64,000 bases of DNA from Streptomyces qinzhouensis. GTDB lineage: Bacteria; Actinomycetota; Actinomycetes; Streptomycetales; Streptomycetaceae. This document shows positions 1-64,000 of this stretch, piece after piece. Position numbers and translations under genes: made by a program. The DNA is taken from assembly GCF_007856155.1 (NCBI RefSeq), contig NZ_CP042266.1, forward strand, positions 2,170,001 to 2,234,000, in the 5' to 3' direction. Position 1 is the stretch's first letter; each line of letters starts with the position of its first letter. A model generated the notes under the pieces. The model had not been told where the DNA came from, ran no database searches, and worked only from the letters and a program-made list of their open reading frames with translations.

Positions 1-597
1 GTAGAGGTACTTGTTCAGGGTCTTCTCGTTGACCTTGGACGGGTCGAGCCGGCCCGCGGCCACCTCTTGGGCGATCCGCTGCGCGGCGTCGGCGATCTCC
101 GCGCGACCGCCGTAGTTGACGCAGAAGTACAGCGTCATGGCGTCGTTGTCCTTGGTCTGCTCCTGGGCGACCTGCAGCTCCTGGACGACCGACTTCCACA
201 TCTTCGGCATCCGGCCGACCCAGCGGATCCGGATACCCAGTTCGTCCATCTCGTCCCGGCGGCGGCGGATCACGTCCCGGTTGAAGTTCATCAGGAAGCG
301 GACCTCGTCGGGCGAGCGCTTCCAGTTCTCGGTGGAGAAGGCGTACAACGAGAGATTGTCGACGCCCATCTCCAGACAGCCCTTGAGGACGTCGAGGACC
401 ACGCCCTCGCCGACCTTGTGCCCCTCGGTCCGGGGCAGCCCGCGCTCCTTCGCCCAGCGGCCGTTGCCGTCCATCACGACCGCCACATGCTTCGGCACCA
501 GCTCGCCGGGGATCTTCGGCGGCCGCTCACCGGACGGGTGCGGCTCGGGGATCTTGTACTCACGGCGGTTACGGCCGAGGATTCCGCGTCGTGCCAT
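1..597 (-). CDS. uppS: Isoprenyl transferase (undecaprenyl diphosphate synthase), 3' end cut by window
   Basis: Cis-prenyltransferase that condenses isopentenyl diphosphate into long polyprenyl diphosphate, the lipid carrier for cell-wall precursors. The visible 199 codons contain the diphosphate-binding motif [17 protein letters not shown] (about residues 38-54), the helix with [18 protein letters not shown], and the R-rich segment [18 protein letters not shown], all diagnostic of the UppS family. The C-terminal part (RxR motif) lies beyond base 1. The ATG at 597 is chosen because the protein then begins [14 protein letters not shown]; an AGGAG sits about 14 nt upstream, a little far, and an in-frame GTG four codons earlier is an alternative. 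It follows recO on the same strand with about 70 bp between. Confidence 0.96.
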
Positions 598-630
598 GCG
601 GTTACTCACTTCTCCTGTATGCGTGCGATA

Positions 631-654
631 CCTGTGTGCCTGTGTGCCTGTGTG
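631..654. repeat. Three copies of an 8-bp unit CCTGTGTG
   Basis: Three perfect tandem copies of CCTGTGTG lie in the short gap between recO and uppS. Slipped-strand mutation could change the copy number. No gene overlaps it, but it lies in the 5' untranslated region of uppS if the two genes are co-transcribed. Confidence 0.85.
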
Positions 655-669
655 CTGATGGTGCTGGGG

Positions 670-1452
670 CTACGGCGTGCTGCCGGCCGTCCGTACCCGC
701 CGGTCGTCCTTCTCGACGAACCGCAGGGAGCGCAGCCCGCGCTCCAGATGCCAGTGCAGATAGGCGGAGACCAGTCCGCTGCCCTCCCTGACATGCCGCG
801 GCTCGCAGGCGTCCGCCGTGGGCCAGTCACCGGTCAGCAGCGCACTGAGCAGACCGACGGCCTCCGCCGACGGTACGACACTGCCGGGTACCCGGCAGTC
901 GGCGCAGACCACGCCGCCCGCGGCGACCGAGAAGAAACGGTTGGGCCCGTCGAGCCCGCACCGGGCGCAGTCCTTGAAGCTGGGCGCGTAGCCGTTCACC
1001 GCGAGGGAACGGAGCAGGAACGCGTCGAGGATGAGATGCGGCGCGTGCTCGCCGCCGGCCAGCGCCCGCAGCCCGCCGACGAGGAGCAGATACTGCTGGA
1101 CGGCGGGCTCGCCCTCGTGGTCGGTGAACCGCTCGGCGGTCTCCAGCATGGCGGTGCCCGCGGTGTAGCGGGCGTAGTCGGTGGCGATGGCGCCGCCGTA
1201 GGGGGCGATCGTCTCGCTCTGGGTGCACAGCGGCAGCCCGCGGCCGATCAGCTCGCCGCCGCGGGCGAAGAACTGCACATCGACATGGGAGAACGGCTCC
1301 AGCCGGGCCCCGAACTTCGATTTGGTGCGCCGCACCCCGCGCGCCACGGCCCGCACCCGTCCGTGCCCGCGGGTCAGCAGGCTGATGATGCGGTCGGCCT
1401 CGCCCAGCTTCTGAGTGCGCAGGACGACGCCTTCGTCGCGGAACAGGCTCAT
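670..1452 (-). CDS. recO: DNA repair protein RecO
   Basis: Recombination mediator of the RecFOR pathway: it binds single-stranded DNA and helps load RecA. The 260-aa protein begins MSLFRDEGVVLRTQKLGEAD, the N-terminal OB-fold start typical of RecO, and carries a four-cysteine zinc site (CARCGLDG near residue 170 and CADCR near 190). Length matches the family. The ATG at 1452 overlaps the stop of the upstream AraC-type gene (ATGA), which supports this start over an in-frame ATG nine bases upstream and suggests translational coupling. Confidence 0.96.
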   Translation of the reverse strand: MSLFRDEGVVLRTQKLGEADRIISLLTRGHGRVRAVARGVRRTKSKFGARLEPFSHVDVQFFARGGELIGRGLPLCTQSETIAPYGGAIATDYARYTAGTAMLETAERFTDHEGEPAVQQYLLLVGGLRALAGGEHAPHLILDAFLLRSLAVNGYAPSFKDCARCGLDGPNRFFSVAAGGVVCADCRVPGSVVPSAEAVGLLSALLTGDWPTADACEPRHVREGSGLVSAYLHWHLERGLRSLRFVEKDDRRVRTAGSTP

Positions 1453-2339
1453 GGGCCCCATTCTCCCGTACGCGGCGGACCGCTGTGCCTCCCCGGGGGA
1501 CCATAGTCCCGCCCGCCGGCCGGGCCGTCGTCCGTGCCGTGCAGATAGCGGCCCGGGGAGGTGCCGACGGTCCGTTTGAAGGCGGCGAGGAACGCGCTGG
1601 CCGTGGCGTAGCCGACGGCGTGGGCGACCCGGGACACCGGCTGTCCCTCGGCGAGCAGCGGCAGGGCGGCGCGCAGCCGCAGCTGGGTGCGCCAGCGGTC
1701 GAAGGTCATTCCGGTGTCGGCGGTGAACAGCCGAGTGAGGGTACGGCGGCTGACGCCGACGGCGCGGGCATGGGCGTCCAGGCTCCGGGGGTCGGCGGGG
1801 TCGGCGCCGAGCGCGTCGGCCACCGCCCGCACCCGGTCGTCACCGGGGGTGGGGACGTCGATGGGAGCGGCGGGCAGCGGGCGCAGCAGATCCGGTACGA
1901 GCGCCTCCGCGCGCAGTCGGGCGGGCTCGGTGAGGTCGTCGCGGCCGAGGTGGACGATGAGTTCGGCGAGCAGTCCGTCGACGGCGACGGCGGTGGGCCC
2001 GGTCCAGTCGGCGGTGCGGTGGTCGGGCGCGAAGTAGAGGGAGCTGAGCAGAGCGCCGCGGGTGGCGCCGGTGCGGTGGACGGTTCCGGCGGGGATCCAC
2101 AGGGCGCGGCTGGGCGGCAGGACCCAGTGGTCGTCGTCGACGGCGACGCCGATGACACCGCGACGGCTCCAGGCCAGCTGGTGGTGGGTGTGGCTGTGGG
2201 CGGGGAACCATTCGCCGGAGGTGATCGGGAAGCTGCCGACGACGATGGCGCCGATACCGTCGGGGGGCGGGCAGGGTTCGGGCCGGTCCACCGGTGCCCC
2301 TCTCCCTCTCCCCCGAGCCCACCCGGGGGTGTCCTCCAT
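1449..2339 (-). CDS. AraC-family transcriptional regulator
   Basis: Probable one-component regulator of 296 aa. The N-terminal half is a cupin-like sensor (HSHTHHQLAWSRRGVIGVAV, followed by LWIPAGTVHR). The C-terminal quarter is a double helix-turn-helix of AraC type (DAHARAVGVSRRTLTRLF; later VSRVAHAVGYATASAFLAAF, which matches the family signature). The frame stays open upstream into the divergent MFS gene, so the start is uncertain; the ATG at 2339 is taken because it removes that overlap. It is divergent from the MFS exporter with about 78 bp between, so that exporter is its likely target (inference). Its stop overlaps the recO start. Confidence 0.88.
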   Translation of the reverse strand: MEDTPGWARGRGRGAPVDRPEPCPPPDGIGAIVVGSFPITSGEWFPAHSHTHHQLAWSRRGVIGVAVDDDHWVLPPSRALWIPAGTVHRTGATRGALLSSLYFAPDHRTADWTGPTAVAVDGLLAELIVHLGRDDLTEPARLRAEALVPDLLRPLPAAPIDVPTPGDDRVRAVADALGADPADPRSLDAHARAVGVSRRTLTRLFTADTGMTFDRWRTQLRLRAALPLLAEGQPVSRVAHAVGYATASAFLAAFKRTVGTSPGRYLHGTDDGPAGGRDYGPPGRHSGPPRTGEWGP

Positions 2340-2417
2340 GCGCGGTGTCCTCCATGCGCTATGACCTGTCCCGGTAGCGTATCGCGGCCGTCCGGGGTGC
2401 CCGCATAGCGTCAGCCC

Positions 2418-3836
2418 ATGACGGCAGAAACGACAAAAATGCAGGTCAGTACGGGTGGCCAGCGGGCCGCGGCGCTGATACTCCTCTCCTTCGTCCACTT
2501 CATGCTCGTCCTCGACGATTCGGTGGTGAACGTCGCTCTGGCCACCGTCCGGGACGATCTCGGCTTCGGCACGGCCGGGCTGGCCTGGGTGGTCAACGCC
2601 TACTTCCTCGCCTTCGGCGCGCTGATGCCGGTGGGCGGCCGGGCGGCGGATCTGCTGGGCCGCCGGGCGGTCTTCCTCGCCGGGGTCGCGCTGTTCGGGG
2701 CGGCGAGTCTGGTGTGCGGACTGGCCCAGGAGCCGTGGCAGTTGATCGGGGGCCGGTTCGCGCAGGGGGCGGGGGCGGCGCTGGCGAGCCCGGCGGCGCT
2801 GTCGCTGGTGGCGCTCCTGTATCCGGGGCCGGGCGAGCGGGCGAGGGCGATGGGGGTGTGGGGGTCGGTGGCCGCGCTCGGCGGGACCACGGGTCTGGTG
2901 GTGTCGGGTGTGGTGACCGATCTGCTGTCGTGGCGGTGGGTGTTCCTGGTCAATGTGCCGATCGCGGCGGTGGTGCTGGTGCTGGCGCCGAGGCTGCTGC
3001 CCCGGAGCGCCGCCGTCCGGCGGGGCCGGATCGACGTTCCGGGGGCGGTGCTGGGGACGGCGGCCCTACTGGCCCTGGTCCACGGTCTGCTCCAGGGGGC
3101 CGAGGCGGGCTGGGGCCCGGGTGCCTTGGTGCCGCTGCTGCTGACGCCGGTGCTGGTCGCGGCGTTCGTGGCGGTGGAGCGGCGGACGGCCGAGCCGCTG
3201 GTGCCGCCGGGGTTCCTCGCGGTCCGCGTCCGGGCGGTCGCCACGGTCGCCTCGCTGCTCTTCACCGCCGCGTTCTTCGCGATGTCGTTCCTGGTGATGC
3301 TGCACCTCCAGAATGTGCTGGGGTACGAGCCACTGGCGGCGGGGCTGGCGTATCTGCCCTACGCGGCGGGGGTGTTGACGGGGGTACGGATCTCCGCGTG
3401 GGCGGTGGCGCGGTACGGGGTACGGGCGCCGCTGGCGGTGTCGTTCGCGGTGAGCGCGGCCGGGCTGCTGCTGCTCTCGGGCATCTCGCCGGACAGCGGC
3501 TACACGGCGGGGGTGGCGCCCGGGGTGCTGCTGGCGGCCCTGGGGGCGGGGCTCGGTTTCCCGGCGCTCGCGGTCGCGGCGGTCGCGGGCAGCACGGAGG
3601 AGGACGCCGGTCTGGCGTCGGCGCTGCTCGGTTCGGTGCAGCAGATCGGGGGCGCGGTGGGCATCGCGGCGCTGGTCGGCATCGCGGCCGCCCACGGCGG
3701 TCCGGCCGGCGGGGACGGCGGCTCGGCCGAGGGCGCCACGGACGGCTTCGCCCTGGCGATGCGGGTCGCCGCGGGGGCGCTGGCGGCGGGCGCGGTACTG
3801 GTCGCGGTGCTGATGCCCCGGGGGCGTACCGCTTGA
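2418..3836 (+). CDS. MFS transporter, DHA2 (EmrB/QacA) type drug exporter
   Basis: Proton-driven efflux permease of 472 aa with about 14 hydrophobic segments. The first helix carries LDDSVVNVALATVRDDLGF (motif D1-like), followed by GGRAADLLGRRAVFLAG (motif A, loop 2-3) and GGRFAQGAGAALASPAALSL (motif B). The middle shows VVSGVVTDLLSWRWVFLVNV, the motif C region typical of 14-TM DHA2 pumps. It is divergent from the AraC-type gene, which probably controls it. The substrate cannot be read from sequence. ATG at 2418, with no strong ribosome site; the promoter must lie in the 78-bp gap. Confidence 0.92.
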   Translation: MTAETTKMQVSTGGQRAAALILLSFVHFMLVLDDSVVNVALATVRDDLGFGTAGLAWVVNAYFLAFGALMPVGGRAADLLGRRAVFLAGVALFGAASLVCGLAQEPWQLIGGRFAQGAGAALASPAALSLVALLYPGPGERARAMGVWGSVAALGGTTGLVVSGVVTDLLSWRWVFLVNVPIAAVVLVLAPRLLPRSAAVRRGRIDVPGAVLGTAALLALVHGLLQGAEAGWGPGALVPLLLTPVLVAAFVAVERRTAEPLVPPGFLAVRVRAVATVASLLFTAAFFAMSFLVMLHLQNVLGYEPLAAGLAYLPYAAGVLTGVRISAWAVARYGVRAPLAVSFAVSAAGLLLLSGISPDSGYTAGVAPGVLLAALGAGLGFPALAVAAVAGSTEEDAGLASALLGSVQQIGGAVGIAALVGIAAAHGGPAGGDGGSAEGATDGFALAMRVAAGALAAGAVLVAVLMPRGRTA

Positions 3837-3900
3837 AGGGGAGGCCGGGGGCCGCGGGGGACGGGGTGCGGGCGGCTCGGCGGAACGGGGTGCGGGGAGC

Positions 3901-4596
3901 TCAGGGGGACGGGGTGCGGGCGGTGCTCAACAGATGGGCCGTATCGGCGGGCCGGAGCTGGAGCGCGCTGCCGACGGTGGTCAGCACCTCCCGCTCGGCG
4001 GGGGTGTAGGGGCCGTCCGCGAGGGCGATCCGGGCGCCCTGGAGGAGGATCGACTCCCTTCCGGCCGGGGCCAGATGGGGCGACAGGGGTTCCAGGGCCT
4101 CGTGCAGTTCGATGGCGAGGGCGGCGCCGCAGGGGCCGCTGTCGCTGACGAACCGGCCGGTGTCGGCGGCCAGCGCCTCGATCAGCCCGGTCAGCTGCTC
4201 CTCCGTACAGTCGTGGAGTCCGGCGGCGCGGACGGTGGCCACGGCGGTCTCGCGGACCGGGCGGGAGTCGGTGCCCCCGGAGGCGAGGACCGCGAGGGCG
4301 ACGGTGTGCACGGCGTCCCGGAGCATCGCGGAGAACCGGGCGGTGGTGGGATGGTCGAGGACATCCGTCCCGAAGTGGCCGTGGCAGGCGGCGCATTCGA
4401 CGACCGGTCCGGCCGAACCGCGCGGCAGCAGCGGGATCCCCAGCAGGGTGAAACGGCGCCGGCCGGTCCGGCGCCGGTAGTTGCGGTCACCGCCGCAGGC
4501 GGCACAGAAGAACTCGCCGTCACCGACGGTGTTCCAGGCGGTCGATACGCCGCAGACCAACAGCCTCCGACCGAATACGCCCCGGTCCGTCCGCAT
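3901..4596 (-). CDS. TerB-like protein with N-terminal zinc ribbon
   Basis: A 231-aa protein. Residues about 20-70 hold two cysteine pairs (FFCAACGGDRNY and VECAACHGHFG) forming a zinc ribbon. The rest is helical and resembles the TerB/tellurite-resistance fold: acidic helices ending in GARIALADGPYTPAEREVLTTV, the D-G-P/x-x-x-E loop seen in TerB proteins. The ATG at 4596 (MRTDRGVFGRRLLVCG) is preferred to one 30 codons upstream because the conserved-looking sequence starts here. Function is unknown; a metal- or stress-linked role is only inferred from the family. Confidence 0.8.
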   Translation of the reverse strand: MRTDRGVFGRRLLVCGVSTAWNTVGDGEFFCAACGGDRNYRRRTGRRRFTLLGIPLLPRGSAGPVVECAACHGHFGTDVLDHPTTARFSAMLRDAVHTVALAVLASGGTDSRPVRETAVATVRAAGLHDCTEEQLTGLIEALAADTGRFVSDSGPCGAALAIELHEALEPLSPHLAPAGRESILLQGARIALADGPYTPAEREVLTTVGSALQLRPADTAHLLSTARTPSP

Positions 4597-4920
4597 CTCG
4601 CACCTCCGCCGTACCTCTCCCCGCGGGCCTTGGGCCGCGGGCGCTACTGTGCTGCGGCACAGCCGCGTTGGCGTGATGTTAGCCACACGGACGGCGGCCC
4701 GTCAGCACCTCGGAGGCTCCCGGTCCGCACATGGCCGATTACCGACGACGGCGCCCCTGTGCCGTACACCCTCCCGAACTGGGGGAACGGGTGGGCGACG
4801 GCACAGGGGCGCCGGAACGAACAGCCGGGTCTCGTACGCAATCACGAGCGGGTGTACGGAATCACGAGCGGGCAGGACGACGGGCGGCCGGGCCCGGGGT
4901 GCGGCCGGACCCGGCGGGGA
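4597..4920. other. Intergenic region between leuA and the TerB-like gene
   Basis: No gene seen. It holds the large hairpin downstream of leuA (4750-4813) and two near-identical 19-bp direct repeats (4833-4851 and 4854-4872, core AATCACGAGCGGG, one mismatch). Confidence 0.7.
4750..4813 (-). terminator. Long hairpin downstream of leuA, probable terminator
   Basis: A perfect 16-bp inverted repeat (GGCGCCCCTGTGCCGT and its complement) encloses a 32-nt loop that can itself fold (CACCC with GGGTG). It lies 107 nt after the leuA stop. There is no T tract, as is common for Streptomyces terminators. The large structured loop makes an RNA-processing or mRNA-stability role possible too. Confidence 0.6.
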
Positions 4921-7033
<2,113 letters not shown>

Positions 7034-7069
7034 GTGACAGCGCCATTCCCCGGTGTCACATTGCGGTGC

Positions 7070-8128
7070 ATGGCATTCCACACCGTCTTCTGCACCGTCG
7101 TCCCGCCGCATCTGCTGGACAAGCTGGCCCGGGCCGTGAACCCGCAGATCGCCGAGCGCGCCCTGCGCACCCTGGAGCGCGACGCCCTCCAGCGGACCCG
7201 CCGCCGGATCACCACGGTGCGCGGTTTCGCGGCGGCGGCGGTGCCGCCCGCAGACGCCGAAGCCAAGCCCAGGCGCACGATCTACGACTGTGAGAACGGC
7301 ACCGACCTGCCCGGCGACAAGGTCCGCGGCGAGGGCGACGAACCGGGTCAGGACGCCACCGTCAACCGCGTCTACGCGGGTCTGGGCGCCACCTTCGAAC
7401 TGCTGCTGAAGCAGTACGGGCGCAACTCCCTCGACGACGCCGGACTGAAGCTGGACGCCAGCGTCCACTACGACCGGGAGTACGGGAACGCCTTCTGGGA
7501 CGGCTCCCAGATGGTGTTCGGCGACGGCGACGGCGAGATCTTCCTCGACTTCTCCATCCCGGTCGACGTGATCGCCCACGAGCTGGCCCACGGACTGACC
7601 CAGTACACCGCCAATCTGGAGTACTTCAGCCAGTCCGGCGCGCTCAACGAGTCCGTCTCGGACGTCTTCGGCGCGCTGGTGAAGCAGTACGTCCTCGGCC
7701 AGACCGCCGACCAGGCCGACTGGCTGATCGGCGAGGGGCTGCTGGCACCCGAGGTCACGGGGGTCGCGCTGCGCAGCATGAAGGCGCCGGGGACCGCGTA
7801 CGACGACGATGTCCTCGGCAAGGACCCGCAGCCCGCGACGATGGACGACTACGTCCGCACCGGCCGGGACAACGGCGGTGTCCACATCAACTCCGGCATC
7901 CCGAACCACGCCTTCTATCTGCTCGCCACCGAGCTGGGCGGCAAGGCGTGGGAGCGGGCCGGGCAGATCTGGTACGACACCCTCACCGGCGGCGACCTGT
8001 CGCAGGACGCGCGCTTCGGCGAGTTCGCCCGGCTGACGGTCGCCGCCGCGCGCTCCCGCTACGGCGACGGCGCGGAGCTCCAGGCCGTACAGAAGGCGTG
8101 GTCGACGGTCGGGGTCCCGCACTCCTGA
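7070..8128 (+). CDS. M4 (thermolysin-family) metalloprotease of protealysin type
   Basis: Zinc metallopeptidase of 352 aa. There is no signal peptide; instead the N-terminus carries CTVVPPHLLDKLAR, the short propeptide with a conserved PP-x-L motif that defines the protealysin subgroup. The active site is VIAHELAHGLTQYTANLEYF (HExxH, zinc ligands and Glu) with the third ligand in GALNESVSDVFGALV. The C-terminal domain holds DNGGVHINSGIPNHAFY with the substrate-binding histidine. The frame is open from a GTG at 7034, an alternative start. The emfourin-type inhibitor follows 60 bp downstream on the same strand, the usual pairing for this group. Confidence 0.93.
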   Translation: MAFHTVFCTVVPPHLLDKLARAVNPQIAERALRTLERDALQRTRRRITTVRGFAAAAVPPADAEAKPRRTIYDCENGTDLPGDKVRGEGDEPGQDATVNRVYAGLGATFELLLKQYGRNSLDDAGLKLDASVHYDREYGNAFWDGSQMVFGDGDGEIFLDFSIPVDVIAHELAHGLTQYTANLEYFSQSGALNESVSDVFGALVKQYVLGQTADQADWLIGEGLLAPEVTGVALRSMKAPGTAYDDDVLGKDPQPATMDDYVRTGRDNGGVHINSGIPNHAFYLLATELGGKAWERAGQIWYDTLTGGDLSQDARFGEFARLTVAAARSRYGDGAELQAVQKAWSTVGVPHS

Positions 8129-8188
8129 AGCCCCGCGGGCGGGGTGGTCCGCTACCGCCCCGCCCGGATCCGTGAGAGAACGGATGCC

Positions 8189-8461
8189 ATGCGAATCCAC
8201 GTACGGCGTACCGGCGGCTTCGCCGGAATCGAACGCTCCGCCACGGTGGACACCACCGCCCGCCCCGACGCGGCCGAATGGCACGCACTCGCGCGGGAAG
8301 CCGTCGGGGACGGCGAGCGGACGGGACCGCTCCGGACCGGGGTGCCGGACGGTTTCGCGTACGAGATCACCGTCGACGGCCGGACGGTCCACACGGCCGA
8401 GCCCCGGCTCACCCCGGCCCAGCGGAAACTGGTCTCCCGGGTGCTCCGGGAAGGCGCCTGA
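8189..8461 (+). CDS. Emfourin-type protealysin inhibitor
   Basis: A 90-aa cytoplasmic protein beginning MRIHVRRTGGFAGIERSATV and continuing with FAYEITVDGRTVHTAEPRLT and a C-terminal basic helix. The opening strand and the YEITVDG segment match emfourin (M4in), the small protein inhibitor encoded beside protealysin-type M4 peptidases. The position directly after the protease gene supports the call. The ATG at 8189 is preceded by GAGAGAACGG; the frame is also open further upstream, but the conserved part begins here. Confidence 0.85.
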   Translation: MRIHVRRTGGFAGIERSATVDTTARPDAAEWHALAREAVGDGERTGPLRTGVPDGFAYEITVDGRTVHTAEPRLTPAQRKLVSRVLREGA

Positions 8462-8532
8462 CGGCCCGGACGGCTCTGAAAGACCGCCGGACGCGCCGGA
8501 CGGCCCAGGGGTCGTCGGACGCGTCGGACGGT

Positions 8533-9477
8533 TCAGAAGCCGAGCTTGCGCAGCTGCTTGGGATCCCGCTGCCAGTCCTTGGCCACCTTGACATGCAGAT
8601 CGAGGAAGACCGGCGTGCCGAGCAGTGCCTCGATGTGCTTGCGCGATTTGGTGCCGACGTCCTTCAGCCGCTGCCCCTTGGGGCCGATGATGATCCCCTT
8701 CTGGCTGGACCGCTCGATATAGACATTGGCGTGGATGTCCAGCAGCGGACGGTCCTTGGGCCGGTTCTCGCGCGGGATCATCTCCTCGACGACCACGGCG
8801 ATGGAGTGCGGCAGCTCGTCCCGTACGCCTTCGAGCGCGGCCTCGCGGATCAGCTCGGCGACCATCACCTGCTCGGGCTCGTCGGTGAGGTCGCCCTCCG
8901 GATAGAGCGGCGGGCCCTCGGGCATCAGCGGCGCCAGCAGATCGGCGACCAGCTGCACCTGCTTGCCGCCGACCACCGACACCGGGATGATCTCGGCCCA
9001 CTCGAAGCCCAGCTCCTGACCGAGCTGGTCGATGGCGATGAGCTGCTCGGCGAGGGTCTTGGAGTCCACCAGATCGGTCTTGGTGACGATGGCGACCTTC
9101 GGGGTCTTCTTGATCCCGGCCAGTTCCTTGGCGATGAAGCGGTCGCCGGGGCCCAGCTTCTGGTCCGCGGGCAGACAGAAGCCGATCACGTCGACCTCGG
9201 CCCAGGTGGTGCGGACGACGTCGTTGAGCCGCTCGCCGAGCAGGGTGCGCGGCTTGTGCAGGCCGGGCGTGTCGACCAGGATCAGCTGGGCGTCCGGGCG
9301 GTGCACGATCCCGCGCACGGTGTGCCGGGTGGTCTGGGGCCGGTTGGAGGTGATCGCCACCTTCTGGCCGACCAGAGCGTTCGTGAGGGTGGACTTGCCC
9401 GCGTTGGGGCGGCCGACGAAACAGGCGAAGCCCGCCCGGTGGGGGGCGGACTCGGTGGGCTGGGTACGGACGCTCAT
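8533..9477 (-). CDS. era: GTPase Era
   Basis: Ribosome-assembly GTPase that binds 16S rRNA near its 3' end and helps mature the 30S subunit. The 314-aa protein has G1 GRPNAGKSTL (about residue 22), G2/switch I NRPQTTRHTVRG, G3 DTPGLHKPR, G4 TKTD and a C-terminal KH domain with GIIIGPKGQRLKDVG. The ATG at 9477 (MSVRTQPTES) puts the P-loop at the expected distance; a longer frame exists upstream but is low-complexity. It converges with the inhibitor gene across 71 bp. Confidence 0.97.
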   Translation of the reverse strand: MSVRTQPTESAPHRAGFACFVGRPNAGKSTLTNALVGQKVAITSNRPQTTRHTVRGIVHRPDAQLILVDTPGLHKPRTLLGERLNDVVRTTWAEVDVIGFCLPADQKLGPGDRFIAKELAGIKKTPKVAIVTKTDLVDSKTLAEQLIAIDQLGQELGFEWAEIIPVSVVGGKQVQLVADLLAPLMPEGPPLYPEGDLTDEPEQVMVAELIREAALEGVRDELPHSIAVVVEEMIPRENRPKDRPLLDIHANVYIERSSQKGIIIGPKGQRLKDVGTKSRKHIEALLGTPVFLDLHVKVAKDWQRDPKQLRKLGF

Positions 9478-9647
9478 GCCGTTCATTGTCCCCGATGCGG
9501 GCCGCCGCTGTGTCCGCTCCCCCGCCGGGGCGCCGCGGATGTCGTTCCGGAGGGCCGTTAAGGCCGTCAGGACCCCGCGGTCGGGGCCCTTCGGGTGGCC
9601 GTACGGCACCCTCCGCGCGCGCCTCGTCCGGCCCCGGCCCGTCCGGT

Positions 9648-10625
9648 TCAGGGTGCGGCCGAGGCGCGGCGGGCCCGGCGGCGGGCCCGGACCGCGAGGC
9701 CGCCGCCCGCGGCGAGCAGCGCCAGCGCGACGGCGGGCAGCCACGGCACGGCGATGTACCGCGCGCCGGCGGACTCGCGGACGTCCGGTGCGGTCGCGGT
9801 GAGCCGTATCTCACCCCATTCGGCCTGCGGCGCGTCCCGCCAGCGCTCGGTGAGCCGGATCCGCTGCCGGGGCAGCAGCTGGGACGGGACGCCGGTCAGC
9901 TCCCGCTTCAGCAGGGTGCGGCCGAAGAGCCCCTCGGCGGTGAGGGCGACCTTCGGGGCGAGGGTCGTATTGCCCCGGTTGTGGAGGGTGTACGAGATCA
10001 GGGCGCGGCTCTCGCCGGTGCCGGGCAGCAGCGGGCGGTCCTGGCGCACCGCCACGTCCTCGACGGAGAGCGCGGACACGGCGGGGCCGGTCACCCGCAG
10101 ATGGATCCGGGCGCCCACGGCCTGCCGGACGCCGACCGCGACGGACCCGCCCGCGGTGGCGATCCGCTCGTCGAGGGCGACCAGGGCGCCGGCGTGGTCA
10201 CCGGGCTCGGCGTCCTCGGGGACGGTCAGCGTGTAGGGGACGGTGACGGAGCCGCGCGGGGGGACGGTGACCCGCTCCCGGCCGGGCCGGGCCCAGGCGC
10301 CGATACCGCGCTGCCGTTCGGTGACCGCGCGGACGGCGAAGCCGCCGTCACGCTCGGTGTTGTAGGCGTCGGCCGCGTACAGCCGGAAGGAGAGGGGGGC
10401 GGTGGTCTTGTTGGTGATGGTGACCCGGTCGGTGAGGGTGGCGCCGGGTCCGGCCGCGAGATGGAAGTAGGGCCGTCCGCCGAGCGCGGAGGCGACGGGG
10501 TAGACGGACCACTCGCCGTTCTCGGCGGCCCGGGCGGTAACGGCGGGCGTGAACAGGGTGAACAGGGTGAGCAGGGTGGTCAGGAGCGCGGGGAGAACGG
10601 GGCGGGGCGTCGGGGGCCTGGGCAT
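9648..10625 (-). CDS. DUF916/WxL-interacting-type exported membrane protein
   Basis: A 325-aa exported protein. A signal peptide (ending TARA/AENGEW near residue 34) is followed by an immunoglobulin-like domain with WSVYPVASALGGRPYFHLAAGP, TDRVTITNKTTAPLSFRLYA and VTVPPRGSVTVPYTLTVPEDAEPGDHAGALVA. This pattern (N-T-T/S, 'P-G-D-H-x-G-A') is that of DUF916, the peptidoglycan-binding domain of WxL-interacting proteins. A second beta domain follows, then a C-terminal transmembrane helix (about 290-312) and a basic tail. It lies 60 bp after the WxL-like gene and is probably its operon partner. Role inferred: holding a surface protein on the wall. Confidence 0.85.
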   Translation of the reverse strand: MPRPPTPRPVLPALLTTLLTLFTLFTPAVTARAAENGEWSVYPVASALGGRPYFHLAAGPGATLTDRVTITNKTTAPLSFRLYAADAYNTERDGGFAVRAVTERQRGIGAWARPGRERVTVPPRGSVTVPYTLTVPEDAEPGDHAGALVALDERIATAGGSVAVGVRQAVGARIHLRVTGPAVSALSVEDVAVRQDRPLLPGTGESRALISYTLHNRGNTTLAPKVALTAEGLFGRTLLKRELTGVPSQLLPRQRIRLTERWRDAPQAEWGEIRLTATAPDVRESAGARYIAVPWLPAVALALLAAGGGLAVRARRRARRASAAP

Positions 10626-10685
10626 GGGTGCGGTTCCCCGGGGTCGGGGGCGGCCGGGCGGGTGCGGGCGCCGGCCGCCGGGTGG

Positions 10686-12053
10686 TCAGGTCAGGGTGAG
10701 GGTGAGCACCCCGGTGTAGGAGCCGGGCGGGGTGAACGCGGGGACGTTCAGCGACAGCTTCGCGTCCACGGTGAACTCGCCTCCGGTCATGGCCCCGTTG
10801 GAGGTGGAGGCCAGGGTGGCGCCCCCGGTGCCGACGGCCCCGGCGGACCCGGGGACGCAGGTGCTGGGACTGCCCGCCTTGGTGGCGCAGGCCGGGGTCC
10901 AGCTCAGGGCCCCGGCGTCGATCCGGCCACCGGGTCCGGTGAAGTCGGTGACCTTGCCGGTGAGGGACCAGCCCGCGGGGCCGCCGCGGAAGTCCTTGAC
11001 GGTCACCTTCTGCAGATCGCCGGCCGCCGCCCCGCCGGTGCCGAAGTCCACGCCGGACAGCTGGACGGCGTCCCCGGCCTGGGTCATCGACAGGGTGCCC
11101 GCGGTCACGGACGCGGTCAGCTTCTGGCTGTTCCGCGGCAGCGGGGTGTCGTCGATCACGGTGTACGCGGCCGGTCCTGCGCCCTGGTCGGCGGTCCAGG
11201 CCGGTCCCTCGTACGCCACGATCCCGGTGGTCGCCTTGTCGTTGACCTTGAGCCGGGCGGTGAAGGCGCCGTCGGCATCGGCCTTGAAGGTCAGTTTGTC
11301 GGCGGTCTGGGCGGCCCCCGCGCGGCCGGCGACGGTGATGTCGGCGAGCGGGGTGAACTTGCTGCCGCTGACGGTGACCCGCTCCCCGGGTCTGCCGGAC
11401 GCGGTGGCGAGGGTGATGGCGCGTTCATTGGCGCCCGGCCGCTCGGTGGCGATGATCGTCTGCGAGACGGGCGCGGGCGGGCCGGCGACCGTACAGGGAG
11501 TGTCGAGCTCCATGATGTAACTGGTGTGGATGTTGTAGTCGCCGGGCGAGAGGGTGATCGAACCGGCCGTGGTGACCGTGAAGGTCCCGGTCATCGAGAA
11601 CGGCGGAAATTCGCCCTTCCCCGGTACTGGCGGGTTCTTCTTGGGTCCGGCGACGGTGAGGCTGCCGGACTGGGCGCCGCCGAGGGTCACCTTGCCGGTG
11701 GGGGTCATGATGTCGGCGGGCAGGGCGAGGTCGACCGGATTGCTGGCGGCGGGCTTGCCGACCCGGTAGGTGACGGTGACGACATCGCCGACCCGCGGCG
11801 CGGCGTTGTCGACGGTGATCTCGGCGGTGGTGGTGCCGTTGATGGGCGGGATGCCCGCGATCGGGGGCGGGACACAGCGGGTCGCGAAGTCCACCGGCGC
11901 GGCGGCGGTGGTCGTCGCGCCCGCGGGCGCGGTGAGGACGACGGTGGACGCCAGCAGCGCCGCCCCGCCGACCGCCGCGGCCCACCGCCGGGGACGGCCC
12001 GGGGCCGGTCCGGCAGCTGGTCTTCGCCCGGCGGTCCGGGTGGCAAGGGACAT
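10686..12053 (-). CDS. Secreted WxL-like surface protein
   Basis: A 455-aa secreted protein with a signal peptide (cleavage near PAGA/TTTAAAP). Residues about 40-180 form a beta domain bracketed by two cysteines (ATRCVPPP and LDTPCTVAG) resembling the whole of the small protein encoded upstream. A middle TIG-like domain follows (ASGRPGERVTVSGSKFTPLADITVAG). The C-terminal 180 aa resemble a WxL domain: GWSLTGKVTDFTG, LSWTPAC, and the ending GSYTGVLTLTLT. The second of two nearby ATGs (12053) is chosen because AAGGAGG lies seven bases before it. A 15-bp palindrome sits about 126 bp upstream. Confidence 0.78.
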   Translation of the reverse strand: MSLATRTAGRRPAAGPAPGRPRRWAAAVGGAALLASTVVLTAPAGATTTAAAPVDFATRCVPPPIAGIPPINGTTTAEITVDNAAPRVGDVVTVTYRVGKPAASNPVDLALPADIMTPTGKVTLGGAQSGSLTVAGPKKNPPVPGKGEFPPFSMTGTFTVTTAGSITLSPGDYNIHTSYIMELDTPCTVAGPPAPVSQTIIATERPGANERAITLATASGRPGERVTVSGSKFTPLADITVAGRAGAAQTADKLTFKADADGAFTARLKVNDKATTGIVAYEGPAWTADQGAGPAAYTVIDDTPLPRNSQKLTASVTAGTLSMTQAGDAVQLSGVDFGTGGAAAGDLQKVTVKDFRGGPAGWSLTGKVTDFTGPGGRIDAGALSWTPACATKAGSPSTCVPGSAGAVGTGGATLASTSNGAMTGGEFTVDAKLSLNVPAFTPPGSYTGVLTLTLT

Positions 12054-12178
12054 GGACATGCCTCCTTCGGAAGGCTTCACGGGGTCCGGGGAATCACCGG
12101 GATCCGGGATCCCGGGACCCGCGGACGGCCATTGACGAGCGGTGGCCGAAAGAAGTCAAGGCGGACGAGACCCGCCAA

Positions 12179-12193
12179 CTGATGACCCATCAG
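12179..12193. promoter_or_regulatory. 15-bp palindrome upstream of the WxL-like operon
   Basis: Minus strand reads CTGATGGGTCATCAG, a near-perfect inverted repeat. A related site (CCGACGGATCGTCAG) lies upstream of the neighbouring secreted-protein gene; the two agree at 11 of 15 positions and the differences are all transitions. This suggests a shared operator or extended promoter element. Confidence 0.55.
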
Positions 12194-12229
12194 ATAATGT
12201 CAGGGTTCCGGCCCCGCGGCGGAAAAGCG

Positions 12230-12265
12230 CCGCCCCCGCCCGGCGGCACGGCCGGGTGGGGGCGG
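12230..12265 (-). terminator. Hairpin after the small secreted-protein gene
   Basis: CCGCCCCCGCCCGGC pairs with GCCGGGTGGGGGCGG across a 6-nt loop, 15 bp with one G-T type mismatch. It lies about 50 nt after the stop of the 12316-12831 gene, as expected for its terminator. No T tract. Confidence 0.6.
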
Positions 12266-12315
12266 TACGGAGCCGGGGCCGGGCGGCCGCGCGGACCGCG
12301 GCCCCGGCGGGCCGG

Positions 12316-12831
12316 TCAGAACACGAACGGCCCCGGCGACTGGGAGGTCACCGCGTCACAGCTGACCGGGAACCCGAAGATCGACATCGTCAGCGCCGGT
12401 CCGGCGAAGTACGAGTTGAGGGTGTCCCCGGGCGCGACCGTCGCCGACAGCGGCCCGATCTCGACCGGGCCCCAGGCCGGGAGCGCCGGGTTCCGGGTGC
12501 CGGTGAACGACTTCGTACCGCCGCCGGCCTTGGCGAAGGTGAGCGTCGCGTTGATGCTGTCGGCGCCCACCGCGACCGGCGTCATGACCGCGGACCGCAG
12601 GGTGATGGTCGCCCTGGTCCCGGACTGGGTGGCGGTCAGCCTGGCCTGGCCGCCGCCCCAGGTGCCGCAGTCGTAGTCGGCCGTCGCCAGGGTCGGCGTG
12701 ACCGCCCCGGCGGCGGGGGCATAGGCCAGCGACAGGGCGGCCAGCGCCGCCGCCGTCACCGTACCGACCCCCGCGAGCCTCCGCCCGGACCGGGCCCGGC
12801 CGCCGCCTCTGGTGTCTCTGCTGCCTCGCAT
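12316..12831 (-). CDS. Small secreted protein related to the WxL-like N-terminal domain
   Basis: A 171-aa exported protein: basic N-terminus, hydrophobic core VGTVTAAALAALSLAYAPAAGA, cleavage near AGA/VTPT, mature chain about 125 aa. It has two cysteines (ATADYDCGTWGGG and FPVSCDAVTS) that could form one disulfide. The layout (C ... APGDTLNSYFAG ... SC) resembles residues 40-180 of the neighbouring WxL-like protein, suggesting a shared domain. It is probably secreted or wall-associated; the function is unknown. ATG 12831 chosen, as residues before it are not signal-like. Confidence 0.8.
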   Translation of the reverse strand: MRGSRDTRGGGRARSGRRLAGVGTVTAAALAALSLAYAPAAGAVTPTLATADYDCGTWGGGQARLTATQSGTRATITLRSAVMTPVAVGADSINATLTFAKAGGGTKSFTGTRNPALPAWGPVEIGPLSATVAPGDTLNSYFAGPALTMSIFGFPVSCDAVTSQSPGPFVF

Positions 12832-13401
12832 ACGTACCCCTTTCGCGTCCCCGTGGGGGATCGTCGGTGCAGCGCGCCGCGCACGGGCACCCGACAGCGG
12901 TTGACGTCGCGTCATACGCGCGTACGGGCACACCGCGCCGGAGGCTGCGGTCACAAGGGTGTGCATGGATCGCCGGTGAACTCCGCGGGCGGGGTGCGCA
13001 CGCCGCGCGGCGGAAAAGACGGCCGGAGCCGGTTCGGAACCGCGGCTCGGGTTCCGGACCGGGCCGTCACGGTGGATCTGACGATCCGTCGGTTGAGCTG
13101 CTGTTCATTGATGCGCAACCGACCGGGGATTACAAGACGATTCCCCTTGATTTCTCAGGTTCTTCCACGGCCGACCCATTTCAGAGCCGCCGAATCGCCC
13201 CAGACGTGCCGACGCCCCCCGAGACCCAGGAGCGCCGGGGCGCTGGAGCCCTGAAGCCCTGGGGCGCTGGGGCGCTGGGGGTCCCCACGCCGCCAGGCGT
13301 AAGGGGCGCGAGGAACTGCGCGAGCACCCACTCACGGCCGGCAGCCGGGACACAAGGCCCCCCGTACGGCGCGCCCCGCGCGCCCCGCGCCCCCCGCGTC
13401 G
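12832..13401. other. Intergenic region upstream of the small secreted-protein gene
   Basis: No convincing gene. It holds the second copy of the palindrome (13078-13092), a relatively AT-rich patch around 13100-13190 that may contain the promoter, and a short low-complexity stretch of GGGGCGCT units near 13260. Short open frames here lack a ribosome site and codon bias. Confidence 0.6.
13078..13092. promoter_or_regulatory. Second copy of the palindrome, upstream of the small secreted-protein gene
   Basis: Minus strand reads CCGACGGATCGTCAG, matching the consensus CYGAYGGRTCRTCAG shared with 12179-12193. It lies about 247 bp before the gene start. Confidence 0.5.
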
Positions 13402-13785
13402 TCAGCCGGCGGACACCGTGGTCACCAGCCGTCCGTCCGGCCCCGCCAGCAGCACCGGTGTGTCCGGACCGCCCAGATCGCGCACCGCGGCCCGGTCCTC
13501 CGCCGTTACGGACTCCGCCTCGCCGACCACCGCCGCCGCCTCCAGCGACCGCGCCCCGCTCGCCACCGCCATCGCGACGGCGGTCCGCAGCGCGCTCAGC
13601 TCCAGCGACGGCAGGGCCACCGTCCCGGCCACATACGTCCGCCCGGTCTCGTCCCGTACGGCGGCACCCTCCGCCACCCCGTTGCGGGCCCGCGCGCTCC
13701 GCGCCAGCGTGATGATCTTCCGGTCCTCGGGGCCCGGCTCGGACTGTCCCGTACCGGAGTCCCGCGATTCACTGCTCTGCGTCAT
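13402..13785 (-). CDS. Cytidine-deaminase-like protein lacking zinc ligands
   Basis: A 127-aa protein whose order of segments follows the cytidine deaminase fold: LARSARARNGVAEGAAVRDETGRTYVAGTVALPSLELSALRTAVAMAVASGARSLEAAAVVGE in pieces recalls the CDA core. However, the catalytic HAE/CAE and PCxxC residues are absent; there is no cysteine or histidine in the core. It is therefore probably a non-catalytic member. It sits just downstream of an MmcQ/YjbR gene and the CorC-ybeY-phoH cluster, 20 bp from its neighbour, so it is likely the last gene of that operon. Confidence 0.75.
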   Translation of the reverse strand: MTQSSESRDSGTGQSEPGPEDRKIITLARSARARNGVAEGAAVRDETGRTYVAGTVALPSLELSALRTAVAMAVASGARSLEAAAVVGEAESVTAEDRAAVRDLGGPDTPVLLAGPDGRLVTTVSAG

Positions 13786-13805
13786 ATCCAGAGCATAGAT
13801 CGCCG

Positions 13806-14180
13806 TCAGGGGCGGTCCAGCGAGAGCCGGACCGCCCGCGGCAGCCCGGCGACGACCAGGTCGTACGAGTCCTCCACCAGCTCCCGGACCAGCCGCGGCG
13901 GCAGCTCGCCGACCGTCACCGTGTTCCAGTGCCGCTTGTTCATGTGGTAGCCGGGGACGATCGCCGGATGGTCGGCGCGCAGCCGGATCGCCTGCTCCGG
14001 CTCGCATTTGAGATTGACCCGCAGCGGCGACCCGTCGAGCCAGGACAGCGCGAAGATCTTCCCCGCGACCTTGAAGACGGAGACCTCGTCGCCGAAGGGG
14101 AACTCCTCCACGGCGGCGTTGAAGCCGAGGCAGAACGCGCGCAGCCCGGCCGCCCCCATACCGCCCCGGCGCCCGGTCAC
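13806..14180 (-). CDS. MmcQ/YjbR family protein
   Basis: A 124-aa protein of the MmcQ/YjbR (CyaY-like, double-wing DNA-binding) fold. The marks are FPFGDEVSVFKVAGKIFAL, LRVNLKCEPEQAIRLRAD, YHMNKRHWNTV and ELVEDSYDLVVAGLP, in the family order. The biochemical role is not established. A GTG start overlaps the stop of the CorC-type gene (GTGA), indicating coupled translation in the phoH-ybeY-corC run. Confidence 0.88.
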   Translation of the reverse strand: MTGRRGGMGAAGLRAFCLGFNAAVEEFPFGDEVSVFKVAGKIFALSWLDGSPLRVNLKCEPEQAIRLRADHPAIVPGYHMNKRHWNTVTVGELPPRLVRELVEDSYDLVVAGLPRAVRLSLDRP

Positions 14181-15475
14181 GCCGCGGACTCCTTGTCCAC
14201 CGCGACCGGGACCGGCTCGACCAGGACCGTGACGATGCGGTTGCGCCGCCCGGCCGGGGATTCCGCGGTCAGCTTCAGGGGCCGGCCGTCGGGCAGTTCG
14301 AACCGGCCCGTCGCGCCCGCGATCGGCACCCGGCCCAGCGCCTTGGCGAGCAGCCCGCCGACGGTCTCGACGTCCTCGTCGTCCAGCGCGTCCACGCCGT
14401 ACAGCTCGCCGAGGTCCCCGATATCGAGCCGGGCGGTCACCCGGAACCGTCCCGCGCCGAGGTCCTCCACGGGCGGCAGCTCGCGGTCGTACTCGTCGGT
14501 GATCTCCCCGACGATCTCCTCCAGGATGTCCTCGATGGTGACGATCCCGGCGGTGCCGCCGTACTCGTCGACGACGACGGCGACGTGGTTCCGCTTCTGC
14601 TGCATCTCGCGGAGCAGATCGCCGGCGTTCTTGGTGTCGGGGACGAAGACCGCGGGCCGCATCGCGGTGGACACCACATCGGACTCGGCGTCCCGGTTGA
14701 CATGGGTCTTGCGGACCAGGTCCTTCAGATAGACCACGCCGACGACATCGTCCTCGTTCTCGCCGGTCACCGGTATCCGGGAGAAGCCGGAGCGCAGGGC
14801 GAGGGTCAGGGCCTGACGGACGGTCTTGTGCCGCTCGATGCAGACCAGATCGGTCCGCGGCACCATCACCTCGCGCACCAGCGTGTCACCCAGCTCGAAG
14901 ACCGAGTGCACCATCCGGCGCTCCTCGTCCTCGATGAGGGACTCCTGCTCGGCCAGGTCGACCAGGGCCCGCAGTTCGGCCTCCGAGGCGAAGGGGCCCT
15001 TGCGGAATCCCTTGCCCGGGGTGAGGGCGTTGCCCAGCAGGATCAGCAGCTGAGGAATCGGGCCCATGATCCGGGCCAGCGGCAGCAGGACGTACGCGGC
15101 GGCGGTCGCGGTGCTCAGCGGATGCTGGCGGCCGATCGTGCGCGGCGAGACGCCCACGGCGACGTACGAGACCAGGACCATCACCGCGATGGCGACGAGC
15201 AGCGCCTCCCAGGTCTCGGGGAAGGCCTGCAGGCAGCCGTAGGTGACCAGCACCCCGGCGGCCATCTCACAGGCCACCCGCACCAGCAGGGCGACATTGA
15301 GATAGCGGGTCGGGTCGGCGGCGACCTGGGCCAGCTTCGCCGCGCCGCGCCGCCCGGAGCGCTGCGCCTCGGCCGCCCGGAAGCTGGACACCCGGGCGAT
15401 ACCGGCCTCGGCGCAGGCCGCCAGCCAGGCGACGACGACCAGCAGGACCGCGCCGATGATCAGGGGGCCGCTCAT
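14177..15475 (-). CDS. CorC/HlyC-type CBS-domain membrane protein
   Basis: A 432-aa protein: N-terminal CNNM/DUF21 membrane domain with three to four helices (residues 1-135), a CBS pair (about 195-320; [20 protein letters not shown], then [22 protein letters not shown] with [28 protein letters not shown]), and a C-terminal CorC_HlyC transporter-associated domain ([19 protein letters not shown]). The family is linked to magnesium and other divalent-cation efflux. Its ATG overlaps the ybeY stop and its stop overlaps the next gene's start. Confidence 0.94.
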
Positions 15476-15969
15476 GACACGGTCGGGGCCGGGGAGGGCC
15501 CGGTCAGTCCCCGCTCGGCCCGCCAGCCGTCGACGATCGCGGCCTGGAGTCCGAACATCTCCGCCTTCTCGTCCGGCTCCTCGTGGTCGTACCCGAGGAG
15601 GTGCAGCACTCCGTGGACGGTGAGCAGTTGCAGCTCCTCGTCCATGGAGTGCTGCGTCGGGGCCTCCTGGCCCTGCCGCTCGGCGACCTCGGGGCAGAGC
15701 ACGATGTCACCGAGGAGACCCTGGGGGGGCTCCTCGTCGTCCTTGGCGGGCGGCCGCAGCTCGTCCATCGGGAAGGACATGACATCGGTCGGGCCCGGCA
15801 GGTCCATCCACTGGATGTGCAACTGCTCCATGGCCTCGGCGTCCACGACGATCACCGAGAGTTCGGAGAGCGGGTGGATGCGCATCCGGGCGAGGGCGTA
15901 GCGGGCGATGTCGAGCACCGCCTGCTCGTCGATCCCGATTCCGGACTCGTTGTTGACGTCGATCGACAT
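15472..15969 (-). CDS. ybeY: rRNA maturation endoribonuclease YbeY
   Basis: Zinc-dependent RNase acting in 16S rRNA 3'-end maturation and 70S quality control. The 165-aa protein carries the H3xH5xH motif as [17 protein letters not shown] near residue 119 and the upstream strand [14 protein letters not shown] at 15969 gives the normal length. It lies 13 bp after phoH and overlaps the CorC-type gene, the conserved phoH-ybeY-corC order. Confidence 0.96.
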
Positions 15970-15982
15970 GGTGTGGTTCGTA

Positions 15983-17122
15983 CTACTTCCCGTGGGAGCC
16001 TCGGCCGTCGTGCGGATGCGGCCGGCCGTGCTGGGCACCGCCGGCCCGCTCCTCGCCCGCGCGGCCGTCGTACTTCTCGTACGCGTCGACGATACGGCCG
16101 ACGAGCCGGTGCCGGACGACGTCCTGGGACGTGAGCCGGGAGAAGTGGACGTCCTCGACGCCCTCGAGGATGTCCTGCACCTGGCGCAGACCGCTCTTGG
16201 TCCCGTTCGGCAGGTCGACCTGGGTGACGTCACCGGTGACGACGATCTTCGAGTCGAAGCCGAGCCGGGTCAGGAACATCTTCATCTGCTCGGCACTGGT
16301 GTTCTGGGCCTCGTCCAGGATGATGAAGGCGTCATTAAGGGTGCGACCCCGCATATAGGCCAGCGGCGCGACCTCGATCGTCCCGGCCGCCATCAGGCGG
16401 GGGATGGAATCCGGGTCGAGCATGTCGTGCAGCGCGTCGTACAGCGGGCGCAGATACGGGTCGATCTTCTCGTAGAGCGTGCCGGGCAGGAAGCCGAGGC
16501 GCTCGCCCGCCTCGACGGCGGGGCGGGTCAGGATGATCCGGGTGACCTGCTTCGACTGCAGGGCCTGAACCGCCTTGGCCATGGCGAGATAGGTCTTGCC
16601 GGTGCCCGCGGGGCCGATGCCGAACACGATCGTGTGCTTGTCGATGGCGTCGACGTAACGCTTCTGGTTGAGGGTCTTGGGGCGGATCGTGCGGCCACGG
16701 CTGGAGAGGATGTTCTGGGTGAGCACCTCGGCGGGGGTCTCGGCGCCGTCTCCGCTGCCGTTCGCCTCCGCCCTGAGCATGGCGATCGAGCGTTCCACCG
16801 CGTCCTCCGTCATCGGCTGTCCCGTGCGGAGCACGAGCATCATCTCGTCGAAAAGCCGCTGGATCAGGGCGACTTCCGAGGGATCCCCGACCGCGCTGAT
16901 CTCATTGCCCCGGACATGGATATCGGCCGCCGGGAAGGCCGCCTCGATCACGCGCAGCAGGGAGTCGCCGGAGCCGAGGACCGTCACCATCGGGTGCTTG
17001 GCCGGAACGGTGAAGAAGGCCCGGGTCTCGCCGGGCTCCGCACGCTGCGTCGGCTTGGAGCGCTGTGCCGGCTTCGAACGCTGTGCCGGCTTCGAGGTCT
17101 GTGCTGTGGGTGTCTGAGTCAT
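15983..17122 (-). CDS. phoH: PhoH-family ATPase
   Basis: PhoH-like NTPase of 379 aa, often tied to RNA metabolism together with YbeY. After a basic leader with a threefold [14 protein letters not shown] repeat (about residues 14-28), a KH-like segment ([17 protein letters not shown] ... [12 protein letters not shown]) precedes the ATPase: Walker [16 protein letters not shown], Walker [24 protein letters not shown], and [12 protein letters not shown]. The C-terminus is rich in His/Gly/Arg. ATG 17122. Confidence 0.95.
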
Positions 17123-17277
17123 GGGCCGGCTCTGTGGCCTGCGCCTACCTCCTGCTGCAGGGTTCTCGCCGCTCGACAACCTCTGGGACCCAAGCGTACG
17201 ACGCGGGACCGACAACGGCCGAGGGCATTTCCGGGACCGGCGGCCCGGCCCGCCCGTACCCGGGGTACCGCCGCGGG

Positions 17278-18432
17278 TCAGGCCGGGCTGCGGAAGCCGA
17301 TCGTCGGGACGGCCCGCCGCAGCGGCAGCGGCCGCGCCGGTGCGGGCAGCAGTTCGTCGAGGAACGCGTACCGGCGCAGCGCCGCCGGATCCTGGTCGGG
17401 GGCGCCCTGGACGTAACGCCACCAGGCGGCGATCTCCCACCAGCCGGGCGCCGAGAGCGAGCCGCCGAACTCCTGCACGGACAGCGCGGCCGTCAGCCCG
17501 GCGAAGGCCAGCCGGTCCGCGAGCGGCCAGCCGGCGAGCGTACCGGTGACGAATCCGGCGACGAACACATCGCCCGCGCCCGTGGGGTCGAGGGCCTCGA
17601 CGGCGATCGCGGGGACTTCGGCGCATTCGCCGCTGCCGCCGTCGACCGCGTACGCGCCCTCGGCACCGAGGGTGACGACCGCCGTCGGTACGTAGGCGGT
17701 CAGCGCGTGCGCGGCCCGGCGCGGGCAGTCGGTGCGGGTGTAGCGCATCGCCTCCTCGGCGTTGGGCAGGAACGCCTCGCAGTACGCCAGGTCGGCGAGG
17801 CGGGAGGGGTCCCAGCGGCCGGTCTCGTCCCAGCCGACGTCGGCGAAGATCCGGGTGCCGTGACCGGCGGCCCCGGCGATCCACGGGGCCTGTTCGGGGC
17901 CCAGCGAGGCCACCGCGGCGCGGGCGGGCGGGCAGTCGGTGCCGACCTCCGGAGGGGGTGCCTCGTGGCCGTGGGAGACCATGGTGCGCTCCCCCTCGTA
18001 GGCCATGGAGACGGTGACCGGGGAGTGCCAGTTGGGCACGGTCCGCGACAGTCCGAGGTCGATGCCCTCGCCCTGTTCCAGCGCGTCCCAGCAGTAGTCG
18101 CCGTAGTGGTCGTCGCCGAAGGCGGCGGCCAGGGACGTCCGCAGGCCGAGCCGGGCCAGGGCGGTCGCCATGTTCGCTACCCCGCCGGGGCTGGATCCCA
18201 TGCCCCGGGCCCAGGACTCGGTGCCGCGGACGGGAGCGGAGTCGAGCCCGGTGAGGATGATGTCGAGGAAGACCGTGCCGGTCAGATAGACATCGCAGGG
18301 CGGGTCGCCGCCGGCCCGCAGCGCGGCGAGCGGGTCGAGCAGACCCGGGTGCCGCGCGGACGGGATGCCGTCGCCGTGCGCGGACGGGTACGGGGGGTGG
18401 CTGTGCTGCTGCGCGCCGTGTCGGATGGTCAC
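17278..18432 (-). CDS. PfkB-family carbohydrate kinase
   Basis: Sugar or nucleoside kinase of the ribokinase fold, 384 aa. It has the N-terminal glycine motif GMGSSPGGVANMATALARLG (substrate lid) and the C-terminal ATP/anion-hole signature VEALDPTGAGDVFVAGFVTG with the catalytic Asp. An extra 40-residue His/Pro-rich leader precedes the fold. The GTG start at 18432 has AGGAG eight bases upstream. The substrate cannot be assigned. Both flanks are long gaps, so it is probably transcribed alone. Confidence 0.9.
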   Translation of the reverse strand: MTIRHGAQQHSHPPYPSAHGDGIPSARHPGLLDPLAALRAGGDPPCDVYLTGTVFLDIILTGLDSAPVRGTESWARGMGSSPGGVANMATALARLGLRTSLAAAFGDDHYGDYCWDALEQGEGIDLGLSRTVPNWHSPVTVSMAYEGERTMVSHGHEAPPPEVGTDCPPARAAVASLGPEQAPWIAGAAGHGTRIFADVGWDETGRWDPSRLADLAYCEAFLPNAEEAMRYTRTDCPRRAAHALTAYVPTAVVTLGAEGAYAVDGGSGECAEVPAIAVEALDPTGAGDVFVAGFVTGTLAGWPLADRLAFAGLTAALSVQEFGGSLSAPGWWEIAAWWRYVQGAPDQDPAALRRYAFLDELLPAPARPLPLRRAVPTIGFRSPA

Positions 18433-18779
18433 CGTGCCGCTCCTGTGCGTGGTGCAGATCCGGCCAGTCTGCCAAATCCCGGCCGGGTCCGGTGTGATCA
18501 CGGTATGCCGGTACGGAGCCGGGCGGTAGGAACGGCCGGGTGGGCGACCCGTGCCGGCCCGCCGGACCGGGCCGGGGCCCGGGACCGGCCCACCGACATG
18601 GCCCGGAGCAGGACGACCCACAGACACGGCGCCGGGGGCCGGACCGCCCGCGGGCATGTCCCAGGGCCGGGAGGACCCAAGGCCACGCAGGCACGGCAGG
18701 GGGGCGGAACCGCTCCCGGACGGTATGCCGTCGGCCCGCCCGCCGCGTCGGGCCCGTCAGGCCACCGGCCGCCAGGCCG
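18433..18779. other. Intergenic region upstream of the PfkB kinase
   Basis: No gene, RNA or clear repeat seen. It is GC-rich with several short GGCCCG inverted pieces; the kinase promoter and the terminator of the deaminase gene should lie here, but no site stands out. Confidence 0.5.
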
Positions 18780-19787
18780 TCACGCCCTGCCCTCGACGGC
18801 GAAGTCGTACGCGTCCACCGCGGCGATCAGTTCCGCCCTGCGCTCCTCGTCGTCCTCGAGGAACGACGCCTCGAAGGAGTTGCGGGCCAGCTCGCGCAAC
18901 TGCTCCGGGCCCAGGCCCAGCGCCTCGCGCACCGCGTGGAAGGTATCGCCGACATATCCGCCGAAGTACGCGGGATCGTCGGAGTTGACGGTGCAGAGCA
19001 GCCCCGCCGCCATCATCCGCGGCAGCGGGTGCGCCTCCAGGGTGTCGACGGCCCGCAGCCGGACGTTCGACAGCGGGCAGAGCGTCAGCGGCATCCGCTC
19101 CCGGACCAGGCGGTCCACCAGTTCGCCGTCCTCCAGGCAGCGCAGCCCGTGGTCGATCCGCTCGACCCCCAGCACATCCAGCGCCTCCCGGATGTAGGAG
19201 GCCGGTCCCTCCTCGCCGGCGTGTGCGACCCGGCGCAGTCCGAGCGCCGCCGCCGCCTCGTAGACCTCCTTGAACTTGGCGGGCGGATGGCCCACTTCCG
19301 CCGAGTCGAGCCCGATGCCGGTGATCCGGTCCAGATACGGCCCGGCGGCCCGCAGGGTCTCCATCGCGGATTCGGCGGGCAGATCCCGCAGGAAGCACAT
19401 GATCAGCCGGGTGGAGATGCCGTACCGCTCGGGTGCCGCGTCCAGGGCACGGCTCAGTCCGCCGACGACGGTGCCCAGCGGGACGCCGCGCGCGGTGTGC
19501 GCCTGCGGGTCGAAGAAGATCTCGGCGTGGCGTACGCCCTGGTCCGCGGCGCGGGCCAGATAGGCGTCGGCGAGTTCGGCGAAGTCGTCCTCCGTGAGCA
19601 GCACCGCCATCAGACCGTAGTAGAGGTCGAGGAAGGACTGGAGATCCTCGAAGAGGTAGGCCCGGCGCAGCTCTTCGGTGTCCTGGTAGGGCAGGGTGAC
19701 GCCGTTGCGGGCGGCGAGGGCGAAGGCGAGTTCGGGTTCGAGGGTGCCTTCGATGTGGAGATGGAGTTCGGCTTTGGGGAGCGGCAC
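18780..19787 (-). CDS. Adenosine deaminase family protein, possibly adenine deaminase
   Basis: Zinc hydrolase of purine salvage, 335 aa. It shows the metal motif AELHLHIEGTLEPELAFALA at the N-terminus, RVAHAGEEGP (active-site His/Glu), RIDHGLRC, and CTVNSDDPAYFGG (Asp ligands). The HIEGTLEPE form, rather than HLDGSL, is that of the adenine deaminase (Aah1-like) branch, so adenine may be the true substrate. The GTG start at 19787 begins MPLPKAELH. It is 63 bp upstream-to-downstream from rnz on the same strand. Confidence 0.9.
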   Translation of the reverse strand: MPLPKAELHLHIEGTLEPELAFALAARNGVTLPYQDTEELRRAYLFEDLQSFLDLYYGLMAVLLTEDDFAELADAYLARAADQGVRHAEIFFDPQAHTARGVPLGTVVGGLSRALDAAPERYGISTRLIMCFLRDLPAESAMETLRAAGPYLDRITGIGLDSAEVGHPPAKFKEVYEAAAALGLRRVAHAGEEGPASYIREALDVLGVERIDHGLRCLEDGELVDRLVRERMPLTLCPLSNVRLRAVDTLEAHPLPRMMAAGLLCTVNSDDPAYFGGYVGDTFHAVREALGLGPEQLRELARNSFEASFLEDDEERRAELIAAVDAYDFAVEGRA

Positions 19788-19850
19788 GGAGGGTTCTTTC
19801 CTGAAGCGGTACGGGTGGTACGGGTGGTACTGGCAGTACGGATGCGGCGG

Positions 19851-20759
19851 TCAGGCGGCGCGTTTCGGTACGGGGATCCTCATCAGGTCCTTGGCGACGG
19901 TCAATTCGCCCTCGTACCCGGCGGCCCGCGCCTGACGTTCGAACTCCCCGGCGTCCGCGTACCGCTGGGAGAAGTGGGTGAGGACCAGATGCCGTACGCC
20001 CGCGTCCCGGGCCACCCGGGCGGCCTGGCCCGCGGTCAGATGCCCGTGGTCGACGGCGAGCCGCTCGTCCTCGTCCAGGAAGGTGGACTCGATGACCAGC
20101 AGATCGCAGCCCGCCGCGAGCGCGTGGACGCCCTCGCACAGCCGGGTGTCCATGATGAAGGCGAACCGCTGTCCGCGCCGCTCCTCGCTGACCTCGGCGA
20201 GGGTGACCCCGCGGACGCTGCCCTCGCGCTGGAGCCGTCCGACGTCGGGGCCGCGGATCCCGTGCTCGGCCAGCCTCTCGGGCAGCATCCGGCGGCCGTC
20301 GGGCTCGGTCAGCCGGTAGCCGAAGGACTCGACGGGGTGGGACAGCCGGCGTGCTTCCAGGGTGTAGGCGGGGGTGGTGGCCAGCACTCCGTCGCCGGTG
20401 ACGGGCCCCTCCGCCAGGGAGACCGTCTCGCGGTAGGCGGTGGCGTACCGCAGCCGTTCGAAGAAGCGCCGGCCGCTCGCCGGGTAGTGCGCGGTGATCT
20501 CGTGCGGAACCCGGTCGAGGTTGATCCGCTGAATCACCCCGGCGAGACCGAGGGAGTGGTCACCGTGGAAGTGGGTGACGCAGATCCGGTTGATGTCATG
20601 GGCGGCGACCCCGGCGCGCAGCATCTGTCGCTGGGTGCCCTCGCCGGGGTCGAACAGCAGGCCCTCGGCGTCCCAGCGGAGCAGGTACCCGTTGTGGTTG
20701 CGGTGACGAGTGGGCACCTGGCTCGCCGTTCCGAGGACGACGAGTTCGCGTACGGACAC
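19851..20759 (-). CDS. rnz: Ribonuclease Z
   Basis: Metallo-beta-lactamase-fold endonuclease that trims tRNA 3' ends. The 302-aa protein (short form) has the metal motif [16 protein letters not shown] near residue 60, [10 protein letters not shown], and the family's later motifs [27 protein letters not shown] and [10 protein letters not shown]. The GTG at 20759 ([17 protein letters not shown]) matches the family start; the frame is open upstream but the extra residues are low-complexity. Confidence 0.95.
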
Positions 20760-20820
20760 GTTGTACTGCCTGTTCTGTCTCTGTCTCTGTCGCTGCTGGT
20801 CGGGTGCGGTCGGCCCGCGG

Positions 20821-21180
20821 CTATCCGGGGGGCCAGGAGAGGCCGCGCCCGGCGAGCAGATGCGCATGGGCGTGGAAGACGGTCTGCCCGGCGCCGGCTC
20901 CGGTGTTGAAGACGATCCGGTAGCCGGACTCCTCGGCCTTCTCGTCAGCGGCCACCTGCCCGGCCTCGGCGAGCAGTTCGGCGGCGAGACCGGGCGCGGC
21001 GGCCGCGAGGGAAGCGGCGTCCGGATAGTGCGCCTTGGGAATCACCAGGACGTGCGTCGGCGCCTGCGGATTGATATCGCGGAACGCGACGACGTGCTCG
21101 GTCTCCCGGACCACGGTCGCGGGCACCTCCCCCGCCACGATCTTGCAGAACAGGCAGTCCGCCTGCGGTTCTCCCGCCAT
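20821..21180 (-). CDS. HIT-family (histidine triad) nucleotide-binding protein
   Basis: A 119-aa HINT-like protein. [16 protein letters not shown] opens the fold, [12 protein letters not shown] follows, and the triad is [15 protein letters not shown] (HxHxH). These proteins hydrolyse nucleoside phosphoramidates and aminoacyl adenylates. ATG 21180 gives normal length. It precedes rnz by 61 bp. Confidence 0.93.
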
Positions 21181-21317
21181 GTCCGGGCTCCTCCTCGACT
21201 CCTGGACCGTACCGGCGGCGTCGGCCGTCGGCGCCTGCATCGTATCGACCGCGGGTCCGGGGGCACGGTCCGGGACCGGACCGCGCCCCCGGCCGGGAAG
21301 GGGCCGGGAAGAGGCCG

Positions 21318-21938
21318 TCAGTCGCCGCGGGTCACGGTCCTGGTGGCGGTGACCGTGACCGTCTCCGTTACCTTCACCGTCTTGGTGACGGTCGGCCGGG
21401 GGCGTTCGCCCGGGGTCCTGGTCGCCGGGGCACGGGAGCGGCCCTTGTCGCACTGTCCGAGATACCGCGCCTCGAAGACGAGCTTCCCGTCGACGCGGGC
21501 GTCGAGGTCGCCGCGGACGCAGGTGCCCGCGGTCTCGTCCGTGACCTTCCCCTTGAGGGCGATGGCCTGTCCGGTACGGGTCCGGCCCTCGCAGGCGACG
21601 GTCGCCGTCCCGGGGGCCGCGGACGGTCCCGCCGAGGATCCCGTACGGCCGCGCTCGCCCGGCACCGTCGCCGTACAGCTGAAACTGCGGATGTCGAAGC
21701 CGATCCGTTCCAGCGTGGCGCGCGCGGTGTGTTTGGTGGTCATCGCCACGGACGACGAGGAGAGCGTCCGGGATCCCCCCGGTTCGCAGGCCGTGGTGCC
21801 CGCCGCCGCGGCGACGACCGCCACCGCGGCGGCGACGGCCCGGAGCCGTACCGCCGTCGTACGGCCGACACCGCCGGCCCCGCCGATACCGCCCACCGGA
21901 CCGCCGTGAGGAGCCCGCCGGCCCCGAAGACCCTTCAT
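21318..21938 (-). CDS. Probable exported lipoprotein of unknown function
   Basis: A 206-aa protein with a basic N-terminus, an Ala/Val-rich hydrophobic stretch (about residues 31-48) and GTTACEPGG, a possible but imperfect lipobox with Cys 51. The mature part has further cysteines (RSFSCTATVPG, VACEGRTRTGQAIALKGKV, TCVRGDLDARVDG, YLGQCDKG) that could form two disulfides, a pattern seen in small actinobacterial envelope proteins such as the DUF4333 type. The C-terminus is a Thr/Val repeat. ATG 21938; upstream residues are not signal-like. No function can be assigned. Confidence 0.75.
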   Translation of the reverse strand: MKGLRGRRAPHGGPVGGIGGAGGVGRTTAVRLRAVAAAVAVVAAAAGTTACEPGGSRTLSSSSVAMTTKHTARATLERIGFDIRSFSCTATVPGERGRTGSSAGPSAAPGTATVACEGRTRTGQAIALKGKVTDETAGTCVRGDLDARVDGKLVFEARYLGQCDKGRSRAPATRTPGERPRPTVTKTVKVTETVTVTATRTVTRGD

Positions 21939-22025
21939 GCAGGGAAGCGTGGCACCGCGCGGCCGGGAGCAAAAGGCCGGTTGCGGCCAGAGCTCACCCG
22001 TACGGATCAAGGGTGTGCGGGCCGG

Positions 22026-22769
22026 TCAGGACCAGCGGCCGGTGCGGGTCAGCAGCAGGGCGGTCGCCGCCGTACCCGCGGTGGAGGTGCGGAGCACACT
22101 GCGGCCGAGGCGGTACGGACGGGCCCCCGCCGCCTCGAACAGGGCGATCTCCTCCGGCGACACCCCGCCTTCCGGTCCGACGACGATCACGACGGAGCCC
22201 GTGGCGGGCAGCGCGGCCGTGGCGAGGGGTTCGGCGCCCTCCTCATGGAGTACGGCGGCGAAGTCGGCCTCGGCGAGGAGTTCGGCGACCCGGCGGGTGG
22301 TGGCCGGTTCGGCGACCTCGGGGAAGCGCAGCCGGCGCGACTGCTTGCCCGCCTCGCGTGCGGTGGCCCGCCACTTCGCCAGTGCTTTGGCGCCCCGCTC
22401 GCCCCGCCACTGGGTGATGCAGCGGGCGGCGGACCAGGGCACGATCGCGTCGGTCCCGGTCTCCGTCATGGTCTCCACGGCGAGTTCGCCCCGGTCGCCC
22501 TTGGGCAGTGCCTGGACGACGGTGATCCGGGGCGCGGGCTCGGGCTCATCGGGGAACGAGACCGGCTCCACGACCAGTCGGTCCTTGCCCTCGGTGCGCA
22601 GGACCCGGCCCGCGGCGCCGCGGCCCCGGCCGTCGGTGAGAACGACGTCCTCACCGGGCTGAAGCCGTTTGACGGAGACGGCGTGCCGTCCTTCGGGGCC
22701 GTCCAGGACGAGGGGGGTGCCGAGGGCGGCGGCGTCGAGGGAGTCGACGACGAACACGGGCGCGGTCAT
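22026..22769 (-). CDS. rsmE: 16S rRNA m3U1498 methyltransferase RsmE
   Basis: SPOUT-class methyltransferase modifying U1498 of 16S rRNA, 247 aa. An N-terminal PUA-like domain (GPEGRHAVSVKRLQPGEDVVLTDG) precedes the knotted domain with VVQALPKGDRGELAVETMTETG, KWRATAREAGKQSRR and the SAM loop VVGPEGGVSPEEIALFEAAG, then LGRSVLRTSTAGTAA. Its ATG shares a base with the stop of the upstream nitronate monooxygenase (TGATG), indicating coupling. Confidence 0.95.
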   Translation of the reverse strand: MTAPVFVVDSLDAAALGTPLVLDGPEGRHAVSVKRLQPGEDVVLTDGRGRGAAGRVLRTEGKDRLVVEPVSFPDEPEPAPRITVVQALPKGDRGELAVETMTETGTDAIVPWSAARCITQWRGERGAKALAKWRATAREAGKQSRRLRFPEVAEPATTRRVAELLAEADFAAVLHEEGAEPLATAALPATGSVVIVVGPEGGVSPEEIALFEAAGARPYRLGRSVLRTSTAGTAATALLLTRTGRWS

Positions 22770-23962
22770 CAGGAGTCCTCCCGTCCGCCGACGGCCGCGG
22801 TACGGCCGGTTCCGGCGGGGCCGCCGTCCCCCGCCGGGTCCTCCTGGTCCTGCCAGGCGGTGTTCCGCTCCGCGGCCTCGGGCGGTTCGGAGCCCTGCCA
22901 GGCGGTGTGCTGCCATTCGGCGACCAGCGTGTCCACCAGGTCCGCCGCCGGCAGCGCACGGGCCATCCGGTGGCCCTGTCCGGCCCACAGCGCCATGCCC
23001 TGCGGGTCACCCGCCTGTGCCGCCGCCTTGCGCAGCCCGGTCGTCAGATGGTGCACCTCGGGGTAGGCGGCGGGGGCGTAGGGGCCGTGCTCGCGCAGGA
23101 AGCGGTTGACCAGTCCGCGGGCGGGCCGCCCGGTGAACGCGCGGGTCAGCTCGGTGCGGACGAAGAGCGGATTGGTCATCGCCTGCTTGTGCAGTGGATT
23201 CGCCCCGGACTCGGGGCAGACCAGGAACGCCGTGCCGAGCTGGGCCGCGCTCGCCCCGGCCGCCAGCACGGCCGCGATCTGGCTGCCCCGCATCAGCCCT
23301 CCGGTGGCGATGACCGGCAGATCGACGGCGTCCCGGACGAGCGCGATCAGGGTCAGCAGGCCGATGCCGGTGCCGTCCGCCGCCGGATCGTCGCGATGGG
23401 TGCCCTGATGGCCGCCCGCCTCGATGCCCTGGACGCAGACCGCGTCGGCGCCCGCCCACCGCGCGGCCTGGGCCTCGTCGGGCGTGGTGACGGTGACGAC
23501 GGTATAGGTGCCGGCCCGGGCGAAGGAGGCGAGCACCTCCGGGGCGGGGCAGCCGAAGGTGAAGGACACCACGGGTACCGGGTCGTCCCGCAGGATGGCC
23601 AGTTTGGCCTCGTAGCCGTCGTCCCGGCCGGACTCCGGATCCCCGAGCGGTGTGTCGTACCAGGTCGACTCGCCCGCGAGCTGCTGGCGGTAGACCTCGA
23701 CGGCGCTCGGGTCGGAGATCCGGGGCTGCGGCATGAACAGGTTGACCCCGAACGGCCGCGAGGTGAGCCCCCGGATCTGCTTGATCTCCTGGTACATCCC
23801 GTCGGTGGTCTTGTACCCGGCGGCGAGGAAACCGAGGCCGCCCGCTTCGGAGACGGCGGCCGCCAGGCGGGGGTTGGACGCCCCTCCGGCCATCGGCGCG
23901 GCGATCACGGGTTGCCGGAACAGATCGGACGGGGCGGGGGACCCGGAGGGCGCGGAGGACAT
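22769..23962 (-). CDS. Nitronate monooxygenase
   Basis: FMN-dependent oxygenase (2-nitropropane dioxygenase family), 397 aa, TIM barrel. Diagnostic segments are PVIAAPMAGGASNPRLAAAVSEAGGLGFLAAGY in pieces near residue 18-50, RPFGVNLFMP, VCVQGIEAGGHQGTHRDD (catalytic His region) and VIATGGLMRGSQIAAVLAAGASAAQLGTAFL in pieces (FMN phosphate site). It oxidises alkyl nitronates such as propionate-3-nitronate. The C-terminal 30 aa are low-complexity. It is coupled to rsmE. Confidence 0.92.
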   Translation of the reverse strand: MSSAPSGSPAPSDLFRQPVIAAPMAGGASNPRLAAAVSEAGGLGFLAAGYKTTDGMYQEIKQIRGLTSRPFGVNLFMPQPRISDPSAVEVYRQQLAGESTWYDTPLGDPESGRDDGYEAKLAILRDDPVPVVSFTFGCPAPEVLASFARAGTYTVVTVTTPDEAQAARWAGADAVCVQGIEAGGHQGTHRDDPAADGTGIGLLTLIALVRDAVDLPVIATGGLMRGSQIAAVLAAGASAAQLGTAFLVCPESGANPLHKQAMTNPLFVRTELTRAFTGRPARGLVNRFLREHGPYAPAAYPEVHHLTTGLRKAAAQAGDPQGMALWAGQGHRMARALPAADLVDTLVAEWQHTAWQGSEPPEAAERNTAWQDQEDPAGDGGPAGTGRTAAVGGREDS

Positions 23963-24059
23963 GCAGGCATCGTGCCACCTGCGTACGTCCGTGACGAAAC
24001 GGGCCCCGGGTATCGCACGCCGCGGTATCGGGCGAAAAGAGCCCGCGGCCGGGCGGGGT

Positions 24060-24091
24060 GGTTCTCGCGGCGGCCGGCCGCCGCGAGAACC
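24060..24091 (-). terminator. Perfect 32-bp palindrome after dnaJ
   Basis: GGTTCTCGCGGCGGCC is followed at once by its exact complement, giving a 16-bp stem with no spare loop, 15 nt after the dnaJ stop. It probably ends the hrcA-dnaJ transcript; there is no T tract. Confidence 0.7.
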
Positions 24092-24105
24092 GTACTCGGC
24101 ACGCC

Positions 24106-25242
24106 TCAGCGGCCGTTGAACGCGTCCTTCAGCCGGGAGAACAGGCCCTGCTGACCGGGCTGGAACTGCCCCTGCGGCCGCTCCTCGCCGCGCAGCTTCG
24201 CCAGCTCGCGCATCAGCCGCTCCTGCTCGGGGTCGAGCTTCATCGGCGTCGTCACCTCGACATGGACGATGAGGTCACCCCGGCCGCCGCCGCGCAGATG
24301 CGTCACACCACGGCCGTGCAGCGGAATCGACTGCCCGGACTGCGTACCGGGCCGGATGTCGACCTCCTCCATACCGTCGAGCGTCTCGAGCGGCACCTTG
24401 GTGCCGAGCGCGCCCGCCGTCATGGGGATGGTGACCGTGCAGTGCAGATCGTCACCCCGGCGCTGGAACACCGCGTGCGGCAGCTCGTGGATCTCGACGT
24501 ACAGATCCCCGGCGGGGCCGCCACCGGGGCCGACCTCGCCCTCACCGGCCAGCTGGATGCGGGTGCCGTTGTCGACACCTGCGGGGATCTTGACCGTCAG
24601 CGTACGGCGGGAGCGGACCCGGCCGTCGCCCGCGCACTCGGGGCACGGGGTCGGGACGACCGTACCGAAGCCCTGGCACTGCGGGCAGGGGCGGGACGTC
24701 ATGACCTGGCCCAGGAAGGACCGGGTGACCTGGGAGACCTCGCCCCGGCCGCGGCACATGTCGCAGGTCTGCGCCGAGGTGCCGGGCGCGGCGCCCTCAC
24801 CGGAGCAGGTGGTGCAGACGACGGCCGTGTCGACCTGGATTTCCTTGGTGGTGCCGAAGGCCGCCTCGTTGAGGTCGATCTCCAGCCGGATCATCGCGTC
24901 CTGGCCGCGCCGGGTGCGCGAACGCGGGCCGCGCTGGGACGCCGTACCGAAGAAGGCATCCATGATGTCCGAGAAGTTCCCGAAGCCACCGGCGCCGAAG
25001 CCGCCCGCGCCGCCGCCGCCCGACTGGGACAGCGGATCGCCGCCGAGGTCGTAGACCTGCTTCTTCTGCGGGTCCGACAGCACCTCGTAAGCGGCGTTGA
25101 TCTCCTTGAACCGCTCCTGGGTCTTCGGGTCCGGGTTCACATCCGGGTGGAGTTCCCGGGCAAGCCTGCGGAACGCCTTCTTGATCTCGTCCTGGGAGGC
25201 GTCGCGGCGCACGCCGAGTACGGCGTAGTAGTCCGTGGCCAC
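24106..25242 (-). CDS. dnaJ: Molecular chaperone DnaJ
   Basis: Hsp40 co-chaperone of DnaK, 378 aa. It has the J domain (residues 1-70) with HPD in ARELHPDVNPDPKT, a Gly/Phe-rich linker, a zinc domain with four CxxCxGxG repeats (CTTCSGEG, CDMCRGRG, CPQCQGFG, CPECAGDG; about 140-205), and the C-terminal peptide-binding domains. The GTG start follows the hrcA stop directly (TAAGTG). The hrcA pairing marks it as the heat-shock copy (often called dnaJ2 in Streptomyces). Control by CIRCE upstream of hrcA. Confidence 0.97.
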   Translation of the reverse strand: MATDYYAVLGVRRDASQDEIKKAFRRLARELHPDVNPDPKTQERFKEINAAYEVLSDPQKKQVYDLGGDPLSQSGGGGAGGFGAGGFGNFSDIMDAFFGTASQRGPRSRTRRGQDAMIRLEIDLNEAAFGTTKEIQVDTAVVCTTCSGEGAAPGTSAQTCDMCRGRGEVSQVTRSFLGQVMTSRPCPQCQGFGTVVPTPCPECAGDGRVRSRRTLTVKIPAGVDNGTRIQLAGEGEVGPGGGPAGDLYVEIHELPHAVFQRRGDDLHCTVTIPMTAGALGTKVPLETLDGMEEVDIRPGTQSGQSIPLHGRGVTHLRGGGRGDLIVHVEVTTPMKLDPEQERLMRELAKLRGEERPQGQFQPGQQGLFSRLKDAFNGR

Positions 25243-26274
25243 TTACGACTCCGCCAGGATCTGTCCGACGTAACGTGCCACTGCGCGTACCGCTCCCATC
25301 GTTCCGGGGTAGTCCATGCGGGTCGGTCCGACCACGCCGAGTTTGGCAACTGCCTCGTCGCCCGAACCGTAGCCCACGGTCACGACGGACGTTGCGTTGA
25401 GTCCCTCATGGGCGTTCTCGTGACCGATGCGCACGGTCACGCCCATGCCTCCGCCGGACTCCTTGGCCTCGCCGAGCAGCTTGAGGAGCACCACATGCTC
25501 CTCCAGCGCCTCCAGCACCGGCCTGATCATCAGGGGGAAGTCGTGTCCGAAGCGGGTGAGATTGGCGGTACCGCCGATCATCAGCCGCTCCTCGGTCTCC
25601 TCGACGAGGGTTTCGAGGAGGGTGGAGAGCACGGTGGAGACCGTGCCGCGGTCCTCCGGCTCGTCGAAGGATTCGGGGAGGTCCTGCACCAGCCGCGGCA
25701 CATCGGTGAACCGGCGGCCGACGACCCGGCTGTTGAGCCGGGCCCGCAGATCGGCGAGGGAGGCCTCGCCGAAGGGGGCGGGGCAGTCGATCATCCGCTG
25801 CTCGACCCGGCCGGTGTCGGTGATCAGGACGAGCATCAGCCGGGCGGGCGCCAGCGAGAGCAGTTCGACATGGCGGACCGTGGACCGGGTCAGCGAGGGG
25901 TACTGCACGATCGCGACCTGGCGGGTCAGCTGCGCCAGCAGCCGTACCGTACGCCCGACGACGTCGTCGAGGTCGACCGCGCCGTCGAGGAAGCTCTGGA
26001 TGGCCCGCCGCTCGGCCGCGGAGAGCGGCTTGACCCCGGCGAGCCGGTCGACGAAGAGGCGGTACCCCTTGTCGGTGGGGATGCGCCCGGCGCTGGTGTG
26101 CGGCTGGGCGATGAAGCCCTCCTCCTCCAGCACGGCCATATCGTTGCGGACGGTGGCCGGGGAGACGCCGAGCTGATGGCGCTCGGTGAGCGCCTTCGAG
26201 CCGACCGGCTCCTCGGTGCCGACATAGTCCTGGACGATGGCGCGCAGCACCTCGAGTCTGCGTTCGCTGAGCAT
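25243..26274 (-). CDS. hrcA: Heat-inducible transcription repressor HrcA
   Basis: Repressor that binds CIRCE with help from GroEL. The 343-aa protein begins [20 protein letters not shown], with the winged helix continuing [22 protein letters not shown] and [14 protein letters not shown]; the C-terminal half is the GAF-like HrcA domain ([15 protein letters not shown], later GGTANLTRF). The CIRCE site about 100 bp upstream makes the operon self-regulated. Confidence 0.97.
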
Positions 26275-26371
26275 CCCGCGCACCTCCAACTGTTTCGTCC
26301 GACCGCTCTGCCCGCCCTCGGCTCCCCGGGGCGGACGGACGGTGTCTCCGGATCGTTCCCCGGTGACCCAT

Positions 26372-26398
26372 CTGGCACTCCACATGCACGAGTGCCAA
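26372..26398 (-). promoter_or_regulatory. CIRCE operator
   Basis: Inverted repeat CTGGCACTC, nine-base spacer, GAGTGCCAA, upstream of hrcA-dnaJ. This is the HrcA operator layout (TTAGCACTC-N9-GAGTGCTAA) with the Streptomyces-type GGCACTC core; one position of the left arm departs from symmetry. Confidence 0.93.
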
Positions 26399-26570
26399 AT
26401 CTTCCCCGTGCCAGTGTACGGCTGCCCGGTACGGGCGGAGCAAGACGGCCGACAGGCGACCGGTCACGCTACCGTGTGCCCGCGCCGCCGTCGCCCCCCG
26501 ACTTCCCCCTGTTCGCCGCGGCCCGCCGGTGGCCCGCCGGTGGCGGAGGCCCTGGCGATAGCGTCCCGGT

Positions 26571-27296
26571 ATGGACATCGCTTGGGAAGACCACGGCTGG
26601 GAACGGCTGGCCGAGGGGGTGGGCCGGCGCCGGCTGCCCGGGTGGGACGCGACCTGCGGGCTGATCGCCGGCCGGGACGGCGCCCTGCTGTACGACACGG
26701 GCTCGACGCTCGCGGAGGGCGCCGAGCTGCGGGTCCAGGCGGAGGCGCTGCTGGGCGGCGGCCGCCGGGTGACGCATATCGCGCTCAGCCATCCGCACTT
26801 CGACCATGTCATGGGTACGGCGGCGTTCCCCGGCGCCGAGGTGTTCGGGGCGGTCGGCATGGACACGCTGCTGCCGAGGGACCGGGAGGAGCTGCGGGCG
26901 GACTCGGTGCGGTTCGGGGTGCCGGAGGAGGAGGCCGCGCGGTCGGCCCGGGCCCTGGTGGCGCCCGGGCACCCGGTCACCGGGGAACGGCTGCTCGACC
27001 TGGGTGGACGGCGGGTGCTGCTGGCGAACGTCGGGCCCGGGCATACCGGGCACGATCTCGCGGTCCTGGTGCCGGGCGAGCCCGAGGTGGTGTTCTGCGG
27101 GGATCTGGTGGAGGAGTCGGGCGAGCCGCAGGCGGGCCCGGACGCGATCGGCGCCCGCTGGCCGGCCGCCCTGGACCGGCTGCTGGCGCTGGGCGGGGAG
27201 ACCGCCGCCTATGTTCCGGGACACGGGGCCGTGGTCGGCGCGGCGTTCGTACGGGCGCAGCGCACCGCGCTGGCGGAGCGCTTCGGGGTGTCGTAG
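26571..27296 (+). CDS. MBL-fold metallo-hydrolase
   Basis: A 241-aa metallo-beta-lactamase-fold protein. SHPHFDHVMGTAAFPGAEVF carries HxHxDH (about residues 74-79), GPGHTGHDLAVLVPG supplies the next His, VVFCGDLVEESGEP the bridging Asp, and YVPGHGAVV the last His. The substrate is not identifiable. It lies head to tail with the DUF3097 gene, 9 bp apart, and is divergent from hrcA. Confidence 0.9.
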   Translation: MDIAWEDHGWERLAEGVGRRRLPGWDATCGLIAGRDGALLYDTGSTLAEGAELRVQAEALLGGGRRVTHIALSHPHFDHVMGTAAFPGAEVFGAVGMDTLLPRDREELRADSVRFGVPEEEAARSARALVAPGHPVTGERLLDLGGRRVLLANVGPGHTGHDLAVLVPGEPEVVFCGDLVEESGEPQAGPDAIGARWPAALDRLLALGGETAAYVPGHGAVVGAAFVRAQRTALAERFGVS

Positions 27297-27305
27297 CGTC
27301 GGCGG

Positions 27306-28121
27306 ATGCGCAGCTACAGCCCTGATCTGACCCCGCCGTGGAAGAAGCGGGCGCCGGTGCCGGAGGTGCCCGCCGACCCCTCGGACCCCGATCTGGTGGT
27401 GGAGGAGGTCACGACGGGTTTCTGCGGGGCCGTGGTGGGGTGCGAGGCGGGGACGGTGACGCTGGAGGACCGCTTCGGCAAGCACCGGGTGTTCCCGCTG
27501 GCGCCACGGGGCTTTCTGCTGGACGGCCGGGTCGTGACGCTGGTACGCCCGGGGGCCGGGGCCCCGGCCCGGCCGGCCCGCACGGCCTCCGGTTCGGTCG
27601 CGGTGCCGGGTGCGCGGGCCCGGGTGGCCCGGGCGGGCCGGATCTATGTGGAGGGCCGCCACGACGCCGAACTGGTGGAGAAGGTGTGGGGCGACGATCT
27701 GCGTATCGAGGGCGTGGTGGTGGAGTATCTGGCGGGCATCGACGATCTGCCCGCGATCGTCGAGGAGTTCGCCCCGGGTCCGGACGCCCGGCTGGGGGTC
27801 CTGGTGGACCATCTGGTGCCGGGGTCCAAGGAGTCCCGGATCGCGGCGTCGGTGACCGATCCGCAGGTGCTGGTGGTGGGACATCCGTACATCGACGTGT
27901 GGGGCGCGGTGAAGCCTTCGTCGCTGGGCATCGCCGGATGGCCGCGGGTGCCCCGGGGCGAGGACTGGAAGACGGGCGTCTGCCGCGCCCTGGGCTGGCC
28001 CGCCCACCCTGGCGCCGCCTGGCGGCACATCCTCTCCCATGTCCGCTCCTACAAGGACCTGGAGCCGGAGCTGCTGGGCCGGGTCGAGGAACTGATCGAC
28101 TTCGTGACGGCCCCGGAGTAG
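27306..28121 (+). CDS. DUF3097 family protein
   Basis: A conserved actinobacterial protein of 271 aa. The N-terminus (RSYSPDLTPPWKKRAPVPEVP) and the DUF3097 core are recognisable. The core, IYVEGRHDAELVEKVWGDDLR followed by LGVLVDHLVPGSKESRIA, has the EG-x2-DA ... D-H-x3-G-S-K-E layout of a Toprim-like metal site, so a nucleic-acid enzyme activity is possible (my inference). The C-terminus has WRHILSHVRSYKDLEPELLGRVEELIDFV. It follows the MBL gene by 9 bp and is probably co-transcribed. Confidence 0.88.
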   Translation: MRSYSPDLTPPWKKRAPVPEVPADPSDPDLVVEEVTTGFCGAVVGCEAGTVTLEDRFGKHRVFPLAPRGFLLDGRVVTLVRPGAGAPARPARTASGSVAVPGARARVARAGRIYVEGRHDAELVEKVWGDDLRIEGVVVEYLAGIDDLPAIVEEFAPGPDARLGVLVDHLVPGSKESRIAASVTDPQVLVVGHPYIDVWGAVKPSSLGIAGWPRVPRGEDWKTGVCRALGWPAHPGAAWRHILSHVRSYKDLEPELLGRVEELIDFVTAPE

Positions 28122-28144
28122 GCCGCCGGGCCGGGGACCGCCCG

Positions 28145-28294
28145 GCGGTCGAGGTCCGGTGCGGGCACGGGCGTAGGAGGCGGGCACGACGGGACCGCCC
28201 AGGCGGTCGACGTCCGGCACGGGCACGGGCGTAGGGGGGCGGGCGCGACGGGACCGACCGGCGGTCGACGTCCGGCACGGGCGTAGGGGCGGAC
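28145..28294. repeat. 58-bp tandem repeat, about 2.6 copies
   Basis: Copies start with GCGGTCGA at 28145, 28203 and 28261, exactly 58 bp apart. The third copy lacks a 6-bp GGGCAC step and ends early. It fills the gap between the converging DUF3097 and hemW genes. No ORF or hairpin terminator explains it. Confidence 0.85.
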
Positions 28295-28370
28295 GTGGGC
28301 GCAGGGGGCGGGTGCCGGTGCGGCGGCGGGCGCGAGCCGGTGCGGGTGCCCCGGGGCGGGTGGGTACGGC

Positions 28371-29603
28371 TCAGTCGACCAGATCCCGCACCACCCCGTC
28401 CGCCAGCAGTCTGCCCCGCAGGGTCAGCACCGCCAGCCCCTGCTCGTAGGCGCCGGGCTCCAGCAGTCCGTCCGCGAGGGAGCGCTCCGCGGCCCGCAGG
28501 CCGGCCGGGCGCAGCAGCGTCAGCGGGGCGCCGTCACGGAGGCGGAGTTCCAGCAGGACGCGTTCGACCCGGCGGTCGTCGGGTGTCAGCAGCTCCCGTC
28601 CGGCGCCCGGGGAGCGGCCCTCGGCGAGGGCCGACGCGTAGGCCGCTGGGTGCTTCACATTCCACCAGCGCACTCCGCCGACGTGGCTGTGCGCGCCGGG
28701 GCCCGCGCCCCACCAGTCCGCGCCGCGCCAGTACAGCTCGTTGTGGTGGCAGCGGGCGGCGTCGTCGGTGGCCCAGTTCGACACCTCGTACCAACTGAAG
28801 CCGGCGGCGGCGAGGAGTTCGTCGGCGATCAGATAGCGGTCGGCGTGGACGTCGTCGTCCGTCATCGGCACCTCGCCGCGCCGGATGCGGCGGGCCAGCT
28901 GAGTGCCTTCCTCGACGATGAGCGCATAGGCCGACACATGGTCGGGACCGGCGCCCACGGCCGCCTCCAGGGACGCCCGCCAGTCGTCGTCGGACTCGCC
29001 GGGCGTGCCGTAGATCAGGTCGAGGTTCACATGCGCGAACCCGGCGGCCCTGGCCTCGGCCACACAGGCCTCGGGGCGTCCGGGGGTGTGGCTGCGGTCC
29101 AGCACCTTGAGCACATGCTGCCGGGCGCTCTGCATGCCGAAGGAGATCCGGTTGAAGCCGCCCTCCCGCAGCTCCGCCAGATACTCGGGACCGACCGACT
29201 CGGGATTCGCCTCGGTGGTGATCTCGGCGCCGTCGGCCAGCCCGAACTCGGTCCGCACGGTGTCCAGCATCGCGACCAGATCGGCGGCGGCGAGCAGGGT
29301 GGGTGTCCCACCGCCGACGAAGACGGTCCGCACGGGCCGGGGGTCGTCACCGAGGACCTTGCGGGCCAGCCGTATCTCCTCGGCCACCGTCGCCGCGTAG
29401 TGATCGCGGGAGGCCAGGACTCCGCCGGAGCCACGCAGCTCGGTCGCCGTGTAGGTGTTGAAATCGCAGTAGCCGCAGCGGGTGGCGCAGTACGGCACAT
29501 GGAGATAGAAGGCGAGGGGCCGCTCGGCGGCACCGTCGAGGGCGGAGGCGGGGAGCGACCCGTCGTCGGGCACGGGCACGCCGTCGGGCAGTACGGAAGG
29601 CAT
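28371..29603 (-). CDS. hemW: HemW-type radical SAM heme chaperone
   Basis: Radical SAM protein of the HemN/HemW family, 410 aa. The cluster motif is YLHVPYCATRCGYCDFNTY (CxxxCxxC) near residue 50, followed by VFVGGGTPTLL and NPESVGPEYL. HemW binds heme and lacks the extra CPDH N-terminal pieces of true coproporphyrinogen dehydrogenase; this protein opens LAFYLHVPYC, as HemW does. The ATG at 29603 has GGAG nine bases upstream, which decides it over one 12 codons earlier. Confidence 0.93.
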   Translation of the reverse strand: MPSVLPDGVPVPDDGSLPASALDGAAERPLAFYLHVPYCATRCGYCDFNTYTATELRGSGGVLASRDHYAATVAEEIRLARKVLGDDPRPVRTVFVGGGTPTLLAAADLVAMLDTVRTEFGLADGAEITTEANPESVGPEYLAELREGGFNRISFGMQSARQHVLKVLDRSHTPGRPEACVAEARAAGFAHVNLDLIYGTPGESDDDWRASLEAAVGAGPDHVSAYALIVEEGTQLARRIRRGEVPMTDDDVHADRYLIADELLAAAGFSWYEVSNWATDDAARCHHNELYWRGADWWGAGPGAHSHVGGVRWWNVKHPAAYASALAEGRSPGAGRELLTPDDRRVERVLLELRLRDGAPLTLLRPAGLRAAERSLADGLLEPGAYEQGLAVLTLRGRLLADGVVRDLVD

Positions 29604-29726
29604 ACGCCCATTCTCCGGCACTCCCGGAAAACCCGTCACCGCCTGTGGATAACTCCCCCGGCCCTCGTGAAAGACCAGGTCGGGGGAGATCGGGCGGCTC
29701 CGCCGGGGTCGCCGGACCCCGTACGG

Positions 29727-31757
29727 TCACGCCTCGCGCTGGCCCGCGTACATCTCCTCGACGAGGTGCTGGAACTCCCGCTCGACCGCCGGGCGCTTCA
29801 GTTTCATGCTCGGGGTGAGATCGCCGTGCTCGACATCGAGGTCGCGCGGCAGCAGCCGGAACTTCTTCACCGTCTGCCAGCGCTGGAGGCCCTGGTTGAG
29901 CCGGTCCACATAGCCGGCGATCATCTCCCGGGTCGCGGGCGCGGCCAGCACCTGCGCATAGGTGCTGCCCTCCAGTCCGTGCTCGGCGGCCCAGCCGAGG
30001 ACGGCCGGCTCGTCGAGGGCGATCAGCGCGGTGCAGTAGTTGCGGTCCGCGCCGATGACCACGACGTTGGAGACGAACGGACAGATCGCCTTCAGCTGGA
30101 TCTCGACCTCCGTCGGGGCGATGTACTTTCCGCCCGACGTTTTGATCAGGTCCTTCTTCCGGTCCGTGATGGTGAGATAGCCGTCCGCGGACAGCTCGCC
30201 CATATCGCCGGTGCGGAGCCAACCGTCCTCTTCCAGCACCTCCGCGGTCTGCTCGGGCTGCCGGTGGTAGCCCTCCATGATCGCGGGGCCGCGGAGCAGG
30301 ATCTCCCCGTCGTCGGCGATCCGCACCTCCAGGCCGGGGAGCGGCTTGCCGACGGTTCCGGTGCGGTAGGAGCCGTAGCGGTTGACGAAGTTCACGGCGC
30401 TGGACTCCGTGAGGCCGTAGCCCTCCAGGATGTGGATGCCCGCTCCGGCGAAGAAGTAGCCGATCTCCGGGGAGAGCGCGGCGGAGCCGGAGACGGCGAC
30501 CCTGAGCTGCCCGCCGAAGGCCTCACGGAGCTTGGCGTAGACGAGCCGGTCGGCGATCCGGTGCTGGGAGCGGAGTCCGAAGGGCGCGGTCGCCGATCCG
30601 GTGCGGCGGAAGTTGTCCTGGGTGGTCCGGGCGTAGTCGCGGGCGACTTCCGCGGCCCAGCGGAAGATCTTGTACTTGGCGGGGCCCCCGGCACGCGCCT
30701 TGGCGGCGACGCCGTTGTAGACCTTCTCGAAGATCCGCGGCACCGCGGCCATATAGGTGGGCCGGATGACCGGCAGATTCTCCACGATCTTGTCGTGGCG
30801 GCCGTCGACGGCCGTGACATGGCCCACCTCGATCTGGCCGGAGATCAGGGCCTTGCCGAAGACGTGCGCCAGCGGCAGCCACAGGTACTGGATATCGTCC
30901 TTGTTGATCTGGCCGGTCCCGGCGATCGCCTTCGCCATATAGGACCAGTTGTCGTGCGGCAGCCGGACGCCCTTGGGGCGGCCCGTGGTGCCGGAGGTGT
31001 AGATGAGGGTGGCGAGCTGGGTGGGCGTGATCGCGGTGATCCGCTCCTCGACCGCCCCGGGCTGGTCGTCGAGCAGTGCCCGGCCGCGCTTCTCCAGTTC
31101 GGCGAGGGTGAGCACAAAACCGTCCGGCTCCGCCGCCGTCCCGGCTCCGGTGTCCGCGGTCCCGGCTCCGGCGGGGTCGGTTCCGGCGGCCTCGGTTCCG
31201 GCTCCGGCGGGGTCGGTTCCGGCGGGGTCGATGATCACGACATGGCGCAGTTCGGGCAGTTCCGCCCGCCGCTCCATGACCTTCGCCAGCTGGGTCGCGT
31301 CCTCGGCTATGAGGATCCGGCTGCCGGAGTCGGTGAGGATGAACGCCGACTCCCCGGCGTTGGTGGAGGGGTAGATCGTGGTCGTGGCGCCGCCCGCGCA
31401 CATCACGCCGAGATCGGCCAGGATCCACTCGATGCGGGTCGCGGCCATCAGGGCGACCCGGTCCTCGGGGCGGATACCGAGGCCGATCAGTCCGGCGGCG
31501 ATCGCGTACACGCGCTCGGCGGTCCCGGCCCAGGTGAGCGACGCCCAGACAGTCGGCGCCGGGTCTCCGTCCGCGGCGCCGGCGCCCTCGGGCCCGGTGG
31601 CGGGCTCCGCGGTCGCCGCACCCGGGGCGGCGGCACCGGCCGCTGCCGGGACCGGGTAGCGGAAGGCTTCGCCGTCCGGGGTCGCCGCCACCCGCTCGGT
31701 GAAGAGCACCGCCACCGAGGCCGGGCGGTTGTCGATCGTGGTCTGTGTGTCGCTCAA
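29727..31757 (-). CDS. Long-chain fatty-acid-CoA ligase (AMP-forming)
   Basis: Acyl-CoA synthetase of 676 aa. The AMP-binding signature is TLIYTSGTTGRPKGVRLPH, then YGLTESSAVNFVNRYG, the ATP-binding YLTITDRKKDLIKTSGGKYIAP in pieces, and a C-terminal domain with the catalytic Lys. The set matches bacterial FadD15-like long-chain ligases. A repetitive GTDPAGAGT insertion (about 31131-31230) interrupts the N-terminal domain. TTG at 31757 is taken as start because GGAGG lies five bases before it and SDTQTTIDNRPASVAVLF then begins the protein. Confidence 0.93.
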   Translation of the reverse strand: MSDTQTTIDNRPASVAVLFTERVAATPDGEAFRYPVPAAAGAAAPGAATAEPATGPEGAGAADGDPAPTVWASLTWAGTAERVYAIAAGLIGLGIRPEDRVALMAATRIEWILADLGVMCAGGATTTIYPSTNAGESAFILTDSGSRILIAEDATQLAKVMERRAELPELRHVVIIDPAGTDPAGAGTEAAGTDPAGAGTADTGAGTAAEPDGFVLTLAELEKRGRALLDDQPGAVEERITAITPTQLATLIYTSGTTGRPKGVRLPHDNWSYMAKAIAGTGQINKDDIQYLWLPLAHVFGKALISGQIEVGHVTAVDGRHDKIVENLPVIRPTYMAAVPRIFEKVYNGVAAKARAGGPAKYKIFRWAAEVARDYARTTQDNFRRTGSATAPFGLRSQHRIADRLVYAKLREAFGGQLRVAVSGSAALSPEIGYFFAGAGIHILEGYGLTESSAVNFVNRYGSYRTGTVGKPLPGLEVRIADDGEILLRGPAIMEGYHRQPEQTAEVLEEDGWLRTGDMGELSADGYLTITDRKKDLIKTSGGKYIAPTEVEIQLKAICPFVSNVVVIGADRNYCTALIALDEPAVLGWAAEHGLEGSTYAQVLAAPATREMIAGYVDRLNQGLQRWQTVKKFRLLPRDLDVEHGDLTPSMKLKRPAVEREFQHLVEEMYAGQREA

Positions 31758-31927
31758 GACGTCCTCCGGGCCTGCGGCGGCGTACTGACCGTACTGACGC
31801 CACTGAGCAGGCACTTTTCAACTGCCGGGGTACCCCCGGCCGGGCGCGATCAGCGTAGATCGCGTACCGCCGGTACGTAAGGGGCTTCCGCCCTCCGCTT
31901 CGATGCGTGCGGAGACGGACACGGACA

Positions 31928-31958
31928 GCGCCCGGCCGGTTCGTCGCCGGCCGGGCGC
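31928..31958 (-). terminator. Hairpin after lepA
   Basis: GCGCCCGGCCGG and its exact complement form a 12-bp stem with a 7-nt loop, 20 nt after the lepA stop. Probable terminator without a T tract. Confidence 0.65.
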
Positions 31959-31978
31959 CCCGCGCGATCGCCCCGCGG

Positions 31979-33850
<1,872 letters not shown>

Positions 33851-34080
33851 GCAGGGTCCTGATTCTTGAGACGCTCCGGCGGGCCGGGCGTCGCGTCTGA
33901 GGCGATGGCGGGTCTGTACGTAGCCCCTATCGTCCCACGCGTGAGGGACTGAGGCCGGTTTGGGCCGCCGGGAGACCGGCTGGTACCGTGGCTGGCTGTG
34001 TGTCTCGTGCGCCTCCCCAGCGGAGGATCCGCACGGCGGGCACACCCATCACAGATCATCGAACCTGAGAAGGCTCTTTC

Positions 34081-34347
34081 GTGGCGAACATCAAGTCCCA
34101 GATCAAGCGGAACAAGACGAACGAGAAGGCGCGCCTGCGCAACAAGGCCGTCAAGTCGTCCCTCAAGACCGCGATCCGCAAGGCCCGCGAGGCCGTCGCC
34201 GCCGGCGACGTCGAGAAGGCCACTGTGGCGACTCGCGAGGCGACCCGCAAGCTCGACAAGGCCGTCTCGAAGGGCGTTATCCACAAGAACGCCGCCGCCA
34301 ACAAGAAGTCGGCGCTCGCGTCGAAGGTCAACGCTCTCCAGGCCTGA
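34081..34347 (+). CDS. rpsT: 30S ribosomal protein S20
   Basis: Primary 16S rRNA-binding protein, 88 aa, highly basic: [20 protein letters not shown] at the N-terminus and [20 protein letters not shown] near the C-terminus. GTG start with GAAGG upstream. Divergent from lepA, separated by 230 bp. Confidence 0.98.
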
Positions 34348-34971
34348 TCACCCGGCACCACATCCGGTGAGCCCCGTCACAGCGACGAGGCGCTCCACCG
34401 GAGTGAGGTGACCGCCGGGAGGACGAGCGGGCCCTCTCTCATCCGCTCCCTTCCCGGCAGCTTCGGACACGCACTTGGTCCTGCGTTCGCCACGCGGGTG
34501 CGAGTCCACCGGCAGAACCTCCCGAAGGCCCCGGCCCTCCCGGCCGGGGCCTTCGGCATGCCCGCGGGCCCTCCCGCCGGGCCCCCGGGAAGCGTCGTGG
34601 GTGCCCGGCGAGGTGCCGGAGCCGGGTGTCGTACGACGGGTCCGGCATGGCCGCACGGCTCGCGAGCGGCCCGGGCGGACTTCCGGGCCGTCACCGGACC
34701 GGCGGCGCGTACCAGGCCGGACACCCCGGCCGGGGGCAGCGCACGGCCGGGGACCGCAGAGGCGGGCCCGACGGGCGGTCCGCGCCGTACCCCGGCACCC
34801 AAGGCACCCGTTTCAGGAGAGCGGGTGTCAGCGCTCGGCCCGTGCGCACGCGGGACGCCCGCCGGGCCCAGCGACCGATCCGGTCGGTGAACGACGCTCC
34901 GCAGGCGCGGACGCGGGCCGGGGCGCGGGGCGACCCGTGCCCGCGCCGACCGCCCGGTCTCCGGGCGGGCG
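34348..34971. other. Gap between rpsT and holA
   Basis: No gene found. It contains the strong hairpin at 34522-34556 and otherwise GC-rich sequence without coding bias. I looked for a tRNA around 34416-34530 and rejected it. Confidence 0.6.
34522..34556 (+). terminator. Perfect 15-bp hairpin downstream of rpsT
   Basis: CCGAAGGCCCCGGCC pairs with its exact complement over a 5-nt loop. It is 175 nt beyond the rpsT stop, so the transcript would have a long 3' end; it could equally end a short RNA. No T tract. Confidence 0.6.
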
Positions 34972-35967
34972 TCAGCGGGAGGCGCGTCCCGAGCGGGCGG
35001 CACGGGCGATGGCGACGACCGCCTTCTCCAGGGCGTACTCCGGATCGTCACCGCCGCCCTTCACTCCCGCGTCGGCCTCCGCCACGGCCCGTAGCGCCAC
35101 GGCCACGCCGTCGGGGGTCCAGCCCCGCATCTGCTGGCGCACCCGGTCGATCTTCCAGGGCGGCATGCCCAGCTCACGGGCGAGATCGGCGGGCCTGCCG
35201 CCGCGGGCCGAGGAGAGCTTGCCGATCGCCCGGACGCCCTGCGCCAGCGCGCTGGTGATCAGCACGGGGGCGACACCGGTGGAGAGCGACCATCGCAGCG
35301 CCTCCAGCGCCTCCGCCGCCCGGCCCTCGACCGCACGGTCGGCGACGGTGAAGCTCGACGCCTCGGCCCGGCCGGTGTAGTAGCGCCCGACGATCGCCTC
35401 GTCGATGGTGCCCTCGACATCCGCGGAAAGCTGGGACACCGCGCTCGCCAGCTCCCGCAGATCGCTGCCGATGGAGTCGACGAGCGCCTCGCACGCCTCG
35501 GGCGTGGCGGATCTGCCGAGCGCCCGGAACTCCGAGCGGACGAAGGTGAGCCGCTCGGCGGGTTTGGTGGTCTTGGGGCAGGCGACCTCTCGTGCGCCGG
35601 CCTTGCGCGCGGCGTCCAGGAGGCCCTTGCCCTTCGCCCCGCCGGGGTGGACGAGGACGAGGGTGATCTCCTCGACGGGCGCGGTGAGATACGCCTTGAC
35701 GTCCTTGACGGTGTCGGCGGACAGATCCTGGGCGTTCCGCACGATCACCACCTTGCGCTCGGCGAAGAGGGAGGGGCTCGTCAGCTCGGCCAGGGTGCCG
35801 GGCTGGAGCTGGTCGGCGGTGAGGTCGCGGACGTCCGTATCGGCGTCGGAGGCCCGCGCGGCTGCCACCACCTGCTGGACGGCGCGGTCCAGCAGGAGGT
35901 CCTCCTGGCCCACGGCGAGCGTGACGGGGGCGAGCGGGTCGTCTGTCGGGTTCTTCCTGGTGGCCAT
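34972..35967 (-). CDS. holA: DNA polymerase III subunit delta
   Basis: Clamp-loader delta subunit, 331 aa. Recognised from MATRKNPTDDPLAPVTLAVG, EDLLLDRAVQQVV, the AAA+-like core with SLFAERKVVIVRNAQDLS and LVLVHPGGAKGKGLLDAARK, and the C-terminal collar domain FTVADRAVEGRAAEALEALR. The same reading frame is open far upstream, through the antisense-free region of the acetyltransferase gene and into comEC, so only the domain start (ATG 35967) marks its beginning. Confidence 0.95.
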   Translation of the reverse strand: MATRKNPTDDPLAPVTLAVGQEDLLLDRAVQQVVAAARASDADTDVRDLTADQLQPGTLAELTSPSLFAERKVVIVRNAQDLSADTVKDVKAYLTAPVEEITLVLVHPGGAKGKGLLDAARKAGAREVACPKTTKPAERLTFVRSEFRALGRSATPEACEALVDSIGSDLRELASAVSQLSADVEGTIDEAIVGRYYTGRAEASSFTVADRAVEGRAAEALEALRWSLSTGVAPVLITSALAQGVRAIGKLSSARGGRPADLARELGMPPWKIDRVRQQMRGWTPDGVAVALRAVAEADAGVKGGGDDPEYALEKAVVAIARAARSGRASR

Positions 35968-36038
35968 CGTGAACCAGCATCCCACGCCCCACCGACACCC
36001 GGCCCCGGACCGGGGCCCCGGTGCCGGACAATGGCGGG

Positions 36039-36287
36039 GTGAGTGAGGGACGACATGTACTGGTGCTGCCGGATCGCGACGCCGCCGAGGGGGTGGCGGA
36101 GGAACTGGCCGACCGCTTCGGGGTGACCGAGGAACCGCAGTTGGTCCGGGACGCGCTCGCGGGCGAGGACGACGCGGAGGACGCCCAGTGGCTGGTCGTC
36201 GTGGAGGATCCCGCGGACCGGCTCGACCCGGTCGCGCTCGACGCGTTCGCCGCCGAGTACGAGGGCTGGCTGGAGCCGCCCCGCTGA
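36039..36287 (+). CDS. Small acidic hypothetical protein
   Basis: An 82-aa acidic protein, divergent from holA by about 70 bp: EGRHVLVLPDRDAAEGVAEE, then QWLVVVEDPADRLDP and a C-terminal AAEYEGWLEPPR. Codon usage is typical of real genes here. A GTG at 36039 or 36021 may be the start; neither has a good ribosome site. No family recognised; no function proposed. Confidence 0.7.
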   Translation: MSEGRHVLVLPDRDAAEGVAEELADRFGVTEEPQLVRDALAGEDDAEDAQWLVVVEDPADRLDPVALDAFAAEYEGWLEPPR

Positions 36288-36328
36288 CCCCCGTCCGGAG
36301 CGGCCCGCCCGCGCCTCGGGGAGCGCGG

Positions 36329-37144
36329 TCAGGCTCCGCCGTCCTCGGTGGCCCGGGGGTCGGCCGGGAGCCGGTCCAGCCGGATCCCGAAGTGGTCGCG
36401 GTAGGCGGCGAAGACCGCGGAATCGTCGTGGAGGGTCTCTTCGTGGCGCTCGCCGCCCCGGGTGGTGACCAGTCGGCGCCCGCTGAGGGTGGTCCTGCCG
36501 TCGCCGGTGAGCCGGGAGCAGACCAGGGAGCGGGTGAAGTGGGACTCGGGCGAGGTGCTGTGCCACCAGGCGCCGGCCCTGAAGTCCGCCAGGACCCTCG
36601 GTCGCGTCTCCAGCCGGAACTGCGGCTTGCCGTCCCGTAGCAGGTCGAGGTCCCCATGGCCGTCCCGGTCCCCGGCGGGGGCCCGGCCGCCCGCCGGGAC
36701 GATCCGGAACGTACCGGCCGGGTCGTGCTGGTCCTCCCGCAGGTCGAAGGCGAGGGGGTGCTGGGCGTGGTCGCCGAAGCCGACGTCGGCCAGCCACCGC
36801 CCGGCGCCGTCCTCCGTCTCGACGAGGAGGGCCAGATGGTCGTACGGGATGCCGAGGCCACCGTCCTCCCCGAACACCCGGGCTTGGAGCAGTTGGACCC
36901 GGAAGCCAAGGTCGCGCAGCAATGCGGCGAAGGCACCGTTGAGTTCGTAGCAGATGCCGCCCCGGCCCGCCGAGACGACCTTGTCCACCAGTCGTTTCTC
37001 GTCCAGCACGATTCCCTCGCCGAGATGGACGGCGAGGTTCTCGAAGGGCACGCTCCGCAGATGGCGCTCCTGCAGCTCCCGCAGGGCCGTGGCGTTCGCG
37101 TGGTCGGGCCTGTGGGCACCGATACGGCGGAGATAGGCGTCCAT
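36329..37144 (-). CDS. Arylamine N-acetyltransferase
   Basis: NAT enzyme that acetylates arylamines from acetyl-CoA, 271 aa. The catalytic triad is visible: Cys in RGGICYELNGAFAALLRDLG (about residue 66), His in IPYDHLALLVE and Asp in WLADVGFGDHAQHPL. VPFENLAVHLG and the C-terminal VTTRGGERHEETL also match. ATG 37144 (MDAYLRRIGAHRP). It lies between comEC and holA, which are usually neighbours, so it (or the pair with 36039-36287) looks like an insertion. Confidence 0.94.
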   Translation of the reverse strand: MDAYLRRIGAHRPDHANATALRELQERHLRSVPFENLAVHLGEGIVLDEKRLVDKVVSAGRGGICYELNGAFAALLRDLGFRVQLLQARVFGEDGGLGIPYDHLALLVETEDGAGRWLADVGFGDHAQHPLAFDLREDQHDPAGTFRIVPAGGRAPAGDRDGHGDLDLLRDGKPQFRLETRPRVLADFRAGAWWHSTSPESHFTRSLVCSRLTGDGRTTLSGRRLVTTRGGERHEETLHDDSAVFAAYRDHFGIRLDRLPADPRATEDGGA

Positions 37145-37447
37145 GACCCCAGTGTGACCCGCTCCCCCGCTCCGGAACACGGCTGTCGCACCGGCCCGGT
37201 CCCAAAGACCGACCCCCGTGGTCCGTTCGGCCCGGGCCCGGCGGCGGAGGCCGCTCGCCACCCGTGCGCCCTGTCCACCGGGCCCGCTTCCGGCCGGACC
37301 ACCGGGGAACGGGCACCGGCCGGAAGCCCGGCGGCGGAGGCCGTGGGACGACGCCGGAAGTCCGGCCGGGGCGGGCGGCGGGACATACGGCCCGGGCCAG
37401 CGCCCGGGAGTGGGAGCCGCCTGCCCGGCCGGGGCGGGCGCGGGGTG

Positions 37448-40443
37448 CGGCGGCGGTCGTCGCGGATCGTGGCGCGCAGCCCGCGTCCGGTGCCGGACAC
37501 CGCGACGGGGCCGTCCTCATCGGTGCGCAGCACCACGGCGCCCAGGGACCGGTAGGCGGCGACGGTACGCGGCGCGGGGTGGCCGTACCGGTTGTCCCGG
37601 CCCGCGGAGATCAGGGCGAAGGCGGGGCGTACCGCCCTGAGCAGCCCCGGGTCCTGGTGCGCGGACCCGTGGTGGGCCACCTTGACCACGTCCACCTCCC
37701 CCAGCGCGGGCCGGGTCCGCAGCAGAGCCCGCTGAGCGGGCGGCTCCAGATCGCCGAGCAGCAGCAGTACCGGGCCCCCGGCGATCCGGACGAGCAGCGT
37801 CACGCTGGCATCGTTGGCGTCGTCGGCATGGAACAGCGCGGCGGCCGCACGGGGTCCGGTGTCCGGCCACAGGACCTGCCAGTCCAGTGGCCCGGCCCTT
37901 CGGCGCTCGCCCGGCCCCGCCCGGTGGAGGGGGATGCCCGCCGCGTTCGCGGTGCGGCGGACGAAGGCCGCCTGGGCCCGCGGCTCGTCGAGGACGGTGG
38001 TCTGCACGGCGCCGACCGAACGGCCGCGCAGCACACCGGGCAGTCCTCGGACATGGTCGGCATGGAAGTGGGTGAGCACGACCATCGGCACCCGGGTGAT
38101 TCCCAGCTCCCGGAGACAGCGGTCGACGGCGTCCGGATCGGGGCCCGTGTCCACCACGACGGCGGACCGCGGCCCGGCCGCCAGCACCATCGCGTCGCCC
38201 TGGCCCACATCGCATATCACCAGCGCCCACCCGGGCGGTGGCCACCCGGACAGCACCCGGGCCAGCGGCGCGGGCCGGACCACGGCGCAGAGCAGCAGCA
38301 CGGCGCAGACCGCCGCCGCCCAGGGGCGGTACGAGAGCCGGCGGATCAGGAGCACGGCGAACGCCACGGCGACGGCGAGCAGCATCCCGCCCCGCCAGCC
38401 ACCCGGCCAGTCGGCCTGTGCGCCGGGCAGTGCGGACCCCGCACGGGCGACGATCGCGATCCACCGGGCGAACCATCCGGCGACGGTGGCCGACGCCACG
38501 GCGACCGGCATCGCCACCGGTGCGGCGGCCAGCGCGGCGAAGCCGAGGACCGTGGCGGGCGCGGTCGCCAGCTCGACGGCCAGATTGCAGGGAACGGAGA
38601 CCAGACCGACCTTCGCGGTGAAGATCGTGACCACCGGTGCGGTCACGGTCTGCGCCGCCGCCGACACGGCCAGTATCTCGGCGATCCTCGGCGGCACTCC
38701 CCGCCGCCTCAGTGCGGCGCTCCAGCCGGGGGCGATGAGCAGCAGGGCGCCGGTGGCCAGGACGGACAGCGCGAAACCGTAGTTCCGGGCGAGCATCGGG
38801 TCGTAGAGCACCAGCAGCAGTACGGCGGCGGCAAGGGCGGGCATCAGCGAACGCCGTCTTCCGGTGCCGATGGCGAGCAGGGTGACGGCGCCGCAGGCCG
38901 CTGCCCGCAGCACACTCGGCTCGGGCCGGCACACCACGACGAACACCAGGGTGAGTCCGCCCCCGGCGAGTGCCGTCCCTCGGAGGGTGATGCCCAGCCG
39001 AGGCGCGAGGCCACCCCGCTCGATCCGGCCCGCCCGGCCCGGTGGCCCGATCAGCAGGACCAGCACGATGGTGAGATTGCTGCCCGAGACGGCCAGCACA
39101 TGCGTCAGATCCGTGACTTCGAAGGCCTTCCGGAGCTCGGGGGTGAGTCGGGAGGTGTCGCCCACGGTGATCCCGGGGACCAGCGCCCGGGCATCCGGCG
39201 GCAGGCCGTCGGTCGCCTCGCGCAGCCCGGCCCGGAGCCTTCCCGCCGTCCGCTGGACCCGGGTCGGCCCGCCGACGACCTCCGGCGCCCGACCGGTGAC
39301 GCGCAGGACGGCGGCGTACGTCTCACCCCGGCGACCGGGCGGTGAGAGCCGCCCGGTCAGCCTGAGCCGGGTGGAGGGCAGCAGCCGCTGCCACGCCGCG
39401 AGGCGCCGGGGCGCCGCCGCCGGGCGGACGATCACCAGGACCGGCGTCCGGGTCGCGGTGGTCCTCCCGGCGGGCCCGATGACCTTGGTGGCATCCGCGC
39501 CGATCACCACCAGCGGGTTCCCGGGCCCGCCGCTCCCGGTGCCGGAGAGCGTGATCCTCGGATCCGAGACCACCGTGGCCTCGACGGTCGTGGTGGCGTA
39601 CCGCTCGGCGAGGGCGGGCAGCGGCCCGCGGCGCAGATCGGCGGAGTGCAGCCCGGCGGCGGACGCGCCCGCCGCCGCGCACAGCAGGACCGCCGCGAGC
39701 GCCACGGCATTGGGCCCACGCCGCCGCACCCCGGAAGCGGGTTCCGGGCGATCGTGCCCGCCCCGGACCGGCGTCCGCAGCGCCGGGCGAGGGTCCCCCG
39801 CGGGGAGTGCCGTCGCATCCGCCCGACCCCGCCGCACCCCGGAAGCAGGTTCCGGGCGATCGTGCCCGCCCCGGACCGGCGTCCGCAGCGCCGGGCGAGG
39901 GTCCCCCGCGGGGAGCGCCATCGCATCCGCCCGGCCCCGCTCTCGTACCCGTCGAACCGGGCGGGTGTCCCCTCCGGAGACCGCCGTCATCTGCCCGCCA
40001 CGCCCGCCCCGCGCTGTCCGGACGAGGCCGGTCTCCACTCCGGAGCCTGCCCTCGTCTCACCGCCGGCCCGGCCCCGCGGCCGCCGGGCCGGGCGAGTGT
40101 TCCTTTCAGAGGCCTCCATCACCCCGCCGTCACCGCGGCCCCGCACTCTCCGGACCGGGCCGGTCTCCCGCCCGGAACCTGCCGTCGGCTCCGCTCCGGC
40201 TCCGGCCCTCAACCGCCGGACCAGCACGGGGACCAGCAGCAGTACCGCGCCTGTGAGACAGGCCGTCACCGCGGCGGCCGTCCACCGGCCCGGGGTGCCG
40301 ACGGCGACGGCGGCGGCCAACCAGGCCGCGGCGGCCGGTGCCACCAGCCTCAGATCGGCCGGCCCCTCCTGCCGGGGGTCGGCGGCCCCCAGCCGGTTCC
40401 CGGAGGCGGCATGAACGGCCTGCCGCGCCGTCGTCTCCGTCAT
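37448..40443 (-). CDS. comEC: ComEC/Rec2 competence-type membrane protein (3' end undefined)
   Basis: DNA-uptake channel homologue. It has N-terminal helices, an unusual Arg/Gly-rich insertion, the competence domain (TDLTHVLAVSGSNLTIVLVL near residue 420), many helices, and a C-terminal metallo-beta-lactamase domain (VICDVGQGDAMVLAAG, VLTHFHADHVRGLPG, KVAHHGSAHQDPG). The ATG at 40443 overlaps the comEA stop. Conserved sequence ends near 37449 (GLRATIRD), but no stop follows: the frame continues to the holA stop at 34972 (1,823 codons). The low coordinate given is where homology ends, not a stop codon. Confidence 0.88.
39723..39938 (-). repeat. 108-bp in-frame tandem duplication inside comEC
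   Basis: Two copies (39723-39830 and 39831-39938) differ at only a few bases. Each encodes 36 aa rich in Arg, Gly and Pro (RADATALPAGDPRPALRTPV and similar). More diverged copies appear to continue upstream in the protein. This lies in a soluble loop after the first membrane helices. Confidence 0.9.
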
Positions 40444-41486
40444 GGCCGCACCAGAGTCCGGAGCTCCGCGAACCGGCGCTCGCCGATGCCGTCGACCTCG
40501 CGCAGCTGGTCGACGGAGCGGAAACCTCCGCTCCGGGTGCGGTAGTCCACGATGTGCCGGGCCAGCACGGGGCCGACACCCGGCAGAGTGTCCAGCTCTT
40601 CCACGGTGGCCGTGTTCAGCCCGACCGGTCCGCCGGGCTCTTCGGGGGGAAGGGGAGCGGCCCCGGCGCCGGGTGTCCCGACGGCCGCCCCGACCACCAC
40701 GTGCTCTCCGTCCGTCAGCACCCGCGCCCGGTTCAGCCCACTCAGATCGGTGCCGGCCTTCGCGCCCCCGGCGGCCGCCAGCGCGTCGGCGACCCGGGCC
40801 CCCTCGGGAAGCCTGAGCACCCCCGGCCGCCGCACCTTCCCGCTCACGTCCACCACCACCCGGCCGCGGGGCGGCGTCGCAGCCCCGGGCACCGCGGTCC
40901 CGGGGGACGGTGCCTCTCGCTGGGCCGCGCCCTGCCGCAGGGTCTCGGGCGGCTTCACAGTCCGCGGCCGGCCCGTCCAGAAGTGGAGAGCGGCGAGAAC
41001 GGCCGCCACCACCAGGACGGCGGTGAGCGCGGCCAGGGCTCGGGGTTCGAGGCCGCACCGGAGCTGCACCCAGAGAGGGAGCCGCTCCCGCACGGCGAGT
41101 CCGGCCCGCCGCAGTGTGCCGTCCCCGGGCCCGGGCTCCCCCGCATCGGGCACCGTCCCCGGACGGCCCCGGCGCACACCACCGCCGTCAAGCGCGGCAG
41201 CCAAACCGGCCAGGCCGGGGCCAGGCCCGCGGGCCCGCCCCACCGGCGGCTCCCCCGGCCGGAGCACACCCACCGCGTCCACCCCGGCCCGGGCACCGGC
41301 CACACCGACGGCACCCCTGCCGACCCTGGCCCGCGCCGGCCGCGGCGGCCGGCCTCTGCCGGGCCCCGGCCCCGCTCCCCTGCGCGCACTCGGCACAGCG
41401 CCCGGCCGCCGCACGGCGCGGGAACGGCTGTCGGATGCCGGGGCACGGCCCGGCCCACTCGTCGCGGAACGTGATCGAAGAACCAT
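40440..41486 (-). CDS. comEA: ComEA-type helix-hairpin-helix DNA-binding protein
   Basis: Membrane-anchored DNA receptor type, 348 aa. A long Arg/Gly/Pro-rich leader precedes one membrane helix (about residues 155-172, ALAALTAVLVVAAVLAALHF), an SLBB domain (VVVDVSGKVRRPGVLRLPEG ... GARVADALAAAGG) and two helix-hairpin-helix repeats (GLNTATVEELDTLPGVGP and FRSVDQLREVDGIGERRFAE). ATG 41486 chosen over a GTG at 41504. It overlaps comEC, forming a two-gene operon. Confidence 0.92.
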   Translation of the reverse strand: MVLRSRSATSGPGRAPASDSRSRAVRRPGAVPSARRGAGPGPGRGRPPRPARARVGRGAVGVAGARAGVDAVGVLRPGEPPVGRARGPGPGLAGLAAALDGGGVRRGRPGTVPDAGEPGPGDGTLRRAGLAVRERLPLWVQLRCGLEPRALAALTAVLVVAAVLAALHFWTGRPRTVKPPETLRQGAAQREAPSPGTAVPGAATPPRGRVVVDVSGKVRRPGVLRLPEGARVADALAAAGGAKAGTDLSGLNRARVLTDGEHVVVGAAVGTPGAGAAPLPPEEPGGPVGLNTATVEELDTLPGVGPVLARHIVDYRTRSGGFRSVDQLREVDGIGERRFAELRTLVRP

Positions 41487-41617
41487 GCCCTCGACCGTAG
41501 GCACAGCTCAAGGATCCCGCTCAAGCCGAGCAAATCCCGTGGAAAACCCCGCTGTTGTGGAGAACTTCCTCACTCTCAGGGGGTAATGGTCCGCGATCGC
41601 GCTCGCGGGTGCGGGAG

Positions 41618-42463
41618 TCAGCGGGCCGAGACCACGGCCCCCAGCAACCCCGGCCCCGTATGTGCCCCGATCACCGCGCCGACCTCGCTCACATGCAGCT
41701 CCCCCAGCCCCGGTACCCGTTCCCGCAGCTTCTCGGCCAGCGCGGACGCCCGCTCCGGGGCGGCAAGATGGTGCACGGCGATGTCCACGCCCCCGGTACC
41801 GGCGCATTCGACGGCCAGCTCCTCCAGCCGGGCGATCGCCTTGGAAGCCGTCCGTACTTTCTCCAGCATCTCGATGCGGCCGCCCTCGAGTTGCAGCAGC
41901 GGCTTCACCGCGAGCGCCGAACCGAGCAGCGCCTGGGCCGCCCCGATCCGGCCGCCGCGCCGCAGATAGTCGAGGGTGTCGACATAGAAGTAGGCATACG
42001 TCCCGGCCGCCCGCTTCTCGGCCGCGGCGACCGTCTCGTCGAGCGTGCCCCCGGCCTGTGCGGTCTCGGCCGCGGCCAGGGCGCAGAAACCGAGCGCCAT
42101 CGCGATCATGCCGGTGTCGACCACGCGCACCGGCACCGGGGCGTCCCGGGCGGCCAGCACGGCGGCGTCGTAGGTACCGGAGAGTTCGGCGGAGAGGTGA
42201 AGGGAGACGATTCCCGTCGCACCGGCATCGGCGGCGGCGCGATAGGTCGCTGCGAAGATCTCCGGGCTGGGCCGGGACGTGGTCACCGAACGCCGCTTCT
42301 GCAGGGCCTGCGCCAACGACCTGGCGGAGATCTCCGTGCCCTCCTCCAGCGCCTGATCGCCCAGGACCACCGTCAGCGGAACCGTCACGATGTTGTGCTG
42401 CTCCACCGCCGACCGTGGCAGATAGGCCGTTGAATCGGTGATGATCGCGACATGGCGGGACAT
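41618..42463 (-). CDS. DegV family fatty-acid-binding protein
   Basis: FakB-like fatty-acid carrier fold, 281 aa. It begins MSRHVAIITDSTAYLPRS (the DST motif contacts the carboxylate), continues VTTSRPSPEIFAATYRAA, GIVSLHLSAELSGTYDAA and YFYVDTLDYLRRGGRIGAAQ in pieces (all DegV marks). In other bacteria FakB hands fatty acids to the FakA kinase; no kinase is in this window. It lies 131 bp upstream of comEA on the same strand. Confidence 0.94.
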   Translation of the reverse strand: MSRHVAIITDSTAYLPRSAVEQHNIVTVPLTVVLGDQALEEGTEISARSLAQALQKRRSVTTSRPSPEIFAATYRAAADAGATGIVSLHLSAELSGTYDAAVLAARDAPVPVRVVDTGMIAMALGFCALAAAETAQAGGTLDETVAAAEKRAAGTYAYFYVDTLDYLRRGGRIGAAQALLGSALAVKPLLQLEGGRIEMLEKVRTASKAIARLEELAVECAGTGGVDIAVHHLAAPERASALAEKLRERVPGLGELHVSEVGAVIGAHTGPGLLGAVVSAR

Positions 42464-42619
42464 GAGCGGGAGGTTACCGGTCGACGCCCGGCGAGGGCAG
42501 CCCAGCCCCGGTTCGCCGTCCGCTCCGGCCCGGTCCGTGGTCCCGGCCGGGTCCACGGTCCTCGCCCGATTCGCGGTCCCGGCCAGGTCCGCGCTCCTTG
42601 CTCACTTCGCGGTCCTCGC

Positions 42620-43477
42620 TCAGTTCGTGGTCTCCGGCCGTGCGCTCTTCTGCCAGGGGTACTGCTCCAGCCGCGGATCCCGCGCCGTGATCGCCCGCGG
42701 CCCCGCCTCCTCCGCCGCCCCGGCGGTCCCGGCCGCCGCTCCCTCGTCCTCCGGCTGCCCGGCCGTCCGCTCGTAGGGGTGCGTCGCGGGCTCGGGCCGC
42801 GCGGGCCGCTCATACGGATGGGCCGCCCCCGGAACACCGGAATCAGCCGCGGAAGCAGAAGAAGCAGAAGAAGCAGATGCAGGAGAAGCAGCAGCAGAAG
42901 CCGTGGACTCCGGGGCGCCTCCGGCCTCCGCGCTGTCCGTCCAGTGCCGCAGGGCACCCGCCTCCATGTCGATCTGCGCGCTGAGCGTGTCCAGATCGTC
43001 GTCGGCGAACCGCTGGGCCCGGTCGCGCGCCGCCCATCGCAGCGACTCCGCCGAGTGGACGATCTTCTCCACCCGCTCCCGCAGGTCCGGCAGCTTGGTC
43101 GAGACCGTCGCCTTGTCGGGCTCGCGCTCCAAACGGCGCAGTTCCTCGTCGAGTTCATGGCCGTGGGCGCTGAGCCGGTCGAAGAGGGCCAGGGACTCCG
43201 TCAGCGAGGCGTCCTCGGCAACCCCCGCCCGCAGGGCGTCCTGAGTGGCCCGCATGGACGTGCGCAGCGAGAGCCGGAGCTGTGCCAGCTCGCCGGCGAC
43301 CCCGAGCTGTCCCATGCTCTTGGCCCGCAGGGTGGTGTCCTCGACCGTGCGGCGGGCCTGAGTGACCGTACGCTCCACGCCCCGCTTGGCGGCGCGCACC
43401 GCCTTCATGCTCACGTACGCCCCCAGGGCGACGAAGGCAACGAAAAGCAGCGCCAGAATCAGAATCGCGGCTTCCAT
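42620..43477 (-). CDS. Membrane-anchored coiled-coil protein
   Basis: A 285-aa protein with one N-terminal helix (EAAILILALLFVAFVALGAYV) and a long cytoplasmic helical region rich in Arg/Glu/Leu heptads (about residues 28-175), a DivIVA/ezrin-like look. The C-terminus is low-complexity: a Ser/Ala tract followed by two HPYER repeats, and ends in DPRLEQYPWQKSARPETTN in pieces. ATG 43477 has AAAGG upstream. Conserved next to leuS in this type of genome as far as I recall; no function known. Confidence 0.82.
   Translation of the reverse strand: MEAAILILALLFVAFVALGAYVSMKAVRAAKRGVERTVTQARRTVEDTTLRAKSMGQLGVAGELAQLRLSLRTSMRATQDALRAGVAEDASLTESLALFDRLSAHGHELDEELRRLEREPDKATVSTKLPDLRERVEKIVHSAESLRWAARDRAQRFADDDLDTLSAQIDMEAGALRHWTDSAEAGGAPESTASAAASPASASSASSASAADSGVPGAAHPYERPARPEPATHPYERTAGQPEDEGAAAGTAGAAEEAGPRAITARDPRLEQYPWQKSARPETTN
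42846..42903. repeat. Purine-rich GAAGCAGAA microsatellite within the coiled-coil gene
   Basis: The plus strand runs through repeated AAGCAGAAG units, encoding the Ser/Ala tract on the minus strand. Its low GC stands out from the rest of the window. Confidence 0.75.
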
Positions 43478-43611
43478 GAGCAGCCTTTCGCCTTCGGCCT
43501 CGGATGTGGTTCGCGGGTGTGGTGGTCTCCACGGTCCCACGATCGGTCGTACGTCGTGGCCCCACGTCCCACGCCGGGTGGGTACCCGGTGTCTCCACGG
43601 TAAACGGAGCA

Positions 43612-43648
43612 GGCAGGTTGAGGGTTCCAGCGGAACCCTCAACCTGCC
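43612..43648 (-). terminator. Strong hairpin after leuS
   Basis: GGCAGGTTGAGGGTTCC and its exact complement, a 17-bp stem with a 3-nt loop, about 97 nt after the leuS stop. Probable leuS terminator; the stem would also block read-through into the coiled-coil gene. Confidence 0.75.
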
Positions 43649-43744
43649 CTTAAGGGGAGACCCGGAACCCCCGGCCGGCGGCGGACGGAGGCCGTGAAAC
43701 GGGCCTTCGCACGGCCGTACGGAGGCTCCGGGTCACCGTCCGCG

Positions 43745-46618
43745 TCACGCGGTAACGATGTTCACCAGCTTCGGCGCCCGGACGATGACCTTCCGGATGC
43801 CCGCCCCACCCAGGGCCGCCACCACGGCCGGGTCCGCCAGGGCCAGCGCCTCCAGCTCCTCGTCCGAGATGGCCGGCGACACCTCCAGCCGTGCCTTGAC
43901 CTTGCCCTTGACCTGGACCACGCAGGTCACGGCCTCGTCCACCACATACGCCGGGTTGGCCACCGGGAACGCCCGGTGGACCACCGAGTCCTCGTTCCCC
44001 AGCTTGTGCCACAGCTCCTCCGCGATATGCGGCGCCAGCGGCGCGACCAGCAGTACCAGCGCCTCCGCGATATCGCGCGACAGCGGCCGGCCGGCCTTGG
44101 TCAGATGGTTGTTCAGCTCGGTGATCTTGGCGATGGCAGTGTTGAACCGCAGCGCGGCCAGATCCTGGCCGGCCCCGTCGACGGCCTTGTGCAGCGCCCG
44201 CAGCACGGCCTCGTCGGTCTCCGGCCCGTCGACGACCGTGACCTCGCCCGTCGACTCGTCGACGATATTGCGCCACAGTCGCTGGAGCAGCCGGTACTGG
44301 CCGATGACGGCCCGGGTGTCCCAGGGCCGGGAGACGTCCAGCGGCCCCATCGCCATCTCGTACAGACGCAGTGTGTCGGCACCGTACTCGGCACAGATCT
44401 CGTCCGGGGTGACCGCGTTCTTCAGGGACTTGCCCATCTTGCTCAGCTCGCGCTTGACCTGCTCGCCCTGGTACCAGAAGCCGCCGTCGCGCTCCTCGAC
44501 CTCGGCCGCGGGCACCGGGAAGCCGCGGCCGTCCCGGTAGACGTACGCCTGAATCATGCCCTGGTTGAACAGCCGGTGGAACGGCTCGGCGGACGAGACA
44601 TGGCCCAGGTCGTACAGCACCTTGGACCAGAACCGCGCGTACAGCAGGTGCAGTACGGCGTGCTCCGCGCCGCCCACGTACAGGTCCACGCCGCCGTGCG
44701 GCACGCCCTCGCGCGGGCCCATCCAGTACTGCTCGACGGCCGGGTCGACCAGCTGCCGGTCGTTGCGCGGGTCCAGATAGCGCAGCTCGTACCAGCAGGA
44801 ACCGGCCCAGTTGGGCATGGTGTTGGTCTCGCGGCGGTAGCGCCGCGGCCCGTCGCCCAGGTCCAGGGTGACATGCACCCAGTCCTCGTTGCGCGACAGC
44901 GGGGTCTCGGGCTCGGTGTCGGCGTCGTCCGGGTCGAAGGTCCGCGGCGAGTAGTCGTCGATCTCGGGCAGTTCCAGCGGCAGCATCGACTCCGGCAGCG
45001 CGTGCGCGACGCCGTCCTCGTCGTACACGATCGGGAACGGCTCGCCCCAGTAGCGCTGCCGGCTGAACAGCCAGTCACGCAACCGGAAGTTGATCGTCCC
45101 CTCGCCGATGCCCTCATCGGCCAGCCAGGCGATCATCCGCGACTTGGCCTCGGCGACGTCCAGCCCGTCCAGCGAGATGCGGTCGTTGGCGGAGTTGATC
45201 GCCGGGCCCTGGCCGGTGAACGCCTCGCCCTCCCAGCCCTCCGGCGGCCGTACGGTCCGGATGATGGGCAGCTCGAATGCCTCGGCGAACTCCCAGTCGC
45301 GCTCGTCCTGTCCGGGGACGGCCATGATGGCGCCGGTGCCGTACCCCATCAGGACGTAGTCGGCGACGAAGACCGGGACCCGGGTGCCGGTGACCGGGTT
45401 CACGGCGTACGCACCCGTGAAGACACCGGTCTTGTCCTTGTGCTCGGTCTGCCGCTCGACGTCGCTCTTGCTCTGCGCCTGCTTGCGGTAGGCGGCCACG
45501 GCGTCGGCGGGCGTCGCGGCGCCACCGGTCCAGGCCTCCTTGACCCCCTGGGGCCACTCGGCGGGCAGTACGGCGTCGATCAGGCCGTGCTCGGGCGCCA
45601 GAACCATGTAGGTGGCGCCGAACAGCGTGTCGGGGCGGGTGGTGAAGACGGTGATCCGCTCGTCACCGCCCTCCACGGGGAAGTCCACCCGGGCGCCCTC
45701 GGAGCGGCCGATCCAGTTCCGCTGCTGGAGCTTGATGGCCTCCGGCCAGTCCAGTCCGTTCAGGTCGTTCAGCAGCCGGTCCGCGTAGGCGGTGATCCGC
45801 ATGTTCCACTGGCGCAGCTTGGCCTTGAAGACCGGGAAGTTGCCGCGCTCGGACCGGCCGTCGGCGGTGACCTCCTCATTGGCCAGGACGGTGCCCAGGC
45901 CGGGGCACCAGTTGACCGGGGACTCGGAGGCGTACGCCAGCCGGAAACCGCTCAGGACGTCGGCCCGCTCGACGGCGCTCAGCTCCGCCCAGGCGCGGTC
46001 CGTGCAGGGGACCGCGCGCCCGGTCTCGAACTCGGCGACCAGTTCGGCGATCGGGCGCGCCCGGCCCGCGGTCTCGTCGTACCAGGAGTTGAAGATCTGC
46101 AGGAAGATCCACTGGGTCCAGCGGTAGTACTCGGGGTCGATGGTCGCGATGGAACGACGCTGATCGTGCCCCAGGCCCAGCCGGCGCAACTGCCGCTTCA
46201 TGTTGTCCATGGCCGCCTCGGTCGACACCCGGGGGTGGGTGCCGGTGGCGACGGCGTGCTGCTCGGCCGGCAGGCCGAAGGCGTCGAAGCCCAGGGTGTG
46301 CAGGACGTTGTGGCCGGTCATCCGCTGATGGCGGGCGTAGACATCGGTGGCGATGTACCCGAGGGGGTGGCCGACGTGCAGTCCCGCACCCGAGGGGTAC
46401 GGGAACATGTCCATGACGAACTTCTTGGGCCGCGCGACGACAGCGGGGTCACCGGCCAAATCGCCCACCGGGTTGGGGGCCTCATAGGTGCCCTCGGCCT
46501 CCCAGGCGTCCTGCCAGCGTGCCTCGATGTCGGCGGCCAGGGCGGCGGTGTACCGGTGCGGTGCGGCCGTGTCGCCGCCCGCCGCACCGGCGGGAACTGC
46601 GGGATTCGTCTCGCTCAT
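43745..46618 (-). CDS. leuS: Leucyl-tRNA synthetase
   Basis: Class I synthetase of 957 aa charging tRNA-Leu. HIGH motif as [17 protein letters not shown] (about residue 76), an editing domain inserted in the middle ([20 protein letters not shown]), and KMSKS as [10 protein letters not shown]. The C-terminal tRNA-binding domain ends [18 protein letters not shown] 46618 ([11 protein letters not shown]). Expression is probably governed by the leader peptide and attenuator just upstream. Confidence 0.97.
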
Positions 46619-46690
46619 GGTCTTCAAAGCTCCATCGATGTCTCTGCCCAGCGTTCGGAATGGGCGCCCGGGCGGGGCACGGGGCCCGTT

Positions 46691-46772
46691 AAACAAAAGG
46701 ACCCCTCGCACAGGAGGGGACGCCGCGCCGATTCCGACCGGACTCTCATCCGTCGGGACTGATCAGCGCGGC
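46691..46772 (-). promoter_or_regulatory. leuS transcription attenuator
   Basis: On the minus strand CCCCTC-CTGTGC-GAGGGG is followed by TCCTTTTGTTT, one of the few intrinsic terminators in this window with a T-rich tail (hairpin 46702-46719). Just before it, an 11-bp helix can pair 46762-46772 (end of the leader ORF) with 46722-46732, enclosing a further hairpin. The lower arm abuts the terminator stem, so ribosome position on the leader could decide folding. Classical attenuators were predicted before leuS in some Streptomyces (recalled, not checked). Confidence 0.82.
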
Positions 46773-46801
46773 CCGCTCAGCAGAAGGCGTACGGCACGCA
46801 T
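46763..46801 (-). CDS. leuS leader peptide MRAVRLLLSGPR
   Basis: A 12-codon ORF with three consecutive Leu codons (CTT CTG CTG), ending TGA 44 nt before the terminator stem. It resembles the leuA leader ([10 protein letters not shown]...), with Met-Arg, then a Leu run and Ser. Ribosome stalling at the Leu codons would couple leuS transcription to tRNA-Leu charging. Confidence 0.82.
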   Translation of the reverse strand: MRAVRLLLSGPR

Positions 46802-47179
46802 GGCGTCAGGGTACCGCAGGGGGCCTCGGCGCCGCTCGCGGCATCCGGGCGATGACGGGGCCGTCGGGCCGGGCGCCGGACCGCGAAAGTGGTGCCCGGG
46901 CGCCGGGCCCCGGAGGGCTGGGCGGCGACCGCGGAAGGAGGTGTCCGGGCGTCGAGACAACCGGAAGCGGGCGCCGTATGTAACGGCATGAAGATCGTAC
47001 GGCCGTCCGCGGCACGCCCCGGTGCGAGGGTGTCGTCGCTTCCCCCGGGCGCATTCCCGCGGAACGCGACGGCACCTGCCCACGGTTCCGCTCCCGAAAC
47101 CCCGAAACCCCGTTCCGCTCGGTACGGGGCCACTTAGCATGCGTCAACGGGACCGCCTCCTCACCCTCGGAGTTGCCCC
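46802..47179. other. Divergent gap between leuS leader and the cytochrome-like gene
   Basis: No gene seen. It must hold promoters for both directions. Open frames on either strand here lack codon bias and ribosome sites. No repeat or clear operator. Confidence 0.5.
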
Positions 47180-48529
47180 ATGAAGCCACACCGCAAGAGC
47201 CGCTCGTCATCGAGGTCGGGTCCAGGACTCGGCCTCGGGCACAGCCCTGGACGCGGACGCGGCCCCGGACCGGAGCAGGGTCGCGCGGTCCGGGGAGGGC
47301 TGCTCACCGCGGCGTTCACGCTCCTCCCCGTGGCCGTCGTCACCGGTGGCGACGGCTTCCGCGCGGGGCTCGACTTCACCACCGGGGTCCTGTCCCTCCT
47401 CTCCCTGACCGCCGCGGTGGCCTGGGGGCTGATCGCCACCGACCGGCTGCTGCTCTCCCCCCGCCACCGCCTCCTCGCCCAGGCCGTGCACCGGGCGACC
47501 GCGGCGGCGGCGCTCGGATTCCTGGTGCTCCACACGAGCGTGAAACTGACGCTCGGCCATGTGGGGGCGGTCGGCGCGCTGGTCCCCTTCGGACTCGGAT
47601 TCACGAGTACGGAGGGGCTGATCGGCTTCGGTTCACTGGCCGGCCTGCTGATGGTGGTCGCGGGCGCCACGGGGGCGCTGCGCAGTGCGCTGGCGGGCCG
47701 GGTCCGGTTCGCCGGGCGCTGGCGGGCCCTGCACATGCTGGCCTATCCCGCCTGGTGTGCGGCGCTGGTCCACGGGCTGTTCGCCGGGCGTCCGGCGGCG
47801 GGCTGGGTGGTGGCGGTGTACTGCCTGGCGCTGCTGGCGGTCGGGGGCGCGGTCTCCCTGCGGCTGCTGCCCCGCCCCGTACAACGGAGACTGGCGGCGC
47901 GGGTCGCCCTGCTGACGGCGGACGGTACGGCGTCGGCCGCCCCCTCCGGCGCCCCCTGGAGGCCGTTCGTACCGGACGCGTCTGTACCGGACGACGCGCT
48001 CCGGCCCGTAGCGGAAGGGACGGCGGAGGCCTGTTCCGGAGGCCCCGCGCCTTCCGGTTCCGCGGCATTCCCGGGTGGCGAGCCGTTCGGCGCCGTCACC
48101 GGGCCCGGCCGGCCGCGGCCACCGATGCTGGTCCCGCCGTCCCCCCGGTTGTACGAGGCCCCACCGCCCCCGATCCACCCGCCGGACACCAGCCGTGCCT
48201 TTACCGCCCCGGAAACCGTCCACGCGTTCGTGTCACCGGGCATCGGCCACGCTTTCGCCGTCCCCGGGTCCGGTACCGGGCCGGTCGCCGATACCGGGAT
48301 CGCGGCCGCGTACCGCGCGGTGTCCCGCCCCGGCGGCCGGGGCACCTCCGCCCCGGCCCGTACCGCAGCCGAAAACGGAGCCGGGCCGGGCAAGGAAACC
48401 GGAACCAGAACCGGAACCGAGACCGGAACCGGAACCGGCCGGCGGGACGACGCCGGCCGGACCGTGCCCGGTCTCTATCCGCCGCGTTCGGGCGAGCCGT
48501 GGAGCACGCCGGCAGGAGACCGCATATGA
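47180..48529 (+). CDS. Cytochrome-b / ferric-reductase-like membrane protein
   Basis: A 449-aa protein. Residues about 40-220 form six hydrophobic helices with paired histidines suited to heme (VHRATAAAALGFLVLHTSVK and ALHMLAYPAWCAALVHGLF), as in ferric-reductase-like transmembrane domains. The remaining 230 aa are Pro/Gly/Ala-rich, with a Thr-Gly repeat (TGTRTGTETGTGTG), and probably disordered. Its stop overlaps the ATG of the NuoF-like gene (ATGA). Inferred role: heme-carrying membrane electron acceptor for that flavoprotein. Confidence 0.82.
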   Translation: MKPHRKSRSSSRSGPGLGLGHSPGRGRGPGPEQGRAVRGGLLTAAFTLLPVAVVTGGDGFRAGLDFTTGVLSLLSLTAAVAWGLIATDRLLLSPRHRLLAQAVHRATAAAALGFLVLHTSVKLTLGHVGAVGALVPFGLGFTSTEGLIGFGSLAGLLMVVAGATGALRSALAGRVRFAGRWRALHMLAYPAWCAALVHGLFAGRPAAGWVVAVYCLALLAVGGAVSLRLLPRPVQRRLAARVALLTADGTASAAPSGAPWRPFVPDASVPDDALRPVAEGTAEACSGGPAPSGSAAFPGGEPFGAVTGPGRPRPPMLVPPSPRLYEAPPPPIHPPDTSRAFTAPETVHAFVSPGIGHAFAVPGSGTGPVADTGIAAAYRAVSRPGGRGTSAPARTAAENGAGPGKETGTRTGTETGTGTGRRDDAGRTVPGLYPPRSGEPWSTPAGDRI

Positions 48530-50082
48530 ACATCCCCCTTCCCGATGTCCCCGAGGTCCGCGCCGTCGGCCTGCCCCAGCTCACCCGGGGCTTCGATCTC
48601 GTCGACCGGCTCGACCTGCCGACGCATCTGAAGGTGCACGGCCCACTGGCCCCCGTGCCGGGCGAACTGCTGGCCCGGCTCGCGGAGGGGATCGCCCTGC
48701 GCGGCCGCGGCGGTGCGGGCTTCCCCTTCGGGCGGAAACTGCGCTCGGTCGCCGACTCCGCGATCCGGCGGGGCGTACGGCCTGTCGTCGTGGTGAACGG
48801 CAGCGAGGGGGAACCCGCCTGCCGCAAGGACACCGTGCTGCTCAACCGCGCGCCGCATCTGATCCTGGACGGTGCCCTGCTGGCCGCCGAGGCGCTCGGC
48901 GCCCGCACCCTGGTCGTCGCCGTGACCCGCGACTCCACCGAGATCTCGGTACGGGCGGCCCTGGCCGAGCGCGGCCTGACGAACCGGCGGGGACGATCGC
49001 TGCGCGCCCGGGTCGTCCGTACCCCCGAGCGCATGGTCTCGGGCGAGGCGTCCTCGGTGATCCGCGCGATCAACGGCGGACCCGCCCTGCCCCCGGGCCG
49101 CCGGTCCCGGGCGGCCGGCAGCGGAGTCGGCGGCGCGCCGACGCTGCTGTCGAACGCCGAAACGTTTGCGCAGCTGGCGGTCGCCGCCCGGATCGGTGCC
49201 GACCGTTTCCGGCGCTCCGGTACGGACTCCGAACCGGGCACGGTTCTGCTGACGGTCTCCGGCGCGGTGGCCCGCCCCATGGTGGTCGAGGTGCCCACGG
49301 GGGTGCCGCTCAGGTACGTCCTCCGGCTGGCGGGGGCGCCGCCATTCCCTCAAGGAGTGCTCACCGGGGGGTACCACGGGAATTGGATCTACGGGCCGGC
49401 GGTCGACGAGACCGTGGTGTCACGCGCGTCGCTGGCGGCCGTCGGCGGCTCCCTCGGCGCGGGCGCGATCCTGCCCGTCGGCCCGGAGACCTGCCCACTG
49501 GGCGAGGCCCTGCGGGTGGCGAGCTGGCTGGCCGCCGAGACCGCCGGGCAGTGCGGACCATGCCGGCTCGGACTGCCCGCGGCCGCCGGCGGACTGGCCG
49601 ATGTGATCGGCGGCGGCGGACCGGCCGCCCTGGAGGCACTGCGCGAGGTCACCCGGGCCGTCCAGGGCCGGGGCGCCTGCAAGCACCCCGACGGTTCGGC
49701 CCGCTTCTTCACCTCCGCGCTGTCCGTCTTCACGGACGATCTGGCCGCCCATGTCCTCCGGGGCACCTGCGGCCGGGAGACGACGGGTGTGCTGCCGCTC
49801 CCCCTGCCCGGATACCGGGAGGCGGAGAAAGCCGTCCCGAGCGGCGAGAAGATGCTCATCGACTGGACGCTGTGCCAGGGGCACGGGCTCTGCGCGGACC
49901 TCGTCCCGGAGCTGATCCGGATCGGCCCGGACGGCTATCCCACGGTCGCCGATGCCGTCGTACCGGCCCATCTGCGCGGCCGGGCCCAGCGGGCGGTACG
50001 ACGCTGTCCGGCCCTCGCGCTGCGCATCGAGCGGACGCGGTTGCCCGCACCCGGTACGGCACTGATCCTGAGACAGCGCTGA
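48526..50082 (+). CDS. NuoF-like flavoprotein fused to a ferredoxin
   Basis: A 518-aa protein related to complex I subunit NuoF: LRGRGGAGFPFGRKL (NADH/FMN loop, about residues 58-71), VVNGSEGEPACRKDTVLL, an SLBB domain (VEVPTGVPLRYVLRLAGAP) and the 4Fe-4S site. In that site the usual ESCGxCxPC reads ETAGQCGPCR, so the first cysteine is Ala. The last about 70 aa are a ferredoxin with CQGHGLC and RRCP, spacing of a 3Fe-4S type. AGGAG precedes the ATG, which overlaps the cytochrome-like gene. Inferred: transfer of electrons from NAD(P)H to the membrane heme protein. Confidence 0.88.
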   Translation: MNIPLPDVPEVRAVGLPQLTRGFDLVDRLDLPTHLKVHGPLAPVPGELLARLAEGIALRGRGGAGFPFGRKLRSVADSAIRRGVRPVVVVNGSEGEPACRKDTVLLNRAPHLILDGALLAAEALGARTLVVAVTRDSTEISVRAALAERGLTNRRGRSLRARVVRTPERMVSGEASSVIRAINGGPALPPGRRSRAAGSGVGGAPTLLSNAETFAQLAVAARIGADRFRRSGTDSEPGTVLLTVSGAVARPMVVEVPTGVPLRYVLRLAGAPPFPQGVLTGGYHGNWIYGPAVDETVVSRASLAAVGGSLGAGAILPVGPETCPLGEALRVASWLAAETAGQCGPCRLGLPAAAGGLADVIGGGGPAALEALREVTRAVQGRGACKHPDGSARFFTSALSVFTDDLAAHVLRGTCGRETTGVLPLPLPGYREAEKAVPSGEKMLIDWTLCQGHGLCADLVPELIRIGPDGYPTVADAVVPAHLRGRAQRAVRRCPALALRIERTRLPAPGTALILRQR

Positions 50083-50119
50083 TCCCGAGACACACACTGA
50101 GCGGCCGGAAACAACAGAA

Positions 50120-50150
50120 ATCCCGCCGGACCGAATGGTCCCGGCGGGAT
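50120..50150 (-). terminator. Hairpin between the NuoF-like gene and tRNA-Ala, likely bidirectional
   Basis: ATCCCGCCGGACC pairs with GGTCCCGGCGGGAT, 13 bp with one bulged C. Read on the minus strand it is followed by TTTCTGTTGTTT, so it is a good terminator for the tRNA; on the plus strand it could also end the NuoF-like transcript. Confidence 0.75.
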
Positions 50151-50163
50151 TCTCTGATGAGAG

Positions 50164-50236
50164 TGGAGCTAAGGAGAATTGAACTCCTGACCTCCTGCAT
50201 GCCATGCAGGCGCTCTACCAACTGAGCTATAGCCCC
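50164..50236 (-). tRNA. tRNA-Ala (anticodon GGC)
   Basis: A 73-nt cloverleaf on the minus strand. Acceptor GGGGCTA/TAGCTCC, D arm AGCTCAGTTGGTAGAGC, anticodon stem CCTGC/GCAGG with loop ATGGCAT (anticodon GGC), T arm AGGAGTTCAATTCTCCT. CCA is not encoded. Identical to the tRNA at 53633-53705. Confidence 0.96.
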
Positions 50237-50482
50237 TTGTGAGATGCCGCCCGGCCGGTTTTTCCTCCGTGTCCCGGCGACGTGGACAACATTAACGCCC
50301 TCCCGCCCGCATCACCAAATCCATATCGGCCCCCGCCCGGAGACCGGCGGGGCAGCGGAAACGGACCGGTCGGCCGGGGTCGGAACGGAGCCGGGACCGG
50401 GCCCGGTCCCGGGCCGGGAAGGGGAAGGGGAAGGGGAGGGGAGCAGGGACAGGAGACGGGGGCAGGGGGCGGGAACGGGCTC

Positions 50483-50716
50483 CTATGCCGTGGCGAAGGA
50501 GTAGAAGCGCTTCAGAGTGCAGTGTTCGTCGAGCAGACGGCCGTAGATCGGTTCGCCTTCGAGCTCGCGGTACGTCTCGATCGGGTCGCCTTTTATGATC
50601 AGCGCCCTTGCGCACTCCTCGCACCAGTACTGGTACTCGGGGTTGATCGGGTCCATGTCGCGGACGATGGGCGTACCACTGCCGCACCAGTCGCATTTAC
50701 GCCTGTGTGCACCCAT
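50483..50716 (-). CDS. Small zinc-finger protein
   Basis: A 77-aa protein with two cysteine pairs, RRKCDWCGSGTPIVRD and YWCEECARALI, forming a zinc ribbon, then a mixed tail ending TLKRFYSFATA. The function is unknown; small zinc proteins of this kind often bind nucleic acid or proteins. It starts 3 bp after the stop of the other zinc protein, so the two are one operon. ATG 50716. Confidence 0.8.
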   Translation of the reverse strand: MGAHRRKCDWCGSGTPIVRDMDPINPEYQYWCEECARALIIKGDPIETYRELEGEPIYGRLLDEHCTLKRFYSFATA

Positions 50717-50719
50717 CAG

Positions 50720-50884
50720 TCAGTTCCAGTTGTGGCCGCAGGACGTGCACACGTAAGAGACTCCACCATTGTCGCCGAGGACCTGGGCGACATGCGCCGA
50801 TCCGCAGGACGGGCAACTGAGGATCACGCGTATGCCCGGAGCCACGAGCTGGGCGCATACGGCCTGGCTCGTGCTGGCGGACAT
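50720..50884 (-). CDS. Very small zinc-ribbon protein
   Basis: A 54-aa protein with ILSCPSCGSAHVAQVLGDNG and YVCTSCGHNWN, two CxxC knuckles about 20 residues apart, as in a C4 zinc ribbon of TFIIS/RPB9 type. ATG 50884 gives MSASTSQAVCAQLVAPG. First gene of a two-gene run. No function assigned. Confidence 0.8.
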   Translation of the reverse strand: MSASTSQAVCAQLVAPGIRVILSCPSCGSAHVAQVLGDNGGVSYVCTSCGHNWN

Positions 50885-50955
50885 CGTGCTCTCCCTCCCG
50901 TACTGGCCGGTGTCCCCTCCGGCCGTCCGATTCTGCCACGACAGCCCGATCCGGG

Positions 50956-52422
50956 TCAGGAGCGTTTGCGGACGAGACCTGCGAAGGTTCCGGCGACGGA
51001 GGCGGCGGCCAGTGCCGCCGCGACCCACCACCACGCGTCGGCGGAACCCGCCGCGCCCACCGCGCCGCCCTGGCCGAACGCCGCCCGCCGGTCGAGGAAG
51101 AACGACCCGAAGGCGGCCACTCCGACGATCTGGCCGAGCTGGGTGACGGTCACCAGCAGCCCGCTGGCGTCGGCCGCGTCCTCGGTACGGACCGTCGCCA
51201 GCGCCCCGGCGAGCGCGGGGCTGTAGGCGGCGGCGAGCCCGGCCCCGAGGGCGGCCAGTGCGGCGTACAGCGGGAGTCCGCCGCCGTCGCCGTCCCGCAG
51301 CAGCACCCCACTGGCGAGCAGGGCGAGAGCGGTGACCGCGAACCCGCCGGGGACCAGCGCGGGTTGGAGGCTCGCGGGCAGTCTGCGCCAGGTGAGTCCG
51401 GTCACCCCGAAGGCCAGGGCGGTGGGCAGGGCCGTCAGCCCGGCGCGCAGGGCGCCGTATCCGAGGCCGTTCTGGAGGTGCAGGGTGAGGGCGAAGACAC
51501 AGCCCGCGTTGACCGCCATGGCCAGGGCGATCCGGGCGACGGCCGTTCCCATGCCGGGGATCCGCAGTACCCGGGGAGCGATCAGCGGGGCTCCGCCGCG
51601 GCGGGCCGGCCGGGCCTCGTACACCAGGAACACCGCGAGCAGGACGGCCGTCGCGACCAGGCTGGACCAGGTCCAGGCCGGCCAGCCGTGCTCCTGGCCG
51701 AGGACCAGGGGCACGGTGAACAGTCCGACCACGGCGGCGAAGAGGACGAGGCCGGGAAGGTCGAGGCCGCGGCCCCGGCCGGCGGGCCGGTCCGGCGGCA
51801 GCACCCGGGCGCCCAGCACCAGCAGGACGGCGCCGATCGGCACATTGATCAGGAACACGGGCCGCCAGCCGAGGCCGAGGAGGTCGGCGCTGACGAGCAG
51901 GCCGCCCGCCACCAGACCGGCGACGGCCCCGACGGCGAGCACCGCCGCGTACGCGCCGAGCGCCCGCACCCGTGCCTCGCCCGTGAAGTTCCGCTGGATC
52001 AGGCTCAGCACCTGTGGGATGAGCAGGGCCGCGCCCGCGCCCTGGACCAGCCGGAAGGCGATCAACTGCCCGGTCTCCGCGGCCAGACCGCAGGCCAGGG
52101 ACGCCGCCGTGAAGAGCGCGAGCCCGGCCAGCCAGGCCCTCCGGTGGCCGATGAGCTCGCCCAGCCGGGCACCGGTGATCAGCAGGATCGCGTACGCGAC
52201 GGTGTATCCGGCGACGACGAGCTGCAACTGGGCACTGGACGCGCCGAGTTCCGTACGGATCGTGGGCGCGGCCACATGGACCACGAAGACATCGAGGAGC
52301 GCCATGAACTGGGCGGCCAGCACCAGCGCCAGCAGCGCTCCGGGGCGATTGTCGGTGCCGGGGTCTTTACTGGAAGCCGGAGAGCCGGGCGGGGCCGGGA
52401 GCGGAGTGGAGGTCGTGGACAT
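50956..52422 (-). CDS. MFS transporter, DHA2 (EmrB/QacA) type
   Basis: A 488-aa drug-type exporter with about 14 helices: FMALLDVFVVHVAAPTIRTELG (motif D1), GARLGELIGHRRAWLAGLAL (motif A), FRLVQGAGAALLIPQVLSL (motif B) and AGGLLVSADLLGLGWRPVFL (motif C). It is divergent from an MmyB-type regulator 102 bp away, a common regulator-exporter pairing. ATG 52422. The substrate is unknown. Confidence 0.92.
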   Translation of the reverse strand: MSTTSTPLPAPPGSPASSKDPGTDNRPGALLALVLAAQFMALLDVFVVHVAAPTIRTELGASSAQLQLVVAGYTVAYAILLITGARLGELIGHRRAWLAGLALFTAASLACGLAAETGQLIAFRLVQGAGAALLIPQVLSLIQRNFTGEARVRALGAYAAVLAVGAVAGLVAGGLLVSADLLGLGWRPVFLINVPIGAVLLVLGARVLPPDRPAGRGRGLDLPGLVLFAAVVGLFTVPLVLGQEHGWPAWTWSSLVATAVLLAVFLVYEARPARRGGAPLIAPRVLRIPGMGTAVARIALAMAVNAGCVFALTLHLQNGLGYGALRAGLTALPTALAFGVTGLTWRRLPASLQPALVPGGFAVTALALLASGVLLRDGDGGGLPLYAALAALGAGLAAAYSPALAGALATVRTEDAADASGLLVTVTQLGQIVGVAAFGSFFLDRRAAFGQGGAVGAAGSADAWWWVAAALAAASVAGTFAGLVRKRS

Positions 52423-52524
52423 GATCCCGAGGCTGGGGCCGCCGGGATACGGGGAGTGAGAGCCCACTGATCCTGGTACCGGCACCACCTGGCAAGGAGG
52501 GGCGCAGACATCGACGATGGGGGT

Positions 52525-53505
52525 GTGACGGCGATGACGACCACGGGCGCGGCGGACACCGCGCCGGGGACCGCGACGGGCGGGAGCGGGACGCACAGGG
52601 ACGAGCGAGACGGGGCCGAGAGGCTCAGGGGCGAGGAGCGCGGGGACGCGGGGCGCGGTGGGGGCCGGGGCTGCCGCCGCAGACCCGAGCTGGCGGCGTT
52701 CCTGCGCAGTCGCCGGGCCCGGGTGACGCCCGCCGATGTCGGGATGCCCCCGGGCCTGCGGCGGCGTACCCCCGGGCTGCGCCGTGAGGAGGTGGCCCAG
52801 CTCTCCGGGGTGGGTGTGACCTGGTACACATGGCTGGAGCAGGGGCGTCCGATCAACGCCTCGCCGCAGGTGCTGAACGCGGTCGCGCGGACGCTGAGGC
52901 TGGACGCGTCGGAGCGTGAGCATCTCTACCACCTCGCGAAGGTTCCGTACGAGCAGAGACCCGGCGCGGACGTCGACGAGGACAGCGGCGGGGTCGGCCC
53001 GGAGATCCGGTCGATCCTCGACGCCCTCGATCCGCGTCCGGCCGTGGTCTACAACTCCCGGTACGACGTGCTGGCCACCAACCGCTCCTACGACCGGCTC
53101 TTCCGGACCGATCTGTTCCAGGGGCCGGGGCGGAAGAACGCCCTGTGGACGCTTTTCGCGGCGGCCGACAAGGACGATTGCCCGATGCGCCATCCGGAGG
53201 TGGAACTGCCACTGATGGTGGCCCAGTTCCGGGCGGCGTACGGACGCCATGTGGGCGATCCCGTCTGGGAGTCGTTCGTCCGGGAGCTGTCACGGTCCAG
53301 TGAGTACTTCGCCGAACTGTGGCGGAGCGGGAACGTGGTGCACCCGGGGCCCCGGGTGAAGGTGTTCCGGCACCCCGGTGTGGGCGAGATGCGGTGGTCG
53401 TCGGTGTCGATGGAGATCAACGGCCTGCCGGAGTGCCGGATGGTCGTCTACTCCCCGGGCGACGAGGAGAGCGCCCGCCGGCTCGACACCCTCCCCCGGC
53501 TCTGA
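52525..53505 (+). CDS. XRE/MmyB-type helix-turn-helix regulator
   Basis: A 326-aa protein. After a Gly/Arg-rich leader, an XRE helix-turn-helix spans about residues 55-125 (GLRREEVAQLSGVGVTWYTWLEQGR), followed by the MmyB ligand-binding domain (PAVVYNSRYDVLATNRSYDRLF ... FVRELSRSSEYFAELWRSGNV). These regulators usually control a divergent neighbour, here the MFS gene. GTG at 52525 or ATG three codons later may be the start. Confidence 0.92.
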   Translation: MTAMTTTGAADTAPGTATGGSGTHRDERDGAERLRGEERGDAGRGGGRGCRRRPELAAFLRSRRARVTPADVGMPPGLRRRTPGLRREEVAQLSGVGVTWYTWLEQGRPINASPQVLNAVARTLRLDASEREHLYHLAKVPYEQRPGADVDEDSGGVGPEIRSILDALDPRPAVVYNSRYDVLATNRSYDRLFRTDLFQGPGRKNALWTLFAAADKDDCPMRHPEVELPLMVAQFRAAYGRHVGDPVWESFVRELSRSSEYFAELWRSGNVVHPGPRVKVFRHPGVGEMRWSSVSMEINGLPECRMVVYSPGDEESARRLDTLPRL

Positions 53506-53591
53506 GGCACCCCCGGCACGCCCGCCGGCTCCGGCGCGGCGGGAATCCGGAACGGTGGCGGGAGGCGGCCCCAAAAGGGAGAGGGACAAGC

Positions 53592-53626
53592 GGAAACCCC
53601 GCCCTCGGTACGAGGACGGGGTTTCC
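53592..53626 (-). terminator. Hairpin after the second tRNA-Ala
   Basis: GGAAACCCCGCCCTCG pairs with CGAGGACGGGGTTTCC, 16 bp with one mismatch and a 3-nt loop. It lies directly after the tRNA on the minus strand, and could also terminate the regulator gene on the plus strand. Confidence 0.8.
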
Positions 53627-53632
53627 GGGCTG

Positions 53633-53705
53633 TGGAGCTAAGGAGAATTGAACTCCTGACCTCCTGCATGCCATGCAGGCGCTCTACCAACTGAGCTATA
53701 GCCCC
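53633..53705 (-). tRNA. tRNA-Ala (anticodon GGC), second copy
   Basis: Base-for-base identical to the 73-nt tRNA-Ala at 50164-50236 and in the same orientation; anticodon GGC in loop ATGGCAT. CCA not encoded. The flanking hairpins differ, so only the tRNA itself is duplicated. Confidence 0.96.
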
Positions 53706-53799
53706 TGGTGTTCTTCGCGCTCGGCGCTGCGAACAAGAAGAACTTTAGCCTGCGACCTGCCGGAAAGGGAAATCCGGGGGAGGCGGGGCCGGGGGCGGC

Positions 53800-54456
53800 T
53801 CAGGTGTCGTCGCCGAGGACGGGCTCCGGGAGGGTGCCCGCGTTGTGCTCCAGCAGCCGCCAGCCGCGTGCGCCCTCGCCGAGGACCGACCAGCAGCAGT
53901 TGGAGAGGCCGCCGAGGCTCTCCCAGTGCCCGGACTCCAGACCGAGAAGCCGGCCGATGGTGGTGCGGATGGTGCCGCCGTGGCTGACCACGACCAGCGT
54001 GCCGTTCTCCGGGAGCTTCTCGGCATGGTGGAGGACGACCGGAGCGGCCCGGTCGGCCACCTCGGTCTCCAGCTCGCCGCCGCCCCGGCGCACGGACTCG
54101 CCGCGCTTCCAGGCCGTGTACTGCTCGTTGTACCGCTCGATGATCTCCTGGTGGGTCAGCCCCTGCCAGGCACCGGCGTAGGTCTCCCGCAGTCCCTCGT
54201 CGTATGTGACGTCGAGGCCGGTGACATCGGCCAGCTCGCCGGCGGTGGCGGCGGCCCGCTTCAGATCGGAGGCGATGATCGCGTCCGGCTCCAGGGAGGC
54301 CAGCAGCCGGGCGGCACGCCGGGCCTGGGTGATTCCGGTCTCGGTGAGCGCGATGTCCGTGGTGCCCTGGAAGCGGCGCTCCAGATTCCAGGAGGTCTGG
54401 CCGTGCCGCCACAGGACGAGGCGGCGGCCGGTGCGCTTGTAGGCGTCCTCGTTCAG
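53800..54456 (-). CDS. Histidine phosphatase family protein (CTG start)
   Basis: Phosphoglycerate-mutase-like phosphatase of 218 aa. RLVLWRHGQTSWNLERRFQG carries the catalytic RHG and GLRETYAGAWQGLTHQEI the acidic loop; VVVSHGGTIRT holds the second His. In this frame TGA is followed by GCT GAA CTG AAC GAG GAC, and there is no ATG, GTG or TTG before the RHG motif. The CTG at 54456 overlaps the rsfS stop (CTGA) exactly as coupled genes usually do, so CTG is the likely start codon. Confidence 0.85.
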   Translation of the reverse strand: MNEDAYKRTGRRLVLWRHGQTSWNLERRFQGTTDIALTETGITQARRAARLLASLEPDAIIASDLKRAAATAGELADVTGLDVTYDEGLRETYAGAWQGLTHQEIIERYNEQYTAWKRGESVRRGGGELETEVADRAAPVVLHHAEKLPENGTLVVVSHGGTIRTTIGRLLGLESGHWESLGGLSNCCWSVLGEGARGWRLLEHNAGTLPEPVLGDDT

Positions 54457-54884
54457 TTCAGCTCACCGTCCGCGCCACCGGTCAGCTCCGCGTGCTCCTT
54501 GCCCTTGCCGCGGGTCTTGACCGCGTCCTCGGGCAGGGACAGCTCGGGGCAGTCCTTCCACAGCCGCTCCAGAGCGTAGAAGACCCGCTCCTCGCTGTGC
54601 TGGACGTGGACCACGATGTCGACGTAGTCGAGGAGGATCCAACGGGCGTCGCGGTCGCCCTCGCGGCGCACCGGCTTGGCGCCGAGGTCCTTGAGCAGCC
54701 GCTCCTCGATCTCGTCGACGATCGACTTGACCTGGCGGTCGTTGGGCGCGGAGGCGATCAGGAAGGCGTCGGTGATGGACAGAACATCGCTGACGTCGTA
54801 GGCGATGATGTCGTGTGCGAGCCGGTCGGCGGCCGCTTGGGCGGCGGCGTTGACAAGCTCGACGGAGCGCTCGGTTGCGGTCAC
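54453..54884 (-). CDS. rsfS: Ribosome silencing factor RsfS
   Basis: Binds L14 and blocks subunit joining in starvation. The 143-aa protein has the RsfS core DIIAYDVSDVLSITDAFLIA, NDRQVKSIVDEIEERL, and ARWILLDYVDIVVHVQHSEERVFYALERLW in pieces. GTG 54884 (MTATERSVELVNAAAQ) chosen. The order nadD, LytR_C protein, rsfS, phosphatase is a conserved actinobacterial run; it is coupled to the phosphatase gene. Confidence 0.96.
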   Translation of the reverse strand: MTATERSVELVNAAAQAAADRLAHDIIAYDVSDVLSITDAFLIASAPNDRQVKSIVDEIEERLLKDLGAKPVRREGDRDARWILLDYVDIVVHVQHSEERVFYALERLWKDCPELSLPEDAVKTRGKGKEHAELTGGADGELN

Positions 54885-55028
54885 TGGCTGGCTTTCGTCG
54901 GCGGTCGTGTACCAGACAAGGGTCTCACGGACCGCCGACATCCCTTTCCGGGTTTCCCGGGCGCCGTCCCCGCCCCGGCCCCGCGGCCCCGGTGCGGGCG
55001 CCGAGGGGCCGGGGACGGCGGGGCCGGG

Positions 55029-56810
55029 TCAGCCGGTCTTGTAGTCGCCGCCGAGGACGACGGCGATATCGGCGTTGGCGGCGGGTGTGCCCTTCTTCAC
55101 CGCGGTCGCCGGCAGCCCGAGCGTCTTGGCGACCTCGGTGGCCTCCGTCTGGTGCTTGGCGTCACCGTAGGTGACCGTCGATGTCCCGGCCGTGTCCGCG
55201 CGGCCGCCGTCGACGACCGTATAGCCGCTGTTGACCAGGGAGACCCGGGCGGCCTCCGTGGCAGCGGGTTTGCCGGTGGCGTTCCTGACCCCGATCCGGA
55301 CCGCCGCGCCCTGCTCGGAGCCGCCGACGGAGCCGCCGAGGACATCCTTGACGACCTGGTTGATCGCCTGCTCGGTGGGCTTGCCGTCGGGCTGGACCGG
55401 GAGCAGGGCGGTGGCGTAGTCGCCGCCCTTGGCGTGGTCGGCGAGCTTGGCGAGGGACGCGCCGAGGTCCTTCTCGGAGAGCGAGGGGTCGAGGATCTGC
55501 CCCAGGGTCTCCACGGTGACGGTCGCGGACTCCGCGTCGCTCGGGAACTTCTTCAGCACGCCCTGCACCACCTGGCCGAAGCGCTGCAACTGCTTGGACT
55601 CGGGCTCCCCGGCGGCGAGATGGGTGGCGTAGGCGACGGCGGCCCGGCCGTTGAGGGTCTGGTTCTCGCCCTTCTTCACCAGGGGCGCGGCGCCCTTGGC
55701 CGCGCCGGGGACCTCGGTGTCGGTGGTGAGCTCGATATTGCCGACGAGTTCGACGAGGTTCTCCAGGAAGGGGGTGTCGAGCCGCCAGGTGCCGCTGATC
55801 CGGGCGCCGAGGAGGGTGCCGACGGCCTCGCGGGTACCGGCGGTGCCGTCGGCCTCGACGGACTTGCCGAGGGTGGTGCCGACGCCGTTGTCGTCGGCGA
55901 CGGACAGGGCGCTGGGGAGCAGGACGGTGGTACCACGGCCGGTGGTGACATTGTCGACGAGGAGGGCGGTCGAGGTGCCCTTCTTCTTCGTGTTGTGCAG
56001 ATGCACCACGATCACATCGCGTTTCTGGGCACCGGCGGAGACGCTCTTCTTCTCCTCGCCCGACATGGCCGCCGCCACGATCCAGCCGATACCGGCCACC
56101 ACGACAAGGCCCAGGGCGACGCCGAGGGCGACCACCCGGTTACGTCCGCGCCGTTTGGCCTCCTCGCGCCGTTCGGAGCGGCTCTCGGTGAACTTCAGCC
56201 AGTCGATGACATCTTCGGATTCCTCGTCGGGCTCCGCGATGAACGAGAACTGCTCGGTGCGGTAGTCGCGCTCCTCGGACGGCTCCTCGCCGGAACGCCG
56301 CTGCCCGGGCAGGGCGGCGGCCCGCGGATCCGCTTCGGCGGGGCCGTCGGCGGGCGGCTGTTCGGCCCCGGGGGCCGGTTGCTGCGGGGGGACGGTCCAC
56401 TGCTGGGTGGAGTCGACGGCCGTCGGCAGGGTGCCGGTGTCGTAGCCGTACCCCTCCTGGCCGTAGGTCCGGTCGTAGCCGTACGGCTGCCCCGGGGTCT
56501 GCTCACCGGGCGTGGTCTGCTCGTACGGAGGGTACGGCTCCGGGGTCTGCCCTTGGTGGGGGTCGTAGCCGTAGTCCTGATGGCCGGAGGGCCCGGGGGC
56601 CTGCTGGGCGTAGGGGTCGTACGGCTGCTGGTACGGCTGGTCGTAGCCCTGCTCGGACTGCTGGTACGAAGAGTCGTACTGCTGCTCATGAGGCTGTTGG
56701 GCCTCATGAGGCTGCTGGGGCTGCTGGTAGACCGGCTGCCCGTACGCGTCGTAGCCGATGATCTGCGGCTGCGGCGGATAAGGATCGTACGGATTCTGCT
56801 GGTCGTTCAC
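55029..56810 (-). CDS. Degenerate LCP / LytR_C-domain membrane protein
   Basis: A 593-aa single-pass protein. Residues 1-200 are Tyr/Gln/Pro/Gly-rich and cytoplasmic; a helix at about 240-262 (VVALGVALGLVVVAGIGWIV) follows a basic stretch. Outside lies a domain with LCP-like order (VVHLHNTKKKGTSTALLVD, LENLVELVGNIELTTDTEV, LNGRAAVAYATHLAAGEPES), but the arginines of the LCP active site (AYVRxR) are replaced by AYATHL. The C-terminus is a LytR_C domain (VRIGVRNATGKPAATEAARV). GTG 56810. Probably a non-catalytic wall-assembly partner (inference). Confidence 0.85.
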   Translation of the reverse strand: MNDQQNPYDPYPPQPQIIGYDAYGQPVYQQPQQPHEAQQPHEQQYDSSYQQSEQGYDQPYQQPYDPYAQQAPGPSGHQDYGYDPHQGQTPEPYPPYEQTTPGEQTPGQPYGYDRTYGQEGYGYDTGTLPTAVDSTQQWTVPPQQPAPGAEQPPADGPAEADPRAAALPGQRRSGEEPSEERDYRTEQFSFIAEPDEESEDVIDWLKFTESRSERREEAKRRGRNRVVALGVALGLVVVAGIGWIVAAAMSGEEKKSVSAGAQKRDVIVVHLHNTKKKGTSTALLVDNVTTGRGTTVLLPSALSVADDNGVGTTLGKSVEADGTAGTREAVGTLLGARISGTWRLDTPFLENLVELVGNIELTTDTEVPGAAKGAAPLVKKGENQTLNGRAAVAYATHLAAGEPESKQLQRFGQVVQGVLKKFPSDAESATVTVETLGQILDPSLSEKDLGASLAKLADHAKGGDYATALLPVQPDGKPTEQAINQVVKDVLGGSVGGSEQGAAVRIGVRNATGKPAATEAARVSLVNSGYTVVDGGRADTAGTSTVTYGDAKHQTEATEVAKTLGLPATAVKKGTPAANADIAVVLGGDYKTG

Positions 56811-56829
56811 CGGTGCCCCCTCTCCGGGC

Positions 56830-57474
56830 TCACTGACCGCGGTACAACTGGCGCTTGTCGATGTAGCGCACGACACCGTCGGGTACGAGATACCAGACCG
56901 GATCCCCCTTGGCGACCCTCCCCCGGCAGTCGGTGGAGGAGATCGCCAGCGCCGGTACCTCGACGAGGGAGACCTTGCCCTCCGGCAGTCCGTCGTCCGT
57001 CAGGTCGTGGCCGGGGCGGGTGACCCCGATGAAGTGCGCGAGCGAGAACAGCTCGGTCGCGTCCCGCCAGCCCAGGATCTGGGAGAGGGCGTCGGCCCCG
57101 GTGATGAAGAAGAGGTCGGTGTCCTCGTTCAGGTTCCGCAGATCCCGGAGGGTATCGATGGTGTACGTCTTTCCGGGGCGGTCGATGTCGATCCGGCTCA
57201 CCGAGAACTGGGGATTGGAGGCCGTGGCGATCACCGTCATGAGGTAACGGTCCTCGGCCGGCGAAACGACCTCATGGGTCTTCTGCCACGGCTGCCCCGT
57301 GGGGACGAAGACGACCTGGTCGAGGTGGAACAGGGCGGCCACCTCGCTCGCGGCCACCAGGTGTCCGTGGTGGATCGGGTCGAACGTCCCGCCCATGACA
57401 CCGAGTCGCCGCCTGGCGGGACCGTCGCCCGGTACCCCGGGCGCGGTGCCCGCCTGTTCTTCCTGCTGTCCCAT
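56830..57474 (-). CDS. nadD: Nicotinate-nucleotide adenylyltransferase
   Basis: NAD synthesis enzyme joining ATP to nicotinate mononucleotide, 214 aa. [21 protein letters not shown] carries the GTFDPxHxGH nucleotidyltransferase motif near residue 27, [12 protein letters not shown] follows, and the C-terminal [21 protein letters not shown] contains the ISSTxxR motif. ATG 57474. It precedes the LytR_C gene by 19 bp. Confidence 0.96.
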
Positions 57475-57520
57475 GCGTGCAGAGCCTACTGGCACGTGCG
57501 TACGAGACGCCCGGCGAGGC

Positions 57521-57670
57521 TCAGCGGTCGCGGTTGAAGCGGGTGGTGATCCACAGCAGCAGCAGCAGCGCGACCAGGGCGAGGCCGCCGATGAGAAGGG
57601 GGCTGAGGCTTTCGTGGCCACCGCCTTCGGCCAGGGGGACCAGGGCGGCGGAGGTGCTGGTGAGGCTCAT
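57521..57670 (-). CDS. Small single-pass membrane protein
   Basis: A 49-aa protein: [20 protein letters not shown], one helix [20 protein letters not shown], and the basic tail [11 protein letters not shown] 57670. It lies just upstream of nadD on the same strand. The function is unknown. Confidence 0.78.
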
Positions 57671-57977
57671 CTTCAGCTGACCTATCGATCGGGAACGGGG
57701 CTGAGGGTATTCCGGCACACATCGTATGCGGGCGGGTCGGGCACGCTCACGCCGACTCAGTCGTTGTGGTGGTCGCGGTGCCGTCCGAGCGGTGGCGGGC
57801 CGGTGGCGGAGCCGGGGAAGTAGCGGAAAGCAGGCCGGAGTCGGGGTTATCCACAGGCTCGGCCGCCTCGGAGCTCCGGCATCTACGCTGGGGACCGCGG
57901 GGCGATCCGTCCCACCGCACGAACGCACAGTCGCACTATCGGGCTACACGCACTATCGGGCTACACAGGGGGCCGGA
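57671..57977. other. Divergent control region before the M48 protease
   Basis: No gene seen. It holds the 17-bp tandem repeat immediately before the protease start and must hold promoters for both directions. Confidence 0.6.
57933..57966. repeat. Two perfect copies of a 17-bp unit before the M48 gene
   Basis: GCACTATCGGGCTACAC occurs twice back to back, ending 11 bp before the protease ATG. The unit contains a -10-like CACTAT, so duplicated promoter or operator function is possible. Confidence 0.88.
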
Positions 57978-59087
57978 ATGACCGAAAGCAGTCACGACAA
58001 GGTGCCGAGCAGGCAGCGGAAGAGGTTCCCGGGGATCTCGTCACGGGCGTACGAGCACCCGGCGGACCGTTCGGCGCTGGTCGCCCTGCGCAAGCTCAGC
58101 GGTTTCGACACCGTCTTCAAGGCGCTGAGCGGGCTGCTTCCCGAGCGCAGTCTGCGGCTTCTCTTCCTCTCCGACTCCGTTCGGGTGAGCGATGAACAGT
58201 TCGCCCATCTGCACGCCATGCTGCGGGACGCCTGTTACATCCTCGACCTGGAAAAGGTCCCCGCGATGTACGTCACGCAGGACCCGCGGCCCAATGCCAT
58301 GTGCATCGGCCTCGACGAGCCGATCATCGTGGTGACGACGGGTCTGGTGGAGCTGCTGGACGAGGAGGAGATGCGGGCGGTCGTGGGCCACGAGGTGGGC
58401 CACGCCCTCTCCGGTCACTCCGTCTACCGCACGATCCTGCTCTTCCTGACGAGCCTGGCGCTGAAGATCGCCTGGGTGCCGCTGGGCAATGTGGCGATCA
58501 TGGCGATCGTGACCGCGCTGCGGGAGTGGTTCCGCAAGTCGGAGCTGTCCGCGGACCGGGCGGGGCTGTTGGTGGGACAGGATCTCCAGGCGTCCATGCG
58601 CGGCCTGATGAAGATCGCCGGCGGAAACCACCTCCACGAGATGAATGTGGACGCCTTCCTCCGCCAGGCCGAGGAGTACGAAGCGGGTGGCGATCTGCGG
58701 GACTCCGTCCTCAAGATCATGAACGTGCTGCCGCGTTCGCACCCGTTCACCACGGTCCGGGCGGCCGAGCTGAAGAAGTGGGCCGAGAGCCGTGACTACC
58801 AGCGGCTCATGGACGGCCACTACCCCCGGCGCGACGAGGACAAGGACACTTCGGTGACCGACTCCATCCGCGAGTCCGCCTCGCATTACGCGGACACCGT
58901 GCGCACCAGCAAGGATCCGCTGATGAAGCTCGTCGGCGACATAGCGGGCGGCGCGGGGGATCTGGGCGGCAAGCTCCGTGACAAGTTCACCGGCGGCGGC
59001 CGGGCGAACGGCAGCGGGGAGAGCGGGAGCAGCGGGGACGGCGAGAGCAGCGGAAGCAACGGGAGCAAGGGGAGCTCCGGCAGCTGA
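57978..59087 (+). CDS. M48-family zinc metalloprotease
   Basis: A 369-aa peptidase. Active site AVVGHEVGHALSGHSVYR (HExxH, about residues 136-145), the third ligand in KSELSADRAGLLVGQD, and two hydrophobic segments between (ILLFLTSLALKIAW, LGNVAIMAIVTAL) placing it in the membrane like HtpX or Oma1. The C-terminal 35 aa are Gly/Ser-rich. ATG 57978. It is transcribed alone; a 17-bp tandem repeat lies just upstream. Confidence 0.92.
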   Translation: MTESSHDKVPSRQRKRFPGISSRAYEHPADRSALVALRKLSGFDTVFKALSGLLPERSLRLLFLSDSVRVSDEQFAHLHAMLRDACYILDLEKVPAMYVTQDPRPNAMCIGLDEPIIVVTTGLVELLDEEEMRAVVGHEVGHALSGHSVYRTILLFLTSLALKIAWVPLGNVAIMAIVTALREWFRKSELSADRAGLLVGQDLQASMRGLMKIAGGNHLHEMNVDAFLRQAEEYEAGGDLRDSVLKIMNVLPRSHPFTTVRAAELKKWAESRDYQRLMDGHYPRRDEDKDTSVTDSIRESASHYADTVRTSKDPLMKLVGDIAGGAGDLGGKLRDKFTGGGRANGSGESGSSGDGESSGSNGSKGSSGS

Positions 59088-59441
59088 GCCGGCACCGGGG
59101 CCGAGGAGGCCCGGCGGCGGAGGCGGGAGGTCCGGGAAGGGCCTGATGGCATCGCCGGGCACGGCACAGAAGGGTGTTCCCGGCCGTTCGCCGACTCCAC
59201 CGCCGGGACCCGGCCCGGGTCCCGGACAGCAACCCGGTCCCGGCGGGCCCGGACCCCACCGGATACGGGCTCCCGGCGCCCGGCTCGGTCATCGGCCGGG
59301 TACGGGTCCCGGACAGCAGCCCTGTGCGGGCCCGGCCCCCATCGGCTCCCGGCCTTGCCGTCGGCCGGGTACGGGCGGCGCGGTGTGCCGTCCCGCCGAC
59401 CAGGCCGGGGCCGGACCTCGGTGACACGGCCCGGGACCGGT
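59088..59441. other. Gap between the M48 gene and the SCO2583-like gene
   Basis: No gene seen. Two imperfect copies of GTCCCGGACAGCAnCCC (near 59220 and 59308) and a general CCGGG-rich texture; no clear terminator. Confidence 0.5.
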
Positions 59442-60608
59442 TCAGTCCGCCGGTGGGGCCGGTTGTGGGGACGGGGTCGGTTGGGCGGCCGGGGCGAGGG
59501 CGCCGCAGAGACCGGCTGCCGGGGAGGTGCCGTTGGCATAGGGGTCGGTCCCGGCCGGGGCCCCCGGTGCGGCTCGCTCGCCCGCCAGCAGGGGCCGCAG
59601 GGCGCTGGTGGACTCGCCGGAGCAGGACTGCGGTCCGGCCTGGAGATGGCTGGCGACCAGTTCGGTGCGGTGGCGCAGGATGTCCTCGTGGTCGAAGCGG
59701 AGCCGCAGCTCCCGGCGGGCGACGAAGAGGGACGCCGGATCCGTGCGGCCGGGATCGGCCGGTCCGGGGGTGGCGGAGGGCGCCCGGGAGGCACCGGGCG
59801 GGGCGGCCGGACGGAGGGCATAGGTGAAGGTATGGCTGGAGGCGATCTCCAGGGTGTCGGCCCCGGACTCGGTGTAACGCAGACTGCCCCGGACCCGTAC
59901 GGCCGGATCGGCCAGGGCGACCTTCGCCGGGTCGAAGCGGAGCAGCCAGCCGGTACCCGACGGCCGGGCACCGCCGGCCCGGAAGCCGACGTCCCGGTCG
60001 AAGGCATCGAGCTGCGCCGGGTCCAGCAGGACCCGCACGGGACGGACCGTGTCACCGGTGAGGACCGCCGGATTCAGCGACGACATCACCAGATACTCCT
60101 TGGCCACCACGAGCGCGGTCCGTACCTCGCTCTCCGAGAAACCGGAGGTGCGCCGGATCGCGGGCAGGGTGATCCCGGCGGCGGCGATGCGGTGATGGGC
60201 GGCCGGACTGCGGTGGTACAGATCGGCGGGCTCCCCGCCGGGCACCGGGCCGGGGGGCGCCAGCGGGATCACGGTCATCCGCAGCGGCTCGGCGCGCGGG
60301 GCGGCGGCCGGGACGCTCTGGGCGCGGCGCAGCCCGATGTGGATCGCGGTGGCGAGGGAGAGCGCCAGCAGCAGGGCCAGCCCCATCACCACCCAGGCGC
60401 CGCCGTTGCCGGGGCGGGCGTGCAGGACAGGCGGCGGCAGGGTCCGGACGGCCCGTGCGTCGGGTCCCGTCCGTTCCCGGGCCGAATACTCCTGGAGCCG
60501 GGCAGCGCGTACGAACGACTCGTCGAAGACGACGGCTCCGTACTCGTCCTCTCCGCCGCCGGGGAGCCCCTCGGGAGTCCCCTCGGGCGGGTCTCCACGC
60601 CCGGCCAT
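59442..60608 (-). CDS. Single-pass membrane protein of unknown function (paralogue A)
   Basis: A 388-aa protein. The cytoplasmic N-terminus contains YGAVVFDESFVRAARLQEYSARER, in pieces, then one helix (about 83-102, AWVVMGLALLLALSLATAIHI), then an extracellular domain with RTSGFSESEVRTALVVAKEYLVMSSLNP in pieces and a Pro/Ala-rich end. The VVFDExFVxAA motif is shared with the protein encoded at 61514-62074. The order nadD ... proA with these two genes is typical of Streptomyces (recalled). ATG 60608. Function unknown. Confidence 0.82.
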   Translation of the reverse strand: MAGRGDPPEGTPEGLPGGGEDEYGAVVFDESFVRAARLQEYSARERTGPDARAVRTLPPPVLHARPGNGGAWVVMGLALLLALSLATAIHIGLRRAQSVPAAAPRAEPLRMTVIPLAPPGPVPGGEPADLYHRSPAAHHRIAAAGITLPAIRRTSGFSESEVRTALVVAKEYLVMSSLNPAVLTGDTVRPVRVLLDPAQLDAFDRDVGFRAGGARPSGTGWLLRFDPAKVALADPAVRVRGSLRYTESGADTLEIASSHTFTYALRPAAPPGASRAPSATPGPADPGRTDPASLFVARRELRLRFDHEDILRHRTELVASHLQAGPQSCSGESTSALRPLLAGERAAPGAPAGTDPYANGTSPAAGLCGALAPAAQPTPSPQPAPPAD

Positions 60609-61513
60609 ACTCTGAGGGTTGGTCCGCCGGGCCTCCGGTAAACGCATACCGGGGCCCGAAAGTCCGGCGGAGTGTCACAGATGCACCCGGACGGCGCCGG
60701 GGCGCCGTCCGGCGCGGTCATCGGGAGAGGGCTCGGCACCCGCCGCCGCCCGCGCCCCCGGATCCGGACGCGCGGGCGGCGGCGACCGGGCGCCCCGGGC
60801 ATGGCGGGTCCCCGCGTGGGCCGCCGGGCACGGGGCACGCGGACGGGCAGGCCGGCCCCGGCGGCCGGGGCCAGTGGCCGCAGGGGCACGGGTGCGGAGG
60901 CCTGTCTCCGGCGGGAGCGGGCCGACGGGGGCGGACCGGCTGTGGGTCAGCCGGAGTCAGCAAGCGAGTCGGAGCACGGGGCGAGCCCCGGGCCTCGGGG
61001 GCACGGATGCGGACGCCCGCCTCCAGGGGTGTGGCCCCACGGGATCAGCCTCAGTCAGCGGCCGGGACGAGCACCGGGCGGAGCCCCGGGCCGCCGAGGC
61101 CGAGGGCGGACACCCGCCTCCAGGGGGCGCGGCCCCACAGGCACAGACCGCCGGGCGTGGGTCAGCCGGAGTCAGCAAGCGAGTCGGAGCACGGGGCGAG
61201 CCCCGGGCCTCGGGGGCACGGATGCGGACGCCCGCCTCCAGGGGTGTGGCCCCACGGGATCAGCCTCAGTCAGCGGCCGGGACGAGCACCGGGCGGAGCC
61301 CCGGGCCGCCGAGGCCGGGGGCGGACGCCCACGGGATCAGCCGGAGTCAGCCGGGCGGGGCCCCGGGCCGCCGGGGGCGGACGCCCGCCTCCAAGGGCCG
61401 TCCGCACAGGCACAGACCGATGGGCGGGCGTGGATCAGCCAGGCCGGGGTCAGCAACCGAGTCGGGGCACGGGGCAAGCCGCAGGCTGCGGCGGGCCGGT
61501 GGGTGGGGGTGGG
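60609..61513. other. Non-coding gap with higher-order repeats
   Basis: 905 bp without a supportable gene. The right two thirds are the tandem repeat described separately. The same peptides appear in all three plus-strand frames because the repeat period (215) is not a multiple of three, which argues against coding. Confidence 0.7.
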
Positions 61514-61520
61514 TCAGCCG
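60942..61520. repeat. 215-bp higher-order tandem repeat
   Basis: Unit 1 (60942-61156) and the first about 165 bp of unit 2 (61157 on) are nearly identical, starting GTGGGTCAGCCGGAGTCAG. Each unit contains two diverged half-units of about 105-110 bp, both with TCAGC...GAGCACCGGG...GCCCGCCTCCAGGGG-like pieces. Degenerate copies continue to about 61520. Confidence 0.88.
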
Positions 61521-62074
61521 GGGTCGGGGGTCGGGACGTGGTCGCGGAGAGGGGCGGGCGGTGCGACGGTGGCCGGGGCCGTCGGCGTCCGGTCCACACC
61601 CGTCGTCGCGGGCGGCGGGATCTGGTCCTGACGGCTCCCCGAAGCACCCCGGTAGACGGCGGTGAAGGCCAGGGCGACCATGCCGATGCCCATCAGCAGG
61701 GCCAGCGCCCAGGCCACCGGGCGGTGCCAGCGGGCGGTGCCGCGGTACGGGCGCAGGGCGCCGCCGTGCGAGCCGTAGGGATCGGACCAGTCGGCGTGGG
61801 GTCCTGGCAGGCCGTCGTAGCCGTCGTACGCGCCGCTGTGGGGCTCGTCGTCGGGGGCGCCCGGTCCACGCCCCGCGGCACGGGCCGCCTCGGCCTCCGC
61901 GCGGGCCTCGGCGGCGGCCAGCAGCCGCTCCACCGCGGTCGGTTCATGGAAGGTGGCCGCGTTGACGAAGTCCTCGTCGAACACCACGGGGGCGAGGTTC
62001 TCGTCCGCGCCTCCGCGGTCGTCGTCGGGCTCCCAGCCGTCCGGGAACGGCCTGCCCCCCACGTCGTCCGGCAC
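61514..62074 (-). CDS. Single-pass membrane protein of unknown function (paralogue B)
   Basis: A 186-aa protein. The N-terminus has LAPVVFDEDFVNAATFHEPT and AVERLLAAAEARAEAEAARA, a Gly/Pro/Asp-rich linker, one helix (about 119-141, AWALALLMGIGMVALAFTAVY) and a short Thr/Pro-rich outside tail. The N-terminal motif matches paralogue A. GTG 62074. It lies 109 bp downstream of proA on the same strand. Function unknown. Confidence 0.82.
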   Translation of the reverse strand: MPDDVGGRPFPDGWEPDDDRGGADENLAPVVFDEDFVNAATFHEPTAVERLLAAAEARAEAEAARAAGRGPGAPDDEPHSGAYDGYDGLPGPHADWSDPYGSHGGALRPYRGTARWHRPVAWALALLMGIGMVALAFTAVYRGASGSRQDQIPPPATTGVDRTPTAPATVAPPAPLRDHVPTPDPG

Positions 62075-62183
62075 GTCTTTCAGAGTAGACCCGGGCCGTG
62101 CTTTTGGGCAGACGGGGGAAGCACTCCGCGCACCGGGGCCGCCGGGACGGCCGGATACCGCCGCCGGCCCGGGGCCGCCGGGG

Positions 62184-63470
62184 CTACCGGATGTGGCCGT
62201 CGCCGGTGAGGATGTACTTGGTCGAGGTCAGCTCGGGCAGTCCCATCGGACCTCGGGCGTGCAGCTTCTGCGTGGAGATGCCGATCTCCGCGCCGAAGCC
62301 GAACTGGCCGCCGTCGGTGAACCGGGTCGAGGCGTTGACGGCGACCGTCGTCGAGTCCACCAGCCGGGTGAAGCGGCGGGCCGCGGCCTGCGAGGTGGTG
62401 ACGATGGCCTCGGTGTGCCCGGACGACCAGCGCCGGATGTGCGCCACCGCGTCGTCGAGCGAATCCACCACGGCCGCGGCGATGTCGTACGAGAGGTACT
62501 CGGTCTCCCAGTCCTCCTCGGTGGCCGCGACGACCGTCGCCTTGCTGTCGTCCCCGTACGCCGCCACGGCCTCGTCACCATGGACGGTCACCCCGGCCTC
62601 CGCCAGCGCGTCGAGGGCGCGCGGCAGGAAAACGGGCGCGATGTCCCGGTGGACGAGGAGCGTCTCGGCGGCGTTGCAGACGCTGGGGCGCTGGGCCTTG
62701 GAGTTGATCAGCACCGAGACGGCCATGTCGAGATCGGCCTCGGCGTCCACGTACACATGGCAGTTGCCCGTGCCGGTCTCGATGACGGGGACGACGGACT
62801 GCTCCACGACGGTACGGATCAGCCCGGCGCCGCCGCGCGGAATCAGGACGTCCACCAGACCGCGGGCGCGCATCAGCTCCTGGACCGACTCCCGGGACTC
62901 CCCGGGCACCAACTGGACGGCGTCCGCGGGGAGCCCGGCCTCGGCGACGGCGTCACGGATCACCCGTACGAGGGCGGTGTTGGAGGCGTACGCGGAGGAG
63001 GACCCGCGCAGGAGCACGGCGTTGCCGGACTTGAGGCAGAGGGCGGCGGCGTCGGCGGTGACGTTCGGCCGGGCCTCGTAGACGATGCCGACGACGCCCA
63101 GCGGCACCCGCACCTGTCGCAGGTCGAGGCCGTTGGGGAGGGTCGAGCCGCGTACCACCTCACCCACCGGGTCGGGCAGCGCGACAACGTCACGGACATC
63201 GGCCGCGATGGCCCGGACCCGCTCCGGGGTGAGCGTCAGCCGGTCGACGATCGACTCACCGGTGCCGTTCTCCCGGGCCCGGGCGACGTCCTCGGCGTTG
63301 GCGCGGACGATCTCGTCCGTCCGGGCCTCCAGGGCGTCGGCGACGGCCAGCAGCGCGGCGTCCTTGGCCGCCCGCGGCAGGGGGGCGAGCTGCTCGGCGG
63401 CGCTCCGGGCGAGCCGGGCGGCCCGGCCGACGGGGCTGAGGGACTCCTGCGGGGAGGGCGACGTCGTCAT
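62184..63470 (-). CDS. proA: Glutamate-5-semialdehyde dehydrogenase (gamma-glutamyl phosphate reductase)
   Basis: Second step of proline synthesis, NADPH-dependent, 428 aa. Aldehyde dehydrogenase fold: [24 protein letters not shown] in pieces, [27 protein letters not shown], and the catalytic Cys in [20 protein letters not shown]. The C-terminus shows [28 protein letters not shown] in pieces, the ProA signature. ATG 63470. Confidence 0.97.
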
Positions 63471-63667
63471 ACCCGCAGGGTAATGCGCCCGCGAAGGTGC
63501 CCCGCGCGCCATCCCGCACTCCGAGACGCACCCGGGACGCGCCCGGGCCCGTGGCGCGGGCGAGGGCCCTGCCCGCGTACCTCGGAAGCGGGCCGTTCCC
63601 GGCGGCCGGACCCGTGGCCGGACCGCTGCGGGGCCCGGCCCCTTCCACGCACCCCGGAACGCGCACC

Positions 63668-64000
63668 TCAGAAGGGGTGGACGCCGACCCTGGCGGCCGG
63701 CGGCGGGCCGTAACCCTCGGCGAGGCGCTGGTGGTAGGTCTGGCGGTCGATGACCTCCAGGCCGACGATCGTCCACGGCGGCAGCTGCGCCGTCGCCCGG
63801 TGCTCGCCCCACAGCCTCAGCGCGACGGCCGCCGCGTCATGGAGGTCGCGGGCCTCTTCCCAGTAGCGGATCTCGGCGTGGTCGTTGGCATAGCGGCTGG
63901 TCAGCAGGAAGGGGTGGTCATGGGCGAGCTGTTCCAGACCCCGCCGGACCTCCGTCAGCGGCGCCTCGGCACCCGAGACGCTCAGGGTGATGTGCCACAG
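63668..64000 (-). CDS. Conserved hypothetical protein, 5' part cut by window
   Basis: The last 110 codons of a minus-strand gene running off the right edge. Visible sequence includes [59 protein letters not shown] and a C-terminus VGVHPF. The start and length are unknown. It looks like a conserved actinobacterial protein next to proA; no function known to me. Confidence 0.75.

Follow-up and report, generated by a model that had tools for sequence, protein, structure and literature searches.

A WxL-like surface-protein locus of Streptomyces sharing a palindrome with CoA-dependent catabolic genes

The question raised by this locus is whether three neighboring exported proteins of a Streptomyces make up a surface system of the WxL kind, and with which other genes the palindrome in front of them may be connecting it. 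Our answer, to which we give a probability of about 0.5, is that the locus is a WxL/WxLIP surface system in the broad sense, which would be co-regulated with the catabolism of hydrophobic compounds and would bind such substrates at the wall. Positions in Table 1 count from the start of the window, the whole 64-kb stretch of DNA that was analyzed (2170001-2234000 of the contig).

The three proteins and a paralogous locus

The three genes that had been grouped together are all present as open reading frames on one strand (Table 1), and signal-like N-termini are seen on the proteins when judged by eye. For P0002 the ribosome-binding site favors a start at 12053 over 12059. P0001 starts 60 bp past the end of P0002, and because of this gap and the common strand the two are probably a single transcription unit. 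Across Streptomyces, a near full-length match at at least 55% identity was found in 45 of 150 genomes (its own included), and this presence in many members of the genus suggests, at the level of sequence, that the locus is old and vertically inherited. Public Streptomyces records label the relatives of P0001 'WxL protein peptidoglycan domain-containing protein' or 'DUF916', while the relatives of P0002 that carry a name are mostly called 'beta-xylosidase', and a few 'WxL domain-containing protein'.

Table 1. Features of the locus, in window coordinates
Feature	Position	Strand	Size or residues	Remark
P0001	9648-10625	minus	325 aa	DUF916 (WxLIP peptidoglycan-binding domain) protein
PF06030 match in P0001			residues 52-148	followed by a second region
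P0002	10686-12059	minus	457 aa	secreted WxL-like protein
C-terminal LTLTLT of P0002	10689-10706	minus		L452, T453, L454, T455, L456 invariant in 30/30 members
First W-x-L motif (GWSL) of P0002	10962-10973	minus		W364, L366 invariant in 30/30 members
Middle domain of P0002	11154-11429	minus	residues 211-302	neocarzinostatin-like fold
GTCAAT	12131-12136			spacer of 17 from TTGACT
TTGACT, -35-like	12154-12159	minus		conserved, 19 bp downstream of palindrome
Palindrome CTGATGACCCATCAG	12179-12193			upstream of P0002; conserved upstream of orthologues
P0003	12316-12831	minus	171 aa	small secreted beta-sandwich protein
Palindrome CTGACGATCCGTCGG	13078-13092			upstream of P0003; one mismatch to generic pattern

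The DUF916 domain foreseen in P0001 was borne out by PF06030, which at 32.5 bits exceeds its cut-off of 27.3 and is recovered at E<=1 from 15 of the 16 sequences of the family. A C-terminal hydrophobic segment at about residues 292-312 is followed by an RARRRARR tail (both by eye), and the RR after this segment is invariant in all 16 aligned sequences of the family. DUF3324 was absent from the 13 families matched at E<=1 across the same 16 members in the profile test.

P0002 consists of an N-terminal beta domain, a middle domain with the neocarzinostatin fold and a C-terminal WxL-like domain. With the WxL profile PF13731, P0002 reaches 15.3 bits, under the cut-off of 25; across its family the profile picks up 26 of 30 sequences at E<=1, with a best E of 3.3e-4. 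LTLTLT takes the place of the second W-x-L of classical WxL domains, and at that place none of the 30 members has a tryptophan (L-x-L instead). The middle domain is a match of fold only; PF00960 does not match P0002 at E<=1 and weakly matches only 1 of the 30 homologues (E 0.011).

P0003 has a predicted structure with a pLDDT of 83.9, no Pfam match and no W-x-L by eye. It has 172 homologues at E<=0.001, and wherever an organism is named among the matches listed (120 of the 172) it is Streptomyces. Its supposed likeness to the N-terminal domain of P0002 did not appear in a direct comparison (hhalign probability 5.1%, E 0.0078). An indirect relationship is nevertheless likely, because a 227-aa protein of a paralogous locus matches both P0003 and P0002 (30% and 29% identity, pairwise E of 3e-9 each). 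A 328-aa protein of that locus matches PF00960 at 31.0 bits, LPxTG-like tails (LPKTG and LADTG, by eye) occur there, and the palindrome site is retained at both of these separate surface loci.

The palindrome at the locus, in the genome and in the genus

The string proposed to be common to the two transcription units is present exactly, on the minus strand, at both places. It had 0 matches in 100 shuffles, a post hoc result since the string had been derived from the two sites themselves. When the generic pattern CTGAYGNNNCRTCAG (CTGAYG-N3-CRTCAG) is used with up to one mismatch, the window has two matches, no more than chance would allow (0.76 on average, and two or more in 17 of 100 shuffles). 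The two sites stand above chance because of the counts in the genome and in the genus and because of conservation at the locus. The check for random occurrence gave 20 exact copies versus 0 in this genome and 22.4 versus 0.67 palindromes per genome in the genus. Among 39 loci examined (own included), the P0003 gene could be anchored in 19, and 18 of these keep the P0003-side site with one mismatch. Both sites are intergenic, upstream of a gene, exact or with one mismatch, and conserved in orthologues, the features by which we assign genes to the palindrome regulon.

On the P0002 side, 31 of 32 promoters have a TTGAC whose offset from the start of the palindrome is 33 or 34, and from the sequence we infer that TTGACT and GTCAAT form the P0002 promoter.

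The original prediction also proposed to see whether the palindrome marks other secreted-protein genes, and these are not what it chiefly marks. Twelve of the 17 exact intergenic sites lie at CoA-dependent catabolic genes, which hold 12 of the 20 exact sites of the genome, and the DUF916 loci hold 2 of the 17. Palindrome-bearing genes include those for a ChsH-like hydratase, a lipid-transfer thiolase, an HsaB-like reductase, acyl-CoA dehydrogenases and an F420 oxidoreductase (2016801) with a site in front of it; some exact sites are at unrelated genes (4049388, IucA/IucC; 7606124; 7618000). The locus co-occurs with the motif across genomes, and none of the 13 genomes having five or fewer sites has a P0002-type match. 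A candidate regulator was not found within the 64-kb window, and no title on bacterial regulation turned up for the spellings of the 13-base palindrome core searched in an open-access library.

Proposed role and competing explanations

In the reading we prefer, P0001, with its putative membrane segment and DUF916 domain, would hold P0002, which has the WxL-like C-terminus, at the cell wall, and P0003 would be a small secreted partner. The palindrome at both promoters would be the putative operator of one transcription factor. The remaining genes predicted to be under its control mostly serve the CoA-dependent degradation of hydrophobic ring compounds, of the steroid type or others. That surface and steroid-type catabolic genes have the palindrome in common hints that the surface proteins aid the capture of hydrophobic substrates. 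If we infer the direction of regulation and the nature of the substrate correctly, the most likely role would be to bind or concentrate hydrophobic substrates at the wall once the catabolic regulon is on, with the neocarzinostatin-like domain of P0002 as the candidate binding site.

Alternatively, the locus could encode a surface system of general use in wall maturation or development, with no link to a substrate. The palindrome would then belong to a regulator of wide reach, tied to metabolism or growth phase, with CoA-dependent catabolism among its targets. Exact palindromes at unrelated genes would agree with this, as would the P0002 promoter, where a conserved TTGAC of its own with the palindrome upstream fits a modulated housekeeping promoter. 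However, the share of exact sites at catabolic genes, the lack of P0002-type matches in the 13 site-poor genomes and the keeping of the site at two separate surface loci argue against it, and we consider it somewhat unlikely. An ordinary WxL cluster derived from Firmicutes, serving as a peptidoglycan platform of the enterococcal or lactobacillar type with adhesion domains, would account for the adjacent genes, the DUF916 score and the weak WxL matches in most of the P0002 family, but DUF3324 is matched in 0 of 16 members, a small WxL protein is missing, the second W-x-L is absent from all 30 P0002 family members, and the spread in Streptomyces suggests an old vertical presence. We find this origin improbable.

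KstR boxes have the form TnnAACnnGTTnnA, and the KstR regulon governs cholesterol catabolism in mycobacteria and relatives. A KstR-like TetR repressor is encoded here (G000:C1:2021885-2022499), and it could bind the palindrome and place the locus in a KstR regulon. The protein lies among the palindrome sites, scores 194 bits with NF033703 (under the cut-off of 280) and has KstR as its best named PDB matches. An exact palindrome falls within the first codons of its gene both here and in a sister-family genome (G151), and two promoters carry a KstR box with a palindrome (2007444 with 2007530; 2013487 with 2013503). Against this, all 30 loci read have KstR-type boxes ahead of the KstR-like gene, whereas only 1 of the 30 has an exact copy of the intragenic palindrome, and none of the 23 TNNAACNNGTTNNA matches of the genome is inside the window, where the locus promoters lie. 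With scoring confined to the 21 top candidates from a first look at each genome, two genomes with 38 and 23 sites (G044 and G071) were without a KstR-like match at E<=1e-40, whereas 9 of the 13 genomes with five or fewer sites had one. We consider KstR a very improbable owner of the palindrome.

A more specific form of our preferred reading is that non-mycolic actinobacteria, lacking the steroid importer Mce4, have as surface receptor for steroid-like or terpenoid-like carbon sources a complex of the WxL/DUF916 kind that is anchored in the wall and bears a binding domain of the neocarzinostatin type. This complex would be co-induced with the catabolic genes as part of a new regulon found across the genus, with CTGAYGNNNCRTCAG as its operator. 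We offer this as a speculative and rather unlikely extension. According to a survey from 2016, no system for steroid uptake had been identified beyond the mycolic-acid bacteria that carry Mce4 (PMC4810484). If the complex does take part in steroid uptake, the question of uptake other than by Mce4 becomes directly testable at one locus. Additionally, the analysis proposes a role that can be tested for secreted proteins which are common in Streptomyces and annotated as beta-xylosidase or hypothetical, and a candidate operator sequence for a large group of genes present in most sampled Streptomyces genomes.

Comparison with known systems

The idea of a WxL system in an actinobacterium holds for a WxL-interacting-protein-like and WxL-like pair, and not for membership of a WxL cluster in the strict sense, which fails on the DUF3324 profile, the second W-x-L and a separate small WxL protein. 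The WxL-interacting protein of Firmicutes is DUF916-DUF3324-TM and an LPxTG protein occurs in most WxL clusters (PMC10599100, PMC9772566). Common to both is a DUF916 protein with a C-terminal hydrophobic segment beside a secreted protein whose C-terminal beta domain contains a W-x-L, and LPxTG-like tails are found at the Streptomyces paralogous locus. The Streptomyces locus differs in the missing DUF3324 match, in its L-x-L second motif, in having P0002 as its sole WxL-like protein rather than a small and large pair beside the WxLIP, in its actinobacterial host and in a palindrome common to catabolic genes.

The palindrome regulon resembles that of KstR in the enzyme types regulated and in the presence here of a KstR-like protein and KstR-type boxes, but CTGAYGNNNCRTCAG is dissimilar to the KstR box. 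In the organisms with a KstR regulon, uptake is by Mce4, reported from mycolic-acid bacteria alone (PMC4810484). Compared with the apoproteins of neocarzinostatin and macromomycin, the fold here forms a single domain within a putative wall protein and not a free chromophore carrier. The likeness to 3lso, a putative membrane-anchored protein of Corynebacterium diphtheriae, is one of structure only, with 12% identity and an rmsd of 15.3 A, and therefore the domain arrangement differs or is uncertain. For the csc clusters of Lactobacillus plantarum, one report describes CcpA/CRE control and proposes a role in carbon-source acquisition (PMC1534035). The csc case concerns sugars and catabolite repression, and ours CoA-dependent catabolism of hydrophobic compounds, yet in both the genes of a wall complex bear the operator, here putative, of a regulator of carbon catabolism.

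Surface-protein genes of the window and their paralogues

Three minus-strand genes for exported proteins, P0001, P0002 and P0003, are flanked by era and by yjbR-like, corC-like and ybeY genes, the latter also assigned by eye, and families matched by the other window proteins include PF01595 and PF02130. The DUF916 domain foreseen in P0001 (325 aa) scores over the Pfam cut-off; the protein has a hydrophobic segment at its C-terminus, and its gene starts 60 bp past the end of P0002 (457 aa). The proposed WxL domain at the C-terminus of P0002 reaches its profile weakly (15.3 bits, cut-off 25), and 26 of 30 P0002 homologues match this profile at E<=1. P0003 (171 aa) found no match in Pfam and none better than E 0.13 in NCBIfam. 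Because the system departs from strict WxL membership on three defining features, we call it WxL-like.

At E<=0.001 there are at least 798 homologues of P0001, at least 749 of P0002 and 172 of P0003. Among the 120 matches listed per search all organism-named entries are Streptomyces; for P0002 and P0003 the nearest of these belong to Streptomyces tsukubensis. Relatives of P0001 are named 'WxL protein peptidoglycan domain-containing protein' or 'DUF916'. Most named P0002 homologues among the matches listed are called 'beta-xylosidase', a label for which this analysis found no profile support and which is probably a propagated misannotation.

The window covers C1:2170001-2234000 of its genome (G000; 8.15 Mb, single contig). 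Elsewhere this genome holds a second, paralogous surface-protein locus, whose DUF916-like protein was not recovered in a PF06030 search of G000 that returned P0001 as sole match. A further, third set of P0002-like secreted proteins is encoded at loci L207-L214, in some cases next to a DUF916-like protein; exact palindromes are absent there, and L211 also has a P0003-like gene.

Features of the surface-protein loci and palindrome sites (G000 unless stated)
Feature	Position	Remark
P0001	window 9648-10625	
P0002	window 10686-12059	
P0003	window 12316-12831	
era	window 8536-9609	assigned by eye
TTGAC element region	window 12131-12159	kept in orthologous promoters
Paralogous locus	2816-2822 kb	same genome as P0001-P0003
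Its 227-aa protein		LPKTG-like tail
Its DUF916-like protein		37% identity to P0001
Its 328-aa protein		neocarzinostatin profile, 31.0 bits (cut-off 25)
Its 482-aa protein		LADTG-like tail; first half 38% identical to P0002
Its exact palindrome	2821371	22 bp ahead of first gene
One-mismatch site	3732309	ChsH1/ChsH2-like hydratase and lipid-transfer operon
One-mismatch sites	2007507, 2007530	MaoC/ADH/SDR operon
One-mismatch site	2035429	P450 and thiolase pair
KstR-type box and palindrome promoters	C1:2007444-2007544; C1:2013487-2013517	
SARP/AfsR-like gene	C1:3168835-3171699; G036:C1:855858-858833; L140 (G013); L141 (G114)	by eye

Distribution of the palindrome

The palindrome said to link the P0002 and P0003 promoters exceeds its reversed control in the genome: CTGAYGNNNCRTCAG has 20 exact copies in G000 against 0 for the reversed pattern, and CTGAYGRNYCRTCAG, with one mismatch allowed, has 69 against 9. 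By the gene calls of this analysis 17 of the 20 exact sites are intergenic (binomial p 2e-13 to 8e-10 for an assumed intergenic fraction of 0.12 to 0.20), although the true value is weaker, if still small, because 24.5% of the window was left without a gene call. One-mismatch sites exist beyond those tabulated, and the many within coding sequence are probably due to chance. The palindrome is widespread in the genus, with a mean count of 22.4 against 0.67 in 150 Streptomyces genomes (G000 included). Another family of the order has 10-37 against 0-2 in 14 of 14 genomes, and a third family, represented by one genome, shows no copy.

The palindrome marks secreted-protein genes only in a minority of cases: two exact sites belong to the two DUF916 loci, whereas 12 of the 20 accompany CoA-dependent catabolic genes; three more are at other genes and three within coding sequence. 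The 36 site-flanking proteins include acyl-CoA dehydrogenase and luciferase-like families (three each) and thiolase, MaoC, Amidohydro_2 and SDR (two each), among 25 of 48 families listed. None of these appears for the base rate, the 43 other proteins of the window, where AMP-binding and nitronate monooxygenase occur once each, and where single weaker matches could be hidden because 25 of 67 families are listed. Genomes G106, G036, G013 and G114 have a catabolic cluster with palindromes at the same kinds of genes, and in two sister-family genomes (G151, G152) the genes they accompany include those for CoA ligase, F420 oxidoreductase and acyl-CoA dehydrogenase. In several species a large SARP/AfsR-like regulator gene adjoins palindromes in the catabolic cluster.

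Of the 150 genomes, 94 encode a P0002-type protein belonging to either locus, at E<=1e-20. All 94 have at least 17 exact palindromes, and the protein is found in none of the 13 genomes with five or fewer (raw counts, kinship ignored). The surface loci supply one or two sites of each genome's count.

Promoter conservation and a candidate regulator

Upstream of the P0002-type genes at 38 loci of other genomes, the palindrome is exact in 34, has one mismatch in L070 and L075 and two in L222; at L215, where the gene is truncated, it was not found upstream. Information content over 30 promoters anchored through the WxL motif, that of the window among them, is 1.97 bits in the invariant arm columns, 1.30 in the Y/R columns, 0.95 in the centre and 0.63 in the flanks. 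Of 39 loci, the window's included, 19 allowed a P0003 gene to be anchored; its site, spelled CCGACGGNCCGTCAG in most, is kept at one mismatch in 18 of these. At the paralogous locus the palindrome is exact in 19 of 23 cases, with one mismatch in one, two in two, and one left unassessed. Reversed-sequence controls gave zero exact matches at the P0002-type and paralogous promoters. The loci are not independent draws because they share ancestry.

In 31 of 32 promoters the P0002 palindrome has a TTGAC element downstream at offset 33 or 34, often with RTCAAT after it, and 13 of the 32 contain the inverted repeat TTGAC-N18-GTCAA. If TTGAC is the -35 box, the palindrome would sit near -63; at most catabolic genes it is much nearer the start codon. 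Gene order varies: era adjoins P0002 and P0001 in one set of six loci, but in another set several loci have a P-II-like gene in that place. At L219, L224 and L225 an AraC-like gene (by eye) lies upstream, and its 3' end overlaps the P0002 palindrome.

A candidate binder of the palindrome is a KstR-like TetR protein, whose gene is located among palindrome sites. KstR-type boxes adjoin palindromes at two catabolic-gene promoters, an arrangement that suggests dual control. However, the KstR-like gene itself has a KstR-type box upstream in 30 of 30 loci, whereas the palindrome falls within its first codons, exact, in one of the 30, and also in G151; nor does presence of the protein track palindrome count among genomes.

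Proposed role and comparison with known systems

By analogy, P0001 and P0002 would form a wall-held complex, made while the catabolic genes are on, whose job would be the capture of hydrophobic substrates. The identity of the substrate is uncertain: in one survey just 2 of 57 Streptomyces genomes had steroid pathways, and uptake systems outside mycolic-acid bacteria are described there as not identified (PMC4810484). The analogy is with the WxL clusters of Firmicutes, in which WxL domains and the DUF916 protein have been proposed to make up a platform bound to the wall (PMC10599100, PMC9772566). A second parallel is offered by the Lactobacillus plantarum csc clusters, which have CRE sites and a proposed role in carbon acquisition (PMC1534035).
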